DNA of 64,000 nt from Anaerolineae bacterium. GTDB taxonomy: Bacteria > Chloroflexota > Anaerolineae > Aggregatilineales > J027. A program made the translations under genes and the position numbers. The stretch spans positions 62,001-126,000 of the forward strand of contig WBUL01000010.1 in NCBI GenBank assembly GCA_008933735.1, read 5' to 3'. The stretch's first letter is position 1; every line of letters starts with the position of its first letter. Positions 1 to 64,000 of the stretch are shown here, piece by piece. Under the pieces are notes generated by a model. It saw only the letters and a program-made list of their open reading frames with translations. It was not told the DNA's origin and searched no databases.

Positions 1-908
1 GAAATGCAGGAGAGAGTGACAAACTGGTACACAGGCTCGTAATTGTTGCGAAGATCGTCCAGCGAGAGTTCCATCGTGTTATTAACCAGGCCGCCAATTT
101 TGAGCCGCCAGTCTGCCGCCTCAATGACCGGAGGACGACCGGAATTAATGTCAATCCGGTAGTGATCTTCCAGGGGGGTATATTCAGGCCGTGTTCCTGG
201 CGCAGGGTCAAAAGCCAGGGCAGTGGTGTCCCGTGCCTGACTGATGTCAATATCACCGCCTTCAATCTGGATTTCTTCTTTCAGCAGTTCCGCCAGCCCG
301 GCCCCCAGCAGGGTAATGGTAGCAGTCGCCCCACCGACCTGGATCAGAAATTGGCGACGCGAGGGGCCGTCCGCATTTTCGGCAGACACGTGCAGCAACC
401 GGGTGTAAACCCAATTCAGGGTTGTTCCCCACAATGCGAACAGTCCTACAATCCAGATAAAACTGACCGTTGAATCAGCAGTGGAGGAAACATTCACGCT
501 GTTGCTCAACACGGCCAGTCCAAAACCCACTACCAACCCCAAACCGAGGCCGTATACTGGAAATTCGTTTTTTAATCTTGAAAAACGCTGGAGTATGACA
601 AAAAAGAGGGTGCCGAACACAACCCCGCCGCCAAAGACGGTCAGCACCGCCAGCCAGCGTTCTGCCAGTTTTGCGGTATCGTCAGTTTCTCCAACATTGA
701 GCGCGATAATCAGATCGACCATCGTATCAATGCCAAAGGTTAAAATTTTCCCTGGCAAATTCCGCGCCAGCCAGTCAAAAACATCATAGGCGATGAAAGG
801 AAACCCAAAGGCTTTTTCCATCGAAGCCGCATACGAAACCGCTAGCAGCGAGGCAGTCAGCAGTGCCCCGGTAAATGCTCCCCATAGAATTTGTAGTCTC
901 GTGGTCAT
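1..908 (-). CDS. Molybdopterin-dependent oxidoreductase (sulfite oxidase/YedY-like) with N-terminal membrane segments, partial at left edge
   Basis: Manual reverse translation from ATG at 908: MTTRLQILWGAFTGALLTASLAVSYAASMEKAFGF...RRQFLIQVGGATATITLLGAGLAELLKEE...DWRLKIGGLVNNTMELSLDDLRNNYEPVYQFVTLSCIS. Open to the window edge, so absent from the ORF track. Confidence 0.82.
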   Translation of the reverse strand, partial: MTTRLQILWGAFTGALLTASLLAVSYAASMEKAFGFPFIAYDVFDWLARNLPGKILTFGIDTMVDLIIALNVGETDDTAKLAERWLAVLTVFGGGVVFGTLFFVILQRFSRLKNEFPVYGLGLGLVVGFGLAVLSNSVNVSSTADSTVSFIWIVGLFALWGTTLNWVYTRLLHVSAENADGPSRRQFLIQVGGATATITLLGAGLAELLKEEIQIEGGDIDISQARDTTALAFDPAPGTRPEYTPLEDHYRIDINSGRPPVIEAADWRLKIGGLVNNTMELSLDDLRNNYEPVYQFVTLSCI

Positions 909-1032
909 GCTTACCTCATCAAATCCGTGCTCTTCCACATTGTCCGTGCAAAATATAACGAAAGAATTACGCTGGTATCATGAAATACGCTCCTGTGTTA
1001 TAAATGGCAGGCGGAATTCAGGAGTATTAAAA

Positions 1033-2322
1033 ATGCCAGTGACAATTCTGGTTGGGGCACAGTGGGGCGATGAAGGCAAGGGCAAAGTGACCGATTGGCT
1101 TGCTGAAGATATCCACATCATCGCCCGTTACAATGGCGGCGATAATGCAGGGCATACCCTCAATATCGAAGGCAAAACCTACAAGTTGCACTTTCTTCCT
1201 TCCGGTATTTTACGTGATGGTGTGGTCAGCTTAATGGGCGGCGGGATGGTGATACACCCCGAACGACTGCTCAAAGAAATGCAGGAACTCGCGACTCAAG
1301 GGGTAGATGTTTCCCCTCAGAGGCTCAAAATTTCGACCAACGCGCATGTGATCACCCCGGCACACCAAGCCCTGGAAAAGGCCGACGAAGAAACACGCGG
1401 CAGCAGCAAAATCGGCACGACCGGGCGCGGAATCGGGCCGGCCTATACGAGCAAATTTGCCCGAAATGGCATTCGCGCCTCCGCCATGCGCGACCCCGAA
1501 GTTTTCGGAGAACAGGTTTACAAAGCCATTGAAAACGCGAATAAAATCCTGCACAACGTTTATCAGGCTCCCACACTCAACGCCAGTGAGTGCGCCGCCA
1601 AATATAGTCGTGAAGCGCAGCGTCTGGCCCCCTATCTGGTCGATGGGTGGGCATATTTGAACCATGCCCTGCGCGAAGGCAAAAAAGTGCTGGCGGAAGG
1701 CGGGCAGGCCACCCTGCTGGACATTGATCATGGTAACTATCCCTACGTGACCAGTTCAAACCCAACGGCTGGAGGGGCGCTGGTCGGTTTAGGTTTTGGC
1801 CCCAGACAGGTAGACCGTGTTATCGGGGTGGCCAAAGCCTTTTGTACGCGCGTGGGTGCGGGCCCATTCCCTACTGAACAGGACAATGACATTGGTGCGG
1901 TCATGCGTGGCGATGGCAGCAATCCATGGGACGACTTCGGCACAACCACAGGCCGTCCGCGTCGCTGTGGTTGGCTGGATATGGTCGCGCTGAAGTATGC
2001 GGTTGCGGTCAACGGTATCACTGAGTTGGCATTGATGAAATTGGATGTCTTGGGCCGATTCAAGGACATTCAGGTTGCCGTGGCTTATGATGCAGATGGA
2101 CAGCGATTGGAAGATTTCCCGGTGGATCAGGACTTGTTTGGCAGCGTGGTTCCCATCTACAAAACCTTCCCCGGTTGGCAAACAGACATCATGGACGTTA
2201 CACGCTGGGAGGATTTACCAGCAGCAGCGCAGTCCTATGTGGAATGGATTGAACAGCAGCTTGAAGTTCCGATTTCACTGGTCAGTGTTGGCCCAGGACG
2301 AGAACAAACGCTGCTGCGATAA
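1033..2322 (+). CDS. purA: Adenylosuccinate synthetase
   Basis: MPVTILVGAQWGDEGKGKVTDWLAE... GDEGKGK P-loop, GTTGRGIGPAYTSK, PFPTE. Start moved inside the 793..2322 ORF. Confidence 0.97.
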   Translation: MPVTILVGAQWGDEGKGKVTDWLAEDIHIIARYNGGDNAGHTLNIEGKTYKLHFLPSGILRDGVVSLMGGGMVIHPERLLKEMQELATQGVDVSPQRLKISTNAHVITPAHQALEKADEETRGSSKIGTTGRGIGPAYTSKFARNGIRASAMRDPEVFGEQVYKAIENANKILHNVYQAPTLNASECAAKYSREAQRLAPYLVDGWAYLNHALREGKKVLAEGGQATLLDIDHGNYPYVTSSNPTAGGALVGLGFGPRQVDRVIGVAKAFCTRVGAGPFPTEQDNDIGAVMRGDGSNPWDDFGTTTGRPRRCGWLDMVALKYAVAVNGITELALMKLDVLGRFKDIQVAVAYDADGQRLEDFPVDQDLFGSVVPIYKTFPGWQTDIMDVTRWEDLPAAAQSYVEWIEQQLEVPISLVSVGPGREQTLLR

Positions 2323-2326
2323 GAGA

Positions 2327-2350
2327 TAGGGGGCAATCTCCTGCCCCCTA
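2327..2350. terminator. Bidirectional hairpin between convergent purA and DUF1501 gene
   Basis: TAGGGGGCA-atctcc-TGCCCCCTA, 9-bp perfect stem between convergent stop codons. Confidence 0.7.
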
Positions 2351-2355
2351 CAGAA

Positions 2356-3624
2356 TTATGTATTTTTCTGAATAATCCCAACGGGTTTGATGGAATGTCC
2401 CTCAAAAACCGCTTCAACCTGAGTATTTCCGGTACGGTTTTGGAGAATTTCCCCCAGCACATCACGGTAATCCATTGTAATTTCCAGGTCGCCATCTGCC
2501 AGAAAATTGGGATTTAAACCGGGCCATGTTGCAGTCACAGGAGCCGGGGTAACATGCTCACTCATCACCAGCATGACTCCTCCATGTCCATGATCGGTGC
2601 CCCCCGCGCCGTTTTCCTGGACACGCCGCCCAAATTCGGACATGGTCACCACAGTCACACGACCGATGTAATCCAGCAAATCGTCATGAAACGCCCGGAG
2701 ATTATCTGCCAGCTCGACGACCAGCCCTGGGAAAAGACCAACGCCTCCGTGAACCGTTACGCCCTGCGTAATGTGGGTATCAAAATTGCCCAGATCCACA
2801 CAGGCGACCTCTAGCCCAACCTCGGCTTTAATCAACGCGGCAGTCTGCCTGAGCGCCCGCCCGAAATCTGTATCGGTATATTTGGCCCCATTAATGGGGC
2901 GATACTTATCCACGTCAATCTGGCGCACCGTTTCCAGGGCTTGCAGAGTCGCATTCGCCGCCATGTCCAGGGGTGCATCGCTCTGTTGATACATCGTCGC
3001 TAATGCAGCGGTCATCCTGTCGGTTTCGGAGGTATCACCGTGCAAATGAAAATCGACAATCGAACGCAGCGCTGTTGCATTCACATACCCACGCAAACTG
3101 GTTTGCAGATTTTCGCCCCAGCCAACGGCCCTCAGTGGCGAATCCGTAGCGCCGGATGTGATCATGAGATGCCGCCCCAACCAACCGGAACTCGCTCCGC
3201 TCTTGCCATCCGTACCGCGTTCCAACAGATCCATAGCTTCAAAGTGACTTCGGGAAACATTCGGCGCTCCAACCGCGTGAATGGCTGCCAGATGCCCGCC
3301 CGTAAACAATGGGGCCAGGGCTTTCATATCAGGATTCAACCCAAAAAAATCATCCAGTTGCAGCACACGATTTTCAGCACGGCTGTCTGGCCTTGGAATC
3401 GCCAGTGTTGGACGTGCTTTGTAGTAATCATCATCCCCAAATGGCACGATGATATTGAGCGAATCCGCCCCACCACGCAGGAATATACACACCAGAACGT
3501 CCCCACGCACACCTTCCTGTGCAAACGCCAGACGTGGCATCCAGCGGGGCCAGAGGGTTTGCATCGCGCCTGCCACGCTGAGTGCCGCCGTCGTTTTAAG
3601 CATATTGCGTCGTGATACAGTCAT
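2356..3624 (-). CDS. DUF1501 family protein with Tat-like signal
   Basis: MTVSRRNMLKTTAALSVAGAMQTLWPRWMPRLAFA..., FLRGGADSLNIIVPFGDDDYYKARPTLAI, MSEFGRRVQENGAGGTDHGHGG. Confidence 0.9.
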   Translation of the reverse strand: MTVSRRNMLKTTAALSVAGAMQTLWPRWMPRLAFAQEGVRGDVLVCIFLRGGADSLNIIVPFGDDDYYKARPTLAIPRPDSRAENRVLQLDDFFGLNPDMKALAPLFTGGHLAAIHAVGAPNVSRSHFEAMDLLERGTDGKSGASSGWLGRHLMITSGATDSPLRAVGWGENLQTSLRGYVNATALRSIVDFHLHGDTSETDRMTAALATMYQQSDAPLDMAANATLQALETVRQIDVDKYRPINGAKYTDTDFGRALRQTAALIKAEVGLEVACVDLGNFDTHITQGVTVHGGVGLFPGLVVELADNLRAFHDDLLDYIGRVTVVTMSEFGRRVQENGAGGTDHGHGGVMLVMSEHVTPAPVTATWPGLNPNFLADGDLEITMDYRDVLGEILQNRTGNTQVEAVFEGHSIKPVGIIQKNT

Positions 3625-3630
3625 GATGGC

Positions 3631-5094
3631 CTACCTCCATTGGAATGCCGGGCTTGCGGCGAGCAGCCCCAATGCCACCAGCATTCGGTCTTTATCTTTC
3701 TTCAGATTTGGCGGATCACCAACAGCCTGCCAGATGGTTTGTTCATCGGTTGGGCTTAAATCGTGATTGAGGAGAAGCCGTCCAAAAAACCGAAGCATTT
3801 CACGGGCGTCCTTGTCCACTTTGCCGCGTTCCGCAAGTTCCCACACATCAACACTGACCCCCGAAATCTTGTTCGCCAGCCCGTCCAGCACAAAATTCCA
3901 GCGGTGCAGCATATTTCCACTCCATTCTGACGCGGTATCGGGATAACCATCCGGTGTTGTCCATCCAAACGGACGATGTCCCATGGTTTGCAGGAGATTC
4001 AGCAGATTTTTACTGCCATCCCAACTGGCGTTCACACCTCGCAGCAGGGATACGACCAGTTCAAACGGGCGTTTGAGTTTGGGTGGAGCCTTGTCAAAAT
4101 CAGGATGAGTCAGCAGGGTGCGAATCACCTCGCGCATTTCACCCCCCGTAGAATGCCATGTCTGTACGCAGGCATCCACCATGGCAGGCGGTGGATCATC
4201 TGATACAAAACGACGAACAAGCTTGGTACAAACAAAATGTGGTGTACTCGGATGATCCAGCAGAATATTTAAAACCCGGTCACCATCCGCTTTGCCACCA
4301 CCCGCCGGAATGGTATGCCCCAGGACGATTTTTTCACCGCTGTCATGCCACTCACTCCTAAATTCAAAGTCGCCGTTGTCGGTCATACCCCATCCCGTCA
4401 GGCAGCGGGCTACTTCTCTGATGTCCTGTTCGGTATATCCACCATCCACGCCAAGCGTGTGGAGCTCCATGATTTCACGGGCGTAATTTTCGTTGGGATG
4501 GCTTTTTTCGTTCTGGGTATTATCCAGATAGCGGAGCATCGCAGGGCTGTGGGCTGATGCTTTGAGCAAATCGCTAAATTTGCCGAGCGCATGTTTGCGA
4601 ATGACCTCTCTATCATCAACAGTTTTCAAAAAATGAACTTCCTCCTTGAAGTGGTAGATGCTGAAGTGGTCACTCCAGAAGCCCACCACCACCTCGTACA
4701 ACTGGCGCTCCGAATAGAGCGCCCGCTGCAAGGTTACGAGGGCGAGTTCATTGGTCACATAGTCTTTGTCATCGAGAAAGGAGAGCAGGTCGGAGGAGGG
4801 CATTTTGAGGGTGTCATAGCGGCGCAGCCGCAGCTCCAGCTTATCATCATCAATGTCTTTGTACTGAAGCTGCCTATCCAGCCAGACATCACGTCCCATT
4901 TTCTCCACCTCGGCAACCTGCCCCGGACGCGGCCCGTAGGTGGCACGATTCAGAAAGTGGGCGACAGGATGGCGATCCATGCCTGCTGGCGGACTGAGCG
5001 AGTCGGGTAAATCCGGCTGGGTATAGTTGTCAATCACCTTACCACAACCAGCCAGCGCCAATGAGCCGATCAGAAAAATACGACGAGAAAACAT
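3631..5094 (-). CDS. DUF1800 family protein, probable lipoprotein
   Basis: MFSRRIFLIGSLALAGCG (lipobox), HFLNRATYGPRPGQ, ENYAREIMELHTLGVDGGYTEQDIREVARCLTGW. Confidence 0.9.
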   Translation of the reverse strand: MFSRRIFLIGSLALAGCGKVIDNYTQPDLPDSLSPPAGMDRHPVAHFLNRATYGPRPGQVAEVEKMGRDVWLDRQLQYKDIDDDKLELRLRRYDTLKMPSSDLLSFLDDKDYVTNELALVTLQRALYSERQLYEVVVGFWSDHFSIYHFKEEVHFLKTVDDREVIRKHALGKFSDLLKASAHSPAMLRYLDNTQNEKSHPNENYAREIMELHTLGVDGGYTEQDIREVARCLTGWGMTDNGDFEFRSEWHDSGEKIVLGHTIPAGGGKADGDRVLNILLDHPSTPHFVCTKLVRRFVSDDPPPAMVDACVQTWHSTGGEMREVIRTLLTHPDFDKAPPKLKRPFELVVSLLRGVNASWDGSKNLLNLLQTMGHRPFGWTTPDGYPDTASEWSGNMLHRWNFVLDGLANKISGVSVDVWELAERGKVDKDAREMLRFFGRLLLNHDLSPTDEQTIWQAVGDPPNLKKDKDRMLVALGLLAASPAFQWR

Positions 5095-5097
5095 GGC

Positions 5098-5640
5098 TTA
5101 TGCCCCCTGGTAAGCCGCATCACCTTCAAATGAGTCTTTACGCGGCTGTGGAATGTTATAGAGAGGCATTCCCATGAACCGCCCTGTAACCGCGAGCAAA
5201 GTCGCACCGATCCCAATCACCAGGCTGAAAGGTAGAATAATAAACCAACCGATCAGGGGGAACGCAATCGCAAATGAGAGGACAAACGCACCTGTCAGAG
5301 ACTCCATAAACGGGTCAGCAAACACCCCAACATGCCTGCCAACCGTTCGTGAAACCACACCAATACCCGTAAACGCCCATAGGAGCAGCACAAGATAAAC
5401 AATAGTGCCGCAAAACTGCGCTACGCTGCCCAAAGAGATTAAAAACCCGGCTGGAACCCCAATAAACAATATCGGAACTAAGCCAACGAAAAAGGGCACA
5501 ATAACACTGCGTTCCAGGCGCTCGGCGGCACGTTCGGTGGTGCGGCTGAAGGCCATATTCAGGAAAGTAAGCAGGGCGGGGAGGGCAAACATCGTTCCTG
5601 CGAGACAACTTACCAATACTATCGAATCGCCGATACTCAT
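5098..5640 (-). CDS. Hypothetical multi-pass membrane protein
   Basis: Several hydrophobic helices; 3 bp upstream of the DUF1800 gene, same strand. Confidence 0.7.
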   Translation of the reverse strand: MSIGDSIVLVSCLAGTMFALPALLTFLNMAFSRTTERAAERLERSVIVPFFVGLVPILFIGVPAGFLISLGSVAQFCGTIVYLVLLLWAFTGIGVVSRTVGRHVGVFADPFMESLTGAFVLSFAIAFPLIGWFIILPFSLVIGIGATLLAVTGRFMGMPLYNIPQPRKDSFEGDAAYQGA

Positions 5641-5738
5641 GACAGTCTTCCTTTCTGTCCAATGTGGTTACTTCCCTATACGCAGCCTGTGCTAACGGGG
5701 TTTCGATGTGATAATATGCCAACCAATGGGAGATGGTT

Positions 5739-6656
5739 ATGAGTTGGATAGAAATTTCAGTTGAAGCCGATGGAGAATCAGCGGAAGCCATCGCAGAAGT
5801 CCTCGCCGATTACGGCCATCAGGGAGTAGCCATAGAGCGTATTGGACCGCCGATGGATGCCTGGGAAGACAACATCCCGCCAGCGGAAAAATTCGTTATT
5901 AAAGCCTACATGCCTGCCGACGAACATGCTGCCGACAAACAAAACTTCCTGAGAGATGCGATTCGCTACATGAATCTGGCCTATCCCATCGCCGAACCCA
6001 CGTTCCGCACCATTGAAGAAGAAAATTGGGCGGAAGCATGGAAGGTGCATTATAAACCGATTCGACTCGGCAAACGGATCTACATCCGGCCTAGCTGGGT
6101 TGAGGCGAATGACATTCAGGAAAATGATGTTGTGCTGGCGCTTGATCCTGGCATGGCGTTTGGTACGGGAACCCATCCCAGCACGCAGCTCTGTCTGATA
6201 GCGACCGAGGAGATTCTTGAAGCGCATCCCCATTTAGAGGTGCTGGATCTCGGTTGCGGGTCAGGAATTTTGAGTATCGCCGCCATTTTGTTGGGCGCGA
6301 CCAGAGCGCTGGCGCTGGATATTGACGAACTGGCCGTCAAGGTCACGCGGGAAAATGCGGAACGCAACCACGTAGCCAGCCGGATTCATAGTCAGGTTGG
6401 CAGTCTGGAAACCGTCCTGCACTCGGCACGACGCTTTGATCTGGCGCTGGTCAACATCCTGGCAAAAATTATCATTCCCATGTGTGAACAGGGCCTGGGG
6501 CAAATGATCCGCCCCGGTGGAATCGGGGTATTCGGTGGGATGATTGATACCCAGGCGGATGAAGTTGAGGCAGCCTTACGTCAGACTGGACTGGAGCCGT
6601 ATAAGCGGCTCACTTCCGGCGATTGGGTAGTTATGGTAGCACGTCGGCCACATTAA
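5739..6656 (+). CDS. prmA: Ribosomal protein L11 methyltransferase
   Basis: MSWIEISVEADGESAEAIAEVLADYGHQGVAIE...LALDPGMAFGTGTHPSTQLCL...VLDLGCGSGILSIAA; alternative start at 5733. Confidence 0.95.
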   Translation: MSWIEISVEADGESAEAIAEVLADYGHQGVAIERIGPPMDAWEDNIPPAEKFVIKAYMPADEHAADKQNFLRDAIRYMNLAYPIAEPTFRTIEEENWAEAWKVHYKPIRLGKRIYIRPSWVEANDIQENDVVLALDPGMAFGTGTHPSTQLCLIATEEILEAHPHLEVLDLGCGSGILSIAAILLGATRALALDIDELAVKVTRENAERNHVASRIHSQVGSLETVLHSARRFDLALVNILAKIIIPMCEQGLGQMIRPGGIGVFGGMIDTQADEVEAALRQTGLEPYKRLTSGDWVVMVARRPH

Positions 6657-8414
6657 TCACTGCATACAGCGGTTGTCTGGTGGGTGCTGACGCAGAGTCA
6701 CGACGAAGCGTGTGCCAGCTTCCATCCTGCTTTTGACAACGATAGTGCCATCATGCAGTTCGATCATGCCTTTTACGATTGCCAGCCCCAGCCCCATGCC
6801 TCCGTAGCGGCGGGTAAGGGCCCCCTCTAACTGGTAAAACGGTTCAAAGATTTTCTCGTATTCGTTTTCAGGAATACCAATACCATCATCCTCAAAGGTG
6901 ATGACCGCGCCACCTTCGGGCAGGCCTACCGCCGTAATGTGGACATGCCCCCCATCTTTGTTAAATTTGATCGCATTGTCTACCAGATTTGTAAACGCCA
7001 GCACCAACCGGACTTCGTCACCAACAATTTCTACCGGGTCGCATTTCAGGTCAACCAACACATCACGGGTGTTTTTATAGGAACTGCGTGCCGCTTCAAC
7101 TGCTTCTTCCAACAGTTTGTCCACCCGCACTGACTGGCAGTTCAGCAGAATTGGCTGACTCTTCCCCTGAAGCTCATGCAAATTAATCAGCGCATCCACC
7201 ATCCCAGAGAGAAAGTGCGCCTGTTTTTCAATCGCTTCAAGCTGCGATTTCCGAGAAGAGTCATGTTCATCATCTGCGAGCAAACTCGCATATCCCAGCA
7301 TAATTGCAATGGGTGTTCGTAGTTCGTGGCTGGTGATCGCAACAAATTCACTTTTGCGGCGGTCTAGGTCCTGCAATTCACTATACGCATGGTCAAGCGA
7401 GGTAAAAAGCTGGGCGCTGCGAACCGCCAGACCGGCTGCGCCCGCCAATGAAAACAAAGTACGCGCATCCTGCGGCGTGTAAAAATCATCCCGGCTGGTT
7501 CGCATCACCAGCAGAAAACCCGTCAGTATCCCCCGTGCGATCAACGGCGATGCAATTGCAGACGTTGGGAAAAGAGTAAGGGAAAAGGCCTGCTGCAAGG
7601 CTTCTAAATCTATCGGATCGTCAAACAGCAGTGACTGGTCTCCATTTTTGAGCGGTTCTACCGGACTGTACTCATCCAGGACATACTGGCGAACAATACC
7701 AGGGGTGGGAATGCCGACGCCAGCCGTGTAAAGATGTTCAAAGCAGTTGGTGTCTTCTTCAAAGATATAAATTGCCACAGCCTGCGCCCGCATCAGATCA
7801 GCAGTTTTATGCACCAGCGCCTTACCTGTGTCGTGTAAATCCAGGCTCTGACCAAGAGCAGTTGTCACCTTATTGATCGCATCCAGATGGGCGTGCTGCA
7901 TATCAACGGTTTCTTGTGCCGTCTCAGCCTGCTGCATGATTTTGGCCATCATGCGGGTTAGCCAGACATTGTAATCGCGTAAAAATATGCCTTCTTCCTG
8001 GGGTACTGGCTTCGCCAGCGGATTCGCCTGTACAGGTGCCAGCAGCATGACCCGGTCAACCTCACCCAGAAAAGCATCTCGTTCGAGCGGTTTGCGAAGA
8101 AACCCTGCTGCACCTGCCCGCTTTGCCAGACTTTCATCACCAGGTTCGGCATCCGCAGGACCGACCAAGATCACGGGAAGATGGGCTAACTCAGGAGTCT
8201 GCTTCAGCACACGGCAGATATGAAAACCATCCATACCAGGCATAATGACGTTCGCTACGATAACATCCGGCAGGGCCGACGATGCGTTTTGTAATGCCTC
8301 CAGCGCTTTTTGACCGTCCTGCACGAAATCCGCCGTATACATAGCAAAATCAAGCATTAATTGGATGGCTTGTGCCACACGAACGTTGTCTTCAATAATG
8401 AGAAGATGGGTCAT
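6657..8414 (-). CDS. Hybrid sensor histidine kinase: N-terminal receiver-like domain, GAF-like region, HisKA, HATPase_c
   Basis: H-box SHELRTPIAIMLGYASLL; N-box NLVDNAIKFNKDGG; G-boxes DDGIGIP and GGMGLGLAIVK; N-terminal receiver-like MTHLLIIEDNVRVAQAI...VIMPGMDGF. Confidence 0.92.
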   Translation of the reverse strand: MTHLLIIEDNVRVAQAIQLMLDFAMYTADFVQDGQKALEALQNASSALPDVIVANVIMPGMDGFHICRVLKQTPELAHLPVILVGPADAEPGDESLAKRAGAAGFLRKPLERDAFLGEVDRVMLLAPVQANPLAKPVPQEEGIFLRDYNVWLTRMMAKIMQQAETAQETVDMQHAHLDAINKVTTALGQSLDLHDTGKALVHKTADLMRAQAVAIYIFEEDTNCFEHLYTAGVGIPTPGIVRQYVLDEYSPVEPLKNGDQSLLFDDPIDLEALQQAFSLTLFPTSAIASPLIARGILTGFLLVMRTSRDDFYTPQDARTLFSLAGAAGLAVRSAQLFTSLDHAYSELQDLDRRKSEFVAITSHELRTPIAIMLGYASLLADDEHDSSRKSQLEAIEKQAHFLSGMVDALINLHELQGKSQPILLNCQSVRVDKLLEEAVEAARSSYKNTRDVLVDLKCDPVEIVGDEVRLVLAFTNLVDNAIKFNKDGGHVHITAVGLPEGGAVITFEDDGIGIPENEYEKIFEPFYQLEGALTRRYGGMGLGLAIVKGMIELHDGTIVVKSRMEAGTRFVVTLRQHPPDNRCMQ

Positions 8415-8682
8415 ACGCTACTCCGACTGTGCTCTATGATAACACAGACTGGACAATGACTCGCCAACCAATAACAGATTTTGCAGCTTTTAAACGAGGC
8501 TTTCAATTAAGCGACATAAACGAAGTGCCCCGACCAGGGCAATCCTTTTCTCGCGCCGAACAGCATGAAGAAGCCGTTCCGCAATATCAAACAGCGCTCG
8601 ATTAAGGCGCAGATGGAGAAAGACCAAAAGAGGCGCTGCGCTGTTATATTGACGAATTGAAATCGTAGATCCGCAAGCCTTC

Positions 8683-9912
8683 CTACAGATAATCCTCATC
8701 CAAAAGCCCACGTTCGTCAGCAAACAGCAGCACCAACCCGCCAAAAGCTACCACAAAAGCGATGAAGCTGTAGAATTCGTGCTCGCCTGTGCTGTAATAG
8801 GATTTAGCATCGTCGATCATTTCATCCAGACGTTCGTCAAAATCGTCCTGCTGGCGCTCACTCAAGTCATCGTAACCGAACTGTTCTTTGAGATTGCCTT
8901 TCCAGGAACTGGTACTGAGGGTACGCCAGAAGAACCCAAAAATCAGCAGGATAAACGCGGTCATAACGAGCGCCAGAAGTGCCGTCCGCATTGGTAGTTT
9001 TTTCTGGAGATATAACCAGCCTATCGCCCCTAACCCCAGCGCCAGCGGCAAGATCAAGATGAGCAGACGGTCAATCAGGCGGACATCACCAAATCCGGTA
9101 TCCTCGTCGAATTTGGTCAAATCCAAGGAGCCATAAGTATCATTCGTGCCCAGCCAAATCTGAGTCGGGGTCAGGCTGTCTCTGCCAATCTCAACCCAGC
9201 TAAAAATGAAAAAACCGAGGATGATCATTAGCGCTGCGAATATCGCTACCCCGCCAACCAGATAGCGGAAATTGTCGCTATAAAGGAAATTCCGCAAATC
9301 ACTGCGGGTTTGCGCGGACTTGCCTTCGTTAATGAAATGTATCATGCGTTGTTGCGGAGTTGCACCAGGGCCAGCATCGAAGAAACGTTCGCCCATGATA
9401 GGTCTGTCAATATTGTCTACCCGCCGAATCCAACGATTGGCACGTTTGTTCCCAGGCATCTCTCGTAAAATGGTCTGTGCCTGGGCAAACAATTCCTTCG
9501 CCCGTTCAAATCGAGACCGATCTTCAGGGGTTTCGGCATCGAGTCCCACCGGTCTCGGTTTGGGTCGTAGTTGTTCGATAGAAACAGGTTCAAAATCGGC
9601 TTCTTCTTCCTCATCCATTGCAGCAGGTTCGGGACGAAAGGAAGGTGGTTGAATAGGGCGAATCGGAGAAACGGGTTCGGGCAGTTCATTGGATGGCTTC
9701 TCCTCTTCTGGTAAGGTTGCGGGCGGCGGTGCAAATTGAGACACAGGCTCAGGAGGCACCACTTTCACCGGAGCAACTTCATCCAGTTTGCCTAACCACT
9801 TCTGTGCGGTTGGGTTATTTTTAATTGGGAGAAGTACCTGGCGGGCCTCATCATACTGTTTTTTAATAATCAGCGTTTTGGCTTGTTCCAAGATCTCTTT
9901 TTCGTTTGCCAC
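8683..9912 (-). CDS. TPR-like N-terminus with transmembrane C-terminal half, hypothetical
   Basis: MANEKEILEQAKTLIIKKQYDEARQVLLPIKNNPTAQKWLGKLD; four or more hydrophobic helices near the C-terminus. Confidence 0.75.
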   Translation of the reverse strand: MANEKEILEQAKTLIIKKQYDEARQVLLPIKNNPTAQKWLGKLDEVAPVKVVPPEPVSQFAPPPATLPEEEKPSNELPEPVSPIRPIQPPSFRPEPAAMDEEEEADFEPVSIEQLRPKPRPVGLDAETPEDRSRFERAKELFAQAQTILREMPGNKRANRWIRRVDNIDRPIMGERFFDAGPGATPQQRMIHFINEGKSAQTRSDLRNFLYSDNFRYLVGGVAIFAALMIILGFFIFSWVEIGRDSLTPTQIWLGTNDTYGSLDLTKFDEDTGFGDVRLIDRLLILILPLALGLGAIGWLYLQKKLPMRTALLALVMTAFILLIFGFFWRTLSTSSWKGNLKEQFGYDDLSERQQDDFDERLDEMIDDAKSYYSTGEHEFYSFIAFVVAFGGLVLLFADERGLLDEDYL

Positions 9913-10025
9913 AACGATGCTCTTTCTACTCCCCTATAATTCTGTACCCAGCCTGTTCAAAAATGCAAATCAAATGAGGTGATTCGCGGTTGCACGGAAA
10001 GTAGGCTAAATCTACAATCTCAACT

Positions 10026-13000
10026 ATGCGAATAACTGAGCTACCACCCTTCAATCCACGTCTGGATGATTTCCGGGCAGAGGAATTTCTTCGGCATACC
10101 CTGTCACTGCTGGAGTTTCCCCTTGAACAGGATCAGGACATGCTGGATACTGCGCCCTTTCAACTGAAGGAACCCCCTCCCGCACCCGAACCGCCTATTC
10201 CTTTATTGCCAAGCATCTGGTATCCAAGAGCAACTCAGGAAGTTACCCGATATGTACAGGTCTGGCTGACTCCGCCGCGCAACAGCTACCTTTTTCTGGA
10301 AACAGGCGATGTCATTGAACGGGCAATCCGCCCCCTGCTGGCGGGTCAGGGGCCGGTCACAGTACGCGGCGAGGCGGGAATTGGAAAAACGGCGCTGCTC
10401 GCATATATCGCCCATCACGCACGCACGCGGCAGCGTTTCCGCCGTATCTGGTGGTTCGATGACGCGACACGGGTAGGACAGGCCGCTGCAATCACACTCG
10501 AACGTGCTCATGTGATGGGAGAACCCGACCCCATTCGGCAGTTGCAGCTTCTTTCACGTGAACTTGATGATGCCACGTTGATCATTGTAGATAACCTGTA
10601 TCCCGAACACTTTCTCCTGGACTCGATCCTGAAACTGTCGCCATTTGTGCTGGTTGGTGTAGAAACACCCCCTGAAATTCCCGAAGAAGATGAGTATGGT
10701 AATCCGGTTGTGCCTCAAGACCCGCCGAATACAGTCACGCTGCGGCGCTGGACACAAAATGACGCCGTTAATTTATTGGCACAAACGGCCAATCTGCATG
10801 ACCCTCATAAAAATGCCATCCCGCGGGAACTGCGCCCTCTGCTGGATGAACTGGTCATGCTGCTGGATTTTCACCCGCTGGCCGTTGTGGTCGCGGCAGC
10901 CCTGGTCAAGGATGATGAGCTCACCATTGAACAGCTCCTAAACAGCCTTCATGCCATAACACAGGAATCTGATCCTGAAGCCATTCTGCATCTGTGTCTG
11001 GATACGATGCCGGTCGAGTACCAGCGTTTGCTGGAAGGATTCGGCGCGTTTTCGCCGCTGGGAACACATACAGAAGCCCTACAAAGCGTCGTTGATATGC
11101 CCGATATGGGACTGCTGCGCGGGCTAACGTATCTCAAACGGCGGCGGCTGATCCGGCACGCAGAACGTTTTGGAGACAGGTACATTGCGGCATCGCTGGC
11201 TTACCGCCGGGTCACCCAGCGCGACCCCAACGCGCCTGGGAGCCGATCAGGAGAGCGGGCACGGGAGTGGACACTGCGCTATGCAGAAAGTTATACCTAT
11301 GATGAAGCAGCACTGTTTGCAGCAGAACATCACCTGCGCCATCTCTATCAAATGGCTGCCAAGTACCAGAAGACGGATTTAACCACACGGCTGAACCGGG
11401 CACTCATGCATTATCTACGGACGTATATGCCTGCATTCGTGCCGCATGATGCCCCACCGCCCCGCCTTACGGGAGAACGTGCAAAGGCTGTTCAGCTAGC
11501 ACGACACGGGCACGAGCTGGCTATGCGGGGCGATTTTGAGCAGGGGCGAGAAGTGCTTAAAACGGCAGTTACAGCAATCCGGGAACATGGCTCTGAACAT
11601 GACCGGGCTGAAGCAATGGTCATGCTTGCCCAGATCGAGGACAGCTATGGAGACGCAGCCGCTGCCAGTAGACTGCTGGAAGAAGCCGCCAAGCTGGTTT
11701 TTGAGCTGAATGCTGAGGAGTCCGTCAGTGTTGTGCGGTTAGGGCTGGCAATGACCTATCGCCACCAGAATCGCTTGAAAGAAGCTCTGGCGGTGCTGGA
11801 TGAGTCGTGGGGAACCAACGCCGAACGTGCCCGTATCTACCGGTTAATGGGCAAACTGGATGAAATGGTCAGGGTGCTGGAAGTCGATGATGCACTGACG
11901 CCATATGCCAAAGCGGAAAGCTATCTGCAAGCCGGGCAGTATGCCGAAGCGCTGGAAGCCATTTCGGAGGACAACACCCCGCTGAGCCATCATCTTCGTG
12001 CCATGATTTATCACTTTCAGGGGGAATACGAGACTGCCATTCGGGGCTACGACATGGCCTTACAATCTTATGCCCCCGATGACCCGTCCAAAGCACGCAC
12101 CTGGCGTGCAATGGCCTCGATCCTGGCGCTGCAAGAAAAATACGACACCGCTGAGCAGACCTTAGACAGTGCCCTGCGAAACCTTGAAAAATATCCTGAC
12201 GCCCTTCAACGCGGGCGCACGCTTTCTTTGCTGGCAGCAGTACATTTGCGACGCGGGGCAAATCGAGCCGCCCTTGAAACCGCAACTCAGGCCGTACAAG
12301 AACTGGCTGATGACCACGAAACCTTAGCTGATGCATACAGAACATGGGGGCGTGCAAGCTGGCGTCTGGGCCGGTATGATGAAGCGTTATCCGCCTTCCT
12401 TCAGGAATCCGAACATGCCCAGAGCTCGCCCCGCCGTGATGAGATTCGGATTGGTATTGCACTGTTCCATATTGCCGAATGTTACCATGTGCTGGGTGAG
12501 CTTGACCGCGCTGTGGCAAATCTCCGTCGAGCGATGACTCAAATCAAGCCGGAAGACGCGCCACAGGTGTATTTATTAACCCTGGTCGCCCTCTATCGGG
12601 CGCTTTTTGAACGTGAACGGTTTAGCGATGCCTTAGAAGTCTGCCAGAAGGCGCTGGCCTTTTTAGACAAGAATCCTCCGCCAGATTTGCAGCATTTAGG
12701 GTACATGCTGGCGCAGTATGTCCGTATTTGTCAGACAATGAACATGCATCCAGCAGCACAGCGCAGTTATGCACGTTGGCTGACTACGCTGGCGGGTCGT
12801 GCCGATGCACTGACCGATGAAAACCGTCCTGCGTTGGCAGTACTTGCACTCTCACTCGCTGCGCGTAGTCTGCTTTCTTATAAACGAGTTGATGAAGCCC
12901 TGCCCATTGCTGAAGAGGCGATGCGGATGGCAGAAACCCATTTTGCCGGGCACCCGGCGGCATGGTCGGCACGCCGCGATTATGGGATAGCCCTGGTCGA

Positions 13001-14918
13001 AACGAAACAGTGGCAGGCTGCCCACGATACCTTACATCCGCTTCTCATGGCCGCTATTCAGAACGAGCCCCATACCTATGCGGCGGTATGCGAGGGGGTC
13101 GGTCTGGCGCTTCACCACCTCGGTGAATACCATACCGCACTGAACCACTTTTTCACGGCGCTGGACGCACAGCCGATTCGCCATAAACAGGGGCTGATCT
13201 TTGAACATATAGCACAAAGCTACCTCGGTATCGGCGAAACTACCCGCGCCGTCGAAAATTTTAACGAAGCCCTCAAGTTTTTAGACCCGCAAAATGTCCC
13301 AGGCGATATAGCCCGGGTTTTAACGGCGCTGGCCCACACACTGGCGGGTATGAATCGGTATGGGGACGCAATTGCCGTCTACGAAAATGCCCTCAAGATG
13401 CTTACCTCCCTACCGGAAGCCTTACCCCTCAACACGGTCAAAGTATACGTCAGCCTTGGGCACAGCAACCGGATGCAGGGGCAGTTGCGCGAAGCCGCTC
13501 GTGCTTATCAGGATGCGCTGGATATTCTCGCCAAGCACCAGATTCACACACCCAGCGAACACCGGGAAATTTTGCTGCATCTGGCACGGACAAAACAGGC
13601 TCTTGAGAAATACGATGAAGCCATCGTCGCCTTTGAACTTGCCCGCGACGAAGCGAATGACTTTGGGGATGCTCTGGAAGTGGGCAATATCACTCGTGAA
13701 CTCGGTGAAGCGGAACACACTGGCGGGTATTTGGAGCGCAGCCTGCGAACCTATGAAGATGCACTTGCCTACCTGACGCCAGAGTACCCCAAAGAACGAG
13801 CAGCAGCCTTACGCAGTTATGGGCGAGCGCTGGCACAGGCAATGCGTTTTGACGAGGCTCGTGCCGCTTGGAATGAAGCCCTTGCGATTACAACGGATAT
13901 AGCCCCTCTGGAGATCGCGCTGACCCACCATGCCATCGGGCAGGCGTTTGTAGCACAAAAAGTCTTTGATAATGCCGCCGAAGCCTACCGCCGTGCCCTG
14001 AAATATCATCCGGAAGGCACCGTAGAAGCAGCCTCCACTTACCGTGAACTCGGCAAAACCCTGCTGGCGGCAAACAAACCTCCGGAGGCCATTGCCCCAC
14101 TGCAAACCTCATTGGAAATTGAGAAAAAACAGCCGCAGCAGTCGAACGCCCGCCTGATAAAAACCCTGGAGTTGCTCGGACAGGCTGAAGAACTCAGTGG
14201 TAACCGGCTTAATGCCATCGCTCGCTACCATGCACTCCTGGTTTATATGGATCAGCGCTTCCAGCCACAGCCCTACGCAGCCATCTTGCGTATTTTGGGA
14301 CGCCTTTATGCTGAGGAGAAGAACTGGGAAAACAGCCAGAAAGCTCTGAATGAATCCCTTGAATTGGAACTCGCCCTTAAGCCGCGGGATGACAGCCGTA
14401 TTGCCAGCACCCTTCGCATGATTGCCGACGCTTACCACATGGAGGGAAATCTTGAAAAAGCCGCTAACGCCTATAAAAAAATGGCGACCTATGCCAACCT
14501 CTCCACAGAAGAAGCGAATCGGCTTCGCACCGCCTTGAGTGATCTGGAAAAACACCGCGCTACCTTAACGGCAGCACTGGATTCGCTGGCTGTCCTGCGA
14601 AAGACGAACGCCCATCCAAGAGATTTTGCTTATGTGTATGCGCTGATTGTCCGGACGTATTACCTTTTAAGCGATCTGATGGAAAGTCAGCGTGCGATGC
14701 AAAAGCTGATCGAACTGCTCAATACTTACACGGACTCTTTCAATCTGGATGACGAACGTCCCGAATTCCGTACATTGGCGCATCTGCGGCTGGCGATTCA
14801 GTACGAACAGCAGAAAGATAAAGCCCGCGCTCGTGATCATTACCGTGCCGCCATGAAAACCAATACGGATACTGCGATGGGCTGGCTGCTGGAGCGGGGT
14901 CTGGAAGCTGTCAACTAA
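10026..14918 (+). CDS. STAND/NB-ARC-like ATPase with very long TPR array (1630 aa)
   Basis: Walker A GEAGIGKTAL, Walker B-like DDATLIIVDN, followed by many TPR units (e.g. YAKAESYLQAGQYAEALEAI, ARVLTALAHTLAGMNRYGDAIAVYENAL). Confidence 0.88.
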   Translation: MRITELPPFNPRLDDFRAEEFLRHTLSLLEFPLEQDQDMLDTAPFQLKEPPPAPEPPIPLLPSIWYPRATQEVTRYVQVWLTPPRNSYLFLETGDVIERAIRPLLAGQGPVTVRGEAGIGKTALLAYIAHHARTRQRFRRIWWFDDATRVGQAAAITLERAHVMGEPDPIRQLQLLSRELDDATLIIVDNLYPEHFLLDSILKLSPFVLVGVETPPEIPEEDEYGNPVVPQDPPNTVTLRRWTQNDAVNLLAQTANLHDPHKNAIPRELRPLLDELVMLLDFHPLAVVVAAALVKDDELTIEQLLNSLHAITQESDPEAILHLCLDTMPVEYQRLLEGFGAFSPLGTHTEALQSVVDMPDMGLLRGLTYLKRRRLIRHAERFGDRYIAASLAYRRVTQRDPNAPGSRSGERAREWTLRYAESYTYDEAALFAAEHHLRHLYQMAAKYQKTDLTTRLNRALMHYLRTYMPAFVPHDAPPPRLTGERAKAVQLARHGHELAMRGDFEQGREVLKTAVTAIREHGSEHDRAEAMVMLAQIEDSYGDAAAASRLLEEAAKLVFELNAEESVSVVRLGLAMTYRHQNRLKEALAVLDESWGTNAERARIYRLMGKLDEMVRVLEVDDALTPYAKAESYLQAGQYAEALEAISEDNTPLSHHLRAMIYHFQGEYETAIRGYDMALQSYAPDDPSKARTWRAMASILALQEKYDTAEQTLDSALRNLEKYPDALQRGRTLSLLAAVHLRRGANRAALETATQAVQELADDHETLADAYRTWGRASWRLGRYDEALSAFLQESEHAQSSPRRDEIRIGIALFHIAECYHVLGELDRAVANLRRAMTQIKPEDAPQVYLLTLVALYRALFERERFSDALEVCQKALAFLDKNPPPDLQHLGYMLAQYVRICQTMNMHPAAQRSYARWLTTLAGRADALTDENRPALAVLALSLAARSLLSYKRVDEALPIAEEAMRMAETHFAGHPAAWSARRDYGIALVETKQWQAAHDTLHPLLMAAIQNEPHTYAAVCEGVGLALHHLGEYHTALNHFFTALDAQPIRHKQGLIFEHIAQSYLGIGETTRAVENFNEALKFLDPQNVPGDIARVLTALAHTLAGMNRYGDAIAVYENALKMLTSLPEALPLNTVKVYVSLGHSNRMQGQLREAARAYQDALDILAKHQIHTPSEHREILLHLARTKQALEKYDEAIVAFELARDEANDFGDALEVGNITRELGEAEHTGGYLERSLRTYEDALAYLTPEYPKERAAALRSYGRALAQAMRFDEARAAWNEALAITTDIAPLEIALTHHAIGQAFVAQKVFDNAAEAYRRALKYHPEGTVEAASTYRELGKTLLAANKPPEAIAPLQTSLEIEKKQPQQSNARLIKTLELLGQAEELSGNRLNAIARYHALLVYMDQRFQPQPYAAILRILGRLYAEEKNWENSQKALNESLELELALKPRDDSRIASTLRMIADAYHMEGNLEKAANAYKKMATYANLSTEEANRLRTALSDLEKHRATLTAALDSLAVLRKTNAHPRDFAYVYALIVRTYYLLSDLMESQRAMQKLIELLNTYTDSFNLDDERPEFRTLAHLRLAIQYEQQKDKARARDHYRAAMKTNTDTAMGWLLERGLEAVN

Positions 14919-15003
14919 ACATCAGGAAAGCGGTGAAAAATCAGCCGTGCAAGTAAATTCCTGATTTGCTATCCTATCTAACAGGAGAAGGTAGGTGGTG
15001 TTT

Positions 15004-16074
15004 ATGAGAAAAACGTTTGTATTGTTATTCGTTGTTCTGAATTTGATGATCATTGCTGTGCCGCAGGTGCAGGCGACAGGCAGTTTATTCGAACAATGTT
15101 TACAGACACCTAACGGCCCTGGCTGTCAGGCAGGTCTGCCCGCCGCACATTACCAGATGCTGATGGATGAAATGCTGCTCAATCCAGAACCGAACGTGCG
15201 TCCTTTGCCGACCAACGAAATTGAAGTGGCGCGTTTCGCGTTTCGCCGCCTGACAAATCCCGGCGGAACGACCATTTTTAACGCCCCCGGCGGCGCCCCG
15301 ATTGGCACAGTGGCCCCCGGATTCAATTACGTGACCGTGCAGGGTTCACAGGATGGGTACTTACAGATTGATCCGGGACAATGGGTGTTGGAAAGCGATA
15401 CCGCCGTTGCTCGTCCCAGCACTTTCTCAGGCGTACTGCTGGATCGTGAAAGTATGGAATATCCGATGGCCTGGGTGCTGATTCCGAGCTTTCCCGCGTC
15501 TTATCCCGGTGCAGAGGGCGACAAGAGCCGTCCTCGCCTGGAGCGATACACACGGGTGAATATCTTTGAGACCGTTGAGGTAGATGGATGGCGCTGGTAT
15601 CTGATCGGGCCAGAATCGTGGATCAAACAGACCTCAGTTGCCAAAATCCTGTTCATCGACAAGCCTGCTGAAATCAAAGGGCGCTGGGCTGCCGTCGATT
15701 TATATGAACAGGTCTTGGTCGCTTACGACGAGGAGACTCCCGTTTTTGCCACCCTCATTTCGTCCGGTCTGCCACAATGGGCAACCAATGAGGGAACCTT
15801 CCAGACCTGGACACGGATTGCGAACGGCAGCATGAGCGGCGCGGAAGGGCAGGCAGATTTTTACAGCCTTCAAAATGTTCCCTGGACGCTGTATTTTGAT
15901 GGGTCAATCAGTTTGCATGGGACATATTGGCATGACGGATTTGGTTATCGGCATAGTCATGGCTGCGTCAACATGACCCTGACCGACTCCTACTGGTTTT
16001 TCCAGTGGACGATGGACGGCGGCATTGAAAAGCCCTGGGTGCATGTCTGGGCATCAGGTGAATACATAGAATAA
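15004..16074 (+). CDS. L,D-transpeptidase (YkuD) family, secreted
   Basis: Signal peptide MRKTFVLLFVVLNLMIIAVPQVQA; catalytic motif SLHGTYWHDGFGYRHSHGCVNMT. Confidence 0.9.
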   Translation: MRKTFVLLFVVLNLMIIAVPQVQATGSLFEQCLQTPNGPGCQAGLPAAHYQMLMDEMLLNPEPNVRPLPTNEIEVARFAFRRLTNPGGTTIFNAPGGAPIGTVAPGFNYVTVQGSQDGYLQIDPGQWVLESDTAVARPSTFSGVLLDRESMEYPMAWVLIPSFPASYPGAEGDKSRPRLERYTRVNIFETVEVDGWRWYLIGPESWIKQTSVAKILFIDKPAEIKGRWAAVDLYEQVLVAYDEETPVFATLISSGLPQWATNEGTFQTWTRIANGSMSGAEGQADFYSLQNVPWTLYFDGSISLHGTYWHDGFGYRHSHGCVNMTLTDSYWFFQWTMDGGIEKPWVHVWASGEYIE

Positions 16075-16098
16075 TCGTCCAACTTAGCCAAAGTGACA

Positions 16099-16126
16099 GG
16101 GCTGCTCATTTTCGCAGCCCTTTTTT
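16099..16126 (+). terminator. Intrinsic terminator
   Basis: GGGCTGC-tcattttc-GCAGCCC followed by TTTTTT. Confidence 0.88.
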
Positions 16127-16164
16127 GTTGTCTGGATGTTAAAATTGCCCCATGAGGACAGCGC

Positions 16165-16932
16165 ATGACCATTGTTAAACCTGAAGACTATGACAAGCTG
16201 CGAGAAGCGGGCCGGATAAATGCTCAGATTCTCGCCACACTGCGGGAAATCATTCGCCCCGGAATGCGTACCATCGAGTTAGATGAGATTGCGTGCGGCC
16301 TCCTGCATCAATATGGAGCAGAATCGGCCTTCCTCAACTATGCTTTTCCCGGCGGCAAACATCCCTATCCCGGTCACATCAACGTCAGTGTCAATGAAGA
16401 ACTGGTACATGGCATCCCTGGTAAGCGCAGGCTGAATAAAGGGGATGTTGTCACGCTGGACTGCGGTACCAATTACCAGGGGCTGATCGCGGATTCTGCT
16501 ATTACCGTCACGCTTGGCCCTGTACCGGACAGCGTCAAACGATTGATTCACGCTACCGAAGAGGCGCTGGAGATTGCCATTCAGCTTGTCAAACCGGGCC
16601 GCAAACTCGGCGACATCTCTTTTGCGATTCAACTGACACTGGAAAAATACCGTGTGCGGATTCCGCCGCAGTTTGGTGGACATGGTGTGGGCTATAAGCT
16701 GCATACCAGCCCGCATATTTCCAACTGGGGTAAGCCCAATACCGGCGACAGCCTGGAAGTTGGCATGGCACTGGCGATCGAGCCAATGGGGATGCTAGGC
16801 AGCCCGAACACAAAACTGATGCGCGACCATTGGACCGTGGTAACAGTAGATAAATCTGTCTGTGCCCATACTGAACACTCGATTCTTGTTCTTGAGCGTG
16901 GTGCGGAAGTGCTGACACGATTACCCAGATAG
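16165..16932 (+). CDS. map: Type I methionyl aminopeptidase
   Basis: HGIPGKRRLNKGDVVTLDCGTNYQGLIADSAITVTLG...FGGHGVGYKLHTSPHISN...MALAIEPM...HTEHSILV. Confidence 0.96.
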   Translation: MTIVKPEDYDKLREAGRINAQILATLREIIRPGMRTIELDEIACGLLHQYGAESAFLNYAFPGGKHPYPGHINVSVNEELVHGIPGKRRLNKGDVVTLDCGTNYQGLIADSAITVTLGPVPDSVKRLIHATEEALEIAIQLVKPGRKLGDISFAIQLTLEKYRVRIPPQFGGHGVGYKLHTSPHISNWGKPNTGDSLEVGMALAIEPMGMLGSPNTKLMRDHWTVVTVDKSVCAHTEHSILVLERGAEVLTRLPR

Positions 16933-17019
16933 TTAGTTAGTGTTTAGTATTGGTTCTTAGAAGCTCGTTTTTTCCTATCAAAAACTGAGAACGAACGGCT
17001 AACAACTGGAGGAGTAGAG

Positions 17020-17937
17020 ATGAAGCAAAATTTGTGGCACGATTTTTCAGCAGGGCCAGATGCGCCAGATTTGATTTACGTAGTGGTCGAAGTCCCCAAA
17101 GCCAGCCGCAATAAATTTGAATATAGCAAAGAAGCTGGCACGATTGCGCTTGACCGTGTGCTGTACAGTCCTCTGCACTACCCTGGCGATTATGGATTCA
17201 TCCCGCGTACTTATTTTGAAGACGGTGACCCCACAGATGTGCTGGTCATGACCAATCAACCGACTTTCCCCGGCTGTATCATCAAGGCCCGCCCAATTGG
17301 GATGTTCAAGATGATTGACAACGGCGCGCTGGATTACAAAGTTCTGGCCGTGCCCGCCGATGATCCCAGTTTCGATGAATACTGGGATGTATCCAATATT
17401 CCCCAGCACTTCCCCAAAGAAGTAGGGCATTTCTTCATGGTTTACAAGGAATTGCAGGGCGCGACTGTCACTAATGAGGGATGGGCGGGGGTACGCGAAG
17501 CCAAAGCGCAAATCCGCCGTTCGATGGAACGGTACAACGACGAGTTTCCGACCCGCACCAGTGAGCGCCAGCAGGTCAGCAGCGGCACAAAATGGGAACG
17601 TGCTTACGGATACAGCCGGGCAGTCCGCGTGGAAAATATGGTCTATGTTGCGGGAACCACCGCCGGGGATGCTGGGGAGGATGCCCGTTCGCAAATGCAC
17701 GGCATTTTTGAAAAAATCAAAACCGCACTCGCCGAAACAGGCGCAAAGCTGGAAGATGTGGTCCGCACCCGGATGTACGTCGTCAACAAAGAAGACATGG
17801 CCACCGTTGCGGAAGTGCATGGCGAATACTTTGAGGACATTCGTCCGGTTTCCACGCTGGTTCAGGTTGCTGGACTGATTGAGCCGCAGTTGAAAGTCGA
17901 AATGGAAGTTGAAGCCATCATCCAGGAAGACTTTTAG
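17020..17937 (+). CDS. Fusion: family I inorganic pyrophosphatase (N) and RidA/YjgF-like domain (C)
   Basis: N-terminal SRNKFEYSKEAGTIALDRVLYSPLHYPGDYGFIPRTYFEDGDPTDVLVM; C-terminal YSRAVRVENMVYVAGTTAGDAGEDARSQMHGIFEKIKTALAETGAKLEDVVRTRMYVVNKEDMATVAEVHGEYFEDIRPVSTLVQVAGLIEPQLKVEMEVEAII in one uninterrupted frame. Confidence 0.93.
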   Translation: MKQNLWHDFSAGPDAPDLIYVVVEVPKASRNKFEYSKEAGTIALDRVLYSPLHYPGDYGFIPRTYFEDGDPTDVLVMTNQPTFPGCIIKARPIGMFKMIDNGALDYKVLAVPADDPSFDEYWDVSNIPQHFPKEVGHFFMVYKELQGATVTNEGWAGVREAKAQIRRSMERYNDEFPTRTSERQQVSSGTKWERAYGYSRAVRVENMVYVAGTTAGDAGEDARSQMHGIFEKIKTALAETGAKLEDVVRTRMYVVNKEDMATVAEVHGEYFEDIRPVSTLVQVAGLIEPQLKVEMEVEAIIQEDF

Positions 17938-18026
17938 ACTCGGCAAAATCCTGAGTATAGAGGTGTTAAATCCAGGGTTAGCACGGGGTGTTGCTAGCCA
18001 GTGGGGGTTTATCATAAAATAAGGCT

Positions 18027-18251
18027 ATGCGAGGCTTATATGATAGACGCGGCGAGTGTTTTGGCTACGTTGTGGGCAGCAAAGTGTATGATCTGGAACA
18101 CCGACAGTCTGGGACACGAACGCCAAAGGAGATTCTGGATTTGACAGGTCAGCGTGTCTGGCATATTGACCGCGATGGCCTGTATGATGAACACTGGCAG
18201 TGTATCGGGTTTATAGGCAGCCCCGTTGAGGATAACCATGACTACAGATAG
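18027..18251 (+). CDS. Small protein with internal GLYD..G..xG[YF] repeats (4-fold beta-flower-like)
   Basis: MRGLYDRRGECFGYVVG... and ...RDGLYDEHWQCIGFIGSPV repeat within 74 aa. Confidence 0.6.
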   Translation: MRGLYDRRGECFGYVVGSKVYDLEHRQSGTRTPKEILDLTGQRVWHIDRDGLYDEHWQCIGFIGSPVEDNHDYR

Positions 18252-18558
18252 AATGCGTGAGGAAAGAATAACCTGGCTGCGTGTCGAGTTTGCTGAGGCA
18301 ATCGAACACTGTGAACGCGGCGATATGACCCGTCGTGACCTGCATACCCACAGCACACAGCACACCACCCAGGAAGAAATCGATGCCCTTGGCGATGAAC
18401 TGCTGCGGTATGCGTTCTGGGCGATGCAGCATTATCTTCACCAACCCGCCTGCTGGGCCCCCACTGCGGAGGAAATGGCTTACCTCAAGCGCTGCCTGCG
18501 TGACGAAGATCTGTTTGACACCGACCAGGTAGAATTTTCGGTGCGGCATGGCAGTTAA
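18238..18558 (+). CDS. Hypothetical protein
   Basis: MTTDRMREERITWLRVEFAEAIEHCERGDMTRRDLHTHSTQHTTQEE...; overlaps both neighbours, consistent with translational coupling. Confidence 0.6.
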   Translation: MTTDRMREERITWLRVEFAEAIEHCERGDMTRRDLHTHSTQHTTQEEIDALGDELLRYAFWAMQHYLHQPACWAPTAEEMAYLKRCLRDEDLFDTDQVEFSVRHGS

Positions 18559-19039
18559 AAAACTCAACTCGATGCGTCTGCTGGAACAGCACAACATTCC
18601 CTATGAGGTTATCGAGTTCCCTGACACGATTCATGATGCGCTTGAACTGGCTGAGGCGGTAGGGGTACCGCCTCATATGGTTTATAAAACCCTGGTGGTG
18701 GATACAGGCGACTCCAAAAAACCGCTGCTGGCTCTCATCGCCGCCCATCGCCGCCTTGATCTCAAAAAGCTGGCTGCCGCTGCTGGCTTTAAAAAACTCA
18801 CGATGGCCCCTCATGCCAGCGCCGAACAATGGACTGGTTTAAAAACTGGAGGCATTTCCCCGCTCGCGCTTGTGGCCAAAAACTGGAAGGTTTTCATTGA
18901 CCAGCCCGCCACCCAGCTTCAGCAGATCATGCTGAGCGCGGGGCAGCGTGGGGTGAATCTGCGCGTGCCTATCCAATCTTTGCTTCAGGTCCTAAAGCCC
19001 ACGATTGCGGAAATTTCTGACGACGGTGATGAGCAGTGA
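18548..19039 (+). CDS. ybaK: YbaK/EbsC family Cys-tRNA(Pro) deacylase
   Basis: MRLLEQHNIPYEVIEFPDTIHDALELAEAVGVPPHMVYKTLVVDTGD...KKLTMAPHASAEQWTGLKTGGISPLAL. Confidence 0.85.
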   Translation: MAVKKLNSMRLLEQHNIPYEVIEFPDTIHDALELAEAVGVPPHMVYKTLVVDTGDSKKPLLALIAAHRRLDLKKLAAAAGFKKLTMAPHASAEQWTGLKTGGISPLALVAKNWKVFIDQPATQLQQIMLSAGQRGVNLRVPIQSLLQVLKPTIAEISDDGDEQ

Positions 19040-20590
19040 TCACTGTTTGACAGCTCGAACGCGCCACAGTTCCAGTTCGCGCCCCTCATGGGGACGCAGA
19101 AAGCGCTTTTCCAACTCCCATTCCAGCGGTAGAGCATCATAATTCGTTTCTAAACTGGGTTCCATCAAAATATATATCCAACTATGGGTCTCGGTTTGCT
19201 GCACAATATCCGCCAGCGTTTCCGGCGCCATCTGATGATCAATAAAGCTGTACTCTGCACAGGTCAGGTGGACGGGGCCAGGTTCTTCCATGTACAGGCG
19301 CAGCGAGTGGCACGAACCTAGAATACCATAAACTTCTGCTTTTCCACTGTGAATGCTCGGTTGGGCGTCGGTGGCTAAATATTCAACAGCTTCACGCTGC
19401 CCATAGCCCGACGTAGTGGACTGTATGTAACGCCAGCGATCCTGCTCCGGCAGGTCTAGATCTTCAGGTTTGGTGACAGCCTGCTGGAAAAAATAACCGC
19501 CCCAGGCCAGCCCATATACCAGGATCCCCACCATGATCGTCCGTTCAAGCGTAAAGCGGCGTTCGCTTTCCCGAATCTGAGCAGCAAGCGTATATAAACC
19601 GCCCGCCAGAATCAGCGTCAAAAAGGGAACGCCAATTTCCAGATAGCGGGAACGAGGAAATGATCCTGCCACCACTGCCGGACTCCAGGCCAGAATGAAC
19701 AGGACAATCAAAAAAACGCCCACTTTCCGCCGCCACATGAGCAGCGCCCCGGCACAAATCACTGTAAGTATCAATATAGGTGTCCAGAGATAAATCGCGG
19801 TCTGCTCAATCGCAATCCGCATATTATCTGCCAGATTTTCCACAAAATTCTGGTCTTCGTGGATGTTCAGCAGGTAATCATCAATAAACACAATCGGCTC
19901 GTCGTTAGCCTGACCGATCATGATGGGAATAAAAATCGGAATCCAGACCGCCGCCAGTATTCCGCCGATTATTAACAGAGGTTTGAGATAGCGCTGGCGC
20001 CAATGATGGTGATTTTCAAACAGCCATATTCCAACAAAAGGAGCCGCCATAAATCCGGCGGCGGTAAATTTCGCCAGAATCATTAACGTGAAGAGGATAC
20101 CTGCAACGATACTCATTTTGACTGTTGGATTCTTTATCCACAGCAGGCAGCACCAGATGGTGACCATACTTAACGCCAGTGTGAATGGATCAGCCAGCGC
20201 GAGACGGTCAAAAAAGATGGCAAAGGGTGACACAGCGTACAAGAACAGCGCCATGACCCCAACCGGAGAATCGAAAAGTTTTTTACCAAGCGCATAAATC
20301 CCCGCCCCACCGAGCAGGGTTGAGAGCGCCACCATGAGTCGGCTGACAAGCAGATAATCGACTCGCGGCACCTCAAAAAGGCCGAGATAGTAATACAGCA
20401 GCAGTTTTTTGGGAATCCAGGAGGTGTTGGTATTAAAATCCCATACCACTTCTGCCCGACGGATATGCAAACTCTCATCGGCGTAACCGGGTAGGGCCAG
20501 AATCTCATGCGTCCGCAGAAACAATTGCAGCAGCAGAACCACTACCGCTGCCCACTGCCACTTTTTCACTGGGCAGACTCCATTTCCCAT
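19040..20590 (-). CDS. GT-C/GT39-like membrane glycosyltransferase, paralogue 3
   Basis: LALPGYADESLHIRRAEVVWDF...PFAIFFDRLALADPFTLAL...GILGSCHSLRLYMEEPGPVHLTC. Confidence 0.8.
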   Translation of the reverse strand: MGNGVCPVKKWQWAAVVVLLLQLFLRTHEILALPGYADESLHIRRAEVVWDFNTNTSWIPKKLLLYYYLGLFEVPRVDYLLVSRLMVALSTLLGGAGIYALGKKLFDSPVGVMALFLYAVSPFAIFFDRLALADPFTLALSMVTIWCCLLWIKNPTVKMSIVAGILFTLMILAKFTAAGFMAAPFVGIWLFENHHHWRQRYLKPLLIIGGILAAVWIPIFIPIMIGQANDEPIVFIDDYLLNIHEDQNFVENLADNMRIAIEQTAIYLWTPILILTVICAGALLMWRRKVGVFLIVLFILAWSPAVVAGSFPRSRYLEIGVPFLTLILAGGLYTLAAQIRESERRFTLERTIMVGILVYGLAWGGYFFQQAVTKPEDLDLPEQDRWRYIQSTTSGYGQREAVEYLATDAQPSIHSGKAEVYGILGSCHSLRLYMEEPGPVHLTCAEYSFIDHQMAPETLADIVQQTETHSWIYILMEPSLETNYDALPLEWELEKRFLRPHEGRELELWRVRAVKQ

Positions 20591-22137
20591 ACCTCCACGA
20601 CCATGCCATCAAACGGACGGCCAAAACGGGCAATCACCCGATGATCTACGGTCAGTAAATCAAAATCCAGGATGTCCAGCTCCGGCTCGGCAAACACGTA
20701 CAGAACACCCTCCTGCTGCAAACGCTGTTCAATATGACGGGATACGTCCGGCATCAATTCACCTTCCCATCCAAAATTCGGACACTCCAGATTCACCGGG
20801 CCGTTTTCGTCGAGATAAAGACGCATCTGATGGCACGAACCCACCAGACCAATCACCGGGATTCTGCCGCTTCTGGTCGAGGGTTCAAGGTTTTTTGCCA
20901 GTTCTGCCGCATCCATCAGGGCGTAGCCAGAAGTAAAATTCTGAAAATACTCGTGACGATCCGTCTTAGGGAGCGTCATCTCACGCGGGTTTGTCCATGC
21001 AGCCGCAATGAATGGCTGTGCGAAAAACACAATCCACACACTGACGACGAGCCAGCTTCCCGCCCAGGATCGGAGAGATTTCCAGCGCTCAGGCAGTTTC
21101 TGAAACCCGATAATCAATACTCCCGCCATCACTATGAGTAGGGGTAAGATTCCAAGCTGAACGTAACGTGTGGAAAATCGCCCTGCCAGAAATATGACGA
21201 TGCTCCAGGGCAGAACAATGCAGCCCAACAAAAATAAAAAGGTGCGCGGGCGAACGCGAAATGTGATCAGCAGGCCCCCCAGGGTTAAAACCAGGCCCCC
21301 ATGCAGCACCCAGTTGACAGTTACAATGTCTTGAATATTATCAACGATTGTTTCCAGAGGAGAACGGGTGTTAATCAGAACGGGTTCCACCATGACCGCT
21401 CGCTCTGCTGCCGGGTTCGCATCCGGGCTGCGCTGGTAGGAAACCTCTTTATAAGCCACATAAGCAAAAAATGGCAGCAGCACCACACTAAATGTTACAT
21501 AACACACGATGAGCGTTGTTTTATAACGTTTCCATGCCACCCGCCAACCAAGACCGGAAAGCAAAAAGATCGCCAGGACAGGAACCACAATGTAAGGGGC
21601 GCCAATCAGTTTTGCCAGGGTGGTCAGCCCGCCAAGAAACCCCGTCAAAATACCCCATTCCCACTCTTCCGGGTGCCGTACCATCAGCAGCGAACCCCAT
21701 ACGGTCAACATCCCAAGCGCGGAAGCCAGCGGGTCAGAAAAAGCGAGCCGATCAAAAAAAATCATGAAGGGTGAAAACACAGCGATATACAGCGCCAGAA
21801 TCCCACCCCACGCGCTGAACAAACGCCGCGCAGCAGCATAAAGCCCCGCCAATCCCAGCAGCGAAAAGATCCCAACAACTGTCCTTCCAAGAAATATCCC
21901 ATGCAGTCGATCCGCGTTAAAAAGGCCAATCCAGTAATAGGTCAGCAGTTTTCCGGGTTTTAGAGAGATATTCAGGTCATCAAAACTCCAGGCGATCTCG
22001 GCACGCCGGATATGCAGGCTTTCATCGTTAAACGGCGGCAGCGCAGTGACGTTATGAATTCGAACGAATAACGCAATCAGCAGCAGAAGAACAATCAGCC
22101 AGCCTCGACTATTGGATGAACCAGGCATCGCTTTCAC
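20566..22137 (-). CDS. GT-C/GT39-like membrane glycosyltransferase, paralogue 2
   Basis: TALPPFNDESLHIRRAEIAWSF...FMIFFDRLAFSDPLASAL...GLVGSCHQMRLYLDENGPVNLECPNF. Confidence 0.8.
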   Translation of the reverse strand: MKAMPGSSNSRGWLIVLLLLIALFVRIHNVTALPPFNDESLHIRRAEIAWSFDDLNISLKPGKLLTYYWIGLFNADRLHGIFLGRTVVGIFSLLGLAGLYAAARRLFSAWGGILALYIAVFSPFMIFFDRLAFSDPLASALGMLTVWGSLLMVRHPEEWEWGILTGFLGGLTTLAKLIGAPYIVVPVLAIFLLSGLGWRVAWKRYKTTLIVCYVTFSVVLLPFFAYVAYKEVSYQRSPDANPAAERAVMVEPVLINTRSPLETIVDNIQDIVTVNWVLHGGLVLTLGGLLITFRVRPRTFLFLLGCIVLPWSIVIFLAGRFSTRYVQLGILPLLIVMAGVLIIGFQKLPERWKSLRSWAGSWLVVSVWIVFFAQPFIAAAWTNPREMTLPKTDRHEYFQNFTSGYALMDAAELAKNLEPSTRSGRIPVIGLVGSCHQMRLYLDENGPVNLECPNFGWEGELMPDVSRHIEQRLQQEGVLYVFAEPELDILDFDLLTVDHRVIARFGRPFDGMVVEVWEMESAQ

Positions 22138-23644
22138 CAGGGGTTACACGATACAGCCAGACCCGTATCCCATTATGGGGACGGGCATACGAAGCAAGAT
22201 ATTCTGGGGTCACATCCATACTGCGAAAATCGATGATGCCCGCGTCTTCAACCAGAAAATACCATTCGCCTGTTTCGGCAACCTGCTGCTCCCATCGGGC
22301 CATGACAGCGGGGATCATACTTTCGTCAAATTTAAAGTAGGGGCAGTTCAGATTCACTGGATGTTTTTCAGGAAAATACAGGCGTAAACTATGACAGTTT
22401 CCCACAAAACCAGTCAGGGGAATTTCGCCACCAATAGTTGGCAGGGCGAGAATATCCGACGCAGCATCGCGCAGACCATAACCAGAGGAGGTATGGCTGA
22501 AATATTCCCATTCGTCCTGCTTACTGAGCGAAAGGCGAGTAGGGTTTTCCCAGATATCCGAAATAAAATGCAGAGCAAAAACAAAAAACGCCAGCAGACC
22601 GATCCCTGCAAACAGATTCAGCAGTTTGACATGGGTTTTACTGCTGTCGTATCCCACCAGAAAAACCGCCGTAAAAATCAGCAAAAACGGAAAACCCAGT
22701 ACCAGATAGCGGGTGCTGGGAAACGCCGACACGACCAGGATAAATCCCCACACTGCTCCTGTGGTAAGCAGCAGATACAGTTTCTGATCGAAACGTGGGC
22801 TCATAAAAGAGGCGGCAAAAGCCAGCAAAAAAACCAGCGTCAGGGGCCCGATGAGCAGGCGCAGCGATTCGTTATAGGTTTCAATATTAAAGCCGATTTG
22901 CTCAACCCGGTTACGGTTCTCTGGGGTAAACAACCAGCTATCCACCACTTCCGGCTTTTCCTCCGGCGGGTCGATTTCCCGATAAAGCATATAACCTGCG
23001 AAAGGCAGCATTACCAACAGCGTGATGCTAAAACACATCAGCAAGGGTCTGAAGTACATTATATAAATTTGCCGGGCAGAAGCAGGACTCAACAGATAAA
23101 CCGCCAGTGGTGGCACAAGGACAAGTGGGACAGCCGTTAATTTCGCCAGCAGCGCCAATCCAAGCAGCAAACCCGTGATGATGCTGCGTTTGGGGGTAGG
23201 GTGGCGGGCAAAGAGAAGGCTTGCCCAAGCAAGACCAAGCGCAAACATCATTACAAACGGGTCGGACATAGCCAGGCGGTCAAAAAAAATGAGCAAAGGA
23301 GTAAATCCGTGAAGCCAGATCACGAATACTCCTTTCCAGTACGAGCGGGTAAGACTGTATGTGAGTGCAAATGATAACGCAGCGGCAAGCGGTGACATCA
23401 GGGCCAGAGCCTGCCGGGTTAACCACAGCGCGTTATGATCCTGGGGTGTAAAGAGGCCCAGATAGTAGTACAGCAGTAGCTTGGCGGGTAAAAAAGACGC
23501 CTTTTCATCGGTGAATTCGTAGACCACCTGCGCCCGCATGATGTGCAGACTTTCATCCACGAAAGCAGGCATCGCAAGGATGGCATGAGCACGAACGGCC
23601 CACACCACCCATAAACTCACGACGACAAGTATCAGACGCCGCAT
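22109..23644 (-). CDS. GT-C/GT39-like membrane glycosyltransferase, paralogue 1
   Basis: MRRLILVVVSLWVVWAVRAHAILAMPAFVDESLHIMRAQVVYEF...LLIFFDRLAMSDPFVMM...GFVGNCHSLRLYFPEKHPVNLNCPYF. Start at 23644 overlaps the upstream stop as TAATG; the longer ORF start at 23740 is less likely. Confidence 0.8.
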   Translation of the reverse strand: MRRLILVVVSLWVVWAVRAHAILAMPAFVDESLHIMRAQVVYEFTDEKASFLPAKLLLYYYLGLFTPQDHNALWLTRQALALMSPLAAALSFALTYSLTRSYWKGVFVIWLHGFTPLLIFFDRLAMSDPFVMMFALGLAWASLLFARHPTPKRSIITGLLLGLALLAKLTAVPLVLVPPLAVYLLSPASARQIYIMYFRPLLMCFSITLLVMLPFAGYMLYREIDPPEEKPEVVDSWLFTPENRNRVEQIGFNIETYNESLRLLIGPLTLVFLLAFAASFMSPRFDQKLYLLLTTGAVWGFILVVSAFPSTRYLVLGFPFLLIFTAVFLVGYDSSKTHVKLLNLFAGIGLLAFFVFALHFISDIWENPTRLSLSKQDEWEYFSHTSSGYGLRDAASDILALPTIGGEIPLTGFVGNCHSLRLYFPEKHPVNLNCPYFKFDESMIPAVMARWEQQVAETGEWYFLVEDAGIIDFRSMDVTPEYLASYARPHNGIRVWLYRVTPGESDAWFIQ

Positions 23645-24642
23645 TAAAGACGGGAACTGGGTTCGGTAGAGCGGCGGTGCTGCGAGGGATGCATCCCACG
23701 TTCCAGCAAAATCAAGCCGCCCAGCACCGCTTGAGTCCAACCTACAAAACGAATCAACAGCCCAATACTGAGGGCATTCGGTTCGCTGACACTAAGATAG
23801 CCAAGAAAGAAGACATATGCTCCCTCCTTAATCCCCAGCGATCCCGGAGTAAGAGGAATAATTTCCAGCGTTGAAATCAGCGCCACAATCGAGATAAACG
23901 CCAGGTAAGATACAGGTTCCGAGATCGCCAGCAGCACCACATAATAGGAGGTCATGCTAAAAAAGTTCGCCAGCAGCGAAAGGAGCACCATCTCGCCCAC
24001 AATACGCGGTTCGCCCAAATCACCCTGAAAGGCTTTGCTCAACCGCTCAACTTTGCGGGCAACGCCTCCCATCTTAAACTGCGTCATCAGCTTCACGAAG
24101 GTCGGCACAAACCAGCCAAAGTGCAAAATAACCAGTCCAGCAATACCTGCGATGGACAGCCCATATACCAACAGCGACATTTCAAACGGAATCCCGCCAG
24201 GACGCACGATGAGCAAAATCAGTGCAGCAGTTGTGACAACCGAAATCAAGCCGATGGCACGCTCAATCAGCACCGAAGAAACAGAATCCACAGCGCGGCC
24301 CGTATCCACCGAGCTTTCTGCCATCCGCATGGCATCTCCGCCAGCCGATGACCCCGGCAAGAACTGGCTGTAAAACGCACCAATCAGATAGGTACCGAAC
24401 AACCGCCCAAAGGTCGTTCCGACATGGTTCTTTCTCAATAACAGCATCCAGCGCCAGGTTTTAACGGCGGTGGCCGCCATGAGCAGCACCCACGCCGGGA
24501 AAATATACATCAGGTTAGCCCCGGCAAGTGTATCCAGGACATCCTGCATATCCACGAGTTCAAACAGGGCAACTAGCCCGACGATGCCCATCACCAGCCG
24601 TACCCAAGACCATACGGGTCTGATTTTGCTTTGCGTATTCAT
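23644..24642 (-). CDS. YbhN/AglD-like (UPF0104, lysylphosphatidylglycerol synthase TM region) membrane protein
   Basis: FGRLFGTYLIGAFYSQFLPGSSAGGDAMRMAESSVDTGRAVDSVSSVLIERAIGL...IIPLTPGSLGIKEGAYVFFLGYLSVSEPNALSIGLLIR. Confidence 0.88.
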   Translation of the reverse strand: MNTQSKIRPVWSWVRLVMGIVGLVALFELVDMQDVLDTLAGANLMYIFPAWVLLMAATAVKTWRWMLLLRKNHVGTTFGRLFGTYLIGAFYSQFLPGSSAGGDAMRMAESSVDTGRAVDSVSSVLIERAIGLISVVTTAALILLIVRPGGIPFEMSLLVYGLSIAGIAGLVILHFGWFVPTFVKLMTQFKMGGVARKVERLSKAFQGDLGEPRIVGEMVLLSLLANFFSMTSYYVVLLAISEPVSYLAFISIVALISTLEIIPLTPGSLGIKEGAYVFFLGYLSVSEPNALSIGLLIRFVGWTQAVLGGLILLERGMHPSQHRRSTEPSSRL

Positions 24643-24711
24643 GTCGTTGTTGTCTTTCTGCTACCGGGCAGGGATTATAGTCCCAACATGGCAGGTGGCA
24701 ACAGGGCATTT

Positions 24712-25665
24712 TTAACGATAGGCCCCGCTTTCCACTTCTTCCATCAACTGTGTTATCCCACTTGCCGATGTAATCTGCAAAAAATAGTTTCCAGTCGGTG
24801 CCCCATCACGACCGGTAATGACCAGTTTTAAAGTCTCATACTGCGATGGCGTATATTCAATCATCTGAGTATGCGGAAGATCTCCCAGCGTACCGTTCGC
24901 AACAACCCGATTCTGCTCGTTCCACAACTCCATCAGAGGAACGTTGGGCAGGGGGCGATTATACGGATCAATATTGCTCACATTGCTCAGAGCATCCAGT
25001 AATTCCTGCTCATTAAAACTCACCAGGTCTTTTGCAAAAACAATCACAATCAGAAGCGTATCATTAGGCCGCCCTCGGATGTTATAGGCGTGTGCTTCAC
25101 CCCGGAACAAGGTCCCATTCTGGATTTCGTTCAGCTCAGCAGTTTCATCCTGCACAATCGGGATGCGCTTGTCCTCCGGAACTTCCTCTTCAGCAATGCC
25201 AATACTATCTGCCTCAACCCAACCCAACGCTTCCTTATCCTTTGCCAGAAACCCCAGAATGTTTTTCCCCGTGATGGCATCGTAAACCGCCACCGCTGTA
25301 AAAAGAAAGCCTACAATTCCTAATAATCCGAGGAGATAGGACAGGGGAGAGGACTTTTTCTGTATCGAGGTGGTGCGGAGTTTCTGGGGTATCGTCGGCG
25401 GCGTTAGGGTTGCTGTCTGGCGATTCAGCCGATACAGCATTTCTTTGGCGGCAGCGTGATCAGGTTTGAGCGCCAGCACCTTGTTCAAAGCGATGTGTTT
25501 ATCCTTATCACTTTCCGCAGCGAAGACCGCCAGCCACCATGCATCGATGTTGTTTTTGTCTTCGCGCAGAATTTCAGCAAGTATCGGACGTGCTGTCACA
25601 AAATCTTTGATTTTAATGAGGCGATAAACTTCCTGTACTTTGTCGCGGGTCGCATCATCCATCAT
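24712..25665 (-). CDS. TPR-like N-terminus, single TM, extracytoplasmic C-terminal domain
   Basis: IKIKDFVTARPILAEILREDKNNIDAWWLAVFAAESDKDKHIALNKVLALKPDHAAAKEMLYRL; TM SYLLGLLGIVGFLFTAVAVYDAI. Confidence 0.75.
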   Translation of the reverse strand: MMDDATRDKVQEVYRLIKIKDFVTARPILAEILREDKNNIDAWWLAVFAAESDKDKHIALNKVLALKPDHAAAKEMLYRLNRQTATLTPPTIPQKLRTTSIQKKSSPLSYLLGLLGIVGFLFTAVAVYDAITGKNILGFLAKDKEALGWVEADSIGIAEEEVPEDKRIPIVQDETAELNEIQNGTLFRGEAHAYNIRGRPNDTLLIVIVFAKDLVSFNEQELLDALSNVSNIDPYNRPLPNVPLMELWNEQNRVVANGTLGDLPHTQMIEYTPSQYETLKLVITGRDGAPTGNYFLQITSASGITQLMEEVESGAYR

Positions 25666-25797
25666 AGAGACTCCACATTCCCCGTTATTCTATCATCTTT
25701 TCGATCCGAAGGTGAGAAAAATCCGTTCACATCCCTGTTGACACCAGGCTGAAAATGTAAAATCCTTATACGCTGTTTGGGCCGTTGAAGGACAATA

Positions 25798-28455
25798 ATG
25801 AAACTCGTTAAGCTATCCACGCTGCTGGTGATGACCTGCCTGACCATCGTTCTGGGATACAACATCCTAAAAGTGAGATTATATGAACCAGAACCCTATC
25901 GCCAGTTTTTTATCCGATCAGATATTGCACTTTATACTGCCATAATACTGCGAGATGAAGACCCCGACCGATTCTCGAAAGACCTGATCTATGGCAGTCC
26001 ATCCATCACGATCTTAAGCAAAAATTCGCCACTATACCTCAGCATATTAAAACAGCTATACCTTCTGACAGATCGGGATTTTGATTTGGCGCTGCGCTGG
26101 TACAGTGTTTTGATGCTCGCTGTATATCTCCCAGGGATGTATCTCTTTTTATACACCATCATTCGAGATTGGCTGGTGGCGCTAGCACTCAGCCTGATCT
26201 CAAGTATCCCCTCTGGCTTATATGCATCGGGGCAGATATGGGGCATTCCAGAGGACATTTTGCTGCCCTCTTATGTCTTTATAGCCCTGGCGCCCTGGTA
26301 TGGATGGTTATCATACACCTGGTGGCTGTACCCTGATAAGCCTACCCATCACAGGAAAATCTTCGTGTTGGGCATGTTATTTGGCCTTCTACTCATGCTC
26401 ATACATGGTCTGTTCGCGGTGGCATTCATCCAACTGCTCACCCTGCTCGTGCTCATCCAGATTTTCAGGAAAAGAGTATCCTGGATTGCCCTCCCGGTCT
26501 TTTTTGCGGGGCTGATTCTCATAAGTCTGCCGCGATTCATTGGAGGACAGGTCACGGGCACTGTCAATAATAAAATATCGTCCGAAAGTGCCCGTGAGGT
26601 CATCGAGTTATCCCAGGGGAGCATGATCTATCCCTGGTCTGGCCGCGTAGATGAACGACTAGGTACAGTCTCAAACAATTTAGATACCGCCTCTCAGTTT
26701 CATCTGGCGCTCTTTGCTGCCTATTTCTTCTTTACTGCACTGACTTTGTTTCTCGCCTGGCGAACAGGAGGGCGAATCGCCCGGATACTTTTTTGTGCTA
26801 TCCAGATGTTCTTTGTGGCCTATTTTATCAACACAGGGTGGCTGCCTTTACTCATTTTCGTCTATCTGGTACTTCGGATCCGGGAACAGAAAATCGACAG
26901 ACTCGATCAGGGGCTATTGTTCGCCGTAGTGATGAGCGTCTGGTTAGGGCCTCTACAACAGGTTATCATTTACTATTTCTGGGACACTTTGGATATTGTT
27001 TTTTTAACGGGACTGCTTTACGAAATAGCCCGTTTTTCGATCATCGGCTACCTGCCCTTCTATAGTCTGTTGGGGTTGAGCATAATGCACTTGAAGCAGA
27101 CTATCCGACCTTTTTCGATACAGCTCACATTCATCATCATTTTAACCTATATCATCTACAGAAATTTGAATATCCCTATATATACTGTGGGGCAGCAGCT
27201 TGAGGATGGGGCGCTGCTGATCATGGCACTGCCAGGTATCTACCTGATTTCACAAAAAACATCCCCGCAACCATCTATCTCCGCCGCCGCGATAGGTGTA
27301 TCTGTCCTGGCTGGTTTAGCAACCACACTGTGGCTTACTGGAATAAATCTACAAGGACTTAATGTTATCTGTCTGGTAAGCATCGGTACCGCATTGATCG
27401 TGCTTGCACTTGGACAGATTTTCGATAAAAACCGACGTTTGATTGGTGTCTTCGGTGTCATGTGGGTGGTGATTTGGGGGGTGCTGCTCCTGCCTCGTCA
27501 ACCTGTAGAGACAGAAAAAAAGGTTTCCCTTCGCCTCGATAAAGCGCTGGCAATGTCTCAGTCTGATCTTAACAGCCTGGAATTGACATTTGACCCCTAC
27601 GAGCAGGATATTAATCCGGAATTTACGGCTCTTATTGAATGGGTGAAGAAAAATACGGATGAAGACAGTCTTTTTTATACGACTAATTATTACAGCAGCG
27701 GATTCAGGGTGCTGGCTAATCGTCCCATTATTATCAGCCAGGAAGAGTGGGTGATGAACGTCTATACTCAGCTAGACCCGGTTGAGTTAAGGAAAATTAT
27801 TGATGCGCTTAACCCAGTTCCCTTTGACCCGATACAGGTCTTCATAAGCAATATTGCCTATGGAGTTGAGTATATGGTTACAAGAAAAGATCAGGAAATC
27901 CCGCTGTTAATTCAATACAACCAGTCCCTTTATGCAGCGAGGCAGATCTATAGTAACAGCCTTTATAACCTCTACCATATTGAAAAACTGACCGTGGATG
28001 AGGCCCATTTCAATTTATCGCCCGAACTGTACAAAGTATATCGGGAACATGCATCAACACTTCCTGTATCACCAGAGGCCGTTATATTTAACCCAGCCAC
28101 TGATGTCCTGGCTGATCCGCAGGACGAAATCCTGAATCTAGGCCATTTCATTGCCTTGTCAAACCTGGACGTAAATCAGCAAAGCTCAGCCTTCGACCTG
28201 CTGCACTTACTTCAACAAATGCAGTATGAAAAGGAAATGTCAGACACAGCAAGGGCAGCGCTCCAAGATTGGCGGGTCGAAAAGCGGCCTGAATATCTGC
28301 GAGACGCAGGCATCGATTACCTGCTTATAGATAACCGATGGGTTGGATTTTTATCTGAGCAGGAGCTAAAACAATTCAATTCTGCTTATGAGCTGATTTA
28401 TGAATGGACATTCCGCTCGATTGGGCGGACTTATTATCTTTATCGAGTTCCTTGA
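25798..28455 (+). CDS. Large multi-pass membrane protein with C-terminal soluble domain (GT-C-like topology)
   Basis: 885 aa, repeated hydrophobic segments, C-terminal soluble region ...YLRDAGIDYLLIDNRWVGFL. Confidence 0.7.
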   Translation: MKLVKLSTLLVMTCLTIVLGYNILKVRLYEPEPYRQFFIRSDIALYTAIILRDEDPDRFSKDLIYGSPSITILSKNSPLYLSILKQLYLLTDRDFDLALRWYSVLMLAVYLPGMYLFLYTIIRDWLVALALSLISSIPSGLYASGQIWGIPEDILLPSYVFIALAPWYGWLSYTWWLYPDKPTHHRKIFVLGMLFGLLLMLIHGLFAVAFIQLLTLLVLIQIFRKRVSWIALPVFFAGLILISLPRFIGGQVTGTVNNKISSESAREVIELSQGSMIYPWSGRVDERLGTVSNNLDTASQFHLALFAAYFFFTALTLFLAWRTGGRIARILFCAIQMFFVAYFINTGWLPLLIFVYLVLRIREQKIDRLDQGLLFAVVMSVWLGPLQQVIIYYFWDTLDIVFLTGLLYEIARFSIIGYLPFYSLLGLSIMHLKQTIRPFSIQLTFIIILTYIIYRNLNIPIYTVGQQLEDGALLIMALPGIYLISQKTSPQPSISAAAIGVSVLAGLATTLWLTGINLQGLNVICLVSIGTALIVLALGQIFDKNRRLIGVFGVMWVVIWGVLLLPRQPVETEKKVSLRLDKALAMSQSDLNSLELTFDPYEQDINPEFTALIEWVKKNTDEDSLFYTTNYYSSGFRVLANRPIIISQEEWVMNVYTQLDPVELRKIIDALNPVPFDPIQVFISNIAYGVEYMVTRKDQEIPLLIQYNQSLYAARQIYSNSLYNLYHIEKLTVDEAHFNLSPELYKVYREHASTLPVSPEAVIFNPATDVLADPQDEILNLGHFIALSNLDVNQQSSAFDLLHLLQQMQYEKEMSDTARAALQDWRVEKRPEYLRDAGIDYLLIDNRWVGFLSEQELKQFNSAYELIYEWTFRSIGRTYYLYRVP

Positions 28456-28475
28456 TTGGCGACTTCTAATGCAAA

Positions 28476-28493
28476 GCCCCGCCTGGGGCGGGG
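28476..28493. terminator. Hairpin between convergent genes
   Basis: GCCCCGCC-tg-GGGCGGGG; a short U tract on the minus strand only. Confidence 0.6.
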
Positions 28494-28496
28494 TGG

Positions 28497-28664
28497 TTAC
28501 TGAGCACTTTCTGCCTGGGTTTCCCCTTCAGCAGCGGCTCCCTCGGTTTTCGAGGCCTTGGGTTCTTTCTTAGGAAGTTTTTCTTCCAGCATTTCCTTCA
28601 ACTGCTTGGCGTCGTCCTTGCTCAGACCGACCAGTTCGTTAAACAGGGTATTCACATCTGCCAT
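28497..28664 (-). CDS. Small charged hypothetical protein (55 aa)
   Basis: MADVNTLFNELVGLSKDDAKQLKEMLEEKLPKKEPKASKTEGAAAEGETQAESAQ; followed by a hairpin. Confidence 0.6.
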   Translation of the reverse strand: MADVNTLFNELVGLSKDDAKQLKEMLEEKLPKKEPKASKTEGAAAEGETQAESAQ

Positions 28665-28794
28665 GTGATTGAATGTCCTCGAATTATTTTGGCTCAATCT
28701 TACAGTTCGGGCGTGTAATCTTCAATGGGCGGATTGTTTCCTGATATACTGATAGGTGAAGGGGAGTATAAGACACTTATGGAAAGGAGCCTCC

Positions 28795-30654
28795 ATGATT
28801 GGTCGTACTCTGGGCAGCTACCGAATCGTTGAGCAAATTGGGATGGGGGGCATGGCAACCGTTTACAAAGCCTATGACCCCAATACGGAACGATTTGTTG
28901 CCATCAAAACTCTACCCCCAATGTACTCCCAGGATCCAACATTCCAGGAACGCTTCCGGCGCGAGGCAAAAGCGATTGCCCAGCTTGAACATCTTCATAT
29001 TCTGCCGATTTTTGCGTATGGGGAAGAAGAGCGCATCGCCTATATGGTGATGCGCTATATGGATACCGGCACCCTGGGAGATATGATTCGCCATAAACCG
29101 ATGGCATTGAATGAAACCCATCGCCTGATTTCCCAACTTGCTGAAGCCCTGGACTATGCTCATTCACACGGCATTATTCATCGTGATGTCAAACCCAGCA
29201 ATGTATTGATAGACCAACACCGGAACGCCTATTTAACGGATTTCGGAATCGCAAAAATGGTGGAAGGGGCACTTGACCTGACAGGCTCCAGCATCATCGG
29301 CACACCGCAGTATATGAGTCCTGAACAATGCCGGGGAGAAAGGGAATTGTCGCCTGCATCTGACCAGTACTCATTAGGGGTAATTCTGTACGAAATGGTC
29401 ACGGGGCGCACTCCATTTCAGGCAGAAACTCCAATGGCAATCATCCACAAGCATATGATGGGTGAACACCTGCCGCTCCCCCACACGCTGCGCCCCGATC
29501 TACCGGAAGCCGCCGAAAATGTTATTTTGAAAGCGTTAAGTAAAGCGCCCACAGATCGTTATGCTACTTGCACGGCGCTTGCCAAAGCATTTGGCGATGC
29601 CCTTATCGATTACAAAGTGCCGGAACAGGTGCCGGATGCTCCTACCCTGGTAGAACACGGAACCACATTCGTGACCGACCCAACAGAGCTTTCTTCTCCA
29701 GCAAAACGCCGCTTCCCGACCCTTTATCTCCTCGGCATCATGCTGCTGATTGTCGCAGTATTGATCGGATTGTGGGGTGTGGATGTTTTTGATGATGATG
29801 AAGATCGGGAAGGCGCGGTTTTGCCCAGCGTCACGGCCACACCAACCTTAACTGCATCATCTACGCCTACCCCGACAGAGACCCCCGTGTTACCTCCGAC
29901 GATCACGTGGACTCCCCGGCCTACCGCGACTGCATTGCCCCTCGGTCAGATTGCCCATTCATGTGGGGACGGTGGGAATCTGCGCTTTTGCATCGCCAAC
30001 TTCTTGGGCGTGACGGTGGAAGAATTCGAGCTGGATGTACCAGGGCGTGCAGTTGAGCCATTTTCCTGGTCGCCAGATGGGGAACAGCTTGTCTTTGCCG
30101 CCTGTTATGCAGATGACTGCTCTTTGAACAGCCAATTATTCATTATCAATAAAGATGGGGCAGGTTTAAAACCGCTGGAAACGCTGAGCATGAACAGCCT
30201 GTCACCTTCCTGGTCACCGGATGGAGAATGGATCGCATTTCATGGGAACTGCGGTCTTTTTAAGATTCATCCCGACAGTACAAATCTTACGGAACTGGTG
30301 AACCAGCAGTCAGTGTGTGCCGGTGATTTGCGCTGGTCGCCAAATGGGGAATGGATTGCATTTGTAAGCTCGCCGATGTCAAACTTGGATAACGTGGCGG
30401 GAGTGTGGCTGGTACGGTCCGATAGCCGCGAGGCACAGGTCGCTTACCCCATCCCTGCATGGACCGGCAGCAGCCCTATCAACGCTTTAGCCTGGACGCC
30501 TGAAGGAGAGCTTGTCTTTTCCTACAACAACAAAGCCCTCTTAATGGATACTGCCTGCCTTGAAACAGGGTGCTCAGAAAGCAGTTTTGCGCCATACGAA
30601 GGAGTCATTGGGCGAAGCTGGCTTCCCAATTATGCGCCGCAGTGGTCACAATAA
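28795..30654 (+). CDS. Ser/Thr protein kinase, single TM, C-terminal TolB/WD40-like beta-propeller repeats
   Basis: MIGRTLGSYRIVEQIGMGGMATVYKAYDP...HGIIHRDVKPSNVLID...TDFGIAKM; TM LYLLGIMLLIVAVLIGLWGV; PT-rich linker; repeats FSWSPDGEQLVFAA, PSWSPDGEWIAFHG, LRWSPNGEWIAFVS. Confidence 0.92.
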   Translation: MIGRTLGSYRIVEQIGMGGMATVYKAYDPNTERFVAIKTLPPMYSQDPTFQERFRREAKAIAQLEHLHILPIFAYGEEERIAYMVMRYMDTGTLGDMIRHKPMALNETHRLISQLAEALDYAHSHGIIHRDVKPSNVLIDQHRNAYLTDFGIAKMVEGALDLTGSSIIGTPQYMSPEQCRGERELSPASDQYSLGVILYEMVTGRTPFQAETPMAIIHKHMMGEHLPLPHTLRPDLPEAAENVILKALSKAPTDRYATCTALAKAFGDALIDYKVPEQVPDAPTLVEHGTTFVTDPTELSSPAKRRFPTLYLLGIMLLIVAVLIGLWGVDVFDDDEDREGAVLPSVTATPTLTASSTPTPTETPVLPPTITWTPRPTATALPLGQIAHSCGDGGNLRFCIANFLGVTVEEFELDVPGRAVEPFSWSPDGEQLVFAACYADDCSLNSQLFIINKDGAGLKPLETLSMNSLSPSWSPDGEWIAFHGNCGLFKIHPDSTNLTELVNQQSVCAGDLRWSPNGEWIAFVSSPMSNLDNVAGVWLVRSDSREAQVAYPIPAWTGSSPINALAWTPEGELVFSYNNKALLMDTACLETGCSESSFAPYEGVIGRSWLPNYAPQWSQ

Positions 30655-30658
30655 TCGT

Positions 30659-30680
30659 GGGGGCAAGAACTGCCCCTTTA
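30659..30680 (+). terminator. Probable terminator after kinase gene
   Basis: GGGGCA-agaac-TGCCCC followed by TTTA. Confidence 0.5.
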
Positions 30681-31244
30681 TAAATCGTCACGGGTATAGG
30701 AGGCATCGTCCAATTCCACGCCGCGCATATCAAAAAGCTGTTTCATATTCTCACCGTTGATGTAAACCACAGCACGGTTCACTTGTGGAAACTGAAAAAT
30801 GGTATGCAGTATCTGAGCCTGCATCCGTGCGTCACTGCACACCCCGACCAGAGAGAATATACCCCCCATGTTAATTGTCACACCATCACCCTCAACAGAA
30901 ATGCTCTCAATTTGCATGTTGGTGGTGTGCAAATTCGTGATCAAACCTGCCCGACCATAGTTTTCTTCTTCCAGGGAAAACAATGACTCTAAGGCGGCGC
31001 GGAGGTTATTCTGGAGATCTCCCGTAACCGCCTTTTCGGCTGACACCGCCACAATCGAGTCGCCACAACCAACAGGTGTTCCTGAGACGCCATTATCTTC
31101 TGGTGCAATCAGATAAAACTGGATGTTGCTGCTTCCGAAGCGTTCCATAGTCTCAGCTACATCTGGTTCTGTCGGAGCATCGTCAACCGAGGTCAGACTA
31201 CAGCCAAGCGAAAGAAACAGCAAAAAAACAAGCCATTGCTTCAT
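30678..31244 (-). CDS. Lipoprotein with GerMN-like domain
   Basis: Lipobox LFLSLGC; DSIVAVSAEKAVTGDLQNNLRAALESLFSLEEENYG...GDGVTINMGG...QILHTIFQFPQVNRAVVYINGE. Confidence 0.75.
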   Translation of the reverse strand: MKQWLVFLLFLSLGCSLTSVDDAPTEPDVAETMERFGSSNIQFYLIAPEDNGVSGTPVGCGDSIVAVSAEKAVTGDLQNNLRAALESLFSLEEENYGRAGLITNLHTTNMQIESISVEGDGVTINMGGIFSLVGVCSDARMQAQILHTIFQFPQVNRAVVYINGENMKQLFDMRGVELDDASYTRDDL

Positions 31245-31366
31245 GGCAGCTTTCCCTTTTTGATGTTAGACACGTTTTCCAGGGGGAAAGTTCCTGCTTT
31301 TCGTGTATTACTGCAACGACCTCACAATAATATGGATCAAGCGCAGCGGTCAGGTCATTCATAAGA

Positions 31367-31771
31367 TCACCCTGCTGCAAGGGCGGCAACTGTCGCCACC
31401 AGTTCATCTATGGTCCGAACCACTTTTTTGCCTTCACCACACAACCCCCAGATAAGATTATTCAATCGGCGAACGTCATCCGAGATACCAATACAGGGTT
31501 TACCTTTCGCGTAAACATAACCAAGCTCCGCACTCGTTCCTGAATCATGATCGGCTCCTGTCAGCAAAGCCACCAGCATGTCACATTCATCCAACGCCTG
31601 CATATCGGCCTTAAACAGGCGCGGACGGTCAGCCTCACTCTTAAAAATGCCTGCGTCTCGATGAGGCAAAAAGGTGCGGTGTCCAGCGCCCTCAAGCGCA
31701 GCGGCAATTTGCTCAAGATACCAGCGTTCGTGAGTGTTAAACAGCGGCCCTGCCACATAAATGTATGCCAT
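31367..31771 (-). CDS. Nucleoside 2-deoxyribosyltransferase family
   Basis: MAYIYVAGPLFNTHERWYLEQIAAALEGAGHRTFLPHRDAG...LDECDMLVALLTGADHDSGTSAELGYVYAKGKPCIGISDD. Confidence 0.88.
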   Translation of the reverse strand: MAYIYVAGPLFNTHERWYLEQIAAALEGAGHRTFLPHRDAGIFKSEADRPRLFKADMQALDECDMLVALLTGADHDSGTSAELGYVYAKGKPCIGISDDVRRLNNLIWGLCGEGKKVVRTIDELVATVAALAAG

Positions 31772-31844
31772 CCAGTGCTCCTGAGATAGAAAAAGCGATA
31801 CCCAACAGAGGGATATCGCCTCTTCTTTTCGCGTCACGCGAATT

Positions 31845-33026
31845 TCAGTTCAAGTTCTCAAAAATACCAGCCGCGCCCTGACCGCCACCAATACACATGG
31901 TCACCATGCCATACTTGCTGCGGCGACGATTCATCTCGTTGATAAGCTGGACAGTCAGTTTTGCACCTGTACAGCCCAGGGGGTGCCCCAACGCGATGGC
32001 CCCACCATTGACATTGATAACTTCGGGATTCATCTCCAGTTCCCGTATCACCGCGAGGGCTTGAGCAGCAAAGGCCTCGTTCAGCTCAAACAGATCGATG
32101 TCGTCTAACGTTAATCCGGTGCGCTGCAAAACTTTTGGAATCGCTTTGATCGGGCCGATCCCCATGACTTCTGGCCGCACGCCCGCCACGCTGAATCCGA
32201 CAAAACGCGCCAATGGTTTAAGACCAAGCTGTGCTGCCTTTCCCGCCTCCATAATTAACACGGCGGCTGCACCATCGCTTAACGGGCTGGAGTTGCCCGG
32301 AGTAACACTGCCACCCTGCTTGAACGATGGCTTCAGCGAAGCCAGAGCTTCTAGTGTGGTGTCTGGGCGCAGGTGTTCATCGACATCAAAAACGATTTCT
32401 TTTTCAATGCGCTGTCCATCTTTGACTTCAACTTCGAGGATGTCCATAGGAACAATTTCTTCTCTGAAGTAGCCTGCCTGCGTCGCCTTTGCAGCTTTCA
32501 TGTGGCTTTCATAGGCAAATTGATCCTGGTCTTCGCGGGAGATTTTATACTCGTCTGCGACACGTTCAGCCGTTAAGCCCATATTCATATACACTTCAGG
32601 GTGCTCTACTGCCAGCATCGGATTCGGGCTGAGTTGAAAACCAGTCATGGGAACCAGACTCATCGTTTCCGCCCCACCCGCGATAATTACATCCGCACCG
32701 TTGGCGATAATCCGTTCAGCGGCGGCGGCGATGGTTTGCAGGCCGCTGGCACAGAAGCGGTTCACGGTCTGGGCAGGCACATCAAGCGGCAAATCCGCCA
32801 GAATACCTATCGTGCGGGCGAAATTTAGCCCCTGTGAGCCCTCCGGCATCGCACACCCAATAACCACATCATCAATCTCATTTGGGTCAAGCCTGCCTTC
32901 AGTCTTTTTCAAAATCTCTTTGATCACAACGGCTGCCATGTCATCCGAACGGACATGACGAGTCGTGCCGCGTTTCGCTTTCCCAACAGCAGTCCGTGAA
33001 GCGGCAACAATAACTGCTTCTCTCAT
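31845..33026 (-). CDS. Acetyl-CoA acyltransferase (thiolase)
   Basis: [19 protein letters not shown]...[22 protein letters not shown]...[20 protein letters not shown]...[12 protein letters not shown]. Confidence 0.96.
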
Positions 33027-33086
33027 GAACTAATCTCCACAGCTAAACCAAATGGTGATTTGATTTTAACGGAAAGTATCTTCTAA

Positions 33087-33116
33087 AAGCAAAAACGAGC
33101 CTCAAAGCCCGTTTTG
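33087..33116 (-). terminator. Terminator downstream of rpmJ
   Basis: Minus strand AAAACGGGC-tttgag-GCTCGTTTTT. Confidence 0.65.
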
Positions 33117-33122
33117 CATTGT

Positions 33123-33239
33123 TTAACCCTGGCGCTGCTTATGCTTGGGGTAGGTGGGGCAAATGACATATAGTCTGCCCTTGCGCCGTACAAATTTGCA
33201 GTCTTTGCACATCTTACGTACAGAAGCGCGTACCTTCAT
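33123..33239 (-). CDS. rpmJ: 50S ribosomal protein L36
   Basis: Manual reverse translation: [38 protein letters not shown] (38 aa); C-x2-C...C-x5-H zinc motif; AAAGGAGG Shine-Dalgarno upstream. Below the ORF-track length cutoff. Confidence 0.95.
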
Positions 33240-33360
33240 GGTGCTGCCTCCTTTGGATTTGTTGGTGAAGTGTATCATTGAAGGCCAAAAGCGTCTATGG
33301 CAATTTAGGGTCGAAACCCGCTACACTCTAATTGTCCGTTGTATAAGTGGAGTATCATCA

Positions 33361-34434
33361 ATGAAATTGTATAAACTTCTGCTGGCGGCTGTTTTATTGG
33401 CAGCGCTTCCTTTACTGGCTCAGGCTCAGAGCGCAGAACTGACACTGATGCGCTGGCCCGAAGCCAATCTCGAATTCGAGTATCCGGCAGAATGGAGTCT
33501 CATCGGGGAAGATGGTTTTGAGTTTATCCTCGTTGATGCCGAAGGAAATTTTGTCGGTCTGCAAATGGGGCAGATTGACGGGAGTCTGGAAGCTCTTTTT
33601 GCCGGCTTCGCCGAAAATTCAACGGGTAATGAAGTTGAGGAAATCGAACTTGAAGGCAGCACAGCTCTCACCCTAAAAATCCCCACTGACTCGAATGGAC
33701 GCGATGGGCGCCTGGTGGGTTACACCGTGGAAAACAATACAGTGGCACTGTTGATCCTGGTGGGAAAACCGGAATGGCAGACCCTGTCGGACAGTTTGCT
33801 ATCCAGCATCGTGATCACACCGGTCGAATTGGACGAAGCTGTGCTTAACGAGGCCTTTGCCACCAGTCTTGAAGCCGACCAGATTTTGCGTGTTGGCAGT
33901 TCAGATGCCCCGGTGAAAATGGTCGAAGTGTTGGATTTTTCCTGCCCGCACTGCGTGGACTACGCGGGCAATGTGAAGCGGATTATCCAAAAATATGTCA
34001 ATTCCGGTGATGTGCAAATCGAATTCCGCATCGTGACGTTTATCGGTCAGGAACGTTCCGAAGTAGTGACTCATGCCCAATACTGTGCGGCAGAGCAGGG
34101 CCTTGGTTGGTCAATGCATGAGGGCATTTTCGCAGGCTATAATTCGGAAGGCGGTGCATATTACAGTGAAGAAAATATGATCGTGCTGGCAGAGGAACTC
34201 GGCGCGGATACGGAGCGTTTCACCGCTTGTGTGCAGGACAAAAAATACGCCGATGTAATTGAGCAAAACGCAGAAGTTGCAGAAGAACTCGGCGTCACCA
34301 GCACCCCATCCCTGCTGTTTACCACCGGAGAAGCTACCCCACAGTTCCTCACCTCCCCGAATGGGGAAGCATGGCGCGGCGGGATTCAGTTGCATTTTCT
34401 CTATCAGGAAATTGACAAGCTGCTCGAATCCTGA
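33361..34434 (+). CDS. Secreted DsbA-like thioredoxin-fold protein with extra N-terminal domain
   Basis: Signal MKLYKLLLAAVLLAALPLLAQAQS; FSCPHCVDYAGNVKRIIQKYVNSGDVQIEFRIVTF; AEELGVTSTPSLLF. Confidence 0.9.
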   Translation: MKLYKLLLAAVLLAALPLLAQAQSAELTLMRWPEANLEFEYPAEWSLIGEDGFEFILVDAEGNFVGLQMGQIDGSLEALFAGFAENSTGNEVEEIELEGSTALTLKIPTDSNGRDGRLVGYTVENNTVALLILVGKPEWQTLSDSLLSSIVITPVELDEAVLNEAFATSLEADQILRVGSSDAPVKMVEVLDFSCPHCVDYAGNVKRIIQKYVNSGDVQIEFRIVTFIGQERSEVVTHAQYCAAEQGLGWSMHEGIFAGYNSEGGAYYSEENMIVLAEELGADTERFTACVQDKKYADVIEQNAEVAEELGVTSTPSLLFTTGEATPQFLTSPNGEAWRGGIQLHFLYQEIDKLLES

Positions 34435-34509
34435 TAGTCATTTCACCAGCAGGTTTCCATCATGCAAGCGGCGGTTGACCCGTCCGCTTGCACTTTTATA
34501 ATTAACGCC

Positions 34510-35106
34510 ATGAGAATTGGACTCATATCTGATATACACGGCGACCTGAAAGCGCTTGACCGTGCGCTTATGCTGCTCGAAAACCGGGCAGATATGATCT
34601 GGTGTGCTGGTGATCTGGTGGGACGGGGGCGTCATCCGAATGAAGTCGTGGAAAAAATCGTGGGCGCAGGCATCCCAACGGTGCTGGGAAACCACGACGA
34701 AATCGCGCTGACACGGGGGTACTACTACTCTACTGATGAGGATATGTTCCGGGAGTGCCAACCGCGCACCCTGCGTCTGCTCCTGACTTTGCCACGCACC
34801 TACCGTGCACGTATCGGGGGGCGCACGGTGGTCATGGTTCACGGTACGCCCCGCAGCAATGCCGAAAGTATGAACTTGATGCCCGCCTACCGTGAACGTG
34901 CCTTACACTGGCTCAATAAAATCGGCGCGGACATCCTGATTACAGGCCATACCCATGTGCCAATTTCCACGTATGGCAGCCGAGGGTTGATCGTCAATCC
35001 GGGATCGTTGTTTGACCCTGCCGGCTCACCGCGATCCAGTTCAGAAACATATGGGGTACTGGATACCAGTGCCCTCACCTTCAGTTACTATCCGCTTTGG
35101 GATTGA
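34510..35106 (+). CDS. YfcE/MJ0936-type metallophosphoesterase
   Basis: MRIGLISDIHGDLKALDRAL...CAGDLVGRGRHPNEVV...LGNHDE...ITGHTHVPISTYGSRGLIVNPGSL. Confidence 0.92.
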   Translation: MRIGLISDIHGDLKALDRALMLLENRADMIWCAGDLVGRGRHPNEVVEKIVGAGIPTVLGNHDEIALTRGYYYSTDEDMFRECQPRTLRLLLTLPRTYRARIGGRTVVMVHGTPRSNAESMNLMPAYRERALHWLNKIGADILITGHTHVPISTYGSRGLIVNPGSLFDPAGSPRSSSETYGVLDTSALTFSYYPLWD

Positions 35107-35380
35107 CTTCTTTCGGGCGATTCTTATCTTCCTCCAGCCGCCGGATAATTTCCTGATACGTCTCCAGCAAAAAAGTTGAGTTATCCTCGCGTGCCATTTC
35201 ATCGTGAATCACACGCCGCATGGTTTCCACCAGTTCATCAATAGTGATAATGCCTTTTTCGACCAGCAAATTCGCTAATGCTCGTGAGATTATCAAGCCA
35301 TCAACACCCCGTGCACCCAGACTCGCCAGTCCGCCAAATAAATCGCCAAAAATCTCCTGGGTACTGCGTACATCTGCCAT
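35081..35380 (-). CDS. Hypothetical protein (99 aa)
   Basis: MADVRSTQEIFGDLFGGLASLGARGVDGLIISRALANLLVEKGIITIDELVETMRRVIHDEM... Confidence 0.65.
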   Translation of the reverse strand: MADVRSTQEIFGDLFGGLASLGARGVDGLIISRALANLLVEKGIITIDELVETMRRVIHDEMAREDNSTFLLETYQEIIRRLEEDKNRPKEVNPKADSN

Positions 35381-35519
35381 AACGTTTTCCCTTTTGTTTT
35401 TTTGAACGTTAATTGTTACCGCTAGATGGGCAGACTTGCAAATTGAAATTGAGAGGGTGGGGTAGTCGGAGGCGGCAAGAACCCTCTGAAGTTGTTCCGC
35501 GCCGCCTCAAAGCTACAAA

Positions 35520-37748
35520 CTATGGATTGCTGTAGATTTTATAGCTGATGGTGATCGCTGTTCCAGCGCGTGCTTCAATGCGGATGATCCCGCGCTGCCC
35601 CTCAGCCGTTATGACCCCGATCAGCACCCCAGGGAAAATCTGCGATTCACTCAACCCGGTTGTGTTACTGATTATCGCTGGATCAAGCAGGTTATAATGC
35701 ACCGTTTCAAACGTGGCACTGGTAACAATTCCAACACGGCCGCCGCTGAGCGGCACAAGCTCTGTGCCTGTCCAATTCAGATCAGCCACGCCTCCCGCCA
35801 GATCAACATTGGTTCCTGCAAAAACAGGTAGGCTGCTGGTCTGGATCAGTATCGGATAATCTACAGCATAGTTAACTCGATAAATGTTGTTTCCTTCCCC
35901 ATTTTCCCCTTCGTTGACCTCGTTGTTGATGTCGGCAACAATGTCTACCGCAAATGTCCCTGTCCCCAGGAGAGTCACAGACAGAGGCACCGTCAGGGTT
36001 TGGCCAGGTTCAAGGTTAGAAACGATATTCGAGGTGTAAACCGGGCCAGGTTCAAACGAAGCGGCCACTACAAATTGACCTGTAGGCGCACTGGCTGCGT
36101 TACGGACCGTCACGCTGGCTACAAATCCCTGTCCCGGTACAGGTTGCAGCGGCATCAGCAGAACGTTATCAATCACAATATCAGACAAATTCAAACGAGG
36201 TGTCGCTGTGACACCGCCAATAGGCGTTGGGGGAGCCTGAATGATGGGAAGCTGATTCAGTAAGCCACCAGGATCAAACACTTCTACAAATTCAGCCGCC
36301 ACCCAACCGATTCCCCCGCGATACTGAATCACTAACCAGGATAAATCTTCATTCGCGCCAACAATGGTTGCTGTCGCACCCCGCTGGAACTGCCCAATCT
36401 CCTCATAAAACAGGCCAGGGCCGGAGCGTACATTGACTGTATCTGAGATCACAGTCAATTGTAACTGCGAAGGCGTGGGCGAAGGCGTATAAGTCGCCGT
36501 TTCCGTTGGAGTCATGGTCGGGGTAAATGTAGGTGTGCCAATCACGGCCACCGGATTCAGTTCCTGCACCACCAGATCATCATCTGGCAGCCGTTCGGTG
36601 TTTTTATATCGTGCCAGCACATCAATCCCGCCAAACTCGCTCAACCGGAAAATGGTCACATTGCGGGAAAAATCCCCGTTCTCATAGGGTTCAATCCGGC
36701 CCTGTACCGTATAGACTGTCTGCATCCTGAGCAGAGATTCATACAAACCCGGCATCGAAGGGCCAGCAATTTTAATTTGACCCGCGAGCGTATAAACCGC
36801 GTCATAGGCAGCGGCAGCGGTTTCATCCGGCACACGTCCATAAGCAGACACAAAATTAATTAAAAACTGGCGGCTCAATTCCGTCTGGGTGCTGTATGCC
36901 CAACCTGACGCGCCATAAATCCCTGCCGCCAGATCAAGATCAAGTTGTCCCGCAAGAGAAGCTTTTTGCGCGTCCCGATAGAAAAAGACACCATTCCAAC
37001 CTCGCCCAAACAAATTGGATAGGAGGACGTTCACATCCTGTGGCGCACCCCAGAAAATGATGCCGTCAGGATTGGCCGTCACCAGTCCGGGAATTTGTTC
37101 GCTCAATGTACTGGCATCAACCAGTTGGATTTTTGTGATTGGAGCATATCCTAAACTGCCTAACGCACCTTCAAATGCGACAACAGCCTCTGTCGATTCG
37201 ACATTGGTTTGCACCACAGCGATATTGGTCAATTGCAATTCATTCACCATGTATTCCGCTGCCGCAATACTGTAATATCGTTCGCTGGCCTGCATCCGCA
37301 TGATGTTGTTGGTCACATCAAAATCGGTCAGTGTATCCGAGGTCGCCAGCGTCAGCACCGGCACTCCCGCACGGGCCAGCGGTTCTAAGTTTGGCAGCGC
37401 CAGGGCGTTATCCAGCGGGCCAATCACTGCGCTGACCTCCTGCGCTTTCAGGGAATCCAGAGCGCGAGGAATATCTTCCGGCGCTGTCGGAAATATATTT
37501 GGATAGACCAGTTCCAGCGAATAAACCCTGCCATCTCCCGCGGCAAATGCGCCGTTCACGTTGATTTCCTGAACAGCAAGGCGGGCACCTAAATCCGCCT
37601 GACTGTTTTGCCGCATCAAGGTACCGATGCGGATCACCGTTACGGCCTGATTCGCACCCTGAATCCGGTCTAATCGAGCAGCGCTAAAAAGTCCTATGAG
37701 GGCAAGGAGGAGGATCAGGCTGGTACGTATGCGACTTCGCATGGTCAT
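35520..37748 (-). CDS. Leu/Ile/Val-binding-type periplasmic receptor domain + SH3b + CARDB-like domain
   Basis: IRIGTLMRQNSQADLGARLAVQEINVNGAF...VIGPLDNALALPNLEPLARAGVPVLTLATS; TPTFTPTMTPTETATYTPSPTPS linker; SDTVNVRSGPGLFYEEIGQFQRGATATIVG; VIDNVLLMPLQPVPGQGFVASVTVRNAASAPTG. Confidence 0.85.
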   Translation of the reverse strand: MTMRSRIRTSLILLLALIGLFSAARLDRIQGANQAVTVIRIGTLMRQNSQADLGARLAVQEINVNGAFAAGDGRVYSLELVYPNIFPTAPEDIPRALDSLKAQEVSAVIGPLDNALALPNLEPLARAGVPVLTLATSDTLTDFDVTNNIMRMQASERYYSIAAAEYMVNELQLTNIAVVQTNVESTEAVVAFEGALGSLGYAPITKIQLVDASTLSEQIPGLVTANPDGIIFWGAPQDVNVLLSNLFGRGWNGVFFYRDAQKASLAGQLDLDLAAGIYGASGWAYSTQTELSRQFLINFVSAYGRVPDETAAAAYDAVYTLAGQIKIAGPSMPGLYESLLRMQTVYTVQGRIEPYENGDFSRNVTIFRLSEFGGIDVLARYKNTERLPDDDLVVQELNPVAVIGTPTFTPTMTPTETATYTPSPTPSQLQLTVISDTVNVRSGPGLFYEEIGQFQRGATATIVGANEDLSWLVIQYRGGIGWVAAEFVEVFDPGGLLNQLPIIQAPPTPIGGVTATPRLNLSDIVIDNVLLMPLQPVPGQGFVASVTVRNAASAPTGQFVVAASFEPGPVYTSNIVSNLEPGQTLTVPLSVTLLGTGTFAVDIVADINNEVNEGENGEGNNIYRVNYAVDYPILIQTSSLPVFAGTNVDLAGGVADLNWTGTELVPLSGGRVGIVTSATFETVHYNLLDPAIISNTTGLSESQIFPGVLIGVITAEGQRGIIRIEARAGTAITISYKIYSNP

Positions 37749-37878
37749 TGCTCCTGCAAAATTAATGCTTGCTAATATTCTTACCAGAACCAATTGACTT
37801 GACTGTTAATCTCTGGCATATTGAAACGAGCAGTTACTGTCTTATTCTACTGGTAAAAAACGTGTAAGGAACGTTAGA

Positions 37879-38109
37879 ATGCAAAACAAACTCAGACAAC
37901 TCATTATCAGCGCGTTAAAACGGAACGAGCTGACTTCCTACCTCCCCCTTCGTTTATCTGTAAAAGGTTACCATGTGGTTGTCGAAGGAACCGTCGACTC
38001 CAAATCCCTCGTCTATGAGGTTATTTCTACCATCGAATCGGTTTCCCCTTATCTGGTTGTCCACAGTCGTCTGAGCATTGAGCATCGTCGAACAGCAGGC
38101 GTAAGCTAA
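37879..38109 (+). CDS. Small BON-domain-like protein
   Basis: RLSVKGYHVVVEGTVDSKSLVYEVISTIESVSPYLVVHSRLSI resembles a single BON unit. Confidence 0.65.
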   Translation: MQNKLRQLIISALKRNELTSYLPLRLSVKGYHVVVEGTVDSKSLVYEVISTIESVSPYLVVHSRLSIEHRRTAGVS

Positions 38110-38137
38110 GCGCCGCCAACAAATCCGGTACAATATT

Positions 38138-38163
38138 TCCCTCTTTGCAGAGGGATTTTTTTT
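38138..38163 (+). terminator. Intrinsic terminator
   Basis: TCCCTCT-ttgc-AGAGGGA followed by TTTTTTTT. Confidence 0.85.
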
Positions 38164-38181
38164 AGTGGGAGAAGCCAATTC

Positions 38182-40266
38182 ATGAAAACCAGCCCTCGTT
38201 ATCCCCTGGCGCTGGCAGGCGTCCTGTGCTGGCTAATGCTCGTCCTTTTTCTGTACTATTGGATCCATAAACCCATCACAACACACATGATGGAGGCGAC
38301 GGGCGGCGCGTTGCTCGATTATGGCGCAGCGTTTTTATTCCTGATGGTAGGTGGGGCAGCAGGGCGTACCCTGGTCAGACGGTTTTTCCCTGATGACTGG
38401 CAAAGTCTTTCCACAGCCGAACAGCTTTCAGGAGAGGGATTCATTGGTCTGGGCATTTTGAGCGTCCTTATTTTTCTGGTAGGGTTGGTCAACCTGAGCG
38501 TTTTTTCCATGCTGGCGCTGCTCGCCGCGACAATCCTGTTCTTGAGAGGAAGAGTTTTTACCTGGGCAGGCGCGTGGATTAGCTGGCTGCGCGGCGCGAA
38601 ATTTGATTTTCTCTGGGGTAAGGGGTTAGCCCTGTTTATCGGATTCAACCTGGCGATGGCTTGCTTGATGGCCCTGCTGCCTCCAACCAAATTCGACTCG
38701 CTGACCTATCATCTGGTTGGCCCCAAATTATGGGTGCAGGCAGGCAAATTCACGGCTCTGCCCAACAATCACTTTTTTGGATTCCCGCAGTATGTGAATA
38801 CCCTCTACACGGGCCATATTGCGCTGCTGGCAGGCCGTCTGACTGGTACAGCAACTGTTCACGCGCTGTTTGGTATTCTGACCTTGATGGCAGTAGGCGG
38901 TTACGGGGTACGGCGGTTCAACAAATTTGTTGGGTGGGTGGCAGTTGCGGTTTTGCTCTCGGCGACCTCAATCTGGCTGGAAATCTCATGGGCCTATGTG
39001 GATATGGTCGGACTGGGCACAGCCATGCTGACCTTTGCAACCCTGGAGCGATGGAAAGAGACCCAGAAACCTGCATTTCTAATCCTGGGCGGGATTTTCG
39101 CAGGGCTGGCCCTGTCCTCAAAATATAACGCGGCAATGGTAGGTTTCGCGGGCACTCTCTATTTGTTTCTCTATGGGTGGCGGCATGGTATTACAGCGCT
39201 TATTAAATCCGCTGTGATCTTTGGCATCGCAGCCCTGGTTGTTGTTTCCCCCTGGCTCATTCGGAACCTCTTTTTTTACGACAATCCGGTTTACCCTCTT
39301 GGCCCCACCACTGGGGAATGGGATGATCTCAGCAACCATTTTTACTTTTACATGCGTGATGACACCTCTGTTCTGGAAAAACGCTGGTGGATGGTTGCCC
39401 TGCTGCCTTTCACGCCGACATTTTTAGGAGTCGAGGGCGGCGAGCCATTTTCCGCAACCATCGGGCCGTTATTTGTGCTTTTGATACCGCTGCTGCTGCT
39501 GACGTGGAAATCTCTCCAACCTGACTGGCGCAGCAGTGTGCGAGATCTGCTGTGGTTCCTGTTGTTTTTGCATGTGTTCTGGCTGTATTCAATGACCAAC
39601 CGGTGGACAGAAACCCGATTGGTCTTAAGCATATTCCCGCTCATGGCAATATTAGCGGCAGCGGCCCTGGACAGCCTGCGCCTGCTGCCGGAAAAACCTC
39701 TTAATATCGCCTGGATGATTCGTACCGTTGTGGCATTAATTCTTTTCCTCACGGCGGTAAATCATGTTGCGGGTGTCCGGCCAAAGGAAGGCGACGAAAA
39801 TTTTCAGGGGACTACGATGGTGAGTCATTTCCTGGAAACACGCGCCTTCGATTACCTCTTGGGAATCGTCAACAAACGCGAATTTCTGGAGGATGCGCTC
39901 GGTTGGTATATGCCCGCGATGGACGCCGTTAACGCACTGCCAGAGGGGTCGCACGTACTGTTTTTGTGGGAAACACGCTCACTTTACTGCGAGGAAGGGA
40001 AGATCACCTGTGAGGAAGATACCATTATCATGCGCTGGTGGCACGACCGCCGCGCGATTGGCAGCGCTGAGGATATTGTCGAAAGTTGGAAAAAACACGG
40101 CGTGACCCATTTGTTAGTCTGGGAAACCGGACGGGAGTTTGAATTCGAGAACAACCCTGTTGGCCTGTTTGAGCCAGGTGATTTTGAGGAATGGAACAAA
40201 GTACCAGCACGGCTTGAAATCATCTGGCAGGGCGAAGATATTTATACTTTATATAAGCTGCCGTGA
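38182..40266 (+). CDS. GT-C family membrane glycosyltransferase-like protein
   Basis: LPPTKFDSLTYHLVGPKLWVQAGKFTALPNNHFFGFPQYVNTLYTG; LSSKYNAAMVGFAGTLYL; many TM helices. Confidence 0.75.
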   Translation: MKTSPRYPLALAGVLCWLMLVLFLYYWIHKPITTHMMEATGGALLDYGAAFLFLMVGGAAGRTLVRRFFPDDWQSLSTAEQLSGEGFIGLGILSVLIFLVGLVNLSVFSMLALLAATILFLRGRVFTWAGAWISWLRGAKFDFLWGKGLALFIGFNLAMACLMALLPPTKFDSLTYHLVGPKLWVQAGKFTALPNNHFFGFPQYVNTLYTGHIALLAGRLTGTATVHALFGILTLMAVGGYGVRRFNKFVGWVAVAVLLSATSIWLEISWAYVDMVGLGTAMLTFATLERWKETQKPAFLILGGIFAGLALSSKYNAAMVGFAGTLYLFLYGWRHGITALIKSAVIFGIAALVVVSPWLIRNLFFYDNPVYPLGPTTGEWDDLSNHFYFYMRDDTSVLEKRWWMVALLPFTPTFLGVEGGEPFSATIGPLFVLLIPLLLLTWKSLQPDWRSSVRDLLWFLLFLHVFWLYSMTNRWTETRLVLSIFPLMAILAAAALDSLRLLPEKPLNIAWMIRTVVALILFLTAVNHVAGVRPKEGDENFQGTTMVSHFLETRAFDYLLGIVNKREFLEDALGWYMPAMDAVNALPEGSHVLFLWETRSLYCEEGKITCEEDTIIMRWWHDRRAIGSAEDIVESWKKHGVTHLLVWETGREFEFENNPVGLFEPGDFEEWNKVPARLEIIWQGEDIYTLYKLP

Positions 40267-40270
40267 TCAC

Positions 40271-40317
40271 AAAAAAACTGTTCCCGACCGGCGGTTATGC
40301 CTTTACCAATCGGGAAC
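40271..40317 (-). terminator. Terminator for pfkA
   Basis: Minus strand GTTCCCGA...TCGGGAAC followed by AGTTTTTTT. Confidence 0.75.
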
Positions 40318-40337
40318 GAGTAATCGAAAAGTTGTAA

Positions 40338-41489
40338 CTATGTCAGGAACATGGGCATTCCCAGGATATGTCGAATCTTGGGCCGATAGTTATCCGAATC
40401 ATAGAGTTCGGCAACATTGACTCGCTTGGTACCTTGCGACAGAGTCGCAATTGGAACATCACTATACACGCCGCGCTGTAGACACACCAGACGCCCGGAT
40501 TCACCGCGCTCCACAAGGCTCATCGCAACCTGTGCAAAGTTCGCCGCCACCATCAAATCCAGTGAATCCGCAGCACCGCTCCGCATGAGATAAGCAAGCT
40601 GTTGATAAACGATGTTCTGACCTGTTAATTCCTGTAACATTTCCCCCACAACCATACCGACACCCCCCAGTTTGCGATGTCCGTAGGCATCGGCCTCGCC
40701 GCGCTCCATGACTGATCCTTCGATCATCCGTGCACCCTCTGACACCGTCAGCATGGCATAATTGCTGGGGTTCGTGCGTTTGTCGTCCACAATGAGTTTT
40801 GCCAGCTTTTCTATGTCGAAGGGGACTTCGGAGATCAGCGCCCGATCTACCCCACTAAGATAAGCAGCGAACAGAGACGTTTCGCCAGAATTACGCCCAA
40901 ACAACTCAACGACGGCAATGCGTTCGTGTGAACCGGTGGAAGTGCGGAGGTTGTGGATAAATTCCACGCTGCGGGTCACCGCTGTCGAAAAACCAATACA
41001 ATAATCGGTGCCATAGACATCGTTATCCATAGTCTTGGGGATAGCGATAACTCGAACACCCTGATGATGCAGCCTTTCGCCGAAACTGAGCGTATCATCA
41101 CCCCCTATTGGGATCAGGCTGTCAATCCCAAGATGCTCAATTACACGCAGAACATGGGGTGTAAAATCCTGAGGCTCGGTGTACGTTTTCCCCTCTTCGC
41201 GCAGAAAATCCGGAATACCCTTGGGCTTTACTTTGCTCGGATTGGTACGAGAGGTATGCAGAAAGGTACCACCAGTACGGTCTATCCTTCGAACAGCCTC
41301 TTTATCCAAGGGGATCACCCAGTGGGATTTATCCGTTTCGTCATCCAGATTGTATTCAAGCAACCCTGCCCACCCGCGTCGAATGCCCAGCACTTCATAT
41401 CCATTATCTGTTGCCCGGTTCACAATGGCCTTGATCGCCGGATTGAGGCCAGGTACGTCCCCGCCGCCTGTTAAAACTCCTATACGCAT
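40338..41489 (-). CDS. pfkA: 6-phosphofructokinase, PPi-type active-site signature
   Basis: [23 protein letters not shown]...[15 protein letters not shown]...[23 protein letters not shown]. Confidence 0.92.
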
Positions 41490-41525
41490 AATCAGTCGCT
41501 TTCTCGATTCAAAAACTCATTTTGA

Positions 41526-41555
41526 TTCGCTATGTGCTGTTTAGAACATAGCGAA
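41526..41555. promoter_or_regulatory. Inverted repeat upstream of pfkA
   Basis: TTCGCTATGT-gctgtttaga-ACATAGCGAA, perfect 10-bp arms. Confidence 0.5.
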
Positions 41556-41618
41556 GTTATACCAAGAGCTAAAGTGATGAAAATCATACATTTCCAATTA
41601 GCCTTGCATCAAGACAAA

Positions 41619-41640
41619 CAGTGTAAGCATTTATACACTG
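41619..41640. promoter_or_regulatory. Inverted repeat in the pfkA/aldolase divergent intergenic region
   Basis: CAGTGTA-agcattta-TACACTG, perfect 7-bp arms. Confidence 0.35.
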
Positions 41641-41708
41641 AAGACAGGGTTATTTTACCCAATGATTAAATGAAGCAGAAATGTTTTTTTTCACAAAAAG
41701 AGGGCAAA

Positions 41709-42818
41709 ATGGTTGCAACTGCGACACCTGAACTTAAGGAACACCTCACAATTGATGCAATAGCAGACATGCTTGGCAGCGAGGCAGACTCCCTGCTGCA
41801 TCATACCTGCGAAACCATCAGTAAGGAAAGACTATATCTGCCAGGCCCGGACTGTGTCAGTGATGTATGGGGCAATTCTGACCGGAGTCCACAGGTACTG
41901 CGGAGTCTGGAACAACTGCACACCCATGGGCGCCTGAGTGGTACGGGTTATCTTTCTATCCTGCCCGTTGACCAGGGGGTAGAGCATTCTGGCGGGGCCT
42001 CGTTCGCTAAAAACCCGGATTATTTTGACCCTATAAAAATCGTAGAACTGGCGCTGGAAGGGGGCTGCAACGCGGTCGCCTCAACGTTTGGCGTGTTGGG
42101 TGCAGTCGCCAGAAAATACGCGCACAAAATTCCCTTCATCGTCAAAATCAATCACAATGAACTGCTGACCTATCCAAATGTGTTCGACCAGATCATGTTT
42201 GGCACCATCAAAGAGGCCTGGAATATGGGAGCAGCGGCGGTTGGCGCTACCATTTATTTTGGCTCAAAGGAGAGCGGGCGGCAGATTGTGGAAGTTTCGC
42301 AGGCTTTTGCCTATGCTCACGAATTAGGAATGGCAACCATCCTCTGGTGTTACCTGCGAAATCCAGCCTTTAAGGTCAACGGCGTGAACCATGAAACCTC
42401 AGCCGACCTGACAGGGCAAGCAAATCATCTAGGCGTAACCCTTCAGGCGGACATCGTGAAACAAAAACAACCGACGAGCAACGGAGGGTATACCGCGCTG
42501 AAGAATCTCGGTGAGTCTTCCTACGGGAAGTACGACGAGCGAATGTACACCAAGCTCACCAGCGAACATCCGATTGACCTGACCCGTTACCAGGTCGCTA
42601 ACTCGTATATGGGACGTGTGGGGTTGATTAACTCAGGCGGTGCCAGCGGGAAAGATGATCTCGCAGAAGCGGTTAAGACAGCCGTCATTAACAAACGGGC
42701 AGGCGGCATGGGGCTGATCAGTGGGCGGAAAGCCTTCCAACGTCCGATGAAAGAAGGTGTGCAGTTGCTGAATGCGATTCAGGATGTATACCTGTGCGAA
42801 GAGGTAACTATCGCTTAA
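41709..42818 (+). CDS. Class I fructose-bisphosphate aldolase (DhnA type)
   Basis: [72 protein letters not shown]...[43 protein letters not shown]. Confidence 0.93.
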
Positions 42819-42833
42819 GGAGCAGAGCAGCCT

Positions 42834-43115
42834 ATGACCAGCATCCTGCTTGATCCGCGGAAATACCCTTTTGCAGAATCTCACTCCCTAAAACTGGATG
42901 TGACGGGCAGTACGGGTCTTCTGAATGTTACTCTGCGGCTGGATGAACAGATGGTGTTTCAACAGGCTTACGCGCTCGGAGGTCATTTTCCACATCGTAA
43001 CTATCCTTTTGCAATAGAAGGAATCCCCTGTTACCTTTCGGTCTGGGGCAGCGGGCCAGGGCAGGCGAGTATTAATGTCGTGGTTGAAAATACCTGTGTG
43101 CTGCACTGGGGTTAG
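42834..43115 (+). CDS. Hypothetical protein (93 aa)
   Basis: Open frame directly after the aldolase gene, same strand. Confidence 0.5.
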   Translation: MTSILLDPRKYPFAESHSLKLDVTGSTGLLNVTLRLDEQMVFQQAYALGGHFPHRNYPFAIEGIPCYLSVWGSGPGQASINVVVENTCVLHWG

Positions 43116-43157
43116 CCCTGCCTACCAGCAAAGAATTGACGCATCTGTATGATTTCG

Positions 43158-43189
43158 CCAGCCCTTGAAAATGAGGCTTCAGGGGCTGG
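43158..43189 (+). terminator. Hairpin downstream of aldolase/hypothetical pair (no U tract)
   Basis: CCAGCCCTTGAA-aatgaggc-TTCAGGGGCTGG, 12-bp stem with one G:U. Confidence 0.4.
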
Positions 43190-43446
43190 TGCCCTTTGAG
43201 CACTCAGCGATCTGCTGAACAAGATTTTGAAGCGGAAAGCACCTCGTATGCCTTTAGCAGAACAATAAGCTCGCCAGAATCTTGATAAGCTCCTTGCAGA
43301 TTACCACGTTATCCTAACGACATCCGGGAGACCCACAGCGCCCGTGGAAATTGTTAGTTTTTTTTCACACACAGTTTCTGATTTTGGATTATACTAATAG
43401 CAAGGTTACAAACCTGCCTATCTGTACAGGTGAAAGTACTAGAGAC

Positions 43447-44868
43447 ATGAAGGTTTTGCTCAGTCTTTTTTTGGGTCTTTTACTGCTCACACCACTGACG
43501 ACCACCGCATTTCAAAATTATACATGCCCGGAACTGGTAGAAATCGCCTTGAACGCGGCAGATGAAGCTTGTTTTAACGTTGGGACAAATAAGGCTTGTT
43601 ATGGTCATTCTTTTATTGACGCTCAACCTCGTCCCGATGTAGAAACCCTCGAATTCGCTGCGCCGGGGGATGAAGCGGATCTGCTGGAAATCAGCACCAT
43701 GCGTCTGAGTGCGATGGATGTTGGAACAGGTGCTTGGGGTGTGGCCTTCATGAATCTTCTGGCGTACTCGGATTTCAAGCCGGAAGATGTGTCTATACTT
43801 GTTTTTGGCAATGTTGAGATTCAGAATCTTGTTGAACCCACGACGACCCTTGAGATCACGCTTGTTGAATCCACCGATCTTTTGATCGCTCCGGCAGCCA
43901 GCTCAGAAGTTATCGAAACCGTTGAGGCGGGTCAAATTATCGAAGCTAAACAGCGTCTCGAAGATACCTCCTGGCTGCGGGTCGAAATCCAGGACAGTGG
44001 TATTGTGGGCTGGATTCCAGCCGAGGCAGTCAACGAAAGCAGTCATCTGGATGAACTCACGATTGTAGATGCGTGGGAACCCTATTATGGCCCCATGCAG
44101 GCCTTTTATTTTACCAGCGGCACGGATGATGCAGTGTGCCCCCAGGCTCCCGAAAGCGGTTTGATCATCCAAACGCCAGAAGGAGTTGCTGAAGTTAATC
44201 TCGTGATCAACGGCGTGAATATTCAACTCAGCGCGACCGCGTTTGTCCAGGCGCAGCCGGGCGGCGCGATGACCGTCGAAGTCATTAGCGGCTGGGCTGA
44301 GGTAGAAAGCAACGGCTTGTCTCAGACCGTGTCCTCTGGACAGCAGGTGAGTATTCCTATCAGTGAAAACCTAACGCCAGTCGGTGGAGTAAGCGCACCG
44401 CAGACCCTGAGTGTAAATACAACCACCCTGCCCGGTTGGGGATCTGCCCAAAGTGGCGGCAGTTTTTCTTCGCCTGGGAATGGGAACGCCAACGCCAATG
44501 CGAACGCCCATGCCAACGGGAACGGAAACGCCAATGCCAACACCAACACCAACGCCAACGGCGGAGGCAACAGCGGGGGAAATAGCTGCTGCGCGGGTTC
44601 CAATCCAGGTAATGGCAATGGGAATGGGAACGCCAACGCCAACGGGAACGGAAATGGCAACGCCAACGGCGGAGGCAACACGTCTGATCCGGGGAATGGC
44701 AACGCCAATGGTAATGCGAATGGTGGGGGTGGTACTTCCGATCCGGGGAATGGGAATGGCAACGCCAATGGTAATGCGAATGGTGGGGGCGGCGCTTCCG
44801 ATCCGGGGAATGGGAATGGCAACGCCAATGGTAATGGGAACGGGAATGCCAATGGCAACGGGAATTGA
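43447..44868 (+). CDS. Secreted SH3-like/FecR-like protein with low-complexity (Gly-Asn)n tail
   Basis: Signal MKVLLSLFLGLLLLTPLTTTAFQ; SH3-like DLLIAPAASSEVIETVEAGQIIEAKQRLEDTSWLRVEIQDSGIVGWIPAEAV; FecR-like MTVEVISGWAEVESNGLSQTVSSGQQVSIPI; GNGNANANAHANGNGNANANTNT... tail. Confidence 0.85.
   Translation: MKVLLSLFLGLLLLTPLTTTAFQNYTCPELVEIALNAADEACFNVGTNKACYGHSFIDAQPRPDVETLEFAAPGDEADLLEISTMRLSAMDVGTGAWGVAFMNLLAYSDFKPEDVSILVFGNVEIQNLVEPTTTLEITLVESTDLLIAPAASSEVIETVEAGQIIEAKQRLEDTSWLRVEIQDSGIVGWIPAEAVNESSHLDELTIVDAWEPYYGPMQAFYFTSGTDDAVCPQAPESGLIIQTPEGVAEVNLVINGVNIQLSATAFVQAQPGGAMTVEVISGWAEVESNGLSQTVSSGQQVSIPISENLTPVGGVSAPQTLSVNTTTLPGWGSAQSGGSFSSPGNGNANANANAHANGNGNANANTNTNANGGGNSGGNSCCAGSNPGNGNGNGNANANGNGNGNANGGGNTSDPGNGNANGNANGGGGTSDPGNGNGNANGNANGGGGASDPGNGNGNANGNGNGNANGNGN
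44460..44868 (+). repeat. Gly-Asn(-Ala) low-complexity coding repeat with an embedded 60-bp tandem unit
   Basis: Near-identical units GATCCGGGGAATGGGAATGGCAACGCCAATGGTAATGCGAATGGTGGGGGCGGCGCTTCC (DPGNGNGNANGNANGGGGAS). Confidence 0.9.
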
Positions 44869-44901
44869 AATTTGCAACAACAGGTTATGCAGTCAATGGA
44901 C

Positions 44902-45804
44902 ATGAAAGTTTGTCCTGTCTGCAATCAAGAAAACCTTCAGAATGCTCTGGCCTGCTCACAATGCGGAACTTCCTTTACCGTTAAAGTTGCAATTGATCCA
45001 ACACCAACGCCTGACGGTCCACCACAAAGCATAGCTACCCCCAGCGATCTTTTTCTGTTTGTGTCGGGGCACAACCAGCCGATTGTTTTAAGAAACATGA
45101 AGGAAATCACCCTGGGGAGAAAATCTCCGAATACTGCCTCTCCTATAGTAGACTTAACACCTTATGACGAAAAACCGCCGGAAATATCGCGGAAACACGC
45201 GATGATTGAACAAGTGGATGGCACTTATTTCCTGCGAGATCTGGGCAGTACCAACGGCACCTGGCTCAATGATGCCCCCCTGATCCCTCATCGCAATTAT
45301 CATCTGCATCCCGGTGACAAAATCCGGCTGGCTCAGCTTGCCGTTGTTGCCTATTTCAAAGGGGAAAAAACCACAGAGGTCACGATTTCATTATCCTTTG
45401 ATCAGGCTTGTGAGTTAACCCCGACATCGCTTGGCAGTGAGATTCTCCCTGTGTTGAAGACCATTGGAGATTTCCAGCTCATCCTCAATACACTTTTGGA
45501 GCGTGACCCTCAGGAAATAAAAATTGAGTCGATCAAGGCGGATACTGCCGGAAATAAAATAGTGATTCGGCTGGATAGAGCGCAGGAAACCCTGAAAATC
45601 ATACAGGAAGTTGTGCTGCCATGGAAAACCGTCAACAAAAATACGGACGCGCAGGAACTGAAAACCGAACCCCTGGCGCAGAATATTGTTGTTCGCATTA
45701 AACCGGATTTAGCAGTTGAAAAAGCGCAGTTATTCATCGAAAAACTTTCGCCAATCCTCCTTTTTTTCCTAAACCTGAAACCGCCAATCCTGTTTGAGAA
45801 GTGA
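44902..45804 (+). CDS. Zinc-ribbon + FHA domain protein
   Basis: MKVCPVCNQENLQNALACSQCGTSF; ITLGRKSPNTASPIVDLTPYDEKPPEISRKHAMIEQVDGTYFLRDLGSTNGTWLND. Confidence 0.9.
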   Translation: MKVCPVCNQENLQNALACSQCGTSFTVKVAIDPTPTPDGPPQSIATPSDLFLFVSGHNQPIVLRNMKEITLGRKSPNTASPIVDLTPYDEKPPEISRKHAMIEQVDGTYFLRDLGSTNGTWLNDAPLIPHRNYHLHPGDKIRLAQLAVVAYFKGEKTTEVTISLSFDQACELTPTSLGSEILPVLKTIGDFQLILNTLLERDPQEIKIESIKADTAGNKIVIRLDRAQETLKIIQEVVLPWKTVNKNTDAQELKTEPLAQNIVVRIKPDLAVEKAQLFIEKLSPILLFFLNLKPPILFEK

Positions 45805-45813
45805 GCCTCTGAT

Positions 45814-48800
45814 TTGGACAACTGGCAGGACAAATGGTTACGAGGGTACCAGCTTAAGCAAATTATTGGTTCAGGTGGTTCGAGTGTTGTTTATCTGGCT
45901 TACCAGCCAGCGGTAGAGCGCGAAGTTGCCATCAAGGCGATTTCTCCTCAGTTTGCCAACAATCCGGATTTTGTGCGGCGATTTGAAAGAGAAGCCCAGT
46001 TCATCGCCCGCTTGGAACACCCTCATATCGTTCCCCTTTATGATTTCTGGCGTGACCCGCATGGTGCTTATCTTGTGATGCGCTTCCTGAAAGGCGGCAG
46101 TCTGAAAGCCCATGTACGCAGTAACGGGGCCTGGCCCCTTCCTGCGACCATCAAATTGATTGATCAGATCGCTTCGGCACTGTCCACAGCGCATCAGTCC
46201 GGCATCATTCATCAGGATTTAAAGCCGGAAAATATCCTTTTTGATGAACAAGGAAACGGCTATCTGGTCGATTTTGGTATCGCCAAAGATGTCCTGTCCA
46301 ACATTAATCTTTCAGAAGCGGGGGGGGATAAAATCTGGGGAACTCCCGCATTTATGGCACCTGAACAGGCCAGGGACAATGCCGTTACTGAGCGGTCAGA
46401 CATTTACAGCCTGGGGCTGATCATTTACACGTTGCTGGCGGGCGAAATGCCGTACCAGTCGCCCAGTGTCACCACCATTCTGCGGAAAAAACTTTTCGAG
46501 GTACTCCCGCCGCTCAGCCTGAATCGTCCCGAACTGCCAGATCAACTGAATCTGCTCATCTGGAGAGCAACCGATGTGCTGCCAGAAAATCGTTATGCGA
46601 CCGTGAGTGAATTTGCCAATGAGTTCAGGAAGTTTCAGACAGAAACCGTGACAGTCTCTACACCTGCCTTTGCTCAGCAAAAGACCTCCTCTCTGCCCGT
46701 AGATGTAACCTTCCCGATGGCAGCCCATACGTTGATTACCGAAGGCACGAATCCGTATAAAGGGCTGCGTCCTTTTGAAGAAGTCGATGCGCTTGATTTC
46801 TATGGACGAGAAGACCTGATTGAAAAGCTCCTGGCACGCTTGCAGTCAAATCCTCGTTTCTTAACGGTCATCGGGCCCAGCGGCAGTGGAAAATCGAGTG
46901 TTGTTAAAGCGGGTCTGCTCCCAAAGCTGCGACAGGGAGCTCTCCCCGAATCGGACACATGGTTTATTTCGACCATGACCCCTGGCGCAAATCCCCTCTC
47001 TGAACTGGAACAGGCATTGATGCGCGTGGCGATTAATGCCCCAGCAGTTTCTATCGCCGAACAATTACAGGCGAGTGGACTGCATAAGTTGATCACCCAA
47101 ATTCTGCCGGGCGACCTGCTTTTATTGATTGACCAGTTCGAAGAGCTGTTCTCATTGGCAGAGGATGAATCCGTTCGCCGCCTCTTTATTAATAATCTGA
47201 TGAGTGCGCTGAACCATCCCCAGAGCCATCTGCGAGTTATCCTCACCCTACGAGCTGATTTTTATGACCGCCCTCTTCACTACCCTGAATTGGGCCAATT
47301 TATCCGCGAAAACACCGAGGTTATTCTGCCGCTTTCGAGCACAGAAATTGAGCGAAGTATCGTGGAACCGGCGAAACGGGTCGGGCTGGTGGTCGATAGA
47401 GCCTTAGTGACTGCCATGACCGATGATGTACAGGGGCAGCCAGGGATGTTACCGCTCCTACAATTTGCCCTGACTGAACTGTATGAGAACAGCCAAGGGA
47501 ACCGCCTTACTGTTGCCGCTTACAACGCTGTTGGCGGTGTGAGCGGCGCGCTCGCAAAACGTGCCAATGACCTCTATGATCAGCTCAATCCTGAACAGCA
47601 GCGATGGGTACAACAAATCTTTTTGAGACTGGTCAGTGAAGCGGCGACTCGCCAGCGTGTTTTGCGGGAAAACTTAACTTCGCTTGCGCCAGCTCGTGAT
47701 TCCATCGACATGCTGCTTGACCTGTTCGGTAAACACCGTCTCCTGACCTTTGATCGAGACCCAGTCACGCGGGCCCCCACTGTAGAAATTGCCCACGAGG
47801 CGCTTATCCATCGTTGGGAACAGCTTCGTGAATGGGTGGACACCCATCGAGACGATCTGCGACAGTATCGGAAACTGTCTGAAGCTGCCGCTGAGTGGGT
47901 GAATAATCAACGGGAAAACAGCTTTCTGGCAAGCGGGACTCGTCTTGCCCAGTTTGAGGAGCTGGCCGTTGCCCTGAATGAATTGGAACAACAGTATTTG
48001 CAGGCCAGCATCGCTTTTCGTCAGCAGAACGCTCGAAGAAGGCAGTTATTTGTCGGAGTGCTAACGGTCGTTGCCATCAGTGCGGTCATTATGGCGTTTC
48101 TGGCATGGTTGGGCCAGCAGCAGGCTGCCCGCGAGCGTAAAACGGCGGAAACTGAACGCGACCGTGCCAATGAACAGGTACAGATTTCCCGTTCAAGAGA
48201 ACTGGCCGTATCCGCGCTCACAGAAGGAGGACGGTTAGACTATTCGCTGCTGATCAGTTTAGAAGCCCTGCGAAGTTATGATACCTTAGAAGCCCGCCGC
48301 AGTTTGTTACTTGGTCTGGTCTCCAATCCGTATCTCGTCACCTTTTTGCACGGGCATGAAGCTGTAGTCCGCACGGCTGCCGTCAGCCCGGATGGTCGCA
48401 TGTTTGCAAGTGCGGGTGATGATCGGACAATACGTGTATGGGATGCGGAAACACAACAGCTTTTGTTCGAGCCGCTGACCGGACATACGGACACCATCTG
48501 GAAAGTCACCTTCAGCCCGGATGGGCGCTGGCTGGCTTCGGCCAGTCACGATCATACGATTCGCCTCTGGGATTTAAGTCAGTCCGATCAGCCTATTGTG
48601 CTGGAAGGTCACACTGATAAAGTGTGGGATGTAGCCTTCAGCCCGGACGGGCGCTGGCTGGCCTCAGCCAGTTCAGATGGAAAAGTTCTGCTCTGGGATA
48701 TTTCGCTTGAAGTTCCTGTTCCCAAAACCCTTTCCGCACATTCGGCTACGGTTTACACGGTTGAATTCAGCCCCGATGGAAAACTCCTGGCTTCTGGCGG

Positions 48801-50262
48801 CGAGGACTTGACGATTATTTTGTGGGACTTAACAGACGTTCAAACGGCTGAAGCGCTTAATGCCACAATTCTTAGCGGCCATCAGAATTGGATCCTGACT
48901 CTCGCCTTCAGCCCGGACGGCAGCGCCCTCGCTTCCAGTGGGCCGGAAAATGAAGTTATCCTGTGGGATGTGGCCGCCCGAACTGCCCTGGGTAAATTTC
49001 ATACTAACCATTCTGATTGGGTAAGGGACATTGCCTTTTCGCCCGATGGGCAGCGTCTCTTAACAGCCAGCGCAGACAACTCCATCCGGGTCTGGAATTT
49101 ATCCAGCGCTCAACTCGCCCAACCTCCCTTAGTGGGCCATACGGATGCCATCTGGGATATTGAATTTGTGCCCGGCGGGCAGCAGCTTCTTTCCGCCAGC
49201 AGTGACAGATCTCTAATCCTCTGGAATTTAGAGCCTGTTCAACGACTGGCGCATCCACTCAAAGTGGGTACCGAACCGATCTGGAGCGTGGCGTTTAGTG
49301 GATGTGGCTTGGTGGCAGGCGGTGGCAGCCTTACCCTGGCTGAAGCCTATCCCGTTTTTCTACTTCCATGCGATGGGAGTTTATCAACTGAACCGGAGAT
49401 TTTGACCGAGCACAGTGCCGCTGTGACCAGCGTTGCGGTCAGCGATCAGTGGCTTGCTACCGGAAGTGTGGACCGCACCGTTCGTCTGAGGAAACTGCCG
49501 GAAAAGGAGCCGGTTATTTCACTGGATAAGCATACAAGCAGTGTGACGAGTGTTGCTTTCTGTCCTGATGGGGCAATGCTTGCCTCAGCAGATACTGGTG
49601 GGACGGTGATACTCTGGAAAGCAGAGGGGGACATATGGTCTCTTGCCAGTACCTTCACGGTTCCGGGTGGCGCAACTTCGGTGGCTTGCAGTCCGGATGG
49701 AAGTCTCGTTGCTGTAGGAGGGCAAGATCATACGGTTGTTTTGTGGGATGCCCAGCAGCAGACAGGTGAAGCTTTCTCAGGTCATTCTGATGATGTGGAA
49801 ACCGTAGTATTCAGTCCCGATGGACGTATCCTTGCTTCCGGAAGTCGTGACAATACGATTGTCCTCTGGGATACCCTGACACGCACACCCTTGAGACCTG
49901 CATTGCAAGGCCACACGAACTGGGTCACTTCTCTGGCTTTCAGCACGGATGGAAGGATTCTTGTTTCAGGTAGTCGTGATATGACCATCATTTTGTGGGA
50001 TGTGGAAACAGGCCAGTCGTTCAGTCCACCCCTTACTGCCCATTCTGATTGGGTAACCGACGTGACTTTTAGCCTGGACGGGCAGTTTTTTGCTTCCAGC
50101 GGACGGGACGCTCAAGTTTTTCTCTGGGGCATTAATCCCATCGTCTGGGAACAAGCAGCGTGCCAGATTGCCCATCGAAATCTCACTGAAACCGAGTGGC
50201 AGAGTCTCTTCAGGGACGAAACCTACAATGAAACTTGTCCTTCCCCAAACCCAGCACGTTGA
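45814..50262 (+). CDS. Ser/Thr kinase - STAND NTPase - 14x WD40 fusion (1482 aa)
   Basis: Kinase [14 protein letters not shown]...VAIKAIS...[11 protein letters not shown]...VDFGIAKD; NTPase [21 protein letters not shown]...[19 protein letters not shown]...[11 protein letters not shown]; repeats [31 protein letters not shown] etc. TTG start. Confidence 0.94.
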   Translation: [1482 protein letters not shown]

Positions 50263-50510
50263 TTGCTGACACTACAGCGTGACCTAAAAGGGCACTCACC
50301 CCTCAGTTTGCCCTTCACAGTCATCCACCCGTGATTAGCTTTACCTCTTCTTTTACTGACCGCGCCCATTACGCAGCGGCGACGCGGAGTTACCACCGCC
50401 TCGTCGGGGGTCGCGGCAGTGCGTCGGCAAGCGCCATTACCACCACTGATCAGGTGTTGGTAACTATATTTACCGTGCGTTACTAATTGCCGAAAAACAG
50501 GCGTTTTTCT

Positions 50511-51908
50511 CTACTGCTCAAGCATCGTTTTAATCTGCTGGGCCAGGGCATGTGCTCGTTCAGGCGCATTCCCGATGTAATGCTCAAACTGCATCGCAGC
50601 ACGGATTTGTGGTTCTGCCAGATAACGCAGAATCCGTTCATCTGAGGCTACCAGTTCGACCAAAGGATTTCGCTCATCATTTTGGAGGGCCGCCCATGCA
50701 CGGAGACTGTGTTCTCGTAACACCTCATGCATTTCCTGACGATCTGCCCCTGCCCGCACTGCTGCCATCAGCAAATTCTCCACTGCCGCAAACGGGCCAT
50801 AAATGTGTAGATTGCGCTGAACCCCTTTTTCATGAATGGTCAGGCCGGAAAGCAGTTCCGCCGCCTGAATCAGCATCTCATCTACCGCCAGGAACATCCC
50901 CGGCAGCACCTCGCGCCGGTTCGCCGAGTCATCCAGGGTACGTTCCAGCAGGGAATGCGCCGCGTTATCCCACAACACGGATACCTGCGCCGCCACCCAG
51001 CGCCCCAGGCTGTCCAGGTTTTCTGATTTCACCGGGTTGCGCTTGAAAGGCATCGCAGATGATCCAACCTGTTTTTTGCCAAACGGTTCTGACCATTCCC
51101 CAATTGGCGGCGACTGCAAAATCCGTATATCAAAGGCGAGCTTGTACAAACTACCTGCAATACCCGCCAGCACACTACCGATCTGCCAATCCTGCTTGCG
51201 TGGATAGGTCTGGGTTGTAATGTCGAACGCAGACACACCAAGAAGTTCCATGACCCGTGCTTCAAATTGGGCCGGAGAAACAGAGGTTCCCTCCAATAGT
51301 GCAACATAAGATGACGATGTGCCAACAGCGCCTTTAATCCCCTTGCCCCGCACTTCCAGCGCCTGTATCGAGCGCCAGTCTATCAGCACATCCTGAGCAT
51401 AGGAAGCGAGGCGGTAGCCAATGGTGGTCGGTTCGGCAGGCTGCAAATGGGTAAACGCCATCGTGGGCACCGCTGCCCATTGTTCAACAGCGTCGGCCAG
51501 TATTGCTAAAACTTTTCGCAGCCGCTGTGAGAGCAAATCCAATGCCGCTTGCAGGCGCAGGGCATCCGCGTTATCCAGCACATCCATACTGGTTGCCCCC
51601 AGATGGATGATTCCACCTCCGACTGGACACTGCTCGGCAAAAACGCGAATTTCCGCCATCACGTCATGACGAAGCTCGGCTTCGAGTTCAAAAGCGCGTT
51701 GCAGATCAATCGCTTCCTGATGGGCGACTAAATCCGCTACCTGCGCCTGGGTCACCAGTCCAACCTCGGACTGGGCGGTTGCCAGCGCAACCCATACCTG
51801 CCGCCACAATTTACGGCGGTGGTGCTCGCTCCACAACTGGCGCATTTCTTCTGACCCATAGCGCCAGGAAAATGGAGACAAAAAGGTATCGTGGCTGAAC
51901 ATCGTCAT
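50511..51908 (-). CDS. purB: Adenylosuccinate lyase
   Basis: GGGIIHLGATSMDVLDNADALRLQ...MAFTHLQPAEPTTIGYRLASY...KKQVGSSAMPFKRNPVKSENLDSLGR. Confidence 0.95.
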   Translation of the reverse strand: MTMFSHDTFLSPFSWRYGSEEMRQLWSEHHRRKLWRQVWVALATAQSEVGLVTQAQVADLVAHQEAIDLQRAFELEAELRHDVMAEIRVFAEQCPVGGGIIHLGATSMDVLDNADALRLQAALDLLSQRLRKVLAILADAVEQWAAVPTMAFTHLQPAEPTTIGYRLASYAQDVLIDWRSIQALEVRGKGIKGAVGTSSSYVALLEGTSVSPAQFEARVMELLGVSAFDITTQTYPRKQDWQIGSVLAGIAGSLYKLAFDIRILQSPPIGEWSEPFGKKQVGSSAMPFKRNPVKSENLDSLGRWVAAQVSVLWDNAAHSLLERTLDDSANRREVLPGMFLAVDEMLIQAAELLSGLTIHEKGVQRNLHIYGPFAAVENLLMAAVRAGADRQEMHEVLREHSLRAWAALQNDERNPLVELVASDERILRYLAEPQIRAAMQFEHYIGNAPERAHALAQQIKTMLEQ

Positions 51909-51982
51909 AGCGTAGGGAAGTTTAGCATATACGCTATGATATAATACCCTGCCGATTCTGTTCAACTCTGATAAAAGATGCC

Positions 51983-53977
51983 ATGCGAAAATCCCTGATC
52001 CTGCTCTTTACCCTCATGTGTTTTACGCCTGTCTACGCACAAACTGCCGAGGCGACCCTGGCAGTCATTGAAAATTTCCTGCGTCAGCAACTAGGACGGG
52101 ATTACGTCCTGCTGGAATATAATTTTGAGGCGGCCACCTGGCAGGACTCATCGCTGGGCTGCCCGGAAGACGGGCAAACCTACACCCCTGGCACCATTAA
52201 CGGGTATTCATGGAATTTTTTAACTGACGACGGCATTCGTTATCGCGTCCACAGCAACCTTGATGGCTCGCAGGCGGTGTTGTGTGCCCGGATGAGTGAA
52301 GCCAATCTGACCTATTCCACCTTCAGCAACAATCTGTTTACGATCCGCCATCCGAACCTGTGGACAGCCCAGCGCAGCGGCGAATCCGAGGTTTCATATG
52401 CCTTCCGGGGGCAGCTTGGCTGTAATCTGCCGGGAGCAGCCGTCTATGTTGTCGTCAATCCGGGAAACGCGGAAGCGGTGTTGGAGAGTTACCTTTCCAA
52501 TACCAGCACAGAAGGCCGTATTAATGCGCCTTTCGGATTAACAGGCAGTCAGACAGTATACACCACTCCCTGCAACGACTTTCAGCGCAAATGGCAGGCC
52601 ACCGCCCTGACTGACCAGAATAACGCCTACCTGATTGTGCAGTGGTCGCCGGAAAATCTTTACCCCATCTGGAAACCCGTCTTTGGAGAAATGTTGAACA
52701 GTTTTACGGCGGTTTCCGGCAGTGTGGTCGTTCAGCCCGCTAATGTAACCGCCCCCACAACAGCCGCAAACCCGGCTACAGCAGAAGTGAGCGCCATCAC
52801 CCCAATGCCAACAGAAATCGCGGCCCAGGTGCCGATGCCGCCCGCCGCACCCATGATTGACCTCACAACCATCCCTTTCATTCATGTCTTCCTCGGTGAC
52901 ATTCACATTGGCCGACTCAATAATTTGCCCGGCATCCCCCTCACTCAGGATGAAATCTCAGCCAAAACCCATATTCTCCCCTCACCGAATGGGCAGCAGG
53001 TAGCGTTCATCCAGGATGAAACCAGTCTGTACAGCTTTTCGCTGGTCGAAACACGTGGGATTCAGCGTATTAGCGAAAAGACCGCCAGAGGATTTCCGCC
53101 TGCATGGTCGCCGGATGGCACGCAACTGGCCTATATGCGGGATACAGGCGCTTCATCCAGTGGGGGCGTAATGCAGCTTGAAATTGTCGTCAATGAAAAC
53201 GTGCTGGGCAGTCTGTCCTTTACAGCCAACTGCGACACAACCCTCCGTTATCAAGTTGACCGCCTCTACGCGAAAGAAACAGGATTTCAAGGTAACAATT
53301 TGATGTTCGCCTGGTTGTTCGGAGATCGTTTTGTCTATACTCCCAACTGTACCGGACAAGGCCTAACGATTTGGAATGCAGGGCAGGAAACTGACCTCGG
53401 GGAAAACCTGCGCCGCGCACAACTCGCGCCGGATTTAAACAGAATCGCCGCAATCAGTGACGAAGGTATCGTCATCATTGATCTGTCAACATTGGAGCAG
53501 ATCGTCATCCCTACGACTGCGCCCCCTGATCAACTCGGTTGGGATATTACCGGCACGCAGCTTTATTACAGCACCCTGACCGCCGCCGGGCCAACCGTTT
53601 TCGATGATGCCAGCCGTCAGACTGAATTAGAGCCTATTTTGGGCGTCTTCCCTTTCGAGTCCCGTCTGAATACTGTACGTCTGTATCAGATAGACATCAA
53701 TAACCACGCTGAGGTGCAGCGATGGGAAGGGCAAAATGGTTTTGCTATTGGGAGAATTCAAGGGTTACCTGATGGTAGTGGTATTTTATTCACTTATATT
53801 CCGTCAGATCGTGTATTTCTGGCTGCCGTCATCAATGGGGAAGACCCGGCAAAGATTTTCCAGAGCATCCCTCAGACACAACTGTTCTTTTTGCCAACGG
53901 ACAGCACCACCGCGCAGCCGCTGGCTTATACCGCACAGCCGATTCTGGCCGTGCCCCTGGTGACCCTCCGGAATTAG
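51983..53977 (+). CDS. Secreted protein with C-terminal TolB/beta-propeller-like repeats
   Basis: Signal MRKSLILLFTLMCFTPVYAQ; PPAWSPDGTQLAYMRD, LAPDLNRIAAISDEGIVIIDLS, GLPDGSGILFTY. Confidence 0.75.
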   Translation: MRKSLILLFTLMCFTPVYAQTAEATLAVIENFLRQQLGRDYVLLEYNFEAATWQDSSLGCPEDGQTYTPGTINGYSWNFLTDDGIRYRVHSNLDGSQAVLCARMSEANLTYSTFSNNLFTIRHPNLWTAQRSGESEVSYAFRGQLGCNLPGAAVYVVVNPGNAEAVLESYLSNTSTEGRINAPFGLTGSQTVYTTPCNDFQRKWQATALTDQNNAYLIVQWSPENLYPIWKPVFGEMLNSFTAVSGSVVVQPANVTAPTTAANPATAEVSAITPMPTEIAAQVPMPPAAPMIDLTTIPFIHVFLGDIHIGRLNNLPGIPLTQDEISAKTHILPSPNGQQVAFIQDETSLYSFSLVETRGIQRISEKTARGFPPAWSPDGTQLAYMRDTGASSSGGVMQLEIVVNENVLGSLSFTANCDTTLRYQVDRLYAKETGFQGNNLMFAWLFGDRFVYTPNCTGQGLTIWNAGQETDLGENLRRAQLAPDLNRIAAISDEGIVIIDLSTLEQIVIPTTAPPDQLGWDITGTQLYYSTLTAAGPTVFDDASRQTELEPILGVFPFESRLNTVRLYQIDINNHAEVQRWEGQNGFAIGRIQGLPDGSGILFTYIPSDRVFLAAVINGEDPAKIFQSIPQTQLFFLPTDSTTAQPLAYTAQPILAVPLVTLRN

Positions 53978-54663
53978 TTTTCCGGTGATGGGGTAAAGGT
54001 CACAGGCTGCAAAATCGGTACCTCCGGCACGGAGGTCGTTTCAAAATAAATAGGCGTTAGCGATGGGAATGAAGTCTGTGTGGGCAACGGTGTCAGAGTC
54101 GGAACGGGGGTGCGGGTCGGTACCGGAGTGGAAGTCGGCTCAGGCGTCCAGGTTGGAGGCAAACTGAATGGTGTGGGTGATGGCCCTGGGGTGATCGTAG
54201 GACGCGGTGTAGGGGTAATCGTAGGAGAACTGGTCGTTGTGGCAGTTAGGGTAGGCACAGGCGTTCGCGTTGGCAGTTCAACCTCTTCGCTGCCAAGCCG
54301 CAGCATAATCACCAGCAGCGCCAGCATGATCACCCCCACGATTAACACAAACGCGCCAACCTCAAGCGGAGCAAATCTCCTGAGCAGCACGCGGCTATCA
54401 TCGGCTATTTCGCCTGTTGGTGGAACTTCCGCGCCAAGTTTTTGCAGGGCAGCCCGTGCAGTCTCATTATTTGGATTAATTTGCATTACCCGTTGCAGGG
54501 CATTCAGCCGTTCAGCGGGGGTTGCCGCAACAGTCGCCAACCACAACCAGCCCAGTTCCAAATCTGGATTTTCAGCAACCAGATCGATCAGGATCGCTCG
54601 TGCCTGAGTTCGCTGTCCCTGCTGCGCGAGTTCAATTGCCTGCTGAAGCCGATTTTGCATCAT
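53974..54663 (-). CDS. TPR-like N-terminus, single TM, Pro/Thr-rich C-terminal tail
   Basis: MMQNRLQQAIELAQQGQRTQARAILIDLVAENPDLELGWLWLATVAATPAERLNALQRVMQINPNNETARAALQKLG; TM GAFVLIVGVIMLALLVIML; TPTPRPTITPGPSPTPF... tail. Confidence 0.82.
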   Translation of the reverse strand: MMQNRLQQAIELAQQGQRTQARAILIDLVAENPDLELGWLWLATVAATPAERLNALQRVMQINPNNETARAALQKLGAEVPPTGEIADDSRVLLRRFAPLEVGAFVLIVGVIMLALLVIMLRLGSEEVELPTRTPVPTLTATTTSSPTITPTPRPTITPGPSPTPFSLPPTWTPEPTSTPVPTRTPVPTLTPLPTQTSFPSLTPIYFETTSVPEVPILQPVTFTPSPEN

Positions 54664-54669
54664 ATCCCC

Positions 54670-55677
54670 TTATGCTGGAAAGTTAATAGGCCCACCCGCG
54701 AGATGCCGCGCCAGATCAACAGCAGTAACACTTGGCAGCCGGAACGCCGATGTTCCCAGATTAAACGCGATATTTTCCCCAGCCTGAAAACGCCGTACTG
54801 CAACGGCAGTCGTTTCACGAACAGTCACATAAAACAAGGCGATTTGTCCACCATCGTGAGTTTCCCAGGTTTGCAGCAAGACATCCACATCCTGCCCCAG
54901 GCGGTTACGGGCACCCCCAATCGTGTCGCGCCAGACTTCCTGCGGCAGCCACAATTTATGTCCTTCCACCTCTAGCAGATGCGAAAATGCTCCTTCGGTG
55001 TGCAATTCACCATAAAAACGATAAGGAGGTTTTCTCACCGCACGCCGCAGCACTTTCCGAATCATCTGGGGCGCCCTCACCAGGTTTGGCGGAAGCTGTT
55101 TTTCATCCAGCAGCCACCACCCCCCTGAAATTTCAGATTCCGCCAGAAGGTTATCCAGTTGAATCTGCCCGGTACGAACACCCGTTGGATTCAAGACAAT
55201 CACGGCTGTACCATTCCGCGTCCATTGGTGGAGTTGTTCCTGTTCAGGAGGACTCCCCAGACCCAGCAGAATAACGACTTGCGCTTCTCCCTTCTTATTC
55301 AGAAGGGCAATATCCGCCTGCCCCTGGGGTGTATTCTCGTTTTCCTTGATGGCAGCAGCATTTTTCAGAACATCCACTTTGTAACTCGTATTCTGGGTAC
55401 GCCACTCGATCAAAACAGGTTGACCGCTGGCCAGGTATCGTGTCAGGGTCAGCACCAGCCATTTACCAGCTACTGCCCGTGCGACATTATCCGGTGTGCA
55501 GTCGAGCAGATTTAAATGGGCAAAGTGATGCTGCTTGAAATCACCCATTTTGGGAACCATTTCTTTTTTGCACACCGGACAAAGATACCTTTGCCCGCGC
55601 TGCGCCGCCGCAATAGGGACAGGAACCCCATCCAGCGTGAGGGCCCAGCCATACATCGGTTCATGAGGATACGTCAT
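54670..55677 (-). CDS. CoiA-like protein (competence/nuclease-like N-terminal zinc motif)
   Basis: RYLCPVCKKEMVPKMGDFKQHHFAHLNLLDC then YKVDVLK...GQADIALLNKKGEAQVVILL. Confidence 0.65.
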   Translation of the reverse strand: MTYPHEPMYGWALTLDGVPVPIAAAQRGQRYLCPVCKKEMVPKMGDFKQHHFAHLNLLDCTPDNVARAVAGKWLVLTLTRYLASGQPVLIEWRTQNTSYKVDVLKNAAAIKENENTPQGQADIALLNKKGEAQVVILLGLGSPPEQEQLHQWTRNGTAVIVLNPTGVRTGQIQLDNLLAESEISGGWWLLDEKQLPPNLVRAPQMIRKVLRRAVRKPPYRFYGELHTEGAFSHLLEVEGHKLWLPQEVWRDTIGGARNRLGQDVDVLLQTWETHDGGQIALFYVTVRETTAVAVRRFQAGENIAFNLGTSAFRLPSVTAVDLARHLAGGPINFPA

Positions 55678-55771
55678 GATGTTTTACCTTTAAAACCAGC
55701 CGCCCTACTACGAGCTTACATCAAAAATGGCTGACAACAATCCCGATTATTAGGGGTGTGACATTTTCCCA

Positions 55772-56209
55772 TCAGTCTAACGGATAGGTGCTGTCTGGGT
55801 TAAGCTTTTCAACCAGAAAATCCACCATGTCCACAGGAATCCGCGCCGGACGGAGAGCGGGCAGTTCTACAAAACAGCCGATCTGGAAAGCATGTGCCAG
55901 ATGACTGCCGTTTGCAGCCCGGTAAAAATCATAGACTAACTGCCACCGACTGCGTCCCATTTTCTCACCCGCGTTAATGTGTACATCTATTATGCCGCCA
56001 TCCCGCCCGTAATAAGGATTGTGATAGTCAATATGAGTGGTAAACATAGCAGGTGAAAGTTTGGCATCAATCAACCGGGACATCGGCCAGGGGCTGATAT
56101 TCAGCAGGCGGGTGCGAATGTCTTCCATCCATCGCACATAGCTGATATTACTGACCACCCCCATCCAATCGAGGTCATAGAAAGCCGGGTGAATGGTATA
56201 GATTAACAT
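55772..56209 (-). CDS. Hot-dog fold acyl-CoA thioesterase (4HBT-type)
   Basis: MLIYTIHPAFYDLDWMGVVSNISYVRWMEDIRTRLLN; start moved from 56287 to remove overlap with the upstream gene. Confidence 0.85.
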   Translation of the reverse strand: MLIYTIHPAFYDLDWMGVVSNISYVRWMEDIRTRLLNISPWPMSRLIDAKLSPAMFTTHIDYHNPYYGRDGGIIDVHINAGEKMGRSRWQLVYDFYRAANGSHLAHAFQIGCFVELPALRPARIPVDMVDFLVEKLNPDSTYPLD

Positions 56210-56210
56210 T

Positions 56211-56678
56211 TTAGTAGTATGAGTATCCGTGTGTTTCTTCAGCGAGTTTTTGTTCCAGCTTTTCAATTTGCTTTTTGGCGTTCGCAAGCTGGCGGTTCAT
56301 ATCCATCAGATGCCCCGCCAGAGTGAATGCCAGGATTTCAAACAGCTTGAGGGCAAGCTCCGGGTCATCACGGCGCAGGTCGTCCAGACGGCTTTGGGTC
56401 AGCAGCAGGCATTCCAGATCCGTTTTGGCAAAAACCGTCGCAGAGTGCGCCTGAGACAGCAGCAGCGACACTTCACCCATCGTCTGTGCCGGCCCCACAA
56501 CCGCAATCTCGACATTCCCACCGGAGACAGGGTCGCGGCGGACGACGCTGGCCTCACCTTTCAGGATAAGATACATTCCAGTAGAAGGCTCATCAGCGAG
56601 AAAAACCGCTTCACCAGCTTTATAGCTCCTTGGAATTCCCGCTTTTCTGAAACCATCCAAGACATCTGCTTTGAGCAT
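56211..56678 (-). CDS. Cyclic-nucleotide-binding-domain protein
   Basis: GIPRSYKAGEAVFLADEPSTGMYLILKGEASVVRRDPVSGGNVEIAVVGPAQTMGEVSLLLSQAHSATVFAKTDLECLLLTQS; no C-terminal HTH seen. Confidence 0.88.
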   Translation of the reverse strand: MLKADVLDGFRKAGIPRSYKAGEAVFLADEPSTGMYLILKGEASVVRRDPVSGGNVEIAVVGPAQTMGEVSLLLSQAHSATVFAKTDLECLLLTQSRLDDLRRDDPELALKLFEILAFTLAGHLMDMNRQLANAKKQIEKLEQKLAEETHGYSYY

Positions 56679-56732
56679 TCGATCTACCCCGCTATCACTG
56701 CCTCACAAACATTTTACAGCAGTCCCCAAAAA

Positions 56733-56759
56733 ACAAAAAAGGCGAGGGCTTCCCCCGCC
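56733..56759 (-). terminator. Intrinsic terminator after fadB-like gene
   Basis: Minus strand AAGGCGGGGGAAGCCCTCGCCTTTTTT. Confidence 0.8.
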
Positions 56760-56784
56760 TTCAGATATTAGCTTGCGAATAGGG

Positions 56785-59172
56785 TTAATTCCGCAAAGGT
56801 TTACCCGTTTCTAACATATGGGTGATCCGTGCCATTGTCTTCTCGTTTTTTACGAGATCAAGGAACGATTCGCGTTCCAGGTCAAGGATATATTGTTCAG
56901 ATACCCACTGTGGGCCGCTGACATCGCCGCCAGTCAGAACATAGGCCAGGTGCCGACCGATTTCCATATCGTAATCTGTAGCATAGCCGCTTTCCCGAAG
57001 CTGCCACACCCCCAGATTCAGCACTGCCAGCACATCACGCCCTGCGGCATAAATCGGACTGGGTTCAGGAGCGGGGGCGCCGCCTTCGACCAGGGCCAGC
57101 ACTTCTTTTTTGGCTTCCGCCAGCAGGTGATCACGGTTGAGCACAATCCGGTCATTTTTCGTCAAAAAGCCCATGTCACGCGCTTCCATCGCGCTCATAG
57201 ACACCTTCGCCAGCCCAATCTGCTCAAACACCTTCTGGAGATGCGGCAGCACACTGGAATTTTCTGAACTAACCATGACCGGATTCACGATCCGGCGGAG
57301 GAGTTCCTTACATCCTGACCATGCCGGAATCAGGCCAACACCAAATTCCACCAACCCGATGTAACTTTCCGCATGGGCAACGGCCCGCCATCCGGACATG
57401 ACCATTTCTGCCCCACCTCCGAGGCAGCGGCCAAAGGGCGCAGTCACGACCGGTTTTTTGGCATACCGCAGCGCCTGTGAAAGCGTCTGCCCCATGCGGA
57501 TAATCTCATCAACCTGATCCATCGCACCCTGTGAGGCTGCCATCACCAGCAGCATGATGTTCGCCCCAACCGAGAAGTTTTCCCCGTCGTTGCCGATCAC
57601 TAACCCATCAAAATCGCTGTCCAGCCGCTCCAGGGCTTTAAAACCCATTTTGATGATGTCATCATCCAGGGCATTCATTTTGGTGTGGAATTCCAGAAGG
57701 GCGACTCCATCACCCAGGTCGATCAGACTCGCGCCCATGTTACGATCAACGACTTTGCTGCTGTCATTTTTCAGGTGGGCAATAACAATATGATGAGGGT
57801 CTTTTTGCAGGGAAACGTAGCGGTTCACACGTGGGTCATAAAAACCAACCTGCACACCGTATTGGTCATACTGGTAGAAGGTCGGATGCCCGCCAGCGAG
57901 CATAGCTCTGACCCACGGCGCAACTTTGTACCCGTCTTTTTCCATGCGGATGACGGTATCTTCCACACCGATTGCGTCCCAGATTTCAAACGGGCCCAAC
58001 TCGTGCCCAAAACCCCATTTATTGGCGTTGTCGATGCTCACCAGATCATCGGTAATTTCGCCCATTTTCTGCGAGGCATAAGCCAGAAAACCCGCGTGCA
58101 GGTGCCATAGATATTCGGCTGCGCGGTCAGATTCGTTAATCAGGGCTTTGATACGTTCGCCAACATTTTCTATTTTGCGGTGTTTGCCAACACTCTCAAA
58201 GCGAACTTTATCGGGCGCTTTGTACTCCAAATCCTTCAAACCAAGATGCCAGAACTCTTTTTCCCCGCTTGTGCCTTTCACCGTCTTAAAAAAACCCTGT
58301 CCGGTTTTGCTGCCGAGAAAATTATTCTGCATCAAAAAGCTGAACACTTTTTGCGTGCCCTCGTGCTTTAACACTTCGCGCCATTCATCATCCGGAATCG
58401 CGTCATAGAGATTTTCAGCGACGTGATGGGCAATATCCACACCGACCACATCATTCAGCCGGAAGGTTGCACTTTTGGGGTGACCGATCAGCGGCCCCGT
58501 GATGGCATCGACTTCTTCCACCGTAAAATCATGGTCGATGGCATAATTGATCGCCAGCATCCCCACGATGCTCATAAAACGGTTGCCGATGAAATTAGGA
58601 GTATCTTTAGCCAGAACGGTGCCTTTTCCCAGCACACGTGAGCCGTAATCCATAAAAAAGTCTATTAAGGCCGGGTCAGTCTTTTTATGGGGAATAATTT
58701 CCAACAGCTTGAGATAACGCGGCGGGTTAAAAAAGTGTGTTCCCAGAAAATGACGCTGAAATTCTTCGCTTCGGCCTTCCGCAATCGCATTAATGCTTAA
58801 GCCGGATGTATTTGTGGTAATAATCGTATACGGCTGGCGGATTTTTTCCAGTTTTTCCATTAACTGCTGCTTTATATCCAGCCGTTCAACCACTACTTCG
58901 ACAATCCAATCGCAGTCTGCCAGCAAATGCAGATCATCTTCCAGATTGCCAATGGTAAAGAGACTCAGATCAGCCTCCTCAAAGAGCTGCGCCGGTTTGG
59001 ATTTTTGCAGGCGCTTCAGGCCTGCTTCAACGATGCTGTTGCGATTCTTGTCGCCGGGAATATCCAGCATCACCACAGGAACACCAATGCCAGCCAGCAG
59101 AGCCCCTATGCCGCTGCCCATCGTTCCCGAACCGATGATCCCAACTTTATTAATCTTGTAGCTCATTCGCAC
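56785..59172 (-). CDS. 3-hydroxyacyl-CoA dehydrogenase / enoyl-CoA hydratase (FadB/FadJ-like)
   Basis: NKVGIIGSGTMGSGIGALLAGIGVPVVMLDI...TNTSGLSINAIAEGR...HFFNPPRYLKLLEIIPHKKTDPAL; hydratase-like ...RCLGGGAEMVMSGWRAVAHAESYIGLVEFGVGLIPAWSG. Start 59172 or 59166. Confidence 0.94.
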   Translation of the reverse strand: MRMSYKINKVGIIGSGTMGSGIGALLAGIGVPVVMLDIPGDKNRNSIVEAGLKRLQKSKPAQLFEEADLSLFTIGNLEDDLHLLADCDWIVEVVVERLDIKQQLMEKLEKIRQPYTIITTNTSGLSINAIAEGRSEEFQRHFLGTHFFNPPRYLKLLEIIPHKKTDPALIDFFMDYGSRVLGKGTVLAKDTPNFIGNRFMSIVGMLAINYAIDHDFTVEEVDAITGPLIGHPKSATFRLNDVVGVDIAHHVAENLYDAIPDDEWREVLKHEGTQKVFSFLMQNNFLGSKTGQGFFKTVKGTSGEKEFWHLGLKDLEYKAPDKVRFESVGKHRKIENVGERIKALINESDRAAEYLWHLHAGFLAYASQKMGEITDDLVSIDNANKWGFGHELGPFEIWDAIGVEDTVIRMEKDGYKVAPWVRAMLAGGHPTFYQYDQYGVQVGFYDPRVNRYVSLQKDPHHIVIAHLKNDSSKVVDRNMGASLIDLGDGVALLEFHTKMNALDDDIIKMGFKALERLDSDFDGLVIGNDGENFSVGANIMLLVMAASQGAMDQVDEIIRMGQTLSQALRYAKKPVVTAPFGRCLGGGAEMVMSGWRAVAHAESYIGLVEFGVGLIPAWSGCKELLRRIVNPVMVSSENSSVLPHLQKVFEQIGLAKVSMSAMEARDMGFLTKNDRIVLNRDHLLAEAKKEVLALVEGGAPAPEPSPIYAAGRDVLAVLNLGVWQLRESGYATDYDMEIGRHLAYVLTGGDVSGPQWVSEQYILDLERESFLDLVKNEKTMARITHMLETGKPLRN

Positions 59173-59785
59173 TCCCTTTCAAAGCACTAATAAACCATGC
59201 TGCCATCTGGTCTGCAATATCTTGGCCCGACAGGGCTCCATCGGGGCGATACCATACTCCGACCCAGTTTTGCGCCCCCAGAATCATGCGGACAAATAGC
59301 TTCACATCCACCGGGCAAAAAACGCCTTTGTCGATTCCCTCCTGAATAATCTTGCGGAAGTCCTTTTCAAACCGGTCCCGACGGGCAGTGTAGGCTTCCT
59401 TCACTTCAGGAATATCCAGCATAGTACGAATTTCAAATACCATCGCCGCCGCAATGGCGATATTGCCTGTCAGGCTGGTAATGTGCAGAGCCACCACCTG
59501 ACGCAGTTTTTCTTCCGGGGATAAACCCGAAGCAATAACCTCTTCAACCTGTGCGGCAACGGCATCCACCCCCTCGTTTAATACGGCCAGCAGAATTTCC
59601 TGTTTGCCATACGGAAAATGATGGTACAGACTGCCCGCCGTCAAATTCACTTCCGCCGCGATGTCCTCCATTTTGGCACGGTGGTAACCTTTCTCGTGGA
59701 AAACGGACGCAGCAGCAATTAAAATATCTTCACGGGAGACCGTTTGTTCAGCAGGTTTTCGGGCCACTTTTTTGCACTCAAACAC
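59150..59785 (-). CDS. TetR-family transcriptional regulator
   Basis: SREDILIAAASVFHEKGYHRAKMEDIAAEVNLTAGSLYHHFPYGKQEILLAVL; GTG start; 3' end overlaps the fadB-like gene. Confidence 0.93.
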   Translation of the reverse strand: MFECKKVARKPAEQTVSREDILIAAASVFHEKGYHRAKMEDIAAEVNLTAGSLYHHFPYGKQEILLAVLNEGVDAVAAQVEEVIASGLSPEEKLRQVVALHITSLTGNIAIAAAMVFEIRTMLDIPEVKEAYTARRDRFEKDFRKIIQEGIDKGVFCPVDVKLFVRMILGAQNWVGVWYRPDGALSGQDIADQMAAWFISALKGSANELQD

Positions 59786-59788
59786 TGG

Positions 59789-59810
59789 TAATCAAATAGG
59801 TATTTGATTA
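59789..59810. promoter_or_regulatory. Perfect 22-bp palindrome, candidate TetR operator
   Basis: TAATCAAATA-GG-TATTTGATTA immediately upstream of the tetR start. Confidence 0.75.
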
Positions 59811-59926
59811 TAGAATCTCCCTCTTCTTTGTCAAATTTAACCTATCCTTAAAACTTTCTATCGAAACGAAATTCTAACCTCAAAGTACAGCATTATCCGA
59901 TATACTGTGTCACAATCAAGAAGATA

Positions 59927-59950
59927 ATACCCCCAGATATGGGAGGGTAT
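59927..59950. promoter_or_regulatory. Candidate NrdR box 1
   Basis: ATACCCCCAGATATGGGAGGGTAT imperfect dyad with core CCAGATATGGG at 59933-59943. Confidence 0.55.
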
Positions 59951-59961
59951 AACATAAGAAG

Positions 59962-59977
59962 CCACCAGATATGGGGG
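59962..59977. promoter_or_regulatory. Candidate NrdR box 2
   Basis: CCACCAGATATGGGGG; identical core CCAGATATGGG at 59965-59975, 32 bp from copy 1. Confidence 0.55.
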
Positions 59978-60081
59978 TTCCTGTGTCAAATTTCACTAGT
60001 TTGACGCAATTGGAGAAGTATAAGGATTTTCGTTTAAGGACATTTGTTCCATTCGTATAGTAGTGGAAAAGAAAAACACCA

Positions 60082-60576
60082 ATGAAATGTCCGCACTGCG
60101 GCGCAGTAGGTGAATCCTACGTTATCGATACAGCCCCGGACGCTCAGGGAGGCACGCGGCGGCGACGCGAATGTCACTGCTGCGGCAAGCGTTTTAATAC
60201 GGTTGAACGCCCAATTGTAGTGACTCCATTAGTGGTCAAAAGCAACGGCGAACGTGAGGAATTTGACCGGGACAAAGTCATTCGGGGAATCCGCCTGGCC
60301 TGTGCCAAGCGCCCTGTTTCTTCGGCAGAAATTAACCGCCTGGTTGAGCGCATCGAAACCCAGGTTCGTGCACTGGGTCAGGATGAGGTTCCAAGCCGCG
60401 TAGTTGGAGACATGGTCGTACAGGGTATTAAGGAACTTGACCCGATCGCGTACATCCGGTATGCCATCGTTTACCTCGGCCTGGACAATCTTGAAAGTGT
60501 CCGGGCAGAAACAGACAAGCTGCTTCACGAGCAGCAGCAGCAGCGCGAACAGCGCAACACTGCCGTCGAACCATAA
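60082..60576 (+). CDS. nrdR: Transcriptional repressor NrdR
   Basis: MKCPHCGAVGESYVIDTAPDAQGGTRRRRECHCCGKRFNTVERP...ATP-cone region. Confidence 0.96.
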   Translation: MKCPHCGAVGESYVIDTAPDAQGGTRRRRECHCCGKRFNTVERPIVVTPLVVKSNGEREEFDRDKVIRGIRLACAKRPVSSAEINRLVERIETQVRALGQDEVPSRVVGDMVVQGIKELDPIAYIRYAIVYLGLDNLESVRAETDKLLHEQQQQREQRNTAVEP

Positions 60577-60656
60577 CGGCACATCTCTAAGCGAATAAAT
60601 TGATCTCCCCTGAGTGCAAGGTCTCAGAGGGTATGTTTAGTGTTCACAATTTTACA

Positions 60657-63600
60657 ATGAGCAAAGGACGCATAATGGTCGCAACGGTGAATGAAAATAA
60701 GGAGTTCAAAAAAGTCCCCCTGCCCCAGGACTTGCAGCGCGAAATCGCACTTACAGACAACGCCCGCACGGTGCTGAGAAAACGCTACATCCGCAAAAAT
60801 GAGGATGGGTCGCCCGCAGAAACCGAAGAGGAGATGTTCTGGCGTGTCGCCTATCACATCGCACTGGCGGATAAAGAACTCGGCAACACCGATGAAGTTG
60901 TCGAACATTGGGCGCGGAAATACTATGATTTGCTGACGACGCTCCGCTTTTTCCCCAACAGCCCTACGTTTACGGGCGCGGGGACGCCGTTGGGCCAGCT
61001 AGCCGCATGTTTTGTGCTCCCAATAGAAGACGACATGGGGCGCGACCAGGACGGAATTTTCCAGACACTTCGTAATGCCGCACTGATTCAGCAAACAGGA
61101 GGTGGCAACGGCTTTGCCTTCAGCCGTCTGCGACCACGTGGCGCGATTGTGAAGTCATCAAACGGGGCAGCAACTGGGCCGGTAGGCTTCCTCCGCGTTT
61201 ACGACCAGGCATTTGGTGAGATCGCGCAGGGAGGAAGCCGACGGGGGGCGAATATGGCTGTACTCCGTGTGGATCATCCAGACATTCGGGATTTTATCAA
61301 GTGCAAAGCGGTGGAAGGCGCCATTGAAAACTTCAATATCAGCGTCGGCATCACGGACGCTTTCATGAAAGCCGTTGAGGAAGATACCACCTACGATCTC
61401 ATCAACCCACAAGATGGCTCTGTCTGGGAAACCGTTCGAGCCCGCGAAATTTTCGATATGATTGTCGAATATGCTCACCACAACGGCGAACCCGGTGTTC
61501 TGTTCCTTGATACGGCGAACAAAGAAAACCCTGTCCCTCATTTGTATGAACTCGAAAGCACAAACCCCTGTGTAACAGGGGATACACTTGTTGCCACCCC
61601 CTCAGGCTGGAAACGAGCCGACTCCTTTACAGAAGGCGACGAAATTTGCACTGTTTTAGGGGTAGGCAAGGTCAATACGATTGAAGTTCATGAAGCTGTG
61701 CCAGTCTATGACGTGTCTTTGTCTGATGGTGGCAAAATTCGGGTGACAGCCGCTCACCAATTTCACGTGAGGAATTCCCGTACCCAGTTTTTTGAACCCC
61801 GTCGTCTGGATGAAATTCAACAAGGGGATTGGGTACGGGTTTTTGAAACCGCCATGCCTAACAACGCGGTATTACAGGGCAATGTAGAGTTACCGGATCG
61901 TGATTACGGCTTTCTGGTAGGGGTACTCATTGGAGATGGATGTTATACGCCGCGTGCATTATCCAAAAATGGGGTTCGCCTCAGCACGCACGCCGATGAA
62001 GAAGCATGGAATAAAATCCTTGAACAGGCATTCACGAAAATTGGGATGCATGAATTTTATACCTATGTAAATAAAGGCAGCCGCACAATGATGATCGACC
62101 CCAAACCGGGTCGTGTTATTGCTGCCTGGGTGCGCTCCTTACCTCTTGAGCCTGCAAGAGGCCCTGAAAAAACCATTCCTGAGTGTTACCTTAATAGCAA
62201 CCGTGAATTCCTAACAGGTTTGATTGATGGTTTGTTTAGCACAGACGGAAGTATTGATCTGTCATCTGATCATCCTCTGATCCGTTTTCATACATCCAGC
62301 GAGAATCTTGCAGCACAAATCCGACGCATCCTGTTGATGTTTGGTATTCACGGACGGATTCATAAATCCGTTCGTGCAAGACACACGATTAATGGCCGTA
62401 TCATCCGTTATGACCGACCCAAATATGATGTCATTATCGCCGGCGACAGTTTTGGTCGTTTCTTCCGCCAAATCCGGCTCAGCCACCCTCAAAAACAGTA
62501 TCGGCTGGAAGAAGCAGCCTTGCGGTGTAATTTTACAGGCGGGAACTGGGCTGCTCAGGTCACAAAAATTGAGCCAGCAGGAATCGCAAAAGTATATGAC
62601 CTCTACGAGCCACGAAGCGACACATGGATTACCGATGGATATGTAAGCGTAGGATGTGGTGAACAGTTTCTAGGGCCTTATGAAAACTGCTGTCTTGGCA
62701 GTGTGAATCTGGCGCAACACTACACCGACGATGGGCATGTAGACTGGGAAAAACTGCGCGAAACGGTCGAACTTTCGACCCGATTCCTAGACCATGTAGT
62801 AACGGCCAATTCCTATGTGCCCGCCGTGCCTCAGTTGAAAGAAGCGGCTGACCGTGTACGCCGTATCGGACTGGGCATCATGGGGCTGGGCGATTTGATG
62901 TACGCGGTAGGTGTACGCTACGGCTCAAAGCAAGGACAGGAATTTGCCAGCCAGGTGATGGAATTTGTACGCTACCACAGCATGAAAACCAGCATTGCAC
63001 TGGCCAAGGAATACGGCCCCTTCCCCGCCATTGAAGGCAGTCGTTACGATACAAAAGACCTGAAATGGACGGTCCCGCAGCCCCTGGTTCCTCATGTCAC
63101 TGACTGGGAACGCCCGAAGCTGGACTGGAAAAAAATCGAGCGCGATCTTAAGAAACATGGCATTCGCAACGGCGCACAGACAACCGTCGCGCCAACGGGC
63201 ACAATCTCTACTGTCAGCGGATGCGAAGGCTACGGATGCGAGCCTGTGTTTGCGCTGGCCTATATCCGCTACATGGTAAACAACGCAGGGAACAGTGACG
63301 ACCGCATCCCGCTGCAATATACCAGCCCGCTGTTTGAAAAAGCGCTGCGGCAGGCAAATCTCTCTGAGGAAGAAATCAAAGCAATTGTAGCAAAGGTCAA
63401 TCTCAGCGGTACCTGCCAGGATATTCCCGATGTGCCGGAAGACATCCGCAATACCTTTGTTGTGGCAAACGACATCACCGCTGAAGAGCACATCTGGATG
63501 CAGGCAGCTATGCAAGCGTGGGTTGACAATGCCATTTCAAAAACCTGTAACTTTCCATCAACTGCCTCCGAGGAGGATGTTGCAAAAGCTTACTTACTCG

Positions 63601-64000
63601 GCTGGAAGTTAGGCTGCAAGGGGTTGACCGTTTATGTCACAGGAAGCCGTGAGAAAGTCGTGCTGGAAACCAAAGAAACTCTGGACAAAAAGCAGCAAAA
63701 AGAGCAGGGGCAGATTCTTACCGAACAGCCTAAACTGGAACAGACACGGATGTTCAATGAGGATAAAAAACCCCGCCCACGCCATCTGATCGGGAAAACC
63801 TATCGGGTAGAAACCCCCGCCGGCACTACTTATGTCACCATCAACGAAAATGGCTCAGGCCCGGGTCATCCTTTTGAGGTTTTCATTCACACGGGCAAAG
63901 TCGGCTCCGAAGTTATGGCAATTGCCGAGGCGACAGGGCGCCTGGTGTCCTATCTGCTGCGCCTGGTGTCGCCAGTTAGCCCAAACAAGCGCCTGCAAGA
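60657..64000 (+). CDS. nrdJ: Class II (adenosylcobalamin-dependent) ribonucleotide reductase with in-frame intein, partial at right edge
   Basis: Manual translation [51 protein letters not shown]...[23 protein letters not shown]...[17 protein letters not shown]...ESTNP[intein][23 protein letters not shown]...[24 protein letters not shown]... Open to window end, so absent from the ORF track. Confidence 0.95.
61569..62654 (+). mobile_element. LAGLIDADG-type intein in nrdJ (362 aa)
   Basis: Block [21 protein letters not shown]; block [10 protein letters not shown] (TxxH); LAGLIDADG-like [10 protein letters not shown] (61911) and [15 protein letters not shown]; block [22 protein letters not shown]; flanking exteins rejoin to the canonical [21 protein letters not shown]. 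Confidence 0.93.

Follow-up and report, generated by a model that had tools for sequence, protein, structure and literature searches.

The NrdJ-type ribonucleotide reductase (RNR) encoded in the 64 000-nucleotide stretch of an Anaerolineae genome analysed here (the window) is interrupted by an intein whose last residue is Gly, and which belongs to a lineage of Chloroflexota inteins inserted at the same site and sharing this unusual end. Comparison across the lineage suggests that the Gly-ended intein is very probably active and splices, and that its C-terminal junction is probably resolved without cyclization of Asn, Gln or Asp, by a chemistry not yet described.

The nrdJ open reading frame (60600-63998, forward strand) runs beyond the end of the window and matches the profiles of both the RNR barrel (PF02867, 1e-129) and the B12-dependent enzymes (TIGR02504, 9e-195), so that the host protein is NrdJ, the adenosylcobalamin-dependent class II RNR. 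A gene for an NrdR-like regulator (60082-60576) lies immediately upstream on the same strand. The intein, of 362 residues from Cys1 to Gly362 and made of HINT and LAGLIDADG parts, is inserted in frame (61569-62654) between an N-extein that ends in ELESTNP (60600-61568, the start codon being approximate) and a C-extein delimited by comparison with empty sites (62655-63998, extending past the window). Its reading frame is open end to end, up to the tail D-G-Y-V-S-V-G, which is followed by C-G-E-Q. With a slash for each splice junction, the insertion reads STNP/C...YVSVG/CGEQ and falls at the catalytic-cysteine site of NrdJ: the Cys in position +1 of the C-extein aligns with that of the NPCGE motif, the catalytic Cys of RNRs.

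The sequence-only reading that drew attention to this intein had placed its ends exactly, at Cys1 (codon TGT, 61569-61571), the N-terminal splicing nucleophile, and at Gly362 (GGA, 62652-62654, followed by TGT GGT GAA CAG). It was equally correct in reporting a Val-Gly end (62649-62654) with no Asn nearby, the last one being N326, 36 residues ahead of the C-terminal end, and in describing as intact Cys1, the block B TxxH (T60-A-A-H63, 61746-61757, with the B:7 Thr and the B:10 His) and both LAGLIDADG motifs (10 residues at 61911-61940 and 14 residues at 62208-62249). The endonuclease is recognized by LAGLIDADG_3 (PF14528, 1e-15), which also supports the second motif, while Intein_splicing (PF14890, 1e-6) remains below its cut-off. 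The same genome contains, by profile, two further inteins, L088 (G000:C29:38418) and L092 (G000:C24:84515), both with a normal VHN/S end and, judging by eye from their C-exteins, probably hosted by DNA polymerase III alpha and a gyrase subunit.

The position of the junctions does not depend on the intein itself. In intein-less relatives (L061, L062, L064 and others) STNP/CGEQ is uninterrupted, and two close relatives from the window's own family, L079 and L080, carry canonical VVHN/CGEQ inteins at the identical site. Since the empty sites and the same-site HN-ended inteins agree, the splice junctions are fixed, and a misplaced junction, including one elsewhere with an Asn before a nucleophile as the earlier reading had contemplated, is ruled out. 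The same comparison bears on the idea that another residue cyclizes, for example that at position 356 before Gly357, in which case the junction would lie elsewhere or the YVSRG tail would be removed afterwards. Residue 356 is Asp, Glu or Asn, and Asn-Gly and Asp-Gly are prone to cyclize; however, most members have Glu there, followed by Gly, which is no nucleophile, and the GYVSRG hexapeptide is absent from intein-less relatives, so that this explanation is given hardly any weight.

The Gly end is shared by a family. Five relatives of 66-74% identity, all from Chloroflexota, were found in GTDB contigs, 5/5 ending in GYVSRG/CGEQ, and further members came from searches of whole genomes (400 from the phylum, 396 from the class); a search of the class of a distant member, G129, gave no additional Gly-ended inteins. 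In total, 14 distinct Gly-ended inteins with their C-termini read are found at the NrdJ site, all in Chloroflexota and from about 10 families; 13 are full-length, and the fourteenth (G419) was assembled from two contigs (L045/L055 and L054), over which its nrdJ is apparently one gene. The sequence-only reading had proposed a search for inteins ending in VG/CGEQ: relatives with the Gly end do exist, yet 13 of the 14 inteins end in SRG/CGEQ, and VG (in SVG/CGEQ) is peculiar to the window. Among 13 distinct inteins the terminal codon is GGC in five, GGA in four, GGT in three and GGG in one; all four Gly codons being in use, Gly has been retained through many synonymous changes. Thus GGA is not an error for an Asn codon, and sequencing error or a single decayed allele is ruled out by the family together with the variety of its codons.

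The Gly-ended clade is under strong purifying selection, as judged from its sequences: where synonymous sites are unsaturated, to which the reading of dN/dS was confined as most pairs are saturated, the ratio is about 0.13 in the Hint C block, the slowest-evolving part, 0.14 in the other Hint block and 0.17 in the endonuclease. Two copies may be losing their endonuclease, the first LAGLIDADG motif being SDG in L063, a partial and apparently decaying copy, and GEG in L006. The nrdJ genes of L006, L008, L025, L027 and L054 contain at least two inteins, the additional ones being ordinary HN-ended inteins next to the Gly-ended one. A viral or plasmid origin was considered and set aside: viral contigs, phages and plasmids contained no close relative, the phage and plasmid matches listed being below 30% identity.

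That the intein splices is argued for by the RNR complement of its hosts, surveyed with PF02867 for class I and II large subunits and PF13597 for class III (NrdD). Apart from the nrdJ that carries the intein, no PF02867 gene occurs in G000, G028, G400, G401, G402, G403, G428, G438, G493 and G739, and no PF13597/NrdD gene was found in any of these ten genomes. At least seven are at or above 90% completeness: G028 (99%), G428 (99%), G400/G517 (90%), G401/G575 (98%), G402/G539 (100%), G493 (92%) and G739 (94%), the values for G400, G401 and G402 being those of G517, G575 and G539, which have identical inteins and the same contig numbers. Completeness is lower in G000 (81.5%) and G438 (81%), and G403 has no such figure; as the hosts are mostly metagenome-assembled genomes, a second RNR could be overlooked in some. 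A second RNR is present in G276 and G129, and probably in G404. A cell can do without RNR only by importing deoxynucleosides, which appears unlikely for these free-living organisms with genomes of 3-6 Mb. Since the +1 Cys takes the place of the catalytic Cys in the alignment, unspliced NrdJ should be inactive; where it is the sole RNR, the intein therefore very probably splices.

This evidence also bears on the three options left by the sequence-only reading, namely an unusual splicing route, a domain that only cleaves and a defective intein. The last, a non-splicing intein or a sequencing error in a dispensable RNR, would account for the break with the Asn/Gln/Asp rule and would fit the few copies decayed in other parts (the SDG and GEG motifs mentioned above) and the second RNR of two or three hosts, but it is largely refuted, and now seems very improbable, in the light of a conserved clade under purifying selection that occupies the sole RNR of at least seven near-complete genomes. 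Cleavage without ligation, in which both the N- and C-terminal bonds are cut and two NrdJ fragments reassemble into a working enzyme, is in itself unlikely though less remote: side reactions of this kind are expected once Asn cyclization is gone, and B-type BIL domains are reported to cut C-terminally by an atypical reaction (PMC7765530). However, the break would adjoin the catalytic Cys of what is, in most hosts, the sole RNR, neither the +1 Cys nor either of the junctions has changed, and the C-terminal cut would still require an Asn-independent route. An unusual splicing route is thus the option that stands best.

What such a route may consist of is suggested by the residues that are kept and replaced. 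Cys1, T60, H63, D344 (block F:4, 62598-62600) and the +1 Cys are kept in the Gly-ended inteins, the first four being invariant in 26/26 inteins compared. All three residues of C-terminal cleavage are replaced: the terminal Asn by Gly, the penultimate His by Arg in the relatives and Val in the window, and the block F His by Asp351 (62619-62621, located by same-site comparison and alignment to Mxe GyrA). Asp351 is found in 13/13 Gly-ended inteins, whereas that position is Leu or Ile in an Asp-ended sister clade and His in the Asn- and Gln-ended inteins of this site. Other Hint residues both invariant in and specific to the 13 are W14, D24, L30, Q64, H66, R90 and T323; His66 (61764-61766) is Lys or Leu in sister inteins, and Tyr in the partial copy L063. 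The family, the change of the block F His to an invariant Asp and the sister clade all go beyond the earlier reading.

The identical NrdJ site hosts inteins with four different ends. Besides the Gly-ended ones there are Asp-ended (L010-L013, L046, L047), Gln-ended (L015-L017, L083) and Asn-ended inteins (L014, L018-L020, L068, L079, L080). The Asp-ended group ends in S[LF]D/CGEQ, without the penultimate or block F His, and is apparently undescribed; the Gln-ended L015, L016, L017 and L083 end in AQ, HQ or KQ and are close to Asn-ended inteins, the terminal residue having changed repeatedly within a single insertion site. In a tree built without the last two residues, with a hand-set rooting that depends on long branches, 13 Gly-ended inteins group as a single clade with support of 95/97; its sister is the Asp clade (100/98), and the Asn- and Gln-ended inteins lie outside. 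The two sisters share the insertion site, the TWIT motif (DTWIT in the window, with Trp353 at 62625-62627) and the loss of both C-terminal His residues, which were either lost before the clades split or lost in both. As Asp (GAY) becomes Gly (GGY) by one base change, the terminal Gly may have arisen from Asp.

An AlphaFold model of the intein, obtained from the 26 same-site inteins, has a pLDDT of 84.7, confidence being low directly after the C-terminal junction. Searched with Foldseek against the PDB, it matches the endonuclease-bearing inteins TliVMA (E 7e-19), PI-PfuI and PI-SceI, and a HINT fold is accordingly predicted. With phmmer, the intein alone had no match in the PDB; the nearest solved sequence match to its N-terminal Hint part is a class 3 intein.

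Among known inteins, the window intein is closest in its features to class 1. It is an in-frame insertion with a precise empty site in homologues, and it has Cys1, the block B TxxH and the Cys+1 of CGEQ; in place of the Asn, Gln or Asp of class 1 it has Gly, as do 14/14 clade members with the C-terminus read. With Asn-ended class 1 inteins (Mxe GyrA, PI-SceI VMA) it shares the HINT fold, Cys1, block B Thr and His, block F Asp and the +1 Cys and, with PI-SceI VMA, an inserted LAGLIDADG endonuclease, but it is devoid of their block F His, penultimate His and terminal Asn. The atypical members of class 1 with a Gln or Asp end (Pab and Pho PolII, CIV RNR), like the Asp-ended NrdJ inteins, differ in that their terminal side chains can cyclize, whereas Gly cannot. 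Class 2 is rejected, as it needs Ala at position 1. Class 3 (MchDnaB1, MsmDnaB) is suggested by the closest N-terminal Hint sequence, and offers a precedent for protease-like bond breaking in the HINT fold; however, the window intein has Cys1, it lacks the WCT signature and F:4 Cys (F65, D344 and S360 being found, with Phe65 for the class 3 block B Trp), and class 3 retains the terminal Asn that is missing here. B-type BIL and hedgehog Hint domains likewise combine a HINT fold with the absence of a C-terminal Asn, but the intein-type +1 nucleophile, the endonuclease and an insertion point that lies in the conserved active site of an enzyme set the window intein apart; a BIL domain is rejected on the retained Cys+1 and the location at the NrdJ catalytic Cys.

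The reading favoured on balance, with moderate confidence, is that of an active, mobile, class-1-like lineage of Chloroflexota NrdJ inteins that would dispense with Asn cyclization and carry out C-terminal acyl transfer at Gly362-Cys+1. The first two steps would be as in class 1, with the N-terminal thioester made by Cys1. The third cannot be a side-chain cyclization and would be replaced by acyl transfer at Gly362-Cys+1, proposed because Gly-Cys bonds, like His-Cys, are reported to undergo an N-to-S acyl shift to the thioester even as internal native-peptide bonds (PMC11284063); in peptides this occurs in acid with added thiol, and in an intein it would need catalysis. In one route, Cys+1 would attack the preceding Gly carbonyl, setting free its own alpha-amine, which would then accept the N-extein from the Cys1 thioester. 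Alternatively, the usual branched thioester would form first and the freed Cys1 would then attack Gly362-Cys+1. By either route Gly362 would end on a thiol, from which hydrolysis would yield a linear intein, and transfer to the Cys1 amine a head-to-tail cyclic one, neither involving a succinimide. The block F His is held to promote step 3 of splicing (PMC8175363); here, acid/base help might come from the invariant Asp351, and possibly His66, in place of that residue and the penultimate His. An enzyme-free chemical counterpart of the resolution of the branched intermediate is known, but it proceeds via Asn cyclization (PMC10804359).

Given that no cis replacement for Asn is obvious, the Gly362-Cys+1 bond of the branched intermediate could instead be cut by a helper acting in trans or by a host protease. 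The penultimate residue, however, is not constant (Arg or Val), and the Gly-ended intein occurs sporadically across families and beside ordinary HN-ended inteins in the same proteins, so that such help seems improbable. Acyl transfer within the intein itself must be set against the behaviour of ordinary inteins, in which mutation of the terminal Asn to a non-cyclizing residue blocks C-terminal cleavage. That the lineage represents a new mechanistic class, with Gly-Cys acyl transfer, no side-chain cyclization and possibly release of a head-to-tail cyclic intein, is advanced tentatively, at rather less than even likelihood.

Reviews give Asn, Gln, Asp and Glu as the only intein ends (PMC4031507; PMC7664689), and neither a Gly-ended intein nor Chloroflexota NrdJ inteins were found in the open-access literature, although InBase or subscription papers may mention them. 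The Gly end thus appears to be new among inteins, and would define a new mechanistic class if the chemistry is confirmed. A traceless intein free of succinimide chemistry would, if the proposal is true, also be a useful tool. The Asn, Gln, Asp and Gly ends found at one site offer a ready evolutionary series, and a conserved Gly-ended lineage in an essential, usually sole, enzyme makes it possible to test directly whether the HINT fold can splice without cyclization.
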